NCBI GenBank assembly: GCA_020846775.1
Contig: JADLDG010000016.1
Span: 1-38,027 of the forward strand
Length of the DNA stretch: 38,027 bases
From: Nitrospirota bacterium
GTDB taxonomy: Bacteria > Nitrospirota > 9FT-COMBO-42-15 > HDB-SIOI813
Direction: 5' to 3'
Numbering within the stretch: position 1 is the first letter of the stretch; each line of letters begins with the position of its first letter. A program made the position numbers and the translations under genes. The notes beneath the pieces were generated by a model. That model did not search any database. It saw only the letters and a list, made by a program, of their open reading frames with translations, and had not been told where the DNA came from. This document shows positions 1 to 38,027 of the stretch, one piece after another.

Positions 1-2182
1 TCACTATCCTGAGTCCTACGTCCCTGGATCCTGTGAAGGTTATAAAATCAATATCAGCATGAGTCACAAGATAATCTCCAACAATATTGCCGGGGCCTGG
101 CAGATATTGCAGGACACCAGGAGGAAGCCCTGCCTTATTGAATAAGTCAACAAGCATCCATGCGGTTACAGGAGAAAGGCCCGACGGCTTAAATACTGCA
201 CAATTCCCGGTTACGATACTTGCAGCAACCATCCCGGTTGGGATGGCAAGGGGAAAGTTCCATGGGGAGATTATGATACCTATACCTCTTGGCATATAAT
301 GGTAGTAATTGATCTCACCCGGATAGTTTCCGTAATGCCCGGACCCTATCCTTTTCATCTCTCTGCCATAATATTCCAGATAATCTATAGCCTCTGAGAC
401 ATCACTGTCTGCCTCATTCCATGATTTTCCAACTTCTAATATCTGAAGGGCGGCAAGCTCAAACCTCTTATCCTTCATCATTCCGGCCACCTTGATTAGA
501 TATTCTGCTCTTTCACCTGCACTGATAACCTTCCACGTCTCCCACGCCCTTCTTGCCCCGGAGATTGCCTGCTCGATCTCTCTTGCTGCTGCAGACGATG
601 CCTTACCCACTATCTCTCCCGGATTGGCCGGATTAAGGGAGATAATCTCCTTATCAGTCAGTATCTCTTTACCATTTATATAGAGCGGGTATTTTTTATC
701 GAACTGTTCCCTGACAACAACAAGTGCCTCCTTCATCTTTTCCCTGTTCTCCCTCCTGGAAAAGTCAGTTGGAGGTTCATTTTGAAAACCAGCACTTTCC
801 TGCAATTGAGGACAGAATTCAATTCCGTCCCCACTCGGTTTTGGAGTCCTTAAAAGTTCTTCGACAGAACTCTTTTCCACAAATGACATCCTCAGGAATG
901 ATTCATTGGATGTGTTCTCCAGAAGCCTCCGGATAAGATATGCCATTCCAGGAAGAAGTTCCCCTATTGGTGAATAGATCCTTACCCTGTAACCCATCTT
1001 TTCCAAAGCATCACGGATAGGCTCCCCCATACCATACAGCATCTGAAATTCAATTGAATTATCCGGTAGTCCCAGTTCCTCACTCACAGCAATGGCGCTG
1101 GCTATACTCCGGATATTGTGAGTTCCGATAGCAGGACGTATTACTTCACTGTTTTTCAACATGAGCCTTGAAAGTTTCTCAAAGTTGAGATCTGTCTCGC
1201 CCTTACTTAGAAAGACCGGAACAGGCCAACCAATTTGCCTGTTGATTACCGTTTCATAATCCCAGTAAGCCCCTTTTACCAGCCGGACCGTGATAACGCG
1301 CTTGTTCATGCGTGCCCATTCAATTAATGATTGCAGGTCATCAGCAGAATCTCGCAGGTATGCCTGGATGGCAATCCCAGCAAAAGGGAAGTCTTTGAAC
1401 TCATCCTCTTCGATCAGGCTCTTGAATACTGCGATGACAAGGTCTTTAAGATAATAATATTCCATATCACAGGTGAAAGATGCACCGACTGTTATTGCCT
1501 TTTTAAGGATCAGCCTGAGACCATCTTTTGCATCCTCAATTGACCCATCCCAATCAACCGGATCAATTTGTGAATAAACAGATGACATCTTGACCGATAT
1601 ATTCACTTTGGGAATATGTCCATACCCATCTTCGTCTAATATGGAATTGTGAGACCAGAGAAGGCTGAAGGCACCCAGCATATCTAATAATTGTAAATTC
1701 TTTTCAATATATCTGTCTGCTTCTTTATCACTTACGACTGTTTCGCCAAGCAGATAACAGCTTAAGGCATAACCAGCGTCCCTGAGAGTCAGCAGCTTTT
1801 CCTTAGCCTCCTCAAAATTACCGCCTGATATGAACTGTCGTGCAAAGCTCCTGATATTTGTCCTTATTGCCAGAGCGGCTGCCTTTGCCATAAGACCCCG
1901 ATCAGGAATATTTCCTGCGCCAAGCTTGAATATGCCGAGCAGGTCTATAATGTCTCCTGAAAAGTACTCTTTCAATATCCTTATAACCGAATAATCGCTT
2001 TTGAGAGAAGGAAGGACATCTATGAACCGGAACAACTGGGTCTTGAAATGCTCATCCTTCATTGCCCACTCCAGAACCTTTCCCTCCCACTTTCTTTTGT
2101 CAAAAACAGAGGGGGTAAAGTTTATTGCCTCAGAATAGAGTTTGTTTCCAATCTCCGTAATCCGGTCTTCTATGTTTTTCAT
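1..2182 (-). CDS. putA: Bifunctional proline dehydrogenase / pyrroline-5-carboxylate dehydrogenase (5' part)
   Basis: Oxidises proline to glutamate in two steps (FAD-dependent PRODH, then NAD-dependent aldehyde dehydrogenase). The gene is read leftward and runs off the window; about 727 codons are visible, starting at the ATG at 2182. The PRODH barrel covers roughly residues 40-440, with VRLVKGAYWDYE, IGTHNIRSIA and the substrate-loop-type YLIRRLLENTSN. After a linker, the aldehyde dehydrogenase domain begins near residue 470 (YPLYINGKE) and includes SPWNFPLAIPTGM and FITFTGS; its catalytic Cys lies beyond the left edge. The N-terminus has no ribbon-helix-helix DNA-binding domain, so this is an enzyme-only PutA. 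The linker around residues 446-461 contains an in-frame copy of a short palindromic repeat (see 810-832). No convincing Shine-Dalgarno sequence precedes the ATG. The insertion sequence at 2248-3675 sits just upstream and could alter its promoter. Confidence 0.95.
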   Translation of the reverse strand, partial: MKNIEDRITEIGNKLYSEAINFTPSVFDKRKWEGKVLEWAMKDEHFKTQLFRFIDVLPSLKSDYSVIRILKEYFSGDIIDLLGIFKLGAGNIPDRGLMAKAAALAIRTNIRSFARQFISGGNFEEAKEKLLTLRDAGYALSCYLLGETVVSDKEADRYIEKNLQLLDMLGAFSLLWSHNSILDEDGYGHIPKVNISVKMSSVYSQIDPVDWDGSIEDAKDGLRLILKKAITVGASFTCDMEYYYLKDLVIAVFKSLIEEDEFKDFPFAGIAIQAYLRDSADDLQSLIEWARMNKRVITVRLVKGAYWDYETVINRQIGWPVPVFLSKGETDLNFEKLSRLMLKNSEVIRPAIGTHNIRSIASAIAVSEELGLPDNSIEFQMLYGMGEPIRDALEKMGYRVRIYSPIGELLPGMAYLIRRLLENTSNESFLRMSFVEKSSVEELLRTPKPSGDGIEFCPQLQESAGFQNEPPTDFSRRENREKMKEALVVVREQFDKKYPLYINGKEILTDKEIISLNPANPGEIVGKASSAAAREIEQAISGARRAWETWKVISAGERAEYLIKVAGMMKDKRFELAALQILEVGKSWNEADSDVSEAIDYLEYYGREMKRIGSGHYGNYPGEINYYHYMPRGIGIIISPWNFPLAIPTGMVAASIVTGNCAVFKPSGLSPVTAWMLVDLFNKAGLPPGVLQYLPGPGNIVGDYLVTHADIDFITFTGSRDVGLRIV
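810..832. repeat. Palindromic repeat inside putA
   Basis: Two arms, GGACAGAATT and AATTCCGTCC, are complementary at 9 of 10 positions around a central C, and GTCCCC completes the right side. It lies in the linker between the PRODH and aldehyde dehydrogenase domains and is translated in frame as GDGIEF. A related palindrome sits in murI at 37883-37908. Confidence 0.5.
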
Positions 2183-2234
2183 ATAATTTAGGGAATACCG
2201 GGGAATTCCGGTGGTGATGCCTGTTTAATATATA

Positions 2235-2251
2235 TAATATGAAAATTCTGT
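2235..2251 (+). repeat. Left copy of a 17-bp direct repeat bounding the accessory segment
   Basis: The sequence TAATATGAAAATTCTGT occurs here and again, identically and in the same orientation, at 12044-12060. The left copy abuts and slightly overlaps the left end of the insertion sequence; the right copy runs into the -35 box of the rpmH promoter. The interval between them is about 9.8 kb and contains only accessory genes. Confidence 0.6.
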
Positions 2252-2377
2252 GTCATACCAATATGATAATGTCCTATTATACCAAAATAGAAATGTCCTA
2301 TTAAGTGCTAAGATGTTCTCCTCATAAGGGGGGGCATTATGGCAAGAGAGGACATTATCATGTTGAGTATTTAGGAG

Positions 2378-3538
2378 ATGAGAAGGGTTAAAATAATTAA
2401 TGAGGTACTGGATAAGCATATGACGCAAGTAGCTGCTGGGGAATTCCTGTCATTGTCAGACAGACAAGTTCGCAGGATTGCTGTCAGGGTTAAGGATGAG
2501 GGTGACAAGGGGCTTTGCCATAAGGGACGTGGTAAGCAATCAAACCGTAGTATAGGAGATGAGATAAAGGACAGGATAATAGAGTTGTATAGAAATAAAT
2601 ATGCAGGCTTTGGTCCTACTCTTGCGGTAGAGAAATTAGAGGAGATTGATAAGATAAAGATAAGCGATGAAACATTGCGGTTATGGCTCCAAGAATCAGG
2701 TATAGAATACAAGACACGCAAGAAGAGGCCGCATCGGCAATGGAGACAGCGGCGAGAGCATTTTGGTGAGTTCGTGCAGATAGATGGGTCACATCATAAC
2801 TGGTTTGAAGGCAGGGGACCTAAGTGTGTGCTCATGGCGTATGTTGATGATGCTACGGGAGAGGTTTATGGACGTTTTTATGAATATGAGGGAACGATCC
2901 CTGCCATGGACAGTTTTAAGAGGTATATTGAGTTATATGGGATTCCCATGAGCATATACCTGGATAAGCATACAACGTATAAATCTACGGCAAAGCTGAC
3001 GATAGAGGATGAATTAAAGGGACGTAAGCGCCAGATGAGCCAGTTTGAGAGGAGCATGGATGAGCTTGGAGTGGAGGTTATCCATGCAAATTCTCCACAG
3101 GCCAAGGGCCGGATAGAACGGTTATTTGGGACATTCCAGGATCGTGTGCTTAAAGAGATGAGCCTGTCTGGGATTAAGAGCATTGATGAGGCAAACAGCT
3201 TCCTGGAGACTTACTTACCTTTATTTAACAAGAAATTCAGGGTACTCCCGACCAAAGCTGCTGATCTTCACCGTCCCTTTTCAGGTAAGAGAAGCCTCGA
3301 TCAGATTCTTTGCATCAGAGATAGACATGTTTTAAGAAATGATAATACCATTGGACATAATAGCAAGCTGTATCAGATTGAAGACGATATACCAGCAGAG
3401 AAGGTTATGGTAGAAGAGAGGACTGATGGTTCAATGTATATAACATACAATGACAAGCCTCTAAGGTATAAAGAGATTACCACAAGGTCTGTCAGAGAGG
3501 TTGAACCTCCTGAGCCGAAGATTCGAATAGCGAGATGA
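2378..3538 (+). CDS. ISNCY-family transposase (DDE, rve-type core)
   Basis: A transposase of 386 residues. The N-terminal 60 residues form a helix-turn-helix (TQVAAGEFLSLSDRQVRRI), followed by a GxGKxSNR-type linker. The DDE/RNase H-like core contains FVQIDGSHHNWFEGRGP (first Asp), YLDKHTTYKS (second Asp) and NSPQAKGRIERLFGTFQDR (catalytic Glu region); these are hallmarks of the ISNCY ISDol1-like group. The ATG at 2378 follows a GGAG at 2373-2376 that is too close to be a good ribosome site, so the start is not certain. The reading frame stops at RIAR, while the DHPWR tail usual for this group is encoded immediately downstream in an overlapping frame (3535-3618), so the C-terminus may be lost or frameshifted. 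Confidence 0.88.
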   Translation: MRRVKIINEVLDKHMTQVAAGEFLSLSDRQVRRIAVRVKDEGDKGLCHKGRGKQSNRSIGDEIKDRIIELYRNKYAGFGPTLAVEKLEEIDKIKISDETLRLWLQESGIEYKTRKKRPHRQWRQRREHFGEFVQIDGSHHNWFEGRGPKCVLMAYVDDATGEVYGRFYEYEGTIPAMDSFKRYIELYGIPMSIYLDKHTTYKSTAKLTIEDELKGRKRQMSQFERSMDELGVEVIHANSPQAKGRIERLFGTFQDRVLKEMSLSGIKSIDEANSFLETYLPLFNKKFRVLPTKAADLHRPFSGKRSLDQILCIRDRHVLRNDNTIGHNSKLYQIEDDIPAEKVMVEERTDGSMYITYNDKPLRYKEITTRSVREVEPPEPKIRIAR

Positions 3539-3618
3539 TAAAACCTGCTAAGGATCATCCTTGGCGCAAACCTAAGGGTTACAAAAAGGATAAAGGAACA
3601 ATACAACCAGTTCCATGA
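3535..3618 (+). pseudogene. Displaced C-terminal tail of the ISNCY transposase
   Basis: A 27-codon frame starting with an ATG that overlaps the transposase stop as ATGA. It reads KPAKDHPWRKPKGYKK, and DHPWR is the tail motif I associate with ISNCY transposases. It therefore looks like the end of the same protein shifted by one base. No obvious slippery heptamer is present at the junction, so mutation or an assembly indel is more likely than programmed frameshifting. Confidence 0.5.
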
Positions 3619-3689
3619 AATCCGGACATTTCTATTTTGGTAAAAACAGGACATTTCTAAATTGGCTTGACACAGATTCTGTTTTTCTT

Positions 3690-3716
3690 GACTTAAAACA
3701 CGCATCTTGTATTATG
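3690..3716 (+). promoter_or_regulatory. Putative sigma70-type promoter downstream of the IS
   Basis: TTGACT is followed after 16 bases by TATTAT. It lies just outside the right end of the insertion sequence and points toward the cassette-like region. Removing the insertion sequence would bring this promoter close behind the left 17-bp repeat, the same arrangement as at rpmH. Confidence 0.4.
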
Positions 3717-3899
3717 ATAAACATTGCGGGATGTGATCACGAATCAGAGGGAGTTTATGGGGTAGGGTCTGACCATACCTCTCGGCATTCGTTAGCAGTC
3801 CAGTTGACTCACGTTGCGGTTGTTATGGAGAATATTATCCCGATCCGTATAAGACCAGTGGTGCAACAGGCTGTTTTTGTATATGGCAAGAACCGCTAA
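3714..3899 (+). CDS. Possible small cassette ORF, unknown function
   Basis: A 61-codon frame from the ATG at 3714 to a TAA at 3897-3899. I do not recognise the product (begins MINIAGCDHESEGVYG). No Shine-Dalgarno sequence is clear and the ATG overlaps a promoter-like -10 hexamer. What supports it is position: its stop codon falls inside the R''-like box of the attC-like site, which is common for integron cassette genes. It may equally be non-coding. Confidence 0.25.
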   Translation: MINIAGCDHESEGVYGVGSDHTSRHSLAVQLTHVAVVMENIIPIRIRPVVQQAVFVYGKNR

Positions 3900-3960
3900 A
3901 CCTTCGCTCCAGCGGACCGGAAACAAGTTCCGTTTCGCTGAGCTTAGCTCTACGTTAGGT
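3895..3960 (+). other. attC-like recombination site (integron cassette boundary)
   Basis: An R''-like GCTAAAC box (one mismatch to RYYYAAC) is at 3895-3901 and a perfect R' box GTTAGGT (GTTRRRY) at 3954-3960. Between them the arms GCTCCAGCGGACCGG (3906-3920) and CCGTTTCGCTGAGC (3930-3943) pair at 13 of 14 positions (one G-T wobble), with one extrahelical C and a 9-nt loop. An imperfect hairpin with an extrahelical base is the diagnostic architecture of attC sites. No integron integrase is visible in the window, so this would be a cassette remnant lacking integrase. Confidence 0.6.
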
Positions 3961-4022
3961 GACAAACATAGACTCACTGACATCTGGTGGAATCATCTGA
4001 GGAATGACACAGGGGAAACGCT

Positions 4023-4393
4023 ATGAGTTGGTATCTTGCAGCTCTAAAAAAATACGCGACATTCTCGGGGCGAGCGCAACGCAGTGAGTATTGGTATTTC
4101 TTTCTATTTTATTTTCTTATTTACATTGGCCTTGCCCTTGTTGATGGCATACTTGGGTCTTTCAGCGTAGAGGATGGCATGGGTCTTCTAAGCGGCATTT
4201 TAAAATTGGCATGATTATCCCATCAATAGCTGTCGTCGTCAGGAGACTTCACGACACAAACCGGAGTGGTTGGTGGTTGCTAATTGGTCTAATTCCGCTA
4301 ATAGGAGGCATTGTCCTAATAGTTTTTACTGTCCAAGATAGCCAGCCAGGCCCAAATCAATTTGGGCCTAATCCAAAAGAAAATGCCGCCTAA
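4023..4393 (+). pseudogene. DUF805 membrane protein, split by a one-base frame change
   Basis: Codons 4023-4214 encode the first half (SWYLAALKKYATFSGRAQRSEYW, one to two membrane segments, ending GILKLA). A second frame 4211-4393 encodes the rest (IIPSIAVVVRRLHDTNRSGWWLLI and the QPGPNQFGPNPK tail). Together they make a normal-length DUF805 protein of about 123 residues. The family is a small inner-membrane protein of unknown function that I associate with integron cassettes. The two frames overlap as ATGA, so translational coupling of two half-proteins is possible, but a single-base deletion is the simpler reading. The stop codon lies inside a GCCTAAC box, as expected for a cassette gene. 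Confidence 0.8.
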
Positions 4394-4394
4394 C
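4388..4394 (+). other. attC half-site (R''-type box) at the end of the DUF805 gene
   Basis: GCCTAAC fits the RYYYAAC consensus exactly and is complementary to six of seven bases of the GTTAGGT box at 3954-3960. Its TAA is the stop codon of the DUF805 gene. No matching hairpin arms or R' box follow, so the cassette's own attC appears truncated, with unrelated sequence joined at about 4395. Confidence 0.45.
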
Positions 4395-4421
4395 AAGGAG
4401 TTGTAGTCCCAAAAAGATAAA

Positions 4422-4610
4422 ATGAATAATCCTTACAAATATTCTGATTATCCCAAAATGCCTTCTTCTTTTGTCTGCTATGCGGATATTTTGGGCTATT
4501 CACATCTTCTGGAGAGTTCAAACGGGTTGGGAGATGAGTCATTCTATACTGCAAAGGTTCTCACTGACAATATCATTGTTGGTTATGCAAAACGTTGGCG
4601 AAAGATATAA
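4422..4610 (+). pseudogene. Truncated gene, N-terminal fragment of unknown protein
   Basis: A 62-codon frame (begins MNNPYKYSDYPKMPSSFVCYADILGYS). The segment FVCYADILGYSHLLES resembles the first strand and helix of cyclase-like or similar alpha/beta domains that begin with an F-x-x-Y-x-D-I-L-G-[FY] pattern. The frame stops abruptly at KRWRKI just where the methyltransferase region begins, so the rest of the gene is probably lost. The function cannot be assigned from this fragment. Confidence 0.45.
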
Positions 4611-4632
4611 TATAAATGTTAAACTGTAATTC

Positions 4633-5931
4633 ATGGAGAACTCATTGAAAACCACTCACAAAATAATAACCGGTGATAGCAGACAAATGAACCTTATCCC
4701 TGATAAGTCGGTTCATCTGGTCATTACTTCACCTCCCTATTGGCAATTAAAAGACTACGGGACAGAAAATCAAATCGGTTTTCACGAAAGTTACGAAAGT
4801 TATATCAATAACCTGAACCTTGTCTGGAAAGAGAGTCTAAGAGTATTAAATCCAGGATGCCGGCTTTGCATTAACATTGGTGACCAGTTTGCCCGTTCGG
4901 TTTATTACGGGCGTTATAAAGTAATTCCAATCAGAACAGAAATAATAAAGTTTTGCGAAACAATAGGTTTTGACTATATGGGTGCAGTTATTTGGCAGAA
5001 GATCACAACAACCAATACAACTGGTGGCGCTACTATAATGGGGAGTTTCCCATATCCCCGAAATGGAATATTAAAACTGGACTATGAATTTATTCTGCTT
5101 TTTAAAAAACTGGGGATGTCTCCCAAGCCAACCAATGAGCAGAAAGAACTTTCTGCAATGACGAAAGACGAGTGGAATACTTATTTCTCAGGTCACTGGT
5201 ACTTTGCAGGTGCGAAACAGGACGGACATATTGCAATGTTTCCCGAAGAGTTACCTGCCCGGCTGATAAAAATGTTTGCTTTTGCAGGTGATACTGTTTT
5301 AGACCCATTCCTTGGCAGCGGTACCACTTCACTTGCCGCCAGAAATTTAAGTCGTAACTCGGTTGGCTATGAAATAAATCCCGCCTTTATTCCAATAGTA
5401 AAAGATAAACTTAATATTAATCAATCTGACCTTGCAGCAACAGAATATGTGTTTCTAAAAGACAGTGTCAGTATTGATCTGAATAAGGAAGTTGAAAATC
5501 TGCCTTATATTTTTAAGGACCCTCATAAACTTGATAAGAAAATTGATCCCAGAAAACTTCAATTCGGTTCAAAGATTGATAATAACAGTGGCGAAAGAGA
5601 GGTATATTATTCAGTCAAAGAAGTAATCAGCCCTGAGTTGATAAGGCTGAATAATGACTTGATTATTCGCCTGCTTGGAGTTAAAGAGAAGAAATCGGTT
5701 AATGGACAGGCGATCAAATTCCTGTTTGAAAAAACAAAGGGTCAAAAAGTGTTTATTAAATTCGACGGCCGGAAATTTGACGAACATAACAATCTTCTTT
5801 GTTATCTCTACCTGAAGAATAAGACCTTTATAAATGCCCATATAATCAAGGAAGCTTTAGTGGACGTTGACGGGTTAACTGATTTTAAATATAAAGAAAA
5901 ATTCTTAAAACTTGGAGTACAAAGTGGCTAA
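4633..5931 (+). CDS. Type II DNA methyltransferase (SPPY, beta-class order) with SNase-like C-terminal domain
   Basis: The methyltransferase partner of the restriction endonuclease directly downstream. Motif IV is TSPPYW at residues 32-37 and motif I (DPFLGSGTT) comes later, at 224-232. That order marks the beta class, and SPPY favours N4-cytosine methylation. The catalytic core ends near residue 265. Residues of about 335-425 resemble the staphylococcal-nuclease fold (IIRLLGVKEKK, QAIKFLF, QKVFIKFDGRKFDEHNNLLCYLYL). The first catalytic Arg equivalent (R346) is retained, but the D-x-Y-G-R motif reads EHNNLL, so nuclease activity is unlikely and DNA binding more plausible. MjaI-type systems recognise CTAG; that specificity is carried over from the family, not read from the sequence. 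The stop overlaps the endonuclease start. Confidence 0.92.
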   Translation: MENSLKTTHKIITGDSRQMNLIPDKSVHLVITSPPYWQLKDYGTENQIGFHESYESYINNLNLVWKESLRVLNPGCRLCINIGDQFARSVYYGRYKVIPIRTEIIKFCETIGFDYMGAVIWQKITTTNTTGGATIMGSFPYPRNGILKLDYEFILLFKKLGMSPKPTNEQKELSAMTKDEWNTYFSGHWYFAGAKQDGHIAMFPEELPARLIKMFAFAGDTVLDPFLGSGTTSLAARNLSRNSVGYEINPAFIPIVKDKLNINQSDLAATEYVFLKDSVSIDLNKEVENLPYIFKDPHKLDKKIDPRKLQFGSKIDNNSGEREVYYSVKEVISPELIRLNNDLIIRLLGVKEKKSVNGQAIKFLFEKTKGQKVFIKFDGRKFDEHNNLLCYLYLKNKTFINAHIIKEALVDVDGLTDFKYKEKFLKLGVQSG

Positions 5932-6556
5932 AGAGTGGATTCTAAACAACGCAATGAATCGCTTTCAATTAAATTTCAAAAGGAACGTTGGCCCAACTTC
6001 TGAAAGCATCAGGCAATGTGAGCCGAAAACGATAGACGAATGGAGAGAGTATTACTTTAAGAATGTACGTTCCAAAGATCACATTGAATCTCTTGGGAAA
6101 AAACTCTACATAAAAATAACTGAAGTTATTCAATCTGAGGTTGAGGAAATTACAGAGCAGGATTGTATTGATTATATCCGCCAGCTTGTTATTGACCGCA
6201 CATTTGACGGTTATATGACAGAAATAAAAACAATTTATGGACAACTCGAAAAAGAACTCGGAGTCAAAATAGAACCTGCACCCGATGAGTGGGACAGGCG
6301 TTATAATGTAGACTTCTTTATCAAAATCAAAGAAAAGTATATTGGAATACAGATAAAACCGGTAAACCAAGGCATACAATTATCACAAATATTCAAGGAA
6401 AGGGACTTGCAAAGCAAGACCCACGTGAAATTTACAAGGGAATATGGGGGCAAAGTGTTTTACATCTTTTCATCTAAAGCCGGAGAGAGGAAAGAAATAA
6501 GAAATAAAGATGTAATTGATGAAATATGTAAAGAAATCGAACGATTGAAAAAATAA
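5924..6556 (+). CDS. MjaI-family type II restriction endonuclease
   Basis: A 210-residue protein whose strings NFKRNVGPTSES, YYFKNVRSKDHI, LVIDRTFDGY and PAPDEWDRRYNVDFF match my recollection of the MjaI restriction endonuclease family (CTAG-cutting type II enzymes). The probable PD-(D/E)xK site is D130 followed by QIK (Q143, K145), so the usual acidic residue of the E-x-K pair is a Gln. I chose the GTG at 5924 because GGAG at 5914-5917 stands 6 bases upstream. The longer TTG start at 5912 has no such site. The 8-base overlap with the methyltransferase stop makes the pair translationally coupled, with methylase made first, a common safety arrangement. Confidence 0.88.
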   Translation: MAKEWILNNAMNRFQLNFKRNVGPTSESIRQCEPKTIDEWREYYFKNVRSKDHIESLGKKLYIKITEVIQSEVEEITEQDCIDYIRQLVIDRTFDGYMTEIKTIYGQLEKELGVKIEPAPDEWDRRYNVDFFIKIKEKYIGIQIKPVNQGIQLSQIFKERDLQSKTHVKFTREYGGKVFYIFSSKAGERKEIRNKDVIDEICKEIERLKK

Positions 6557-6570
6557 ATAAATAATCAAAA

Positions 6571-9500
6571 ATGCATACATCAAACACAAAAGCTGACCGA
6601 TTACTGGAACTCTTAGAATTCGCAAAGCAATCCGCACTTCTCCGCTCAAACCCAGTACCAGACATCAGCCGATATGGAATTTTTCATGAGTATGAGCATG
6701 GAATTGCATCCATGCCGGGTTTAAATTTTAATAAAGGCACATTGGACGGCGAAGATGAGATATGGCTTGTGGTCAAGCGCCTGCAAGAATCTACTGCCCC
6801 ACAACCCGAGAGCATTCTATTAAAGACTTGGATTGACCTTACAAATAATCCATCTAAAGAGCCCACTTTACGGTCTCATGTTGATATTCAGACACTAATA
6901 AACATCGGTGAGTTTACCATCCAGAAAAACAAATCCAACCTGGATCCTAAGCAGCTTGTTGCTTTTAATACGTTTGATCGGGGGGGGACTGTTGAAAAAC
7001 AATTTAAGGCATACATAGAAAACGTTTGGAAGCCGTGGGCAGCGGAGGAAAGACGTCGTCGGAAAACAATTTCTTTATATGCAAAGCTATTTACCCTCAA
7101 GCAACAGGTAGAAGGCGGTATCGTTGATGCTCAAATAGAATTGGTCTGGGGCAGCGGTATTGCTATGTGGAACATGGCAGGCCTTCAAGTAGTCTACCCG
7201 CTTGTAACCCGGCTTGTTGAATTATCACTAAACGAGGCAACGATGGAAATTGAAGTTCGTCCCCGCGACAGCGATCCAAGGGTCGAACTTGATATTTATT
7301 CTGTTACTGATAATCCGGGAGTGTCTGAGACTGAAAAAGCCGCAAAAGAATTCTTTGCAAATGCGACAACAACTTTCTCTCCATTTGATCGTAGTACATT
7401 TGAGCCGCTGTTGCGTTCTGCTGTAACCTATCTTGACCCTAAAGGTATCTATTGGCCGTCTCGCGCGTCCGCCGATGATCGTTCATTGCCCAAAGCTTCG
7501 GAAGAACTTAAAGTAACCGATACATGGGTGTTATTCGCAAGGCCAAGAAGTGCGAGCCTATTCATTCAGGACATTGAAAGATTCAAGAAAAAACTTAATG
7601 ATAAAGCTATTACAGACAAACTTCCCAAGCCTGTTACTGCCATGGTTACAGACCCTGCAACAACGAATGAGGATATTCCCCTTCCGTCGCTTCGAGGGCT
7701 CTCCACTGTTTGTGGAAGTATTGGACATAGTGTCAACAGCAAGCCTGCCCAAGATTTGTTCTTTCCCATGCCCTTTAATGATGAACAAGTTCGTATAGTC
7801 CAGTTGCTTGAATGCTCGGACGGCGTTGTGGTGCAGGGGCCACCCGGAACCGGCAAAACGCATACTATTGCCAATATCATTTGTCATTATTTGGCAATGG
7901 GCAAGCGTGTACTTGTCACATCCATGAAAGACCCCGCACTTGTGGTACTACGGGAAAAATTACCCCCTGAAATTCGCCCCATTGCTATAAGTTTGCTCAC
8001 TAGCGAACAAGAGGGGCTGAAGCAATTCGAGTATGCGATTTCTAAAATCGCTGCGGAAGTTCAGCGGTTAGATCGTCTTTCTTTGTCTCGTGAGATTTCT
8101 CAGATAGAAAATTTAATAGACGCCTATCATGCCAAGCTCGCCAAGATTGATAACCAGATTGGCGAATGGGCCATCAAGAATCTTAGTCGTATTGAGCTTG
8201 ATGGAGAAACACTTGAACCTTATGAGGCCGCTGAAATTGTTGTCAAGAATGAACAAACGATCTCGTGGTTTGAGGATGCCCTTTCTATAGAGGCTGAATT
8301 CCGCCCGCGTTTTACCGATGCCGATGTCGTCAGATTACGGGAGGCTAGACGTGCGCTCGCAAATGACCTTGATTATCTAAATTGTAATTTACCACTGATT
8401 TCTTCTTTTCCTGACTCCCGGGAACTTCTGCGAGCGCACCAAGACCTTGCTCGTGCAGTTGAACTTCAGGCGCAGGTTGATTCGGGTGAAGTGACTTCTC
8501 TTGCAGACTCGTCTAAAGAAACATTCGATGCTGCACAAAGCCTGTCGGCTCAGATTTCAAACCTGAAACTTCTTTATCATTCTATTCAGAACTTTGGTAA
8601 TTGGCCCTACATACTGTTAGGCCATTTGCGTTCAGGTACAAAGGCGGATGTACTTGAATTGTTTGACTCGTTAGGGAACGAATTCAGTATTGCTGTTGCT
8701 GAACGCAAGAAATTCTTGGCTAAGCCAGTCACTGTGCCTGATGGTATTGACCTAAATGCAGAGTTGGTCGAAGGTATAAAGAATCTCGTTCAGGGCAAGC
8801 GTCCTTTCGGGTTGGCAGGGATATTCTGCAGAAGTGCCGGAAAAAGTTTACTCGATGCCATACGTGTGACGAACTCCTCACCTAACGGAACTTCTGACTG
8901 GCAGCATGTTCTCAATTATTTGCTCCACCTTAAATCGCTACGAGACCTGCTGACCCGTTGGAATGCTTTGGCCGATGAGCTACAGATACCAACCTTCAAG
9001 GCAGACCCTGCTCAGGCTGCTGATGCATCTGAAGTCTATAGTCTCTATCGGCGACTTGTGGAGATAGTTTCTATTGAAGGCGAAGTAACCGCGGCAATAA
9101 AACGAGTGCTTCCAGCATGGGAAAAGGTAAATAGTATTCAAAATGACTCCATTGCCCTTGATGAAGCAGAAAAAATATTGTTTCATCACCTTACGCGGAA
9201 TCGTTTGGCTGAGACGTGGGTTCTGAAGGAACGTTTTCAGGAAGTTCTATCGGGTTGCACTGGCCGAATTACTAACGACATACGTGTATATTTAGACAAC
9301 GCACTTGGGAACCCGGATGTAAGTGAAGCAGAGACACAGGGCCGTTGGACTGCGCTCATGGAAGAGTTACGCCGTATCCATGGACTAAAATCACATCTCG
9401 ATACTATTGCAAATGTAACACAGCTTATCGAAGATTCAGGAGCCTCTAAGTTGGCATCTCGGCTCAGAAAGGAAAATATTGTATCAAGTTCAGACGCTCT

Positions 9501-11154
9501 GCTACCAGATAATTGGCGGGAAGTGTGGCGACTAAAACGGCTTTCAACTTACCTCAACTCAATCGATGGTCGGGCTGAATTGAAACGACTCTCAAAACTT
9601 CGCGCAGATACTGAGGCTGATTTAGCCCGTGCTTACCAGGAAATTGTCACGAAAAGGACTTGGCTCAAGATTGCTGAAAATGCAACGCCTGATGTAAAAA
9701 GTGCACTAATGGCGTATATGTCAGCAATAGCCAAGATTGGAAAAGGCAGTAAAGGAGCTAAGCGTGCTATACGTTATCGACAGGATGCGCGCAACGCTGC
9801 AGCAAAAGCTAATCCTGCTATACCCTGTTGGATTATGCCCCACTACAGGATTTCTGAATCGCTGCCTGCTGAATTTGGCTGTTTCGATTTGGTTGTCATT
9901 GACGAAGCCTCTCAGTCCGATTTAACGGCACTGCCGGCTATTCTCCGTGCACAGAAGATTTTAATCGTTGGTGATGACAAACAGGTATCCCCGGAAGGCG
10001 TCGGTCTTGAAGAGGAAAAGATTCGCAATCTTATGAGCCGCTTCCTTGCAAACCAGGTAGAAACATATCGGCCACAGATGACGCCGGAACGTTCCATATA
10101 CGATCTTTTTAAAGTAGTGTTTGCCAAGTCGGCAGTAATGTTGAGGGAGCATTTTCGTTGTGTTGCGCCTATCATCGAATATTCAAAGCGTGAGTTCTAT
10201 AACCACGAACTGAAGCCGTTACGTATTCCCAAGTCGTCCGAGCGGTTGTCTCCTCCTTTGGTGGATGTAATCGTTGAAGATGGTTTCCGCAAAGGTGATA
10301 TTAATCCGGCTGAAGCTCGATTTATAGTAGATGAAATCAAGGCAATTGTCCAAGACCCATTGATGACAAAACGTTCTATCGGGATGGTTTCTTTGCTCGG
10401 AGAAAAGCAGGCACTAAAAGTATGGGAGATGCTCGAAGAAGAAATCGGTTTGGATATGATACAGAGGCACAAAATCACTTGTGGGGATGCTCGGACTTTT
10501 CAAGGGAAAGAACGGGATATTATGTTTCTCTCTTTGGTGGTATCAAAAAACGATGCAAAGGCTTTGTCGGGCTTGAGTTATGAGCAACGATTTAATGTCG
10601 CCGCTTCTCGAGCGCAAAATAGAATGTATTTGGTGCGTAGTGTTCTGATAGATGATTTAGGGACAACCGATATGCGGAAAAAACTGCTTTCACATTTTTC
10701 AACGCCTTTTGCTCAGAATGAAAATTATGTAACAGACAAGCGAAAACGGTGCGAATCACCATTTGAACGTGAGATATATGACACCCTTACAGAGCGTGGT
10801 TATCACGTTCTTCCTCAAGTACCTGTAGGGGAGTTTCGCATTGATATGGTAGTCGAAGGGAACCAGGACAATAGATTAGCAATCGAATGTGATGGAGACC
10901 GCTATCATGGAATAGATAAATGGGATGATGATATGAGGCGGCAACGTATTCTGGAACGTGCCGGTTGGCGGTTTTGGCGGTGCTTTGCCTCCACTTTTTT
11001 AATAAATAGGCAAGACGTTATTCAAGACCTTATAGCCACCTTACAGGGCTTCGGCATAGAACCTGTTGGGTCGGAAAACAATGAGGCGCTAAGTATTCAT
11101 ACGGAACAAAGGAAAGTAACAGCCTTCAATATAACAAATGAAAATGCGATATGA
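6571..11154 (+). CDS. SF1 (UPF1/DNA2-like) helicase fused to a C-terminal Vsr/MTES_1575-like nuclease
   Basis: A 1527-residue protein. Residues 1-400 are a domain I do not recognise. Helicase motifs follow: Walker A GPPGTGKT (423-430), DEAS (1111-1114), GDDKQ (1134-1138), LREHFRC (1191-1197), GDARTFQGKERD, and the arginine-finger segment FNVAASRAQNR (1341-1351). Between Walker A and DEAS lies an unusually long, helix-rich insertion of about 680 residues with coiled-coil character. The C-terminus carries a PD-(D/E)xK nuclease of the Vsr-like type: SPFERE (E1399), RIDMVV (D1425) and IECDGDRYH (E1439, D1441), then RILERAGWRFWRCF. Only 14 bases separate it from the endonuclease gene, and no Shine-Dalgarno sequence is visible. 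Helicase-nuclease fusions of this kind are typical of phage-defence loci. I cannot assign it to a named defence system. Confidence 0.9.
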   Translation: MHTSNTKADRLLELLEFAKQSALLRSNPVPDISRYGIFHEYEHGIASMPGLNFNKGTLDGEDEIWLVVKRLQESTAPQPESILLKTWIDLTNNPSKEPTLRSHVDIQTLINIGEFTIQKNKSNLDPKQLVAFNTFDRGGTVEKQFKAYIENVWKPWAAEERRRRKTISLYAKLFTLKQQVEGGIVDAQIELVWGSGIAMWNMAGLQVVYPLVTRLVELSLNEATMEIEVRPRDSDPRVELDIYSVTDNPGVSETEKAAKEFFANATTTFSPFDRSTFEPLLRSAVTYLDPKGIYWPSRASADDRSLPKASEELKVTDTWVLFARPRSASLFIQDIERFKKKLNDKAITDKLPKPVTAMVTDPATTNEDIPLPSLRGLSTVCGSIGHSVNSKPAQDLFFPMPFNDEQVRIVQLLECSDGVVVQGPPGTGKTHTIANIICHYLAMGKRVLVTSMKDPALVVLREKLPPEIRPIAISLLTSEQEGLKQFEYAISKIAAEVQRLDRLSLSREISQIENLIDAYHAKLAKIDNQIGEWAIKNLSRIELDGETLEPYEAAEIVVKNEQTISWFEDALSIEAEFRPRFTDADVVRLREARRALANDLDYLNCNLPLISSFPDSRELLRAHQDLARAVELQAQVDSGEVTSLADSSKETFDAAQSLSAQISNLKLLYHSIQNFGNWPYILLGHLRSGTKADVLELFDSLGNEFSIAVAERKKFLAKPVTVPDGIDLNAELVEGIKNLVQGKRPFGLAGIFCRSAGKSLLDAIRVTNSSPNGTSDWQHVLNYLLHLKSLRDLLTRWNALADELQIPTFKADPAQAADASEVYSLYRRLVEIVSIEGEVTAAIKRVLPAWEKVNSIQNDSIALDEAEKILFHHLTRNRLAETWVLKERFQEVLSGCTGRITNDIRVYLDNALGNPDVSEAETQGRWTALMEELRRIHGLKSHLDTIANVTQLIEDSGASKLASRLRKENIVSSSDALLPDNWREVWRLKRLSTYLNSIDGRAELKRLSKLRADTEADLARAYQEIVTKRTWLKIAENATPDVKSALMAYMSAIAKIGKGSKGAKRAIRYRQDARNAAAKANPAIPCWIMPHYRISESLPAEFGCFDLVVIDEASQSDLTALPAILRAQKILIVGDDKQVSPEGVGLEEEKIRNLMSRFLANQVETYRPQMTPERSIYDLFKVVFAKSAVMLREHFRCVAPIIEYSKREFYNHELKPLRIPKSSERLSPPLVDVIVEDGFRKGDINPAEARFIVDEIKAIVQDPLMTKRSIGMVSLLGEKQALKVWEMLEEEIGLDMIQRHKITCGDARTFQGKERDIMFLSLVVSKNDAKALSGLSYEQRFNVAASRAQNRMYLVRSVLIDDLGTTDMRKKLLSHFSTPFAQNENYVTDKRKRCESPFEREIYDTLTERGYHVLPQVPVGEFRIDMVVEGNQDNRLAIECDGDRYHGIDKWDDDMRRQRILERAGWRFWRCFASTFLINRQDVIQDLIATLQGFGIEPVGSENNEALSIHTEQRKVTAFNITNENAI

Positions 11155-11277
11155 TTAAAAGGCATATCCAACAAAACGCTCAAGACAGACGTGACATAAA
11201 GCCGCTACTCCGCTTAGCTTTATCATTATCTGCAAAAGTGAAGCAGCAGAATAAATTAAAATCGGAGGATATGAAAA

Positions 11278-12030
11278 ATGGTAATTTCTTTTATAGCATT
11301 TATCATAGTATTTTCTATCATTGTGCTTGTTCATGAGTTTGGACATTTTATTGCAGCAAGAAAATCCGGGGTCAAAGTCTATGAATTTTCCATAGGTTTT
11401 CCTTTCAGCCCACGGCTGGTTACACTTTACCGTCATAAAGAAACTGAGTTCACCCTGAGATTGCTTCCTCTCGGGGGATTTGTAAGTTTTTCAAAAGACG
11501 GCGATGAAGATGCAAAAGGACTGTTTGAAGCCTCTTATTTCAGACGTGCATTAATCATGTCAGCAGGTTCTTTGTTTAATATTGTCTTTGCTTTTATAAT
11601 ATTTATTCCCGTATATATAATGGGCAAACACCTTCATTTTATAGATGCTGTATCGTTAAGCGCAGAAACCGTGTGGGGAATACTGTCAGGAACTGTGATT
11701 GCCCTCCTAACCATCCTTTCCGGGCATGGCGGGATGGATGGATTAACCGGGCCTGTGGGGATAGCCTTAATGGCCGGCCAGGCGGCGAGTAATGGTTTTA
11801 TGAATCTTTTATATTTCACCGGGGTATTGAGCATGGGCCTTGGGATAATGAATCTTTTTCCGCTTCCTGCACTGGATGGCGGCCAGTTGCTTATGCTTTT
11901 TATAGAAACCATCAGGAAAAAGCCAATAGGGATGAAAACGTATCAGGCGGTTAATCTGATTGGATTTGCGTTATTTATAATTTTATCAGTGTTAGTGACA
12001 TATAAGGATGTTGTTAAGTTAATATCGTGA
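11278..12030 (+). CDS. Site-2 protease (M50, RseP-like) lacking a PDZ domain
   Basis: An intramembrane zinc metalloprotease of 250 residues. The zinc site is HEFGH at residues 19-23 in the first membrane helix, and the second motif NLFPLPALDGG (D200) lies in a later helix; both are complete. The stretch FEASYFRRALIMSAGSLFNIVFAF marks the helix before the usual PDZ insertion. In RseP-type enzymes one or two PDZ domains normally follow, but here the next segment runs straight into the C-terminal membrane helices (GMDGLTGPVGIALMAGQAASNG). The protein is about 100-200 residues shorter than typical family members. GGAGG at 11264-11268 stands 9 bases before the ATG at 11278 and fixes the start. No anti-sigma factor or other obvious substrate gene is adjacent. 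Confidence 0.9.
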   Translation: MVISFIAFIIVFSIIVLVHEFGHFIAARKSGVKVYEFSIGFPFSPRLVTLYRHKETEFTLRLLPLGGFVSFSKDGDEDAKGLFEASYFRRALIMSAGSLFNIVFAFIIFIPVYIMGKHLHFIDAVSLSAETVWGILSGTVIALLTILSGHGGMDGLTGPVGIALMAGQAASNGFMNLLYFTGVLSMGLGIMNLFPLPALDGGQLLMLFIETIRKKPIGMKTYQAVNLIGFALFIILSVLVTYKDVVKLIS

Positions 12031-12043
12031 CATCAGATATCAG

Positions 12044-12060
12044 TAATATGAAAATTCTGT
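12044..12060 (+). repeat. Right copy of the 17-bp direct repeat
   Basis: Identical to 2235-2251 (TAATATGAAAATTCTGT). Its last T is the first base of the rpmH promoter -35 hexamer. It marks the junction between the accessory segment and the conserved rpmH operon. Confidence 0.6.
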
Positions 12061-12087
12061 TGACATTTCAACTGATTGAATTATAAT
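12060..12087 (+). promoter_or_regulatory. Strong sigma70-type promoter of the rpmH operon
   Basis: A consensus -35 hexamer TTGACA and a consensus -10 hexamer TATAAT are separated by 16 bases. They lie about 25 bases before an AAGGAGG ribosome site and the rpmH start. High-strength promoters are expected for this ribosomal-protein operon. Confidence 0.8.
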
Positions 12088-12109
12088 TGTCTTTTTCGAA
12101 GGAGGCATT

Positions 12110-12244
12110 ATGTCGCTTACATACAGACCACACAATAAAAGCAGAAAAAGGACCCATGGCTTCAGGAGAAGGATGAGGACTAAAGGCGGAAGAAAGATTT
12201 TAGCGAGGAGAAGGGCCAAGGGTCGTGCAAGGTTAGCAGTTTAA
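12110..12244 (+). CDS. rpmH: 50S ribosomal protein L34
   Basis: A 44-residue, highly basic protein with the family signature [18 protein letters not shown] and the C-terminal [12 protein letters not shown]. It is a structural protein of the large ribosomal subunit. The ribosome site AAGGAGG at 12099-12105 is at near-ideal spacing from the ATG at 12110. It opens the conserved rpmH-rnpA-yidD-yidC cluster. Confidence 0.97.
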
Positions 12245-12263
12245 ACTATTAGAAACACCTGTA

Positions 12264-12602
12264 TTGAGTAAGTCAAAATATAAGATCCGGAATGGATGGG
12301 AATACCGGCATATTTACAAAATCGGGCGGAGAAAGGCCAATCGTTATTTTGTCCTCTACGTTGTAGAAACCAACCTTGGATTTAGCCGGATTGGATTATC
12401 TGTCAGCCGCAAGCTGGGTAATGCTGTTATACGCAACAGGGTTAAAAGGCTCATCAGAGAGATCGTCAGGTCTGATGATTATTCTTTATTGAAAGAAGCG
12501 AGCATAGATATGGTAGTTGTTGCCCGACAGGGGATGGTAGGTGTTAAGTTGGACGAGGCAAGGGCAGCATTCATTAAATTAGTAAGGTCAGTGGAGCGTT
12601 GA
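12264..12602 (+). CDS. rnpA: Ribonuclease P protein component
   Basis: The protein subunit of RNase P, which assists the catalytic RNA in trimming tRNA 5' ends. The protein of 112 residues contains the RNR signature in [16 protein letters not shown] (R57-N58-R59), plus [11 protein letters not shown] and GLSVSRKLG. The start is taken as TTG at 12264; no nearby ATG is in frame and no Shine-Dalgarno sequence is visible, which is common for rnpA translated behind rpmH. Its stop overlaps the yidD start. Confidence 0.95.
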
Positions 12603-12820
12603 ATATTACTGGTTCACAAATCTTTGTAATAACTATAAAGAATTATCAGAGATACCTGTCTATTTTAAAGCCTCAAACCTGCAGATTCTATCCCACCTGC
12701 TCTCAATATTCTATAGATGCATTTGAAAAGTTTGGAGTCATTAAAGGCATAGTAAAGACTGTTTTAAGGATTTTTAAATGTCATCCCTTTCACCCGGGTG
12801 GTTATGACCCGGTTAAATAA
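12599..12820 (+). CDS. yidD: Membrane protein insertion efficiency factor YidD
   Basis: A 73-residue protein with the diagnostic [15 protein letters not shown] and [12 protein letters not shown] motifs. YidD assists YidC/Sec-dependent membrane protein insertion at the inner membrane. It begins with a TTG at 12599 that overlaps the rnpA stop codon, so the two are probably coupled. yidC starts 12 bases after its stop. Confidence 0.94.
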
Positions 12821-12832
12821 GAGAGAATTTTA

Positions 12833-14443
12833 ATGGACAATATGAACAAAAGGATCTTGATTGCAATACTCTTATCAGTAGCAGTGCTGGTTGCATATCC
12901 ATTCATAGTTCCAACACCAAAACCCCCCAGGAAGGACATACAGGCATCTCAGGGAGTAGAACAGCCCGCGGCAAACAGAGCGGAAAATCCAACTTCTGCG
13001 GCTCAAGTGCTGCCTGTTACCGCTGAGGTCAGCAAGGAAGAACATACAATAACAATAGATACGGACCTCTACAAGGCTATATTCACAAACAAGGGCGGGG
13101 TCATTAAACACTGGGAATTAAAAAAGTACTGGACTGATGTGACCAGGCAGAATAGTATCGTCCTCATTGATCCCGGAAAAGAAATAGTAGCTGCATATCC
13201 TCTGAGTACTTCCGTCGAAAACAATGAATTAAATAATATTTTAAAGGATGGGCTTTATAAGGTTGACGGGTCGGATTTGAAACTAAGTGCGGGAAACCCG
13301 ACAGGGACTCTTTCTTTTACCCTTGTTGATTCAAAAAGCGGAAAAGGATTTAAGAAAACCTTCACCTTCCATAACGACACATATACTGTTGATGTTGACC
13401 TGATCCCTGTAAATATTACAGAGAGCTATGCTGTCTCAACCGGATCGAACTTCGGGATTCACGAGTGGGGAGAGGCCAGGATGCTTGGATTCGTGGGACC
13501 AATTACTATGGTTGGATCCAAGCTGGAAAAAGACAAAGTATCCAAGATTACGGGGCCAGTATATCATGATGGGGAGATACAATGGACAGCCATCCAGGAT
13601 AAATACTTCCTGTCAGCCCTGATTCCAAAAGAAAAGGTCAACCGGGTTATCGTTAAGAAGGACAGGGAAAAGGACGTTCAGTCTTCAATTGAAGTGACAG
13701 CAGGCAGGAAGATCTCCTTAGTACTTTATGCAGGTCCAAAAGAATCCAAACAATTGGAAAGTCTCGGGGTCGGGCTTGATAAAACGATCCCGTTCGGCTG
13801 GTTTATGTTTTGGGAGTTGGGTGTAATAAGCTGGCTCGCTAAGGCATTATTCTACATACTTCAGGTATTCCACAAATACAGCGGTAATTATGGAATTTCA
13901 ATAATATTCCTTACCACTATAATAAAGATCATTTTTGTACCGCTCACATATAAGAGCATGAAGTCCATGAAGGCAATGCAGAGGCTTCAGCCTGAACTCC
14001 AGAAATTACAAAAAAAACACAAAGATGACAAAGTTGCGCTGAACAAGGCAATGATGGAGTTGTATAAAACTCATAAGGTAAATCCTCTTGGCGGGTGCCT
14101 CCCTATGCTGCTGCAATTACCTGTGTTTATGGGGTTGTATAATCTGCTTGCATACTCAATAGAGTTAAGACAATCTCCACTATTCCTGTGGATTAAAGAC
14201 CTTTCTTTAAAGGACCCTTATTATGTCCTGCCTATCATTATGGGAATAAGCATGCTCCTGCAGCAGAAGATGAGTCCGAGTACGGTTGACCCGACACAGG
14301 CTAAGATAATGCTTATTATGCCTGTAATCTTTACATTCTTCTTTTTAAACTTCCCGTCTGGACTTGTGCTTTACTGGCTGGTAAACAACCTGCTTACAGT
14401 AGGTCAGCAGGTCATACAAAACAAATATTTCTCAGGGAAGTAA
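12833..14443 (+). CDS. yidC: Membrane protein insertase YidC
   Basis: A 536-residue Oxa1/Alb3-family insertase of the Gram-negative type: an N-terminal membrane anchor (residues about 5-25), a large periplasmic domain (about 60-330), then the five-helix insertase core from about 345 (YGISIIFLTTIIKIIFVPL, MLLQLPVFMGLYNLL, FPSGLVLYWLVNN). It inserts inner-membrane proteins with or without SecYEG. The Met at 12842 (MNKRILIAILL) is an alternative start. The jag/mnmE genes that often follow are absent; a convergent macrodomain gene follows instead. Confidence 0.96.
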   Translation: MDNMNKRILIAILLSVAVLVAYPFIVPTPKPPRKDIQASQGVEQPAANRAENPTSAAQVLPVTAEVSKEEHTITIDTDLYKAIFTNKGGVIKHWELKKYWTDVTRQNSIVLIDPGKEIVAAYPLSTSVENNELNNILKDGLYKVDGSDLKLSAGNPTGTLSFTLVDSKSGKGFKKTFTFHNDTYTVDVDLIPVNITESYAVSTGSNFGIHEWGEARMLGFVGPITMVGSKLEKDKVSKITGPVYHDGEIQWTAIQDKYFLSALIPKEKVNRVIVKKDREKDVQSSIEVTAGRKISLVLYAGPKESKQLESLGVGLDKTIPFGWFMFWELGVISWLAKALFYILQVFHKYSGNYGISIIFLTTIIKIIFVPLTYKSMKSMKAMQRLQPELQKLQKKHKDDKVALNKAMMELYKTHKVNPLGGCLPMLLQLPVFMGLYNLLAYSIELRQSPLFLWIKDLSLKDPYYVLPIIMGISMLLQQKMSPSTVDPTQAKIMLIMPVIFTFFFLNFPSGLVLYWLVNNLLTVGQQVIQNKYFSGK

Positions 14444-14470
14444 AAATAAAGAGTAGAGGTGGCAAGTCTG

Positions 14471-15037
14471 TCATCCTGAACTTGTTTCAGGATCTCCAAC
14501 GTTGGCAGGATTAAGTCCTTCCAACGCCGTTGCGTATGCCCTGTAAGCATCTTCTCCAAACAACACAAATCGGACATGCTCAATCTCTTCGTTCAATTTG
14601 AGATATTCAATAACAGCATGTAAGGCAACCGGCGCTGCCCCATCAAAGGGATAACCATATGCCCCTGTGCTTAATGAGGGAAATGATATGCTCTTAATAT
14701 TATTCTCAGCAGCGAGCTGAAGGCTATTTCTATAAGCGCTTGCAAGTAGTTCCGGTTCACCTTTTTTACCCCCGTGATAAATCGGGCCTACTGCATGTAT
14801 CACATATTTCGCCTTCAATCGTCCGCCTGAGGTAATCACGGCATTTCCAGTCGGACATCCGCCAATCTTTCTGCACTCTTCCATAATCAGAGGTCCGCCG
14901 GCCCTGTGTATGGCGCCATCAACACCACCGCCGCCACGAAGCCCGGAATTCGCAGCATTAACAATCGCCTCAGTAGCCTCTTTCGTAATATCGCCTTTAA
15001 CTAATTCGAGCATGAAGTTATTAATGTTAACTTTCAT
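14471..15037 (-). CDS. Macrodomain protein (ADP-ribose / O-acetyl-ADP-ribose hydrolase type)
   Basis: A 188-residue single macrodomain. GDIT, IVNAANSGLRGGGGVDGAIHRAGG, LKAKYVIHAVGP and the phosphate loop SLSTGAYGYP are all present, as in the YmdB/MacroD class that hydrolyses ADP-ribose adducts. Met at 15037 is taken as start; the Met at about 15013 (MLELVKGDIT) would be a compact alternative. The ATG overlaps the stop of the upstream fragment as ATGA. The C-terminal tail GDPETSSG is encoded by a hairpin repeat and is probably not part of the ancestral protein. Confidence 0.9.
   Translation of the reverse strand: MKVNINNFMLELVKGDITKEATEAIVNAANSGLRGGGGVDGAIHRAGGPLIMEECRKIGGCPTGNAVITSGGRLKAKYVIHAVGPIYHGGKKGEPELLASAYRNSLQLAAENNIKSISFPSLSTGAYGYPFDGAAPVALHAVIEYLKLNEEIEHVRFVLFGEDAYRAYATALEGLNPANVGDPETSSG
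14472..14494. repeat. Hairpin repeat at the yidC/macrodomain junction
   Basis: ATCCTGAA (14473-14480) and TTCAGGAT (14486-14493) form a perfect 8-bp stem with a 5-base loop. I recognise this ATCCTGAA-CTTGT-TTCAGGAT unit as a repeat that recurs in many bacterial genomes. It lies between convergent genes, so it could act as a terminator for both. It also encodes the last codons (PETSS) and part of the stop of the macrodomain gene. Confidence 0.6.
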
Positions 15038-15252
15038 GAATATGAAGAGTCCTCATTTTGATCATGTTTATCACGGCCTTCGCCCGGTATCACCCTTTTG
15101 ATAAATAAGTATGGTGTCCCCGGAATTGCTATTGAGACGATGGATAAATCAGCCTGTGGTTTTAAGTTGTCAATGAGAAATTGTCCGACGGAACCATGTT
15201 TATGATTGTCTTTTATAGAGGATAGGTTTATGCTCGACGTCATATTAATCAA
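15034..15252 (-). pseudogene. Truncated gene: N-terminal fragment resembling PLD-type helicase/nuclease proteins
   Basis: A 72-codon frame. The segment GSVGQFLIDNLKPQADLSIVS resembles the N-terminus of phospholipase-D-fold domains attached to SNF2-type helicases (pattern GSVxxFLxxxIxPxxxLSIVSAYF). The similarity ends exactly where a copy of the 22-bp repeat (15106-15127) begins; the repeat is translated as IPGTPYL, followed by unrelated residues. The gene therefore looks truncated by repeat insertion or recombination, and the family call rests on a short match. Confidence 0.4.
15106..15127 (+). repeat. 22-bp repeat, copy 1
   Basis: The sequence starts TAAGTATGGTGTCCCCGG and ends AATT. It is identical and in the same orientation as 15602-15623, about 500 bp away. 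It disrupts the leftward fragment at 15034-15252. The GTCCCC core also appears in the palindromes in putA and murI, suggesting related repeat families. Confidence 0.7.
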
Positions 15253-15327
15253 TGACAGGAAATTGTTTGAATTGTAAGTAAATTAGCAGGATGGGATAGT
15301 TCTGTCAACGGGAGTTTTGTCAGCACC

Positions 15328-15356
15328 TTGACACCTTTGTGCATATGGAATATAAC
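15328..15356 (+). promoter_or_regulatory. Sigma70-type promoter for the cutA-secA gene run
   Basis: TTGACA (15328-15333), a 17-base spacer and TATAAC (15351-15356) give a near-consensus promoter about 55 bases before the small four-Cys gene. The following genes through secA are co-oriented and closely spaced, so they may share it. Confidence 0.65.
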
Positions 15357-15411
15357 CTAATCTTGAGAACAATCCCCCATATTTCCCATTCGTAAAGGGA
15401 TAGATTGCTGT

Positions 15412-15600
15412 ATGGATAAGAAAAGGATTGATTGTTTTAAATGTAAGTATTTTTATGTTACCTGGGATCAGAATTTCCCAAGGGGTTGTAAGGCAATGGG
15501 ATTTAAATCTGCGGAAATGCCGTCTGATGTTGTTTATCAGTCATCCGGCATGGAGTGTATGAAGTTTGAAGGTAAGGAGACTCTGGAAGAATCTTCTTAA
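15412..15600 (+). CDS. Small conserved-type protein with four cysteines, unknown function
   Basis: A 62-residue protein with Cys at 8, 11, 26 and 49 (CFKC, RGCKAMGF, GMECMKFEG). The C-x2-C pair with two further Cys could bind zinc or an iron-sulfur cluster. A weak AGGGAT stands upstream of the ATG. I recall similar small proteins in deltaproteobacterial-type genomes but no established function. It is first in the gene run leading to secA, with a good promoter upstream. Confidence 0.7.
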   Translation: MDKKRIDCFKCKYFYVTWDQNFPRGCKAMGFKSAEMPSDVVYQSSGMECMKFEGKETLEESS

Positions 15601-15601
15601 T

Positions 15602-15623
15602 TAAGTATGGTGTCCCCGGAATT
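15602..15623 (+). repeat. 22-bp repeat, copy 2, overlapping the cutA start
   Basis: Identical to 15106-15127. The cutA start codon (15607) and its first codons (MVSPE) lie inside this copy, so the repeat has supplied the translation start. Confidence 0.7.
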
Positions 15624-15930
15624 AATAGTAATCCTGATAACTGCAGGCTCTATGGATGAAGGTGAGAGGATTGCTGATTCTCTTGTAGAAAATCACCTTG
15701 TGGCCTGTGTAAACCTTGTCCCTTCTGTCAAATCTGTGTTCTTCTGGAGGGGAAAGACAGACCAGCAGTCAGAGGTTCTCCTGATTGCCAAGAGCAGGAT
15801 GGCCCTTCTGGAACAGATAATAGATCATGTAAAACAAATCCACAGCTACAGCGTACCGGAGATCATAGCCATCCCCGTCATTGGCGGCTCTGAAGATTAT
15901 CTTAAATGGGTAGAGGAAACCACTTCTTAG
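15607..15930 (+). CDS. cutA: Divalent-cation tolerance protein CutA
   Basis: A 107-residue CutA1-family trimeric protein: LIVILITAGSMDEGERIADSLVENHLVACVNLVPSVKSVFFWRGK, SEVLLIAKS and HSYSVPEIIAIPV match the family along the whole length. Its molecular role (metal tolerance, signalling) is not settled. Translation starts inside the 22-bp repeat; no Shine-Dalgarno sequence is visible, and GTG at 15610 is an alternative. The 3' end overlaps the following glycosylase gene by 25 bases, indicating co-expression. Confidence 0.95.
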   Translation: MVSPELIVILITAGSMDEGERIADSLVENHLVACVNLVPSVKSVFFWRGKTDQQSEVLLIAKSRMALLEQIIDHVKQIHSYSVPEIIAIPVIGGSEDYLKWVEETTS

Positions 15931-16577
15931 ACATATACAACTCTTTATTTAAACACTTTGGCCCACAGCACTGGTGGCCTGGTGAGACCCCTTTTGAGGT
16001 TATAATTGGGGCTATCCTGACCCAGAATACATCATGGGATAATGTGTTAAAGGCTATTGCATCCCTTAAGGCATCCGGAAAGTTTACGCCGGAGGGCTTA
16101 TTTAAACTGCCGAATGAAGAGCTTGCCCTGCTCATCAGGTCCTCAGGTTATTTTAATATCAAGGCAAAACGGCTGAAGAATTTTCTTTCATTCCTCTTTA
16201 ATGATTATGGGGGAGATATAGACCTCATGATAAAAGAGGATGGGCAGATATTGAGGCACAAGCTCCTGAATGTAAATGGAATTGGCCCTGAAACAGCTGA
16301 TTCAATACTCCTCTATGCTGCAGAACAGCCCGTTTTTGTTATTGATGCATATACTAAAAGAATCTTCTCACGTCATAGTTATGTAGACGCCGATGCTACC
16401 TATCATCAAATGCAGGAGCTGTTCATGAAATGCCTTCCGCAAGATAAATGCCTGTACAATGAGTATCATGCCCTTATTGTCAGGGTCGGCAAGGAGCTGT
16501 GCAGGGCGGCCCCGCATTGTGACTCATGTCCTGTTGAGTATGATTTGCATAAGAAGGGCAAAAATGCTATAAGATAA
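15906..16577 (+). CDS. Endonuclease III-like DNA glycosylase, MagIII type
   Basis: A base-excision repair HhH-GPD glycosylase of 223 residues. WWPGETPFEVIIGAILTQNTSWDNV resembles Helicobacter MagIII (3-methyladenine glycosylase). The hairpin reads NGIGPETADSIL; E129 stands where endonuclease III has its lyase Lys, while the catalytic Asp is kept (D147 in VIDAYTKR). That combination predicts a monofunctional glycosylase. Near the C-terminus only three Cys (199, 205, 208) remain of the four-Cys iron-sulfur loop. The start overlaps cutA. Confidence 0.85.
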   Translation: MGRGNHFLDIYNSLFKHFGPQHWWPGETPFEVIIGAILTQNTSWDNVLKAIASLKASGKFTPEGLFKLPNEELALLIRSSGYFNIKAKRLKNFLSFLFNDYGGDIDLMIKEDGQILRHKLLNVNGIGPETADSILLYAAEQPVFVIDAYTKRIFSRHSYVDADATYHQMQELFMKCLPQDKCLYNEYHALIVRVGKELCRAAPHCDSCPVEYDLHKKGKNAIR

Positions 16578-16627
16578 AAGATTCACCAGTAGTAATGATA
16601 GAATTAGAGGGGGTATAATCAATACTT

Positions 16628-19396
16628 ATGATAGGCAATTTCTTTAAAAAGATAATAGGCACGAAGAATGAACGGGAAATAAAGCGACTTGATGAAACAG
16701 TAGACCGTATAAATGCCCTTGAGCCTTCAATCTCTTCTCTGACTAACACGGCATTAAGACAAAAAACCGAAGAGTTTCGCTCCGCCTTGTCTGCAGGTAA
16801 GACCCTTGATGACATCCTGCCTGAGGCCTTTGCCGTAGTCCGCGAGGCATCCAAAAGGACTATAGGCTTGAGGCACTATGATGTCCAGCTTATAGGTGGA
16901 ATGATCCTGCATGAAGGCAAGATTGCTGAGATGAAAACAGGTGAAGGAAAAACACTGGTTGCAACTCTGCCTGTATATCTCAACGCCCTTCCGGGACTGG
17001 GGGTACACGTCGTAACAGTAAACGATTACCTGGCAAGGCGCGACAGCCAGTGGATGGGTCAGATATACAAGTTTCTTGGACTTTCAGTCGGGGTTATTCT
17101 GCATGGCTTAAACGACAGAGAGCGGCAGGTGTCGTATGGAAGTGATGTTGTATATGGGACGAACAATGAGTTTGGTTTTGACTATCTCAGGGATAATATG
17201 AAGTTTGATGCATCCACTTTTGTTCAGAGGGAGCTTAATTATGCCATAGTAGATGAGGTGGACAGCATTTTGATTGATGAGGCACGGACCCCGCTGATTA
17301 TATCCGGCTCTACTGAAGAATCAACAGACAAATATTACAAGATAAACAAGATAATTCCTCACTTGAAAAAGGAAACTGATTATACAGTTGAAGAAAAGAC
17401 CCGTACAGTAGCGTTAACTGAAGATGGTAATGCAAAGGTTGAGCAGCTGCTTGGTCTGAGCAACCTATACGACATATCAAACATGGATATGGTTCATCAT
17501 GTGGTTATGGGCCTTAAGGCTCACATCATATTCAAGCGGGACGTGGATTATGTTGTAAAAGATGGCGAGGTTCTTATTGTTGATGAATTTACTGGTAGAT
17601 TAATGCCGGGGCGCCGCTATAGCGATGGACTGCATCAGGCGTTAGAGGCAAAAGAAAATGTAACCATTGCTCAGGAAAACCAGACCCTTGCCTCTATTAC
17701 TTTCCAGAACTATTTCAGACTGTACAATAAATTAGCCGGCATGACAGGTACGGCAGACACAGAGGCTGCAGAATTTCAAAGCATTTATAATCTTGATGTC
17801 GTGGTAATACCCCCGAACAAACCTATGATCCGTATTGATAATGCAGATCAGGTCTACAAGACTGAACGGGAAAAGTTTAATGCAGTTGCTGATGAAATAA
17901 CTGAAAGAAATAAACGGGGACAACCTGTACTGGTTGGAACGGTTTCAATCGAAAACTCTGAGAAGCTGTCAGACCTCTTAAAGAAAAAGGGGATTAAACA
18001 CACGGTTCTGAATGCTAAATTCCATGAGATGGAGGCAGAGATAGTTGCGCAGGCAGGAAGGAAGGGTGCTGTAACAATAGCTACTAACATGGCTGGCCGT
18101 GGTACTGACATCCTGCTTGGCGGAAATCCTGAGTTCCTTGCAAAAAGAGAGTTTGCCGGAAAACCGGATTTAGCTCCTGAAGAACATGACAGGATTGTTA
18201 ATAGATTTAAGTTAGAGTGCGACAAGGAAAAGGAAGATGTCATTGCAGCTGGCGGACTCCATATAATTGGTTCAGAAAGACATGAGGCAAGGCGTATTGA
18301 CAATCAGCTTCGCGGAAGGTCAGGCCGTCAGGGTGACCCGGGCTCCTCCCGCTTTTATCTTGCCCTCGAAGATGACCTGATGCGGATATTCGGATCTGAC
18401 AAGATTGCAGGACTTATGAACAGGCTTGGAATGGAAGAGGGGACCCCCATAGAACACAGGATGGTTTCAAAGGCGATAGAAAATGCACAGAAAAAGGTTG
18501 AATCCCATAACTTTGACATACGAAAACACCTGATTGAGTATGACGATGTTATGAATCAGCAGAGGACCGTTATTTACAGCCAGCGGAGACAGATCCTTCA
18601 GGGAGAAGGGCTTACTGATATTGTATTTGACATGATAGAAGACCTCGTTGATGAATTCCTGGCAACTTATTGCGGGAAAGACATCTATCCTGAAGAGTGG
18701 GACATAAAAGGTCTCAAAGATGCGCTTACGAGACAATTCGCCCTTGAGATAAATGATAGTGAGATTGATTTTCTCCATACCGGTATTGAAGGACTTAAAG
18801 ACATATTATTGGAAAAGTTACGCAAGGAATATGCTGATAAAGAGTCAGAATTTTCCAATGAGGTAATGAGGCAGGTTGAGAAGGTGGTACTTCTACAGGT
18901 TGTAGATACTCACTGGAAGGATCACCTTCTTTCCATGGACCACCTTAAAGAAGGAATCGGGCTTAGAGGGTATGGACAGAAAGATCCCCTTATAGAATAT
19001 AAACGTGAAGGTTTTGATATGTTTAATGACATGATTAACAGAATAAAGGCCGACGCGGTTGAACGGGTATTCAAAATCCAGATTGTAAGACAACCGGAGC
19101 CGGTTCATCATGATCATAAACATCATCAACCTCATGTACAACAACAATCTCAGCATCACCAGCCAAATGAACAAACTCAAAGTCAACCGCAGCAGATGAA
19201 CCAACCGCCTCAACCGACCCAGGTACGACCTGCAGCAATTAGTCCATCCCTGGTAATGAGGCCTCAAAGGATGCAGCTCAGCCGCGGAATACCCCCACCT
19301 CAGTCTACCACTGTACATAAAGGTGAAAAGGTGGGAAGAAATGACCCCTGTACATGTGGCAGTGGTAAAAAGTTCAAGAAATGTCACGGGGCATAG
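16628..19396 (+). CDS. secA: Preprotein translocase ATPase SecA
   Basis: A 922-residue motor ATPase that drives proteins through SecYEG. Present are [14 protein letters not shown] (Walker A), [20 protein letters not shown] (Walker B), the preprotein cross-linking domain, [23 protein letters not shown], and the helical scaffold ([16 protein letters not shown]). The C-terminus is a zinc-binding SEC-C motif [16 protein letters not shown]. Between them, residues of about 825-890 form a long His/Gln/Pro-rich linker, unusually rich in His. A purine-rich AGAGGGGG lies about 14 bases before the ATG, a wide spacing. Confidence 0.97.
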
Positions 19397-19462
19397 CCTA
19401 ATAGAATTTTATTGTTCTGCCGATATTTATTTGCTCGTATACAACCCGAACCCGGTAGGAAC

Positions 19463-20539
19463 ATGAAAGATTTAAAACGAGAAAATAAGAAATTAAGAGC
19501 TACCCTAAAACAGGTAAAGAAGGAACTTGCCTTCTTTATCAATGTGGGAAAGTTACTTACCTCTACCCTCGAACTCAATAAGGTAACCGATATTATAATG
19601 GGCAATGTGCGCAAAATAGTCTCTGTAGAGGCATGGTCACTTCTGCTGATAGATGACAAAATGGATGAAATCTATTGTTCTATGACAAAAGGGAGTTACC
19701 TCCCTGGAGAGCTTAAAGATGTAAGATTAAAGATTGGAGAAGGGGTAGCTGGTATTGTGGCTGAACGGGGTAAACCTGTAATCATAAAAAATGTGCTGAA
19801 TGACAAAAGGTGCAGTAAATACTTCAGGGATATTAAAGGATTAGCTCCAAAGGACGTTCTTTGTGTACCAATCATAAGCAAGAAAAAAACGATAGGAGTA
19901 CTCGAGCTTGTAAACAAGGTAAATGGGAGGGTATTCACAAAGAATGAACAGGAACTTATGATGAAGTTTGCTGACCAGGCATCTATGGCTATAGAGGGTG
20001 CCAACCTTTATCATAAGATGGCCAATCTTGCTATTACAGACGACCTGACGAAATTATTTAACCTCAGACACTTGTACAGAGTACTTGACACTGAAGTTAA
20101 ACGGTGCAGAAGGTATAACTCAAATTTTTCAATAATTTTTTTGGACATTGACACTTTTAAGCTGGTTAATGACAAACATGGTCATCTTATAGGTAGTAAG
20201 ACCCTTATTGAGGTGGCGCGGATGTTAGTAAGCAGTCTCAGGGATGTAGACATAGTATCGCGTTATGGAGGAGATGAGTTTGTAATTGTTTTACCGCATA
20301 CCCCGGTTGAAATGGCCTACAGGATAGCGACAAGGATTCACAATGACATGAAGAATCATTTGTTTCTCACTGAAGATGGATTGTCCCTAAGGATCACTGC
20401 AAGCTTTGGTGTTGCCGGTTATCCAGATCATGCCGGAAATGAAACTGAGCTGTTGAAAATAGCTGACCAGGCCATGTATGCTGCAAAGGAACTGGGAAGA
20501 AATCGCGTCGTAGTTGCATCAGACCCTGCCTTAAGGTAA
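19463..20539 (+). CDS. GAF-GGDEF diguanylate cyclase
   Basis: A soluble 358-residue signalling protein predicted to make cyclic-di-GMP. An N-terminal coiled coil (about 1-35) is followed by a GAF sensory domain (about 40-180) and a GGDEF domain (about 190-350). The active site GGDEF is intact, as are LDIDTFKLVND and the ITASFGVA strand. The inhibitory I-site RDVD stands five residues before GGDEF, so product feedback is likely. I chose the ATG at 19463 because AGGA precedes it and the upstream extension from the TTG at 19412 adds no domain. It follows secA by 66 bases. Confidence 0.93.
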   Translation: MKDLKRENKKLRATLKQVKKELAFFINVGKLLTSTLELNKVTDIIMGNVRKIVSVEAWSLLLIDDKMDEIYCSMTKGSYLPGELKDVRLKIGEGVAGIVAERGKPVIIKNVLNDKRCSKYFRDIKGLAPKDVLCVPIISKKKTIGVLELVNKVNGRVFTKNEQELMMKFADQASMAIEGANLYHKMANLAITDDLTKLFNLRHLYRVLDTEVKRCRRYNSNFSIIFLDIDTFKLVNDKHGHLIGSKTLIEVARMLVSSLRDVDIVSRYGGDEFVIVLPHTPVEMAYRIATRIHNDMKNHLFLTEDGLSLRITASFGVAGYPDHAGNETELLKIADQAMYAAKELGRNRVVVASDPALR

Positions 20540-20568
20540 GGAAACGTTTGAGATCCCTATAACTGCCG

Positions 20569-21027
20569 TCAGCACTTATCTTTAGACATTCTAATCAGGA
20601 GGCGGTCAAGAGCAGAGGCAAACCTCTGACGGTCCCGTAGACTTAACTGCGCAGGTCCACCTCTGACTATCCCGCCAGCCCGGAGTTCCTGCATCAAGTT
20701 ACGCATAGAGAGACGATCACCAACATTATCCTCTGTATATATATCACCCCGCGGGTCGAGGGCTAACCCTCCATTGGCTACGACTCGTGAAGCCATGGGA
20801 ATATCAGCAGTAATCACGAGGTCCTCTGGCGAGGCATTCTTTATGATATAGTCGTCCGCTGCATCAAATCCGCCGGCAACCATAACACAGGTTACCAGGT
20901 CTGAATTGGATTTTGACAGGTCCTGGTTTGCCACCATGCAGACCGGAATATCAAGACGCACTGACGCACGTAATATAATCTCCTTAATTATCCGTGGGCA
21001 GGCATCTGCATCAATCCATATCTTCAT
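20569..21027 (-). CDS. YaiI/YqxD family protein (UPF0178, DUF188)
   Basis: A 152-residue protein with the family pattern [32 protein letters not shown] and [22 protein letters not shown]. It has a PIN-like nuclease fold by family knowledge; the biological role is unknown. The ATG at 21027 is preferred over 21033 because GGGGAG lies 8 bases before it and the family normally begins MKIW-DADACP. It is convergent with the diguanylate cyclase. Confidence 0.93.
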
Positions 21028-21078
21028 GTTCATTTCTCCCCGGGGACCCGGGAAAGATTTATCTCAACTATTAACTGG

Positions 21079-24000
21079 TTAGGCGGACTGTAACAGCATT
21101 TCAGCTGGATCTTCGACTATCTCTTCCCTCTTTGTAAGATTAACGGAGATCAGCTTTGAGACACCAGGTTCCTCCATGGTTACCCCGTAGAGCATGTCAG
21201 AGCCTTCCATGGTACGTTTATTGTGCGTAATGACTACAAACTGTGAGAAACTCATCATTTCGCGCAGTGTACGAATATAACGCTCGGTATTGGTCTCATC
21301 CAGAGGCGCATCAATTTCATCAAGTACACAGAAAGGGGTTGGGCGGGCAAGGAATGTTGCAAAGAGAAGCGACATGGCTGTAAGTGCCTTTTCTCCCCCT
21401 GATAGCAGCGCCAACTGACTTACCCTTTTACCGGGAGGCTGGGCAATAATCTCTATACCTGACTCAAGCACGTTACTTTCATCAGTAAGCACAAGCCTTG
21501 AAGTACCCCCCTGGAAGAACATCTGGAACATTTGCTGGAACTTCTCGTTAATGACATGGAATGTATTAATAAACATTTCTTTGGTAGTCTTGTTGATTTT
21601 CGAGATTGTTTCGTGCAGTGTATTACATGCCTGTGTGAGGTCACTTTCCTGTGTCGTCAGAAACTCATATCTTTGACTCAATTCCTGATATTCTTCAATG
21701 GATGCGAGGTTAACCGGTCCCATCCTGTTTAATTTTTCTTTTTGTGCCGAAACTTCTGCAGACAGTGTCTCCATATTTGCATTTATGAGAATTTCCTTGT
21801 GTGCCGGATTATCAACCTCCCCTTCCAATTCTATCTGGTAGGCTGTGTATAGAGAATCTTTCAGGTACCCCATTTGTAATCTCAACTCTGTTTTCTGCAG
21901 TTCAATCTGATTAAGTGAACCCTTTAATCCCTCGATCTTCCGGCGTCTTTCCTTAATAGCATCTTCCAATAACCTCAGTTTATCCTCATGACTGCTTCTA
22001 TCCTGTTCCTTACCGGTTACCTCTGTAGAAAGCGCCTCTTTATTGAGCCACAACTCCCTAATGGCTGCTTCAACAGCTGTTTTTTGAATTATAAATTCTT
22101 CAATACGCTGTTTTATTTTCAGTATATCGTCTTCCTTTTCTTCTATCAGTCCATCCGCCTCCTGAATGCGCCTCTCAATCTCTATTATGCGCAGCGATAG
22201 AGACTCCTTCTTTTCTTTTTGTGTGGCAAGCTCTAATTTTTTAACCGTAACTGCCCTCTGAGCCTCTTCCCACTTTTCGCGTCCCAGCCTCTGAGTTTCT
22301 ATAAGTTCCTGTATATTTTGTTCTATAGAAAGTTGCTCTGAAATCAGGGAGTGAATATCACCTTCGAACTTTTTTAGCTCTTCTGTTAATGTGACAACCT
22401 CAGTATCTATTTCTCTTTCTTCTGCAGATAATGTTTCAATCTGGAACTCGCGCCTTGTCTCCTCATCCCTGAGCGCCTCAAGGTCTTTCTCTTTATTAAC
22501 AAGCGCAAGCTCTGCCTGACGCACCTGGCTATTGAATTCTTCAATCTGTAGTTTTACTGCGATAGTTTCTTTCTTTACCCTCTCCAGGTCAACATCAATT
22601 GCTGATACCTCCTGAGTCACCTTCACTACCTCAGCCTTCAGGGTTCTAAGTTCTTTTCTCTTTTCTATTAATCCCTGCGATTTACCTGTTGTGATGCCAC
22701 CGGCAATACGTCCCCCTGGTTCAACAATTTCGCCATCAATAGTAGCAAATGTAAACCCATAACTATCCTCATTCCATAAAGATAAGGCTGTGTCCAGACT
22801 TTCTACTATTATGACATCAGAAAGGAGGTATTCAGCGAGCGTCTTGTATTCATCCTTACAAGTTACAAAATTCAGGGCCGGTCCTATCACACCCATTCCC
22901 ATTTTTTCTGTGAATAAATGGGCGCTGTCCCCGTTTATGCCAATATCCCTGTTTACACGAGGAGTTAATGGGATAAATGAAGAACGACCTGCACTCTTTG
23001 TCTTTAGAAATTCAATAGCCTTTTTAGTGTCCCCGTGATCAGTTACAACAACATTCTGAAGACGGTCACCAAGGACTGTCTCAATTACCTTTTCTGCAGA
23101 GAAACCCTCTGTTCCTGTTACTTCAAAAAAGTCGGCAACGATTCCGCGGATGCCTTCAACATTAATCTCATTTTTTGCCCTGGATAGGAAAAGCGACCGT
23201 ACCCCCTCCTGATAACCAACAAGGTTTTTTTCCATTTCCTCAAGGGAGTGATAGCGTGCCTCACTCCTGTGAAGGAGCTCCTTTTTTGAGTGAAGGCTGT
23301 CTGTCAACTCCCGTATTACGTTTTCCAACGAAACAAGCTTTTCGGACAGAGATTTCAGGAGATGCTGTTTTTCATTCAGTTCATTCCTGGTGGTATTTCT
23401 AATCTCATCCGTTGAGCCTATCCTGATCCTGACATCTGATATAGCGCTCAGACTGTTATCCCTCTCTGAAATTATCCGGTCCTTTAATCTTGCCAGCTCA
23501 GAGGCCCTTGATTGTAAGGAGACTTCCTTGTTTCTTGCCCCTGTTATATTAGTTACTATACCAAATAAGGTTTTACGAGCATTTTCAATCGCTTCCTGCA
23601 GGTTATGAAATTCCCTGCTTGCAGCCTCATATCTTAGTTCCTCTTCGACAACAGACACTTCACCGTTGGATAGGAACTCTTCAACTATGTCTCTTTCAAT
23701 ATTGAAAGCCTCGAGGGACAGGGTAAGTGTCGAAATGTCTTCCTTTAGTTTAACTACCTCAGATGATATACGTTCAACTTCACCCTTCTGATGGGTCATC
23801 TGATTTTCATTGAGGATAAGTCTGTTTTCATTTCCACCGATCTCTTTTTCAACATCGTGGAGAGCTTGCCTCATAGAAGCCAGATGCTTGTCCTCTTCAA
23901 TAATGGTAGTCCTCGTCTCCTCTCCATCTGCTTCTATCCTTGTAAACTCGGACAGTGCCTGCAACTCTTCATTATTGAGTGCTTCTTCCCGGCTTTTCAG

Positions 24001-24738
24001 ATCATTCAAATTGTTACCAAGGTCAGTGAACTTTGCAACTGAAAGGGCTACATCACGCTCCTTGATACTCCCTGCAAGTTCCTGATAGTCTTTAGCCTTT
24101 CTAACCTGTCTGTCGAGGGAATTGATCTGCCTCTTAACCTCTGAAATGATGTCCCTCACCCTTAGAAGATTTTGTTGAGTAGACTCTAATTTCCTCAGCG
24201 CCTCAGTCTTTCTGAACTTATATTTCATGATTCCGGCGGTATCTTCAATGATAGCCCTCCGGTCCTCAGGTGTTGAGGTAAGTATCCTCTCGACCCTGCC
24301 CTGTTCTATAACAGTATGGCCCTTGAACCCAATACCTGCATCAATGAGGATATCCCTGATGTCTTTCAGACGGCAGTGTACTTTATTGATAAGATACTCG
24401 CTCTCACCGGAGCGGAATAACCTTCTCGTAATCTCGATCTCAGAATATTCTGAATACTGGGATGGGAGTTCGCCCCGAATATCACCTATTGTAAGGGTGA
24501 CCTCTGCCAGACCGATGGTTTTCCTCGACTCACTTCCGAAAAATATGACATCTTCCATCTTCTCCCCTCTTAGGGTCTTGGTGCTTTGCTCACCCATAAC
24601 CCAGAGGATGGAATCAACGACATTACTCTTGCCGCACCCATTAGGGCCAACGATACACGTTATCCCGGGTTGAAAATGAATGGTAGTCTTTTCAGGGAAG
24701 GTCTTGAAGCCGAAGATTTCTAATTTCTTCAGACGCAT
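21079..24738 (-). CDS. smc: Chromosome segregation protein SMC
   Basis: A 1219-residue condensin ATPase. The N-terminal head has Walker A GPNGCGKSN (31-39); two long coiled-coil arms flank a hinge at about 510-665 (GIRGIVADFFEVTG, VVVTDHGDTKKAIEFLK). The C-terminal head carries the signature LLSGGEKALTAMSLLFA and Walker B FCVLDEIDAPLDE. It compacts and segregates chromosomes with ScpA/ScpB, which are not in the window. No ribosome site precedes the ATG and the promoter -10 box lies only 8 bases upstream, so the mRNA may be leaderless. Confidence 0.97.
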   Translation of the reverse strand: MRLKKLEIFGFKTFPEKTTIHFQPGITCIVGPNGCGKSNVVDSILWVMGEQSTKTLRGEKMEDVIFFGSESRKTIGLAEVTLTIGDIRGELPSQYSEYSEIEITRRLFRSGESEYLINKVHCRLKDIRDILIDAGIGFKGHTVIEQGRVERILTSTPEDRRAIIEDTAGIMKYKFRKTEALRKLESTQQNLLRVRDIISEVKRQINSLDRQVRKAKDYQELAGSIKERDVALSVAKFTDLGNNLNDLKSREEALNNEELQALSEFTRIEADGEETRTTIIEEDKHLASMRQALHDVEKEIGGNENRLILNENQMTHQKGEVERISSEVVKLKEDISTLTLSLEAFNIERDIVEEFLSNGEVSVVEEELRYEAASREFHNLQEAIENARKTLFGIVTNITGARNKEVSLQSRASELARLKDRIISERDNSLSAISDVRIRIGSTDEIRNTTRNELNEKQHLLKSLSEKLVSLENVIRELTDSLHSKKELLHRSEARYHSLEEMEKNLVGYQEGVRSLFLSRAKNEINVEGIRGIVADFFEVTGTEGFSAEKVIETVLGDRLQNVVVTDHGDTKKAIEFLKTKSAGRSSFIPLTPRVNRDIGINGDSAHLFTEKMGMGVIGPALNFVTCKDEYKTLAEYLLSDVIIVESLDTALSLWNEDSYGFTFATIDGEIVEPGGRIAGGITTGKSQGLIEKRKELRTLKAEVVKVTQEVSAIDVDLERVKKETIAVKLQIEEFNSQVRQAELALVNKEKDLEALRDEETRREFQIETLSAEEREIDTEVVTLTEELKKFEGDIHSLISEQLSIEQNIQELIETQRLGREKWEEAQRAVTVKKLELATQKEKKESLSLRIIEIERRIQEADGLIEEKEDDILKIKQRIEEFIIQKTAVEAAIRELWLNKEALSTEVTGKEQDRSSHEDKLRLLEDAIKERRRKIEGLKGSLNQIELQKTELRLQMGYLKDSLYTAYQIELEGEVDNPAHKEILINANMETLSAEVSAQKEKLNRMGPVNLASIEEYQELSQRYEFLTTQESDLTQACNTLHETISKINKTTKEMFINTFHVINEKFQQMFQMFFQGGTSRLVLTDESNVLESGIEIIAQPPGKRVSQLALLSGGEKALTAMSLLFATFLARPTPFCVLDEIDAPLDETNTERYIRTLREMMSFSQFVVITHNKRTMEGSDMLYGVTMEEPGVSKLISVNLTKREEIVEDPAEMLLQSA

Positions 24739-24746
24739 GTGACAAA

Positions 24747-24775
24747 TTTATACCACAAGCTATTTTCAATGTAAA
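24747..24775 (-). promoter_or_regulatory. smc promoter (possible leaderless transcript)
   Basis: Read leftward: TTTACA (24775-24770), a 17-base spacer, TATAAA (24752-24747), then 8 bases to the smc ATG at 24738. A start 6-8 bases after the -10 would fall at or next to the ATG. Confidence 0.55.
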
Positions 24776-24830
24776 GGGAAAAATACAATGTTATGGGTTT
24801 GGGATTCCAGCTAGTACAAGATAGAGTAGA

Positions 24831-25226
24831 TTAAACCATCATAAGCTTACCGCTTGCATTTGCGATAGTGGAGCCGTTGCTGTCAATAACCTCTGCAACA
24901 GCCTCGAAGAACTTCTTTCTTTCTTTTGTTACCTTTGCAGACACAAAGACCTTCTGCCCTATAGCAAGCGGAGCCGTGAATCGAACCTCCATCCATGCTG
25001 TAACAGCATAGGTCCCAAGCTCAAAAAAAAGCCTCCCCATAGCCTCATCCAGGAGTGTGGCAATAATTCCGCCATGCGTTATCCCCTGATACCCCTGGTG
25101 CTCCGGCCCGGGAGTAAACTCACCCTTGATCGCCTTCTTCTCCCTGTCCAATGTAAAAGAGATCTTAAGGCCAAGTGGATTCTCCTTTCCGCAGCCAAAG
25201 CATCTGTTATTGTCACTGAGGTTCAT
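24831..25226 (-). CDS. PaaI-like hotdog-fold thioesterase
   Basis: A 131-residue single hotdog domain: CFGCGKENPLGL, HQGYQGITHGGIIATLLDEAMG (active-site HGG and acidic residue), EVRFTAPLAIGQ. Proteins of this type hydrolyse acyl-CoA or acyl-ACP thioesters; the substrate cannot be read from the sequence. The ATG at 25226 (MNLSDNNRCFGCG) is preferred over an upstream start at 25334 that would overlap fabH and add a poor-quality extension. Its position after fabH in the same direction hints at fatty-acyl metabolism. Confidence 0.85.
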   Translation of the reverse strand: MNLSDNNRCFGCGKENPLGLKISFTLDREKKAIKGEFTPGPEHQGYQGITHGGIIATLLDEAMGRLFFELGTYAVTAWMEVRFTAPLAIGQKVFVSAKVTKERKKFFEAVAEVIDSNGSTIANASGKLMMV

Positions 25227-25303
25227 AATCGTAATTCCTGGCACACCTTTCAAATAAAATTTGACCGAAATATAATTGAATAGCAGCCTGCATGAATAAA
25301 ACT

Positions 25304-26302
25304 CTACATCAAATTTATAATTGCCGACCCCCATGTAAGCCCGCCTCCAAAGGAGGCCATTAAGACGGTATCGCCTTTTTTTATTCTCCCCTCTTTTACC
25401 ATTTGATCAAGTGTTATTGGAATGGAGGCTGATGAGGTGTTTCCCGTATATGTAATCGTCACAGGGACCTTATCTTCCGGGATGCAGAGTCGTGATATTA
25501 CCTGTTTAATAATCCTGCGGTTTGCCTGATGAAATATGAAGGTGTCTATGTCAGAAATAGTGAGGCCGCATCTCTTAAGCGTATCTATTAACAATCCCTC
25601 CAATGTCTTTATGGCCTTTCTGTAGACCTTGCTGCCGTCCATTTTCATGTTGTGGAGACCCGATGAAATTGTATCAGAGGCTGCAGGCATTCTTGACCCC
25701 CCTGCAGGGAGATGTATCCACTCCCAGTTGGTACCATCGGCGTAAAGCCAGATATTGAGGATCTCCGCCCTCATTCCTTCTTTTTCTTTCTTCTCACTGC
25801 TGAGTATTATAGCGCCGGCACCGTCACCGAACAATATGGAGGTCTCTTTATCTTTTGGGTCAACGAATCTTGATTTCACCTCTGCGGCGATAACAAGTGC
25901 AATATCTGTCTGTCCGCTTCTTATAAACATCTCAGCTATGTTCATGGAATATAAGAATCCGGAACAGGATGCATTTATATCAAATGCCGCCGCTCTTTTA
26001 GCGCCTATGTTCTTTTGCACTATGCAGGCAGTAGACGGCATGAACATATCCTGGGATGTTGTAGAAAGAACTATAAGTCCCACATCCTCCACAGATACCC
26101 CGGCAGATTTAATTGCTGACAAGGCAGCCTGAGTTGCCAGGTCTGAGGTTGCCTCGTCTTTATCAGCCCTCCTGCGTTCCAGGATACCTGTCCGTCTTTC
26201 TATTTCATGCGGGGTCAGACCTGTAAGGCCTTCCAGTTCTTTGTTCGTTACTATTTTATCAGGCAAATACGAGCCTGTTCCTATGATGTATGCTTTTTTC
26301 AC
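25304..26302 (-). CDS. fabH: Beta-ketoacyl-ACP synthase III
   Basis: A 332-residue thiolase-fold enzyme that starts fatty acid synthesis by condensing acetyl-CoA with malonyl-ACP. The catalytic triad is present: C113 (INASCSGF), H258 (FIFHQANRRI) and N288 (YTGNTSS), with the C-terminal glycine-rich FGGGLTWG. The start is GTG at 26302, with AAGGAGG about 12 bases upstream. The two residues before the usual ACP-binding area look normal. It is divergent from the BamD-like gene. Confidence 0.94.
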   Translation of the reverse strand: MKKAYIIGTGSYLPDKIVTNKELEGLTGLTPHEIERRTGILERRRADKDEATSDLATQAALSAIKSAGVSVEDVGLIVLSTTSQDMFMPSTACIVQKNIGAKRAAAFDINASCSGFLYSMNIAEMFIRSGQTDIALVIAAEVKSRFVDPKDKETSILFGDGAGAIILSSEKKEKEGMRAEILNIWLYADGTNWEWIHLPAGGSRMPAASDTISSGLHNMKMDGSKVYRKAIKTLEGLLIDTLKRCGLTISDIDTFIFHQANRRIIKQVISRLCIPEDKVPVTITYTGNTSSASIPITLDQMVKEGRIKKGDTVLMASFGGGLTWGSAIINLM

Positions 26303-26397
26303 TCGAAAATAGCGCCTCCTTCTTGTTGGTATCCACCGCCGCTTTAGAATGGCTTTAGAAAAAAACTTCTTGCTATTCTATCAAATTTCTGTTAATA

Positions 26398-27114
26398 ATG
26401 TACAAAGTAATTATGAGAAGAAACTTATTCGCAGTATCATCCACAGTCATCTTCTTGTCAGCCTCCCTGCTTTTCACCGGTTGTGCTGGAAGCAACAAGA
26501 CCGATACCCTATCTAAAGCGGATAGTCTTACTGATAGTCTTAAAGAGCTGTACGATGCAGATGCACTCATAAAGAAGGCTGATAAGCTTTTTTCGGAAAA
26601 GGATTACCCTGGGGCCATTCAGGAATACAAACGCTTTCTCGAGCTGCATCCTATTCATAAGTCAGCCGCTTATTCCCAGTATAGGATAGGACTTTCATAC
26701 TTCAAACAGATCAAGTCAATAGACAGAAACATAGAACCTGTTCAAAAAGCACTGAGTGCGTTTGATACTGTTGTAAAGGTCTACCCTGACAGTGATTACA
26801 CTAATGACGGTATGGAAAAAATCAGGATATGCCGGGACAAATTAGCAGAGCGGGAATTCTACATTGGCAGCTTTTATCTTCACAAGGAAGATTACCTGGC
26901 GGCCATCGTAAGATTTAATAATATCCTGACAGATTATAAAGACACATCGGTTGCTGAAAAAACACTATACAATCTTGGAATCGCATACAGGTCTTCAAGC
27001 AAAGAGGACAAGGCTAAAGAAACCCTACAGCACCTTCTGACTCTCTATCCTGAGGGCAAGTATAAGGAAGATGCCTCGCAACTGCTCGCCAAACTGACCA
27101 GCAATTTACAATAA
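26398..27114 (+). CDS. BamD-like outer-membrane assembly lipoprotein (TPR repeats)
   Basis: A lipoprotein of 238 residues. Its signal peptide ends in a lipobox (LLFTGC) and the mature protein is made of TPR-like repeats (AIQEYKRFLELHP, ALSAFDTVVKVYPDS, AIVRFNNILTDYKDT, AKETLQHLLTLYPEG). The arrangement matches BamD/YfiO of the beta-barrel assembly machine, although other TPR lipoproteins look similar. The Met at 26413 (MRRNLFAV) gives a more compact signal peptide and may be the real start, since the first ATG lies within a promoter-like -10 (TAATAA). Confidence 0.8.
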   Translation: MYKVIMRRNLFAVSSTVIFLSASLLFTGCAGSNKTDTLSKADSLTDSLKELYDADALIKKADKLFSEKDYPGAIQEYKRFLELHPIHKSAAYSQYRIGLSYFKQIKSIDRNIEPVQKALSAFDTVVKVYPDSDYTNDGMEKIRICRDKLAEREFYIGSFYLHKEDYLAAIVRFNNILTDYKDTSVAEKTLYNLGIAYRSSSKEDKAKETLQHLLTLYPEGKYKEDASQLLAKLTSNLQ

Positions 27115-27134
27115 TAAATTACTAAGCATAATTA

Positions 27135-27251
27135 GAACGTCAGAAATGGCTTTCTACAAGGCGGACGACGAAGGGAACCGCAGGCGTACTTTTAAGTACG
27201 TTGAGGATTTCCTGAGGAGTCCAACGCCGTAGAAAGACATTTATGACGTTC
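27135..27251. repeat. 117-bp long near-palindrome (MITE-like) between convergent genes
   Basis: The outer arms GAACGTCAgAAATGgCTTTC and the complement of the right end agree at 21 of 23 positions. Inner pieces also pair: GGCG with CGCC, GAC with GTC, AGG-type segments and a GTACTT/AAGTAC core. The whole unit could fold as one long hairpin. It fills the gap between the BamD-like gene and larE, extends over the larE stop codon, and could serve as a bidirectional terminator. I recall closely similar units recurring in other genomes. Confidence 0.7.
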
Positions 27252-28080
27252 GTATCCCTTCATTCATGCTGCCGGTTCGGTATCCCTCAAGATCAAGTGT
27301 AACATAGGTAAATCCGAATTCTTTGAACTTCTTTACAATCTTATCTCTCAACGAGAGGTCTTCCATGAACTGATTTAACTCATAAACAGATAACTCGACG
27401 CGTGCCACCTCTCCATGGTACCGGACGCGGAATTGTTTAAAACCAAGCTGACGCAGAAATGTCTCACACATACCAACCTGCTCTAATCTATCTTCTGTAA
27501 TCTCTGTACCATAAGGAAACCTTGAAGAAAGACAGGCAAAGGAGGGTTTATCCCAGTTAGCGAGTCCAAGCATCTTGCTTATTTCCCGGACCATTGCTTT
27601 TGTAAGTCCTGCCTCTACAATGGGACTCCGTACCCCGAGTTCCCTGGCAGCCTCTGTTCCCGGCCGGTAATCTGACAGATCGTCAATAGTAGTCCCGCAG
27701 GCTATATGGTCAATATGTAACTCATTAGCTATAGTCTTCAGTTTATCAAACAACTCCATCTTGCAATGATAACAACGGTCAGCATTGTTTTTTGAAAAAT
27801 CAGCAATCTCTAATTCATTGGATTCTATAAGGATGTGCCTGATACCTATGGAAAACGCTATCAGCCTGGCATCTTCTATTTCATAGGACGGGTAGGTAGG
27901 TGACGTGGCTGTTACAGCGACCGCCTTACAGCCAAGGGAGTCATAAGCAATTTTTGCTATAAGAGAGCTGTCAATCCCTCCGGAAAAAGCGACTACAAGA
28001 GATCCCATCGCTTCTATAATATCTTTGAGTTTAAGATATTGATCCCGGACATGGGGTTCGGGATGAGGCTGGTTATTCAC
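27241..28080 (-). CDS. larE: ATP-dependent sacrificial sulfur transferase LarE
   Basis: A PP-loop pyrophosphatase of 279 residues. The PP-loop reads AFSGGIDSSL (31-40), with NNADRCYHCK (C103, C106), DLSDYRPGTEAARELGVRSP and KPSFACLSSR, where C183 is at the sulfur-donor position. LarE sulfurates the pyridinium cofactor of the nickel-pincer nucleotide used by lactate racemase-type enzymes. The larB and larC partners and a racemase are not in the window. The start is GTG at 28080, overlapping the stop of the upstream M16 gene as GTGA. Its last codons and stop come from the palindromic repeat. Confidence 0.93.
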   Translation of the reverse strand: MNNQPHPEPHVRDQYLKLKDIIEAMGSLVVAFSGGIDSSLIAKIAYDSLGCKAVAVTATSPTYPSYEIEDARLIAFSIGIRHILIESNELEIADFSKNNADRCYHCKMELFDKLKTIANELHIDHIACGTTIDDLSDYRPGTEAARELGVRSPIVEAGLTKAMVREISKMLGLANWDKPSFACLSSRFPYGTEITEDRLEQVGMCETFLRQLGFKQFRVRYHGEVARVELSVYELNQFMEDLSLRDKIVKKFKEFGFTYVTLDLEGYRTGSMNEGIRTS

Positions 28081-29450
28081 GGCTGCAATCCTGTTTTTTC
28101 CTGTTTGCCTACTACAACTGTTATGTAGTTGTCTGCATCAATATACTTCCTGGCTACCCTCAGTATATCATCTTTAGTTACGCTATCTATTTTCCTTGCA
28201 TATTCATTCACATAGTCAAGCCCAAGGTTATAGAACTCAACCAGGACTAAAAAGTTCGATATCTTAGAGTTCGTATCCAGTCTCAGTGGAAAGCTCCCGG
28301 TGAGATATGCCTTTGCATCCTTTAATTCATCATCTTTAACCTTTTCTTCTCTGATCTTTTTCAACTCTTCCCTGATCCCTGCTATAGCCTCCCTCGCAGT
28401 TTCGTTCTTTGTCTGTAGCTCTACTGAAAAGGCCCCGGAATACTTATTTACGTCAAAGCGGCTGTATACTGAATACGCAAGCCCCTTCTTATCCCTGATA
28501 TCCCTGGTCATGCGCGACTCAAAACCCCCGCCGCCAAGTATGTAGTTCATCAGCGTTACTGCATAATAATCCGGATTGTCTCTTGAAATACCTGTATGGC
28601 CTAAGACTATATTAGCCTGTGTTATATTCCGGTCAATAAGTATAGAATCACTCTTCATGACTTTCTTAACTGAAGGAACTTCAGGTAATTTCAACTTAGA
28701 CTTTTTCCATTGTTTGAATGATGTCTCAATGAGAGAAAGAGCCTCCTTATACTTGAGATCACCTGTAACTGCAATAATAGTGTTATTGGGTTTATAAAAT
28801 TTCTGATAAAAATTTATTATGTCATCCCGTGTAATCCTGCTGACAGATTCCTCATCACCTTCAACCGGCATGCCGTATGGGTGCCCCTGGAACACGGCCT
28901 TGTAGAACGCCTTGGATGCAACTGCCCCGGGATCATCCTTTTCCGATATAATCGCGGCTATTGTCTCTTTTTTCTTTCTCTCCAGCTCTTCTTCCGGAAA
29001 TACCGGGTTCAGCAGGATGTCAGACAACAAATCCATACCCGTAGCCAGATCCTTTTTTAGTACAACCAATGAAGCTGTGGAAATGTCTTCACCGCCGGAC
29101 GATGATAGTCTGCCGCCTATAAAATCAATCTCTTCTGCAATCTGCCTTGACGATCTGCCCCTGGTTCCCTCATCAAGCAATGCTGCTGTAAGGCTGGCAA
29201 CCCCACCCTTTTCCTGCGGGTCATATACTGCACCTGCCCTTATGGCTACTGATATGTTGACCATGGGAAGGGCGTGAGTTTCTACAAAGAGAAGGGTGAT
29301 GCCATTTTTTAAGACAACCCTCTTTGGCTCAATACCGGGAGAGGCAAGGGATGTCGAGACCCACAAGAATAATATTGTAAGAACGACAGAAATTTTCCAT
29401 ACACTATGCTTTGTATCGCTTAATCTCATCCTTAAAACTAACCCTCTCAT
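28077..29450 (-). CDS. M16-family peptidase subunit without zinc motif
   Basis: A 457-residue secreted or periplasmic protein with a hydrophobic N-terminal segment at about 19-36. The fold is that of pitrilysin-type M16 proteins (LKNGITLLFVETHALPMVNISVAIRAG, GGVASLTAALLDEG, MTRDIRDKKGLAYSVYS). The HxxEH zinc site is replaced by SLTAALLDEG, so it is inactive, but the Arg/Tyr segment of the C-terminal half is kept. It is the expected non-catalytic partner of the gene upstream, with which it overlaps by four bases. Confidence 0.92.
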   Translation of the reverse strand: MRGLVLRMRLSDTKHSVWKISVVLTILFLWVSTSLASPGIEPKRVVLKNGITLLFVETHALPMVNISVAIRAGAVYDPQEKGGVASLTAALLDEGTRGRSSRQIAEEIDFIGGRLSSSGGEDISTASLVVLKKDLATGMDLLSDILLNPVFPEEELERKKKETIAAIISEKDDPGAVASKAFYKAVFQGHPYGMPVEGDEESVSRITRDDIINFYQKFYKPNNTIIAVTGDLKYKEALSLIETSFKQWKKSKLKLPEVPSVKKVMKSDSILIDRNITQANIVLGHTGISRDNPDYYAVTLMNYILGGGGFESRMTRDIRDKKGLAYSVYSRFDVNKYSGAFSVELQTKNETAREAIAGIREELKKIREEKVKDDELKDAKAYLTGSFPLRLDTNSKISNFLVLVEFYNLGLDYVNEYARKIDSVTKDDILRVARKYIDADNYITVVVGKQEKTGLQP

Positions 29451-30763
29451 TCCTGCGGCAATGGCACAAGTATGCCAACCGTCCTGTTATCCTCAATAAA
29501 ATACTTCTGTGCAACCCGCATTATATCCTCTGGTGTAACCTTCCTGATTTCGTCAATATAGCCTTCCAGATACCTTGCCCCCGCACCTGTAGTTTCAAGC
29601 TGACCTATCAGCATTGCCTGGTAGAAAACCGAGTCCTGTCCCATAATGAACGATGCCTCTATCTGGTTTCTTGCCTTCTGAAACTCTCTCGCTGAGACAG
29701 GCTCTCTTTTTATCCGCTCGATTTCTTCATTTAACGCTGTCTCAGCCTCTTCTGTTGTACTGCCGGGTTTAAGTTGTGCATAAAAATAGAATAGTTCCGG
29801 GTCGGTCTGTATAGGTGTATAACCACCGCCGGCAGCAAGCGCTATCTGTTTTGAATAAACCAGGTTCTGATACAGTCTTGAACTCTTACCCCCCGACAAT
29901 ATTTTACTCAACAGATCAAGCGCATAGTGATCCATTTCTTTATAATTAGGGGCATGGTATCCATAAATGACATAGGGTAGTTGCGCCTCACGCTTATAGA
30001 GAAACCGCCTCTCCCCCTTTTGTTCACTCTCAGTAATTTTTACTTCAGGAACAGGATGGGCACCTCTCGGAATGCCGCCAAAATAGTGTTCTATCTTTTT
30101 GACTAATTCATCCGATTGTATATCCCCTACAACAACAATGGTGGCGTTGTCAGGTCTGTAATATTCCTTATAATGATCGTAAAGGTCTTCCCTCGTAAGA
30201 TTGTTCAGGTCTGTCATCCATCCAATTACGGGTGAATGATAAGGATGTATCTGAAAGGCATCGGCATATAGCTCTTCAATCAACGATGAAACAGGGTCAT
30301 CTTCAGTGCGGAGCCTTCTTTCCTCTTTAACAACATCACGCTCCAGCATGAACTCACCCTGGTCAATCAGGAGGTTTGTCATACGGTCAGATTCCAGATC
30401 CAGGGATATCTCATACCTGTCGCTCGATATATTCTGAAAATAGGCGGTATAATCCTGGCTTGTAAAGGCATTCTCGTTGCCTCCGTTTCTTGCCACTATA
30501 GCGGAGTACTCGCCTTTTCCATATTTAGTCGTGCCCTTGAACATCATATGCTCAAGCATATGTGATAAACCAGTCTTACCCGTGACCTCGTTGCGGGAAC
30601 CAACCTTGTACCAGATTTGAACTGTTACGACCGGGGATTTGTGGTCCTCTACAGTGACAATCTTGAGACCATTCGGTAGATAGTGCTCTCTTATTTCTGA
30701 GCCAATTGCTGGACCTGAAAGTAATAACAGTATTGTTATTGCTATTGTTATGATTCCTGACAC
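29447..30763 (-). CDS. M16-family zinc peptidase, catalytic subunit
   Basis: A 438-residue protein with a signal peptide (hydrophobic residues 4-20). The inverted zinc motif HMLEH is at 68-72 (H68, E71, H72) and the distal Glu region is VVKEERRLR. It is the active half of a two-gene M16B peptidase pair, analogous to YmxG/PqqL-type or mitochondrial processing peptidase organisation. The start is GTG at 30763; a TAA lies four codons upstream in frame, so it cannot begin much earlier. GGAGG is separated from this GTG by a single base, an unusually close ribosome site. Confidence 0.93.
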   Translation of the reverse strand: MSGIITIAITILLLLSGPAIGSEIREHYLPNGLKIVTVEDHKSPVVTVQIWYKVGSRNEVTGKTGLSHMLEHMMFKGTTKYGKGEYSAIVARNGGNENAFTSQDYTAYFQNISSDRYEISLDLESDRMTNLLIDQGEFMLERDVVKEERRLRTEDDPVSSLIEELYADAFQIHPYHSPVIGWMTDLNNLTREDLYDHYKEYYRPDNATIVVVGDIQSDELVKKIEHYFGGIPRGAHPVPEVKITESEQKGERRFLYKREAQLPYVIYGYHAPNYKEMDHYALDLLSKILSGGKSSRLYQNLVYSKQIALAAGGGYTPIQTDPELFYFYAQLKPGSTTEEAETALNEEIERIKREPVSAREFQKARNQIEASFIMGQDSVFYQAMLIGQLETTGAGARYLEGYIDEIRKVTPEDIMRVAQKYFIEDNRTVGILVPLPQE

Positions 30764-30891
30764 ACCTCCATATTACAGACACCTGCATCGGGTGTCAAGG
30801 ATGTGAAAGCCATTCACCAGGTAATGTTCATTATCACTAAGCGAAAACTGATTGACACAAAAATAAGCGGGATTTACCTGTCGCCGTTTTC

Positions 30892-31884
30892 TCAAATGTG
30901 GTGAGGCAGTAAGATAGATGCATTTGTCCAGAGGTCTGCTTGATAAGTGCGGGCCGTACCTCTTACCGCATCGTAGAGTATAATTCCATCATCAGAAAGG
31001 GTAAATATTATCTGCCTGTCTGAATAGCTGTTTGCCATATCAATTTCAGATGGTGGTTCCATGTAGTCGTTATGAAAATGAAAGAGGCCAATATATTCTC
31101 CCTCAATCCTGGTTGAACCAAGAAAAGATTTAAAGACTATGGGAGAAAGGACATACTTTAACTGCGAGTAGAGGTCATAAGTCCTGATAAAATCTTTTAT
31201 GAGTTTGTCTTTTATGGGGTAACTGATTGAATCCGTAGACAGCACTTCAATCAACCTTTTTGTAATCTCACTGTCAACTTCAACCCTGGTAAGAATCCCT
31301 ATGCTTTCTTCTTCCTGTAAAAGAGCGAGGAATTCACTTACCGACGATTCGGCGGTTGCCTTGAGTCTGTCTGAGAAAGACTTGTTTATAGATGGTATCT
31401 CATAAAGATGAAGCCTGGGGTTATCCTTATCATATGATATCGTCACTATACCACCAACTTCTGTGTTGAGGTAAGCCTTTGATGCAATGATCCTGCTGTA
31501 TAACTGTTGAACTTCACTCTTATTCGTTAATGCTATCGCTATGTCTTGAGATGGTACCTGACCTATACCCAACAAATATTTTTTTACTATTGCAACTTCT
31601 TTAAAATGCCCTATCAGGGCATAGGGGAAATCTGTTGACACCAGGTTGTACATAACTGCGGTGCCCTTTAAAAAATAAAGATTTCTCTCTTCAATGTTTT
31701 TTAACGGGGAATCAATCGGCGGAATTAAGACCGTTAACAGCTCCAGGTAAAGCACAAAAACGGGGACCAGCCAGTAACTGTTAATACTCCTTCTTATCCT
31801 GTTACTGAATGAACTTTTTCTGCGGTCAACAAAATTAAACTCAAAAAATGAAGTAGTATAATTTTCAATGCTGTTTTTATCCAT
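30892..31884 (-). CDS. Predicted membrane-anchored JAMM/MPN-type metalloprotease
   Basis: A 330-residue protein I do not recognise as a named family. A single membrane helix lies at about 37-55 after a basic stretch. In the C-terminal half, H269-F-H271, seven residues, then S279-E-I-D282 match the JAMM zinc motif HxHx7SxxD exactly. TEVGGIVTISY (E142) resembles the first strand with the catalytic Glu. About 127 residues separate the two, longer than in typical JAMM domains. That would suit an inserted helical segment (SDRLKATAESSVSEFLALL). It has no close partner gene and is divergent from the MltD-like gene. The assignment rests on the motif pattern only. Confidence 0.55.
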   Translation of the reverse strand: MDKNSIENYTTSFFEFNFVDRRKSSFSNRIRRSINSYWLVPVFVLYLELLTVLIPPIDSPLKNIEERNLYFLKGTAVMYNLVSTDFPYALIGHFKEVAIVKKYLLGIGQVPSQDIAIALTNKSEVQQLYSRIIASKAYLNTEVGGIVTISYDKDNPRLHLYEIPSINKSFSDRLKATAESSVSEFLALLQEEESIGILTRVEVDSEITKRLIEVLSTDSISYPIKDKLIKDFIRTYDLYSQLKYVLSPIVFKSFLGSTRIEGEYIGLFHFHNDYMEPPSEIDMANSYSDRQIIFTLSDDGIILYDAVRGTARTYQADLWTNASILLPHHI

Positions 31885-31976
31885 ACATAGACTTGCACCG
31901 CAATATTTATGCCATTACCTCCCCAATTTATTATAAAGTTGCAATTTGAGTCCCTTGTTATTATAATAACCATCTC

Positions 31977-33143
31977 ATGAAAACCTTTAAATCGCTATTA
32001 GCCGGCAGTATAGTGCTGATATGGACAGTTCTCATCATTGCTGTTGCGGGAAATAATGAAGCGAGGGCTGAGGACCCTTTTTCAATATCCGCATACCTGA
32101 ACGATTCTATATTTAACAGCGAACATATTGCTTCATCCGGAGATATGCCGCAATACATATTGGAAAAGACAGCTTTATACCTGAAATCTTTCACAACATC
32201 CAAGCGTGATTTATTCCAGAAGTGGCTTGATCAGTCCATACCGCATATGCTTCTCATCAAGAAAATATTGAGGGAAGAGGGCTTGCCGGAAGACCTCGCC
32301 TTTCTTCCATTGATCGAGAGCGGGTTCAATGTTAATGCCCGTTCGAGTGCAAAGGCAACAGGCATGTGGCAGTTCATGGCTACTACAGGGGCACATTACG
32401 GACTCGAGGTAAATAGCTGGATTGATGAGCGCAGAGACCCTGTCAAGTCCACAAGGGCGGCGGCTCGGCATCTTAAGGATTTATATGAAACGTTCGGTTC
32501 ATGGCCGCTCGCATTGGCATCATATAATGCAGGAAGTGGAAAAATAAAGAGAGTACTTGATGACAGCAGTTCATCTACATTCTGGGAGATAGGGCAGAGC
32601 AAGGCATTAGCAGCTGAAACGAGAAACTATATACCAAAATTTATGGCAGCAATGATAATTGCGAGGAACCCGGAGTCCTTCGGTTTCACCTTCATGGAAG
32701 TCCCTGCTTTTCAATACGACTTTTTGGAGGTTCCAGCCGGAATGGACGTAAGCACTATTACAGAACGGTCAGGCATCAGCACTGATTTAGTACGCTCTAT
32801 TAATCCGGAATTGAGGGGTAATACAACTCCTATGAGCGAACCTACTTATATTTTACGCCTTCCAAGGGGTATTGGTACTGTTTTCCTGGATAATTTTGAT
32901 GGTCTCCTGCCTGCTGAAAGGGTCGTATATAACGAATACAAGATAAGAAAAGGCGACAGTGTATATTATATTGCAAAGAAATTTCAAACCACGGTTTCTG
33001 CTATCAGAGATGCAAATAAACTTAAAAAGAGAAGCCGTATTATAGCTGGTAAAACCCTTCTTGTTCCAGTAAGGCTTTCATATTCCAGTAATATAGCAAG
33101 ACTTGTAACACCTTCCAATATCTCTCCTGACATCACCCTTTAA
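31977..33143 (+). CDS. MltD-like lytic transglycosylase with LysM domain
   Basis: A 388-residue peptidoglycan-cleaving enzyme of the envelope. An N-terminal signal or anchor (8-24) precedes an SLT domain with catalytic Glu E114 (LPLIESGFN), SAKATGMWQFM, DPVKSTRAAARHL and ALASYNAGSGKI. A C-terminal LysM domain (about 318-363, YKIRKGDSVYYIAKKFQTTVSAI) should bind glycan. It belongs to the MltD-type family, but only one LysM unit is clear. The N-terminus has no lipobox Cys, so it may be anchored or secreted. Confidence 0.92.
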   Translation: MKTFKSLLAGSIVLIWTVLIIAVAGNNEARAEDPFSISAYLNDSIFNSEHIASSGDMPQYILEKTALYLKSFTTSKRDLFQKWLDQSIPHMLLIKKILREEGLPEDLAFLPLIESGFNVNARSSAKATGMWQFMATTGAHYGLEVNSWIDERRDPVKSTRAAARHLKDLYETFGSWPLALASYNAGSGKIKRVLDDSSSSTFWEIGQSKALAAETRNYIPKFMAAMIIARNPESFGFTFMEVPAFQYDFLEVPAGMDVSTITERSGISTDLVRSINPELRGNTTPMSEPTYILRLPRGIGTVFLDNFDGLLPAERVVYNEYKIRKGDSVYYIAKKFQTTVSAIRDANKLKKRSRIIAGKTLLVPVRLSYSSNIARLVTPSNISPDITL

Positions 33144-33370
33144 CTCGATAATATGTGTGTCGTGGTTCATTATCGTATAAAACTTCTACACGAACTACTT
33201 ATTGTAGAAAAAATAGTCACCCAATCTCCTGCAAATCAGCTATAGTACCCACATCCTATTGATTTTACAGCTAATATTCGTTTATATACATTTTGCACGA
33301 ATATTGCAAAATAATAGCTTGGCACGTGTGAACAGAGATTCTACATCATTGAACAGCAAAGGAGACGATC

Positions 33371-33697
33371 ATGGAAGACGGACATAAAATGCGTGACCCG
33401 CAGACATCAAAAATAGCTATGGAATTGCACCTCGCGAAGTTTAATTATTATATGGCAAGACAAGACTGGAAGTCTGCCGTCACAGAGTTGCAGCATGCCC
33501 TTAATGCTGTTATAGATATTCTTGACCACGCCAACAAGACATTAAAGAAGGTAGTGGAAAAGTACCAGCCTGTTAAGACTGAAACAAAAATTGAAGGAGC
33601 CGTGAGGAGTGAGAAGTTATCTGATGATATGTTATTAATTGAGTATCCTGACAATAAGATTGTCATAAAAAAACAAACTCCTCCTGCCGTCAAGTGA
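33371..33697 (+). CDS. Small hypothetical protein, 108 residues
   Basis: A strong AAAGGAG lies 6-8 bases before the ATG at 33371. The product has two helical segments (SKIAMELHLAKFNYYMARQDWKSAVTELQHALNAVIDI) resembling a TPR-type helix pair, then a basic tail. No signal peptide or cysteines are present and I do not recognise the family. It stands alone, followed by a hairpin and a convergent MFS gene. Confidence 0.7.
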   Translation: MEDGHKMRDPQTSKIAMELHLAKFNYYMARQDWKSAVTELQHALNAVIDILDHANKTLKKVVEKYQPVKTETKIEGAVRSEKLSDDMLLIEYPDNKIVIKKQTPPAVK

Positions 33698-33709
33698 GTC
33701 TTTAAAAGG

Positions 33710-33745
33710 TGACGCTGAAGATATGCACCCTTTTTCAGCGTCATT
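33710..33745. terminator. Bidirectional hairpin between convergent genes
   Basis: TGACGCTGAA and TTCAGCGTCA form a perfect 10-bp stem with a loop of about 15 bases containing a T run. It sits between the small protein gene and the convergent MFS gene, overlapping the latter's last codons. There is no U tract outside the stem, so it is only a likely terminator. Confidence 0.5.
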
Positions 33746-35114
33746 CATCATTTCTATGGTTTTTCTTATCCCTGCCTGTAAAAAGATCGAACTTTAGACC
33801 TGACAACGGTCTTATTGATGAAACTCGAATAATAAGCTCTTTAAACGTAATCGCCTCAACCTCCCGTATTTCCATAATAGTTGGTAGAAAGATTAGAGAC
33901 ATTATTAGTCTTGAAATCCCTGAGAGAAGAAAAAGCCATTGAAGATTCGATATTATATTTATCCTGATATCAAATATTGAAATCGAGCCGGGGAGATAGC
34001 CTGACAACCATCCACCTAAAAAGCCTCCTAAGAATATACCGCAGGCATTTAAAATGTTAAAGATAGCAACACATTTTGCACGCTTTGGTGAAGGGATGGC
34101 ATCATATATGAAATTTGCCATGCTTAGGTTGAATCCCGCCCATGTGAGTCCAGCCAGCATCTGTATAACCAGGATGAAATAGAAGTTGTCTGAGAAAAGC
34201 CAAAGAACCGGAACTATCGGGAGCGTAAAACCTGTAATCTCTAATACCTTTCTGTTACCGAATCTATCACCAAATTTTCCCCAGTTATGAAGCGTAAAGT
34301 ATTGCATAAGTACAACCACTGAAACGGCAATCATAAACTGGAGATAAGAGAATTTGAGGTCTCTAAGCATATAGACAGCAAAGAAAGGACCTGCCAGCAT
34401 GACAGAGAAATGCATAAGTCCGGTGTAAATTACGAAGCGAACAAAGGTCGAATGCCTGAAACCTGAAAAAAACTCTATCAGACTGAAATCATCCCTTTCG
34501 TCTATATGATAATAAGGGTTCTCCATCTTAGACAATGAATAAGCTGATAAGAGGCGCGCAACCACAGCTGAGACAAAGAGTATCGAAAAACCAATCCATG
34601 GATTGCCGGCTTTTTCAGTGCCATGAAGCAGTAAACCTCCAAGTGCAATAGCGCCCAAGCTGTACATGCTCATTATCCTGTTGCGATATCCAAAGTATGC
34701 CCCGCGGTTAGATTCAGGTACAATGTCACCCATCAGGCTGTTCCATGGAGGGGTCGACAGGTTTCCGAATATGTAATATGCAGTAACACTTATTATGAGT
34801 AGGATCGAAGCATAGGGTTTAAAAAACATCGGGAGGATTAACAGCGGTATCCATGATAGGGCCTGTGCTACAACACCATAAATGATAATGGGCATCCTGT
34901 CCTTAATCCTGTTTAGCAGGCTTACAGAGAACAGCTGCATAAACGCACCAAGGAGCTGAGGTATTGATGCAAGCAATCCAATCTGGGAATTGGACAATTT
35001 CAGGTAAATCGCGAATGCACTTATATAGCTTTCTCCGGCACCCCCCATAATGGCAAAATAAATACCGTCTTTGATTGCATAAGTCAGACTTTTTGAATAG
35101 GTTTTTTTAGCCAT
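33741..35114 (-). CDS. Major facilitator superfamily transporter
   Basis: A 457-residue membrane protein with about 12 predicted membrane segments. MFS hallmarks include the loop 2-3 region NRIKDRMP and the similar repeat GKFGDRFGNRKVLEITG, plus STPPWNSLMGDIVPESNRGAYFGYRNR. The substrate is unknown. The ATG at 35114 is used as start instead of a TTG one codon before. It is leftward and divergent from the PAP2 gene, with no operon partner visible. Confidence 0.88.
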   Translation of the reverse strand: MAKKTYSKSLTYAIKDGIYFAIMGGAGESYISAFAIYLKLSNSQIGLLASIPQLLGAFMQLFSVSLLNRIKDRMPIIIYGVVAQALSWIPLLILPMFFKPYASILLIISVTAYYIFGNLSTPPWNSLMGDIVPESNRGAYFGYRNRIMSMYSLGAIALGGLLLHGTEKAGNPWIGFSILFVSAVVARLLSAYSLSKMENPYYHIDERDDFSLIEFFSGFRHSTFVRFVIYTGLMHFSVMLAGPFFAVYMLRDLKFSYLQFMIAVSVVVLMQYFTLHNWGKFGDRFGNRKVLEITGFTLPIVPVLWLFSDNFYFILVIQMLAGLTWAGFNLSMANFIYDAIPSPKRAKCVAIFNILNACGIFLGGFLGGWLSGYLPGSISIFDIRINIISNLQWLFLLSGISRLIMSLIFLPTIMEIREVEAITFKELIIRVSSIRPLSGLKFDLFTGRDKKNHRNDE

Positions 35115-35185
35115 CAAGAGAAAGTTTTGCCTAAAATCACCTTTCTGTCAATCAGGGAAGATTTTCTTTTCTTTCATCAAAAATT

Positions 35186-36013
35186 ATGGTAAGTTTGGCT
35201 ATGGTGAAAATGTGGATTTTTCTCGCAGCATTCACCTTATCGTTATGGTATCCATTCATTCATCCCGAGACCGTATTGGCAGATGTGAAAGCTTCTGATT
35301 CCACCGACAATTTCGGCGGTCTGCTTATAAAGGATACTATTTATGTATTATCGGGACCTGTACAATGGGACGCAAAGGCCTGGAGGGATTTTTCCCTATA
35401 TACAGCAGGGATCAGTTCCATCCTCCTGTTGGATGATGAAATCTATGATGGAATACAGCGCAACAGGAGTAAAACAACAAGTAACATTGCAAAAGTGGTT
35501 GAGGAGTTTGGATCTGCCCCATCATTTGGTATAATGGCGGCATTCTATCTCGGGGGTACAGTGTTCGACAATTTCAAGGCGAAGGATACGGCTGTGGATG
35601 CCGCTGTTGCCAGTCTTGTCAGTGCAGGAATTATTACAACATCTCTTAAGGTTATAGCAGGCCGGAGCCGACCCAGGGATAACGAGGGGACATATAAATT
35701 TCAACCTTTTGGCGGTCATCACTCTTTTCCGTCCGGTCATACGACACAGGCATTCTCTCTTGCATCGGTAATAGCAGAACATTATGATGAGTGGTGGATA
35801 GGCACGATATCTTACGGGATAGCGGGTGGCGTCGGATTAGCCAGGGTTGAGCAGGAGGCACATTTCGCATCAGATGTTGTAGCCGGGGCCTTGATCGGTA
35901 CTATAGTTGGTAAGACCATTGTGAGATATAATAGAAAATTCCATAAAAATGTTATAATAGGTCCTGCAACCGACATAGATGGTACCGGTCTTAGTCTTAC
36001 AATAGCATTCTGA
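35186..36013 (+). CDS. PAP2-family phosphatase (membrane associated)
   Basis: A 275-residue protein with an N-terminal hydrophobic or signal segment at 8-25. All three phosphatase motifs are present: K155...R162-P (KVIAGRSRP), S183-G-H185 (FPSGHTTQAFS) and R220...H226-x3-D230 (ARVEQEAHFASD). Such enzymes dephosphorylate lipid phosphates such as undecaprenyl pyrophosphate, phosphatidate or lipid A; the substrate is not fixed by sequence. It precedes mltA by 28 bases, suggesting co-transcription. Confidence 0.9.
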   Translation: MVSLAMVKMWIFLAAFTLSLWYPFIHPETVLADVKASDSTDNFGGLLIKDTIYVLSGPVQWDAKAWRDFSLYTAGISSILLLDDEIYDGIQRNRSKTTSNIAKVVEEFGSAPSFGIMAAFYLGGTVFDNFKAKDTAVDAAVASLVSAGIITTSLKVIAGRSRPRDNEGTYKFQPFGGHHSFPSGHTTQAFSLASVIAEHYDEWWIGTISYGIAGGVGLARVEQEAHFASDVVAGALIGTIVGKTIVRYNRKFHKNVIIGPATDIDGTGLSLTIAF

Positions 36014-36041
36014 TGACTGATTCGGAGGACATAATATCTTA

Positions 36042-37154
36042 ATGCGAAAAATATTTATTCTATTGTTACTGGTAATTTTAACTACCAGCTGCGCGGTCAG
36101 TCAGGCTAATCAGCCATCATCAGCCAGCAACTATTCCCTTGTATACGTTGACCCCCCACATGCATATGGCAACATTGACAGAAAGGCCCTGCGTGAGGCT
36201 ATCATAACAAATCTTTCATTTCTGCATAGAATAGATCCTGAGACAGAATTTGACTACGGCGGGAAGATAGTCCGCGCAAAGGAAGTTGAGAATACACAAA
36301 AGACCCTCCTCCAGATTATTGACACCGCTGAGTCCAATGAAATGATAGAACTGCTCATGGATTATATGTTTGAATGGTATAAGGCATCCGGAGAAAATGG
36401 TACTGGTAATGTGACATTTACAGGCTATTATGTCCCTGAGGTAGAGGGGAGCCTTCATCCGTCAGATAAATATCGCTACCCGCTCTATCGCCCGCCGGAT
36501 GACCTTAAAAAAGACTCCCCCTATTTTTCACGTATCGACATAGATGGGGAAAAGGTTTTATATGGTAGGGGCCTTGAGATTGCATGGCTTTCTGATCCGG
36601 TTGAGGCATATTTTCTCCATATACAGGGTTCCGGAACAATAAGGTTGCCTGATGGTTCTAAAATAGGGGTTCACTATGCTGGCAACAATGGCCATTCATA
36701 TACGAGCATAGGAAAGCTTATGTTAGAGCTCCGCCTTTTAAAACCAGGTGAAGCAAATATAATTGGATTAAAGAAGTACCTCTGGGAACATCCGGAGCAT
36801 ATGTCAGAGATACTGTATCAGAATCCAAGATACATATTTTTTAAGCTTGATAATGAAGGGGCAAAGGGAAGCATCCATGTACTTCTGACCCCGGGCCATT
36901 CTATAGCCACTGACCCGTCCCTCTTTCCAAGGGGAGGTCTATCTTTCATTAAGACTACAGCCCCGGTTGTTGATCAGTCCGGCAAAGTTCTCAAATGGGA
37001 ACCGGTTAATCGTTTCGTACTGAATCAGGACGAGGGGGGGGCAATAAAGGGTCCGGGCCGGGTAGACCTGTTCTGGGGAGCAGGTACTGACGCCGAATTC
37101 TCTGCAGGCTCAATGAAAGAACGTGGAGAGTTGTACTTCATACTGCAAAAATAA
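36042..37154 (+). CDS. mltA: Membrane-bound lytic transglycosylase MltA
   Basis: A 370-residue lipoprotein; the lipobox is LTTSC at about 13-17. The MltA domain follows (GYYVPEVEGSLHPSDKYRYPLYRPP, LEIAWLSDPVEAYFLHIQGSG) and then the 3D domain with FVLNQDEGGAIKGPGRVDLFWG, which holds the catalytic Asp. It cleaves peptidoglycan glycan strands from the outer membrane. A GGAGG is 13-14 bases before the ATG, wider than ideal. It may form a short envelope operon with the PAP2 gene upstream and murI downstream. Confidence 0.94.
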   Translation: MRKIFILLLLVILTTSCAVSQANQPSSASNYSLVYVDPPHAYGNIDRKALREAIITNLSFLHRIDPETEFDYGGKIVRAKEVENTQKTLLQIIDTAESNEMIELLMDYMFEWYKASGENGTGNVTFTGYYVPEVEGSLHPSDKYRYPLYRPPDDLKKDSPYFSRIDIDGEKVLYGRGLEIAWLSDPVEAYFLHIQGSGTIRLPDGSKIGVHYAGNNGHSYTSIGKLMLELRLLKPGEANIIGLKKYLWEHPEHMSEILYQNPRYIFFKLDNEGAKGSIHVLLTPGHSIATDPSLFPRGGLSFIKTTAPVVDQSGKVLKWEPVNRFVLNQDEGGAIKGPGRVDLFWGAGTDAEFSAGSMKERGELYFILQK

Positions 37155-37209
37155 GAACCACGACATCTGCTTGACTCAAACACTTAATTAGAATAGCATA
37201 ATCCTCACC

Positions 37210-38027
37210 ATGACGAACAACAAAGGCCCTATAGGTGTATTTGACTCAGGTATTGGCGGGCTTACCGTCCTCAAAGAGATTATCACCACTTTGCCGTACG
37301 AGGACACCCTGTACCTGGGAGATACAGCCCGATTGCCCTATGGAACAAAGTCTGAAGAGACTGTAGTCAAGTACTCAATTGAAAATACCCGTTTTCTATT
37401 GAAGTACAATATAAAGCTTCTTGTTGTTGCCTGCAATACCGCTTCAGCTGTAAGCCTCAGTGAACTACGGAAACAATTTTCGATACCAATCATAGGAGTG
37501 ATTGAAGCAGGGGCCCGTGCTGCATACCGGGCGACGAAAAGCGGCAAGGTTGGTATTATTGGGACTGAAACGACCGTAAGCAGTAGTGCATATACCAAGG
37601 CCATCAGGGAGATAAATGCTGACATTGAGACTTTTGGACAGTCATGTCCTTTGTTTGTGCCGCTTGTAGAAGAAGGGTGGATAGATGATGCCATTACACT
37701 TAGTGTTACAGAACGCTATCTTGGAGTACTTAAAGGCAAGGGTATAGACACGCTTGTGTTGGGGTGTACTCATTACCCGCTTCTGAAGGGGATCATACAG
37801 AAGGTAATGGGGGATAGTGTCAGGCTAATTGATTCTGCTGAAGAGACGGCTAATGAGGTAAAAGAGGTATTGAACAGGTTATGGGGAACAGAACTCAATT
37901 CTGTCCCCGACAGATCAGACAGGAAAGACACGGAAGTGAATGCCCCTGTCAGGAGATATTTTGTTACCGACGTCCCCCGCCGCTTTGAAGAGCAGGGGAG
38001 CAGGTTTCTTGGGGAGAGGATAGGGAA
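37210..38027 (+). CDS. murI: Glutamate racemase (3' end beyond the window)
   Basis: Makes D-glutamate for peptidoglycan. The N-terminal FDSGIGGLTVL holds D12. The two catalytic cysteines are C75 (VVACNTASA) and C186 (LGCTHYPLL), and LGDTARLPYGTKS is the phosphate-type loop. About 272 codons are visible; the family is usually 260-270 residues, so only a few residues are missing or it has an extension. A GC-rich palindrome encodes an atypical ELNSVPDRSD insertion at residues of about 228-237. Confidence 0.95.
   Translation, partial: MTNNKGPIGVFDSGIGGLTVLKEIITTLPYEDTLYLGDTARLPYGTKSEETVVKYSIENTRFLLKYNIKLLVVACNTASAVSLSELRKQFSIPIIGVIEAGARAAYRATKSGKVGIIGTETTVSSSAYTKAIREINADIETFGQSCPLFVPLVEEGWIDDAITLSVTERYLGVLKGKGIDTLVLGCTHYPLLKGIIQKVMGDSVRLIDSAEETANEVKEVLNRLWGTELNSVPDRSDRKDTEVNAPVRRYFVTDVPRRFEEQGSRFLGERIG
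37883..37908. repeat. Palindromic repeat inside murI
   Basis: The left arm GGGGAACAGAACT and the right arm AATTCTGTCCCC are complementary apart from one extra base and one mismatch. The unit is in frame and encodes ELNSVP near the murI C-terminus. It is related to the palindrome in putA at 810-832 (shared GAATT/GTCCCC elements). Confidence 0.5.

Follow-up and report, generated by a model that had tools for sequence, protein, structure and literature searches.

The available parts of PMC2229807 and PMC10969869 describe ERIC sequences as 127-bp, intergenic, palindromic, multicopy elements of Enterobacteriaceae and Vibrionaceae that are co-transcribed and affect mRNA stability depending on their orientation. 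In the same partial texts, the Correia (NEMIS) elements of Neisseria are short inverted repeats whose transcript stems are cut by RNase III, and the available parts of PMC2229807 and PMC3049150 assign them terminal repeats of 24 to 26 bp, a target duplication, and TA termini. Pneumococcal BOX elements are dispersed structured repeats, sometimes located near riboswitches and genes, with a modular boxA-boxB-boxC make-up (PMC3049150, available part). For Geobacter metallireducens, the available part of PMC2700814 reports multicopy intergenic families with a central palindrome, and it gives GRCGTAGCGCTGCTACGCC for one family of 24.

The element described here is a palindrome located between bamD and larE in a 38,027-nucleotide stretch of Nitrospirota DNA (the window). 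Like ERIC, as far as the available texts describe it, it is short, intergenic, palindromic, and multicopy, a likeness judged by description. The element often precedes tRNA genes, whereas neither PMC2229807 nor PMC10969869 contains the word tRNA. It shares with the Correia elements, as described in part above, the format of a short inverted repeat, but two of the features given there were not seen, since its ends vary and no consistent duplication was found at its flanks, and it was not assigned to them. Its resemblance to the Geobacter families, which are also intergenic and palindromic, was judged by description. Both BOX and the element are dispersed structured repeats, but the modular make-up reported for BOX in the available text differs. 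In sequence, BOX may also resemble the core of the element. REP and REPIN sequences are imperfect, strand-specific hairpins near the 3' ends of genes; the element is likewise an imperfect, strand-specific hairpin near gene ends, and no association with Y1 transposases was found for it. Integron attC sites have conserved boxes at their ends and a variable center; by inspection, the element has variable ends and a fixed center and is not such a site.

We found no description of the element in the open-access library searched, including searches with 10- and 11-mers of its core, for which none of the matches listed concerned a bacterial repeat by title, although this does not prove that none exists. 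By analogy, the element, which is not in Rfam (no family at gathering score; only 17- and 16-bit matches, against gathering scores of 60 and 105), may broadly work like ERIC or NEMIS. We consider the window copy, with a probability of about 0.55, to be a settled copy of a non-autonomous, mobile, MITE/ERIC-like palindromic repeat, for which we infer a mobilizer acting in trans and a role as an RNA hairpin.

The palindrome between bamD and larE

The element is an imperfect palindrome of 117 bp at positions 27135 to 27251, and we call it type 1; the plus strand is taken as its sense strand on the basis of the conserved G.A loops. It lies between convergent genes. The bamD-type lipoprotein gene (26398 to 27114, plus strand; TIGR03302, 170.7 bits) ends 20 nt before the left end of the element, and larE (27241 to 28080, minus strand; LarE, TIGR00268, 326 bits) has its stop codon facing the right end. 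The preliminary description had the palindrome occupy the entire intergenic gap, which is incorrect given the 20 free nucleotides between 27114 and 27135. Its statement that the palindrome reaches into larE and provides the stop codon was accurate: the last 11 bp of the element (27241 to 27251) are also larE coding sequence and stop, with the TAA at 27241 to 27243 on the minus strand. The outer stem consists of a left arm (27135 to 27157) and a right arm (27229 to 27251), both on the plus strand, which pair at 21 of 23 positions with two mismatches, the same count as given previously; the best arm match in five base shuffles was 18 of 23. No second palindrome of this kind (23-nt arms, span of 46 to 160) was present in the window.

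The preliminary description had also suggested folding the RNA. With 20-nt flanks (27115 to 27271), the fold has an energy of -60.3 kcal/mol, compared with a shuffled mean of -32.7 (z, -8.35), and none of 200 shuffles folded as well. The earlier view of a single long hairpin thus holds in that the interior pairs, but the stems are split by internal loops, which are conserved across the copies. Internal-loop motif A is formed by CAAGG (27157 to 27161) and AACGCCG (27223 to 27229), both on the plus strand; in the mixed alignment A3, the 5' half varies little or not at all, and all 33 rows have the ACG of the 3' half. Further inward, GACGA (27167 to 27171) and GAGGA (27214 to 27218), also on the plus strand, make up a tandem G.A internal loop, where each of the four mismatch positions has G.A or A.G in 20 to 23 of 23 copies; in one copy, both bases of its central pair differ, giving A-U in place of C-G. 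The apical core hairpin, motif B (GCAGGCGTAC-loop-GTACGTTGAGG; 27180 to 27206, plus strand), is near-invariant in alignments A1, A3, and A4 and was used for the core pattern searches.

A promoter-like site, TTTACA-16-CATAAT (27105 to 27132, plus strand), matches the consensus at 10 of 12 bases, a consensus match only; it lies on the sense strand and ends 2 nt before the element. Two promoter-like sites were found, against a shuffle mean of 0.6. Elsewhere in the window, inverted repeats are present at 2259 to 2288 and 2336 to 2365 (80% complementary) and at 2277 to 2298 and 3624 to 3645 (95%) and are possibly the ends of a mobile element.

Copies in the genome, in Nitrospirota, and in other phyla

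The element is not a single-copy sequence; it has relatives and compensatory changes in its stem, contrary to what would have refuted the preliminary description. In its own genome (G000), blastn identified nine places, and covariance model R1, built from 23 copies, gave 26 matches at E values up to 1, merging to about 20 places; the long hairpin also matches R1 on its other strand, and strand duplicates were merged by hand. Seven of 30 aligned copies were left out of A1 and R1, namely, L040, which has a core deletion, and six copies of genomes G004 and G005 with loops longer by 14 to 15 nt; L051, which runs into N, and partial matches had already been excluded. The places in this genome are of two types, of which the second (type 2; for example, L077 and L083) has the same architecture and other arms. 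From its alignment, A4, 5 of 31 sequences (L006, L089, L090, L348, and L386) were dropped because their right arm is replaced.

Several copies have additional features. In L037 (contig C42 of G000, positions 173 to 411), a type 1 element directly before a tRNA-Ser gene carries a type 2 palindrome within its loop region. In L089, L090, and L348, the type 2 right arm is replaced by a small repeat with GGGTACCC and AATGCAATGGGT. Type 1 copies of G004 and G005 (e.g., L064 and L067 to L071) have a common left flank of ~25 to 30 nt and longer ends of the form CTAATAC...GTATTAG, which may represent an asymmetric left extension of the element that is absent from the window copy. In locus L284 of G005, a further palindrome with AGGCGTAC and AACGCCGC motifs lies ~10 nt 5' of larE, at the opposite end of the gene.

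R1 matched all nine other genomes analyzed from the same class at E values up to 0.01 and at least 159 of 395 genomes in a Nitrospirota sample (E up to 0.001, strict filters). G057, taken as Nitrospira defluvii, had 40 matches at E values up to 0.01. The core, GGAGGCGTA...TACGTYGA, recurs in several other phyla, mostly inside hairpins. A core pattern search in named genomes returned at least 116 stretches; among the matches listed, most were from Nitrospira, and the others were from Deltaproteobacteria, Rokuibacteriota, Methylomirabilota, Gemmatimonadetes, Planctomycetota, Clostridia, and Treponema vincentii. R1 covered the core at E values up to 0.001 in 16 of 19 non-Nitrospirota loci, a partly circular test, as all 19 were chosen by the core; of the other three, L173 (E, 0.0035) and L156 (E, 0.07) scored lower and L184 had no match. 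A looser core pattern matched 130 times in 14 genomes, each previously known to hold one match, whereas a reversed control pattern had no match in any of the 14. Judged by eye, the core formed a hairpin in 14 of the 17 loci folded from this search, and the core strand folded better in 16 of the 17 (exception, L411).

A collection of viral contigs contained no exact core match, and no match to the element was found in plasmids. The single phage match (26 bp; E, 0.5) was taken as chance.

Fold, covariation, and conserved loops

In type 1 (23 copies), 98.4% of the cells are paired and 13 of 43 pairs show two-sided changes, giving a covariation score that none of 500 shuffles matched. In type 2 (26 copies), 95.4% of the cells are paired and 30 of 50 pairs have changed on both sides. 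When partners were slid by 1 to 3 columns as a control, pairing fell to 29 to 47% of cells. The type 1 G.A mismatches are found in 20 to 23 of the 23 copies at seven positions, and two further mismatch positions vary; all 26 type 2 copies have G.A and A.G as well as TGACG in their loops, and 22 of them have C.C. Near-invariant across types and genera are the CAAGG/ACG loop and the apical AGGCGTAC/GTACGTTGA; the ends of the element vary between types and copies, whereas the center is conserved. The sense strand gave the more stable fold in all 10 copies that were folded on both strands.

Eight comparisons between species at the same locus (seven loci) yielded 42 two-sided and 13 one-sided changes that still pair, against 6 pairs broken in one or both copies. 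At the larE site, six pairs differ from those of the sister species, five by two-sided changes and one by a one-sided change that keeps the pair; none is broken, and the G.A loops are fixed. The suggestion of a structured RNA fits these data, in that the fold evolves under structural constraint (42 kept two-sided changes versus 6 broken pairs). As judged from these alignments, the stem is constrained: the hairpin stems change in matched pairs, and the internal loops are fixed.

The same data bear on a purely DNA-level palindrome, in which template switching copies one arm onto the other, the core is the site of a mobilizing protein, and the RNA has no role. The type 2 middle stem would agree with this, being almost purely Watson-Crick though its sequence differs from copy to copy, as would the constant relation between the strand of the element and its motifs, which also holds where the genes run antisense. 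Matched changes could also have been moved in blocks by gene conversion between copies. However, the set mismatches have been kept and not corrected, as seen in the seven type 1 G.A positions and the type 2 C.C position. In the two curated alignments, G-U cells outnumber A-C cells by 52 to 5 and by 88 to 7, which points the same way; two core columns contain 35 and 48 of these G-U cells, and G-U still exceeds A-C outside those columns (17 to 5 and 40 to 7). We use this strand test with care because automatic pairing gave a weak G-U excess in Nitrospira-type copies (85 versus 51) and the opposite ratio in type 1 (15 versus 28). On balance, the DNA-only explanation is rather unlikely.

Presence and absence at orthologous sites

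The bamD-larE gap holds the element in three species of one genus (G000, G001, and G002), whereas the end of larE is free of it in six relatives (G003, G004, G005, G006, G007, and G009); G008, with no full larE match, is outside this comparison. By eye, no element separates larE from bamD in G003, where the two stop codons overlap. Since these six relatives have no element in the gap, the bamD-larE element is best read as an insertion. Among the three carriers, pairwise identity at the DNA level is 85.5 to 87.2% for the element and 76.9 to 78.1% for larE; the element has therefore been either retained under constraint or homogenized. A second case is the leader of tRNA-Val, which contains the hairpin in G001 and is short and without it in G000 and G004.

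The proposal that the palindrome could be a MITE fits these observations: the element is short (117 bp) and multicopy, is without transposase coding capacity, and is present or absent at orthologous sites, being missing from the same gap in the six relatives.

Position relative to tRNA, tmRNA, and stop codons

Among 126 listed copies, 30 are followed at 3 to 16 nt by a same-strand tRNA gene, and 96 are not beside a tRNA. Four genomes account for 22 of 59 copies, at 3 to 10 nt (G000, 9/20; G001, 10/21; G004, 1/13; G007, 2/5), and three more for 8 of 67, at 5 to 16 nt (G003, 3/11; G005, 4/33; G009, 1/23). On the other side of the element, tRNAs within 16 nt are missing from all listed copies but one, a truncated G001 copy whose match overlaps the 3' end of tRNA-Val. 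For the 9 of 20 copies in G000, random placement was estimated at about 6e-30, a figure that leaves aside any selection on the sites at which insertions persist. Three further copies, in G000, G001, and G002, end 14 to 15 nt upstream of tmRNA. By a strict core search, which misses degenerate copies, a core lies within 170 nt upstream of 9 of 38 tRNAs in G000 and 11 of 36 in G001. The leader of tRNA-Ser(tga) has a type 1 element in G000, G001, and G007 and a type 2 element in G004. A search of 30 N. defluvii loci found no tRNA. An inverted repeat made up of AAATAGGGACAGCGACTATTTATT and its complement also recurs near tRNA genes (leaders in L325 and L362) and elsewhere (L245, near 4150 to 4250).

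The right end of related copies is often next to a feature, which is either the 5' end of a tRNA or tmRNA gene or a facing stop codon. Of 60 elements collected by regular expression in 132 loci, mostly from Nitrospira, 58 were judged, with genes defined by a simple length rule; a facing stop codon lay within 15 nt of the right end in 34 of the 58 loci and of the left end in 3. The larE stop, facing the right end of the window copy, follows the pattern of these mostly Nitrospira loci, and in the element's own Nitrospirota family, many copies away from tRNAs also have the right end facing a stop codon. In other phyla, the counts within 15 nt are 8 of 23 (right) and 4 of 23 (left); they are noisy and do not include 5 further cases at contig edges.

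Mobilization and termination

Neither a transposase nor another mobilizer was found for the element, the genes looked for being those of Y1 transposases. The flanks have no consistent direct repeat that would mark a target-site duplication, and the leaders are too diverged for boundaries to be placed. Movement by a RAYT (Y1) transposase, as in REP/REPIN systems, would suit a strand-specific hairpin, a fitting substrate for a single-strand enzyme, and Y1 genes are present in 44 of 61 relatives, with one in the element's own genome. However, G004 (95% complete) and G007 (100%) carry copies and have no Y1 match, none of 15 Y1 loci searched had an R1 match at E values up to 1, and no core motif accompanies the RAYT gene of the own genome in the 4.3 kb read. 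With RAYT missing from two carriers and no element near the Y1 loci, we regard membership in REP/REPIN, and RAYT as the mobilizer, as very unlikely. The RAYT-like Y1 gene of the own genome (L245, contig C24 of G000, positions 1479 to 2348) is flanked by its own GGGGTCAGGTCTTG/AAGACCTGACCCC repeats, and a pair similar to these precedes tRNA-His of G001.

A bidirectional transcription terminator for bamD and larE is highly improbable: the convergent position and the strong hairpin would favor it, as would A-tracts and T-tracts seen by eye beside the inner stem in many Nitrospira copies, but there is no terminator-like site in 26950 to 27450 and no T-run after the stem of the window copy, and related copies are found between two co-directional genes, upstream of a same-direction gene, or, for tRNA-Val of G001, between a promoter-like site (TTGACA-17-TAGGAT) and the tRNA, where termination would silence the gene downstream. 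The terminator named among the options in the preliminary description is thus not supported at this locus.

Proposed role and implications

The reading we prefer remains that of a MITE/ERIC-like mobile repeat with an RNA-hairpin role. As far as sequence can tell, copy number, presence and absence, structural constraint, and docking are all features of the element. The mechanism would have two parts. A factor encoded elsewhere would move the element in trans by recognizing the folded strand, as suggested by loci in which the flanking genes run antisense and the motifs still stay on their strand. Against the preferred reading, the flanking gene in N. defluvii is antisense to the conserved strand in most loci, so a local transcript cannot explain the fixed strand-specific loops there, and most listed copies (96 of 126) are not beside a tRNA. 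Transcribed copies would form double-stranded RNA hairpins marking a processing or stability boundary, and the cut at the hairpin would probably be of the RNase III type, by analogy only with Correia/NEMIS and ERIC. Such a cut would free a tRNA from the transcript upstream of it, and at the window copy, it would trim the 3' ends of the bamD and larE mRNAs.

A wider reading, which we offer tentatively and think somewhat improbable, is that the element belongs to a bacteria-wide, previously undescribed class of strand-specific folded palindromes with two fixed loop motifs and covarying stems, mobile through the folded strand and inserted in a set orientation at stop codons and tRNA 5' ends, which in this Nitrospirota class would serve as a recurrent 5'-leader hairpin aiding tRNA and tmRNA processing.

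The constant place and orientation before tRNA and tmRNA genes, kept in the tRNA-Ser leader by elements of different types in different genera, suggest a tie between a mobile repeat and the maturation of stable RNAs, which can be tested directly. One conserved folded core links scattered palindromic repeats of several phyla, making the search for a recognizing factor practical. The copies also offer natural material for testing if selection or the copying of one arm from the other keeps palindromes intact.

Follow-up and report, generated by a model that had tools for sequence, protein, structure and literature searches.

The window, i.e., the whole 38,027-nucleotide stretch of Nitrospirota DNA analysed here, carries a gene that belongs to a real, unnamed lineage of the JAMM superfamily outside the named Pfam and NCBIfam families. 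We consider it likely that the encoded protein is an inner-membrane-anchored zinc JAMM (MPN+) hydrolase with a probably periplasmic catalytic domain and a helical insert beside the active site. The first-pass annotation had described a membrane-anchored JAMM-motif protein of no named family, and this description is backed by residue conservation, profile comparison, the predicted MPN topology and a predicted membrane helix. The gene, the parts of its product and its divergent neighbor are as follows.

30892–31884, minus strand: predicted membrane-anchored JAMM-family protein, 330 aa (open reading frame, homologs, invariant JAMM residues)
31777–31884, minus strand: residues 1–36, positively charged N-terminus with invariant R21, R22, R31, R32 and N35 (alignment)
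31714–31776, minus strand: residues 37–57, single predicted membrane helix, YWLVPVFVLYLELLTVLIPPI (hydropathy)
31570–31635, minus strand: residues 84–105, conserved segment after the membrane helix with invariant F86, P87, G92, H93 and E96 (alignment)
31384–31524, minus strand: residues 121–167, first half of the predicted MPN core with E142, G144, G145 and S165-x-N167 (alignment, domain model, PADLOC JAB profile)
31171–31383, minus strand: residues 168–238, predicted helical insert of about 70 residues at the Ins-1 region (profile comparison, domain model, alignment)
30955–31170, minus strand: residues 239–310, second half of the predicted MPN core with Y244..P248..F251K252 and H269-x-H271-N-x6-S279-x2-D282 (PADLOC, alignment, domain model)
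31977–33143, plus strand: MltD-type lytic transglycosylase with SLT and LysM domains, divergent neighbor (domain scan; beside the JAMM gene in 7 of 7 own-family loci with context)

JAMM residues and relationship to JAB proteins

The open reading frame keeps the coordinates, strand and length of 330 aa first noted for it. It starts with ATG, and the open frame reaches just 10 codons further upstream, without another start. The JAMM signature ascribed to the protein can be read directly and exactly in this frame: E142, within LNTEVGGIV, is followed at a spacing of 127 by H269-x-H271-x7-S279-x2-D282 (HFHNDYMEPPSEID from residue 269). Shuffling of the protein produced the motif in 16 of 20,000 permutations. 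It would therefore be expected by chance about one to two times per genome of some thousands of proteins, so that the JAMM string alone is weak evidence and it is the conservation that makes it solid. Indeed, E142, G144, G145, H269, H271, N272, P278, S279, D282, S286 and R290 are invariant in 18 aligned homologs (28–87% identity) spanning four Nitrospirota families. Two homologs beyond these also keep the JAMM residues, and the catalytic set is invariant in the 20-sequence domain alignment. The four residues whose conservation was to be checked (E142, H269, H271, D282) are thus all retained down to 28% identity, including E142, which had been judged to lie in a plausible catalytic position. 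The other invariant positions among the 18 homologs are R21, R22, R31, R32, N35, W38, P41, N68, G74, F86, P87, G92, H93 and E96 in the N-terminal part and S135, S165, N167, L174, S240, K252, G256 and G300 in the rest of the protein. Values of dN/dS well below 1 (about 0.07/0.52 and 0.16/1.25) indicate purifying selection on the gene, and by all sequence criteria the protein is predicted to be catalytic. The motif F86 P87 x4 G92 H93 x2 E96 (31570–31635, minus strand), which sits between the membrane helix and the JAMM core, is conserved as strictly as the active site.

The family profile was compared with that of 30 ordinary JAB proteins from related Nitrospirota and gave an hhalign score of 42.1 (P 5.8e-6). 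With either profile, no score above 18.5 was obtained for 20 unrelated neighbor families, and none of 40 column-shuffled profiles scored above 16.1. Alignment over the whole domain placed only the HxH half correctly. After removal of the insert, TExGG (E142-x-G-G) fell on ExCG, S165-x-N167 on the TN of the JAB proteins, YxLSPxxFK (Y244..P248) on YxMDPxEQ, and HFHN on HSHP. Moreover, each half of the window protein has its own weak match to a PADLOC JAB profile (124–169 and 252–301). Prok-JAB is the Pfam family matched by most members (12 of 20, best E 0.0011), a PHROG tail-protein profile matches 6 of 20 (best E 0.0005), and the only match in a sequence search of the PDB was the MPN protein 2kcq (E 1.8). 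The window protein itself gave no match to Prok-JAB (PF14464) at E up to 10, below the gathering cut-off. Single-sequence scans of Pfam and NCBIfam returned no match for it, PADLOC made no confident assignment, and no curated JAMM model reached its cut-off. RadC, from which the protein had been set apart at first sight, is likewise without a match to it in Pfam or NCBIfam. On these sequence comparisons, homology of the family to known JAB proteins is detectable.

The helical insert and the predicted fold

The distance from the glutamate to the first histidine is 54–57 residues in 29 of the 30 ordinary Nitrospirota JABs and 119–127 in the new family. The distinction from the small JAB proteins drawn by the first-pass annotation therefore holds, with a spacing of 127 against about 54. 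The surplus lies between the conserved N167 and S240, is 69–72 residues long in every member and is predicted in the domain model as about five helices, so that the 127-residue gap results from a helical insert of about 70 residues added to an ordinary spacing of about 54. Within the folded domain the insert varies most: the commonest residue at a position has a mean frequency of 0.40 in it, compared with 0.55 and 0.63 for the two halves of the core. We take it to occupy the same stretch of the chain as Ins-1 of Rpn11, CSN5 and AMSH, and by analogy it might play a comparable part. The Ins-1 region would then be able to hold a helical module of about 70 residues. In Rpn11, CSN5 and AMSH, one of the walls lining the substrate groove is Ins-1, which can close the groove off or open it (PMC9313428; PMC6043591).

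In the full-length structural model the core was well predicted and the N-terminus poorly. A model of the domain alone (residues 84–318, 20 sequences) reached a pLDDT of 88.7 and a pTM of 0.79. It contains a helix (122–135), two strands, the helical insert, a helix (248–257), a strand with the HxH (263–270), a short helix (280–285) and three strands, and this predicted order of elements is that of an MPN domain. Cap3 (9ild) was the best match in both structure searches of the PDB (probability 0.85 and 0.96). In the Foldseek search with the probability of 0.96, it was followed by DSY2949, which is classed as a JAB by sequence, all matches having E above 0.001 and low TM-scores. In the viral structure library a phage JAB protein ranked first. 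The high E-values and low TM-scores are probably due to the insert, and they make the fold evidence supportive rather than decisive. The structure prediction and fold search suggested at the outset thus yielded an MPN order of elements with JAMM proteins as best matches (E above 0.001), and not a fold unlike MPN.

Membrane anchor, distribution and gene neighborhood

The membrane helix noted earlier was recovered by hydropathy as the single predicted one, at about residues 37–57 (2.16 over 19 residues), without a second comparable segment. Across the members, 5–11 lysines and arginines precede the helix and 2–6 occur in the 30 residues after it (counted by eye in L026, since its best hydropathy window fell elsewhere), which by the positive-inside rule places the catalytic domain outside the inner membrane. 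In the members of one family, f25, the hydropathy of the helix is lower (1.3) and the charge difference slight. Taking this into account, we judge from the charge rule, as evidence of moderate strength, that the catalytic domain quite probably faces outward into the periplasm. The invariant R31 and R32 before the hydrophobic stretch led us to consider a twin-arginine (Tat) signal, which is unconvincing because of the invariant N35 at a hydrophobic position; the Tat consensus has a hydrophobic residue there.

A homology search found the protein in 11 of 61 related genomes, down to 30% identity, and a pattern scan of genome contigs had one related MAG as its sole match. One genome of the same genus is that of Nitrospirae bacterium RBG_16_43_11. 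The profile search for homologs proposed beforehand recovered the family in 17 of 396 sampled Nitrospirota genomes. These fall into four taxonomic families, namely that of the window genome, f2 (4 of 4 genomes of the order), f25 (7 of 8) and f31 (one genome), a grouping that argues for inheritance within few clades and not for a scattered occurrence. No homologs were found in plasmids and viral contigs. The JAMM lineage has so far been found only in a few Nitrospirota groups. One genome (G002) has two copies, L012:1492–2442 and L013:5001–5987, with 87% and 62% identity to the window protein, of which the copy with 62% holds the syntenic place beside MltD; duplication or a mixed bin might account for the pair.

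In the window, positions 26398–38025 form an envelope cluster with a BamD-type lipoprotein, LarE, two M16 peptidases, MltD, an MFS transporter, a PAP2 phosphatase, MltA with a 3D domain and a glutamate racemase that runs off the end. The MltD-type gene, reported earlier as divergent, indeed encodes SLT and LysM domains and starts at 31977. Within its own taxonomic family, the JAMM gene is divergent to MltD in 7 of 7 loci examined. One flank carries two M16 peptidases, LarE and BamD, and the opposite flank a 108-aa protein, an MFS transporter, PAP2, MltA and MurI. G007 retains MltD and has other genes in place of the M16/LarE/BamD flank. The 108-aa protein (33371–33697, plus strand) adjoins MltD, is kept in all seven own-family loci and has no Pfam or NCBIfam match. 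In f25 the gene precedes that of ribosomal protein L9, opposite an apparently secreted protein and near bactofilins and parB, and in f2 its convergent neighbor is a short-chain dehydrogenase. In none of the three other families did the gene lie next to MltD, so that the argument from MltD rests on a single syntenic clade, and no partner gene common to all families was found in the loci compared. The context therefore suggests an envelope role but does not establish it. The early hint of such a role gains from the likely periplasmic domain and the peptidoglycan and outer-membrane genes of the own family, and its MltD part does not extend to the other three. The apparently secreted protein of f25, about 200 aa long, is divergent from the JAMM gene in four genomes (L042:7453–8136, minus strand; L043:4375–5031, minus strand; L044:10301–10954, plus strand; L046:7310–7894, minus strand) and gave no Pfam match in the one member scanned; it is a possible partner or substrate of the JAMM protein. 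Among the scanned window neighbors, no E1-like, E2-like or ubiquitin-like genes of the kind that mark ubiquitin-like modification operons (Bil, CBASS type II, sulfur carrier) were recognized, the 108-aa protein being the one without a match. A separate ordinary JAB is encoded in the same genome and in most relatives (53 of 61), which makes the membrane-anchored protein an addition and not a replacement.

Proposed activity, alternatives and known systems

The single N-terminal helix would anchor the protein in the inner membrane. As in other JAMM enzymes, the zinc ligands would be H269, H271 and D282, with E142 activating water and S279 stabilizing the transition state. The insert at the Ins-1 position may form a lid or a substrate-recognition wall by the active site, and the anchor would hold the enzyme to a membrane-near or cell-wall substrate in which a peptide or isopeptide bond is presumably cut. 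A more specific version, in which a periplasmic JAMM metallopeptidase with a helical Ins-1 lid cuts isopeptide-type cross-links of the cell wall (or processes envelope proteins) without a ubiquitin-like partner, is speculative and in our view unlikely.

A JAMM domain on the cytoplasmic side, acting at the inner-membrane face on a sulfur-carrier, ubiquitin-like or other cytosolic substrate in the manner of most bacterial JABs, would agree with the usual position of bacterial JAB genes beside E1-like and ubiquitin-like or ThiS-like genes (PMC1779556), with the small charge bias in one family and with the cytosolic housekeeping neighbors in other families, such as ribosomal protein L9. However, invariant arginines fill the N-terminus, positive charges are fewer after the helix in nearly all members, the scanned window neighbors include no recognized E1-like or ubiquitin-like gene, and the genome already has a separate cytosolic-type JAB, so that we regard this placement as rather unlikely. 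Distinctly unlikely is a peptidoglycan endopeptidase or amidase that cuts stem-peptide or cross-link bonds beside MltD. The divergent MltD of the own family with PAP2, MltA and MurI nearby would fit it, JAMM enzymes cleave isopeptide bonds, a type to which the DAP cross-link can be assigned, JAB proteins of phage tails occur as fusions with NlpC/P60 (PMC1779556), and the PHROG tail-protein profile points the same way. Yet the three other families do not have MltD beside the gene, the own-family synteny was passed on as one block and does not count as independent evidence, and the Pfam scan found no LysM, SPOR or other wall-binding domain.

Non-catalytic scaffolds are numerous among MPN proteins (PMC9313428), and a scaffold or receptor in the envelope might be envisaged here as well; since the catalytic and metal-binding positions are invariant over four families at about 30% identity, unlike in MPN-minus proteins, this is very unlikely. 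That the motif is coincidental and the fold not MPN is extremely improbable. The frequency of the motif in shuffled sequences and the weak Foldseek E-values would allow it, but the profile match far above the controls, the JAB profiles on both halves, the strict conservation and the first rank of JAMM proteins in the PDB and viral structure searches all argue against it.

JAMM enzymes are mostly known from the cytosol, as deubiquitinases, and from bacteria, where they are paired with ubiquitin-like proteins. Our literature search of open-licence papers turned up no account of a bacterial JAMM that is membrane-anchored or periplasmic. A membrane-tethered, probably periplasmic lineage without adjacent ubiquitin-like genes would extend JAMM chemistry to the envelope and offers a clear case in which to test which further targets JAMM domains cleave. 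If the cell-wall cross-link reading were true, deubiquitinase chemistry would be used outside the cytoplasm.

With Prok-JAB (PF14464) and other small bacterial JABs, such as L057 of the same genome, the new family has in common the JAMM signature (ExCG / HxHx7SxxD), the predicted order of secondary structure and conserved positions (TN, YxMDP). The small proteins differ in their length of about 130 aa in this genome and their E-to-H spacing of 54, whereas the new family is extended by an N-terminal anchor and an insert of 70 residues, shows N instead of P after the second histidine, and lies below the Pfam cut-off. Cap3, the JAB of CBASS (9ild), is the best structural match, but with E above 0.001 and about 10% identity, and no CBASS genes were recognized around the new gene. 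Phage tail-assembly JABs have the JAB fold that is predicted here, with a weak PHROG match in 6 of 20 members and a phage JAB as top viral structure match, whereas the new gene lies outside a phage locus and encodes a membrane anchor and no NlpC/P60 domain. Rpn11, CSN5 and AMSH, which are cytosolic or belong to large complexes and have ubiquitin or NEDD8 as their targets, share the catalytic signature and likewise carry an insertion after the Glu strand and before the strand with the HxH; their Ins-1 positions or blocks the tail of the substrate and is shorter than the insert of the new family.
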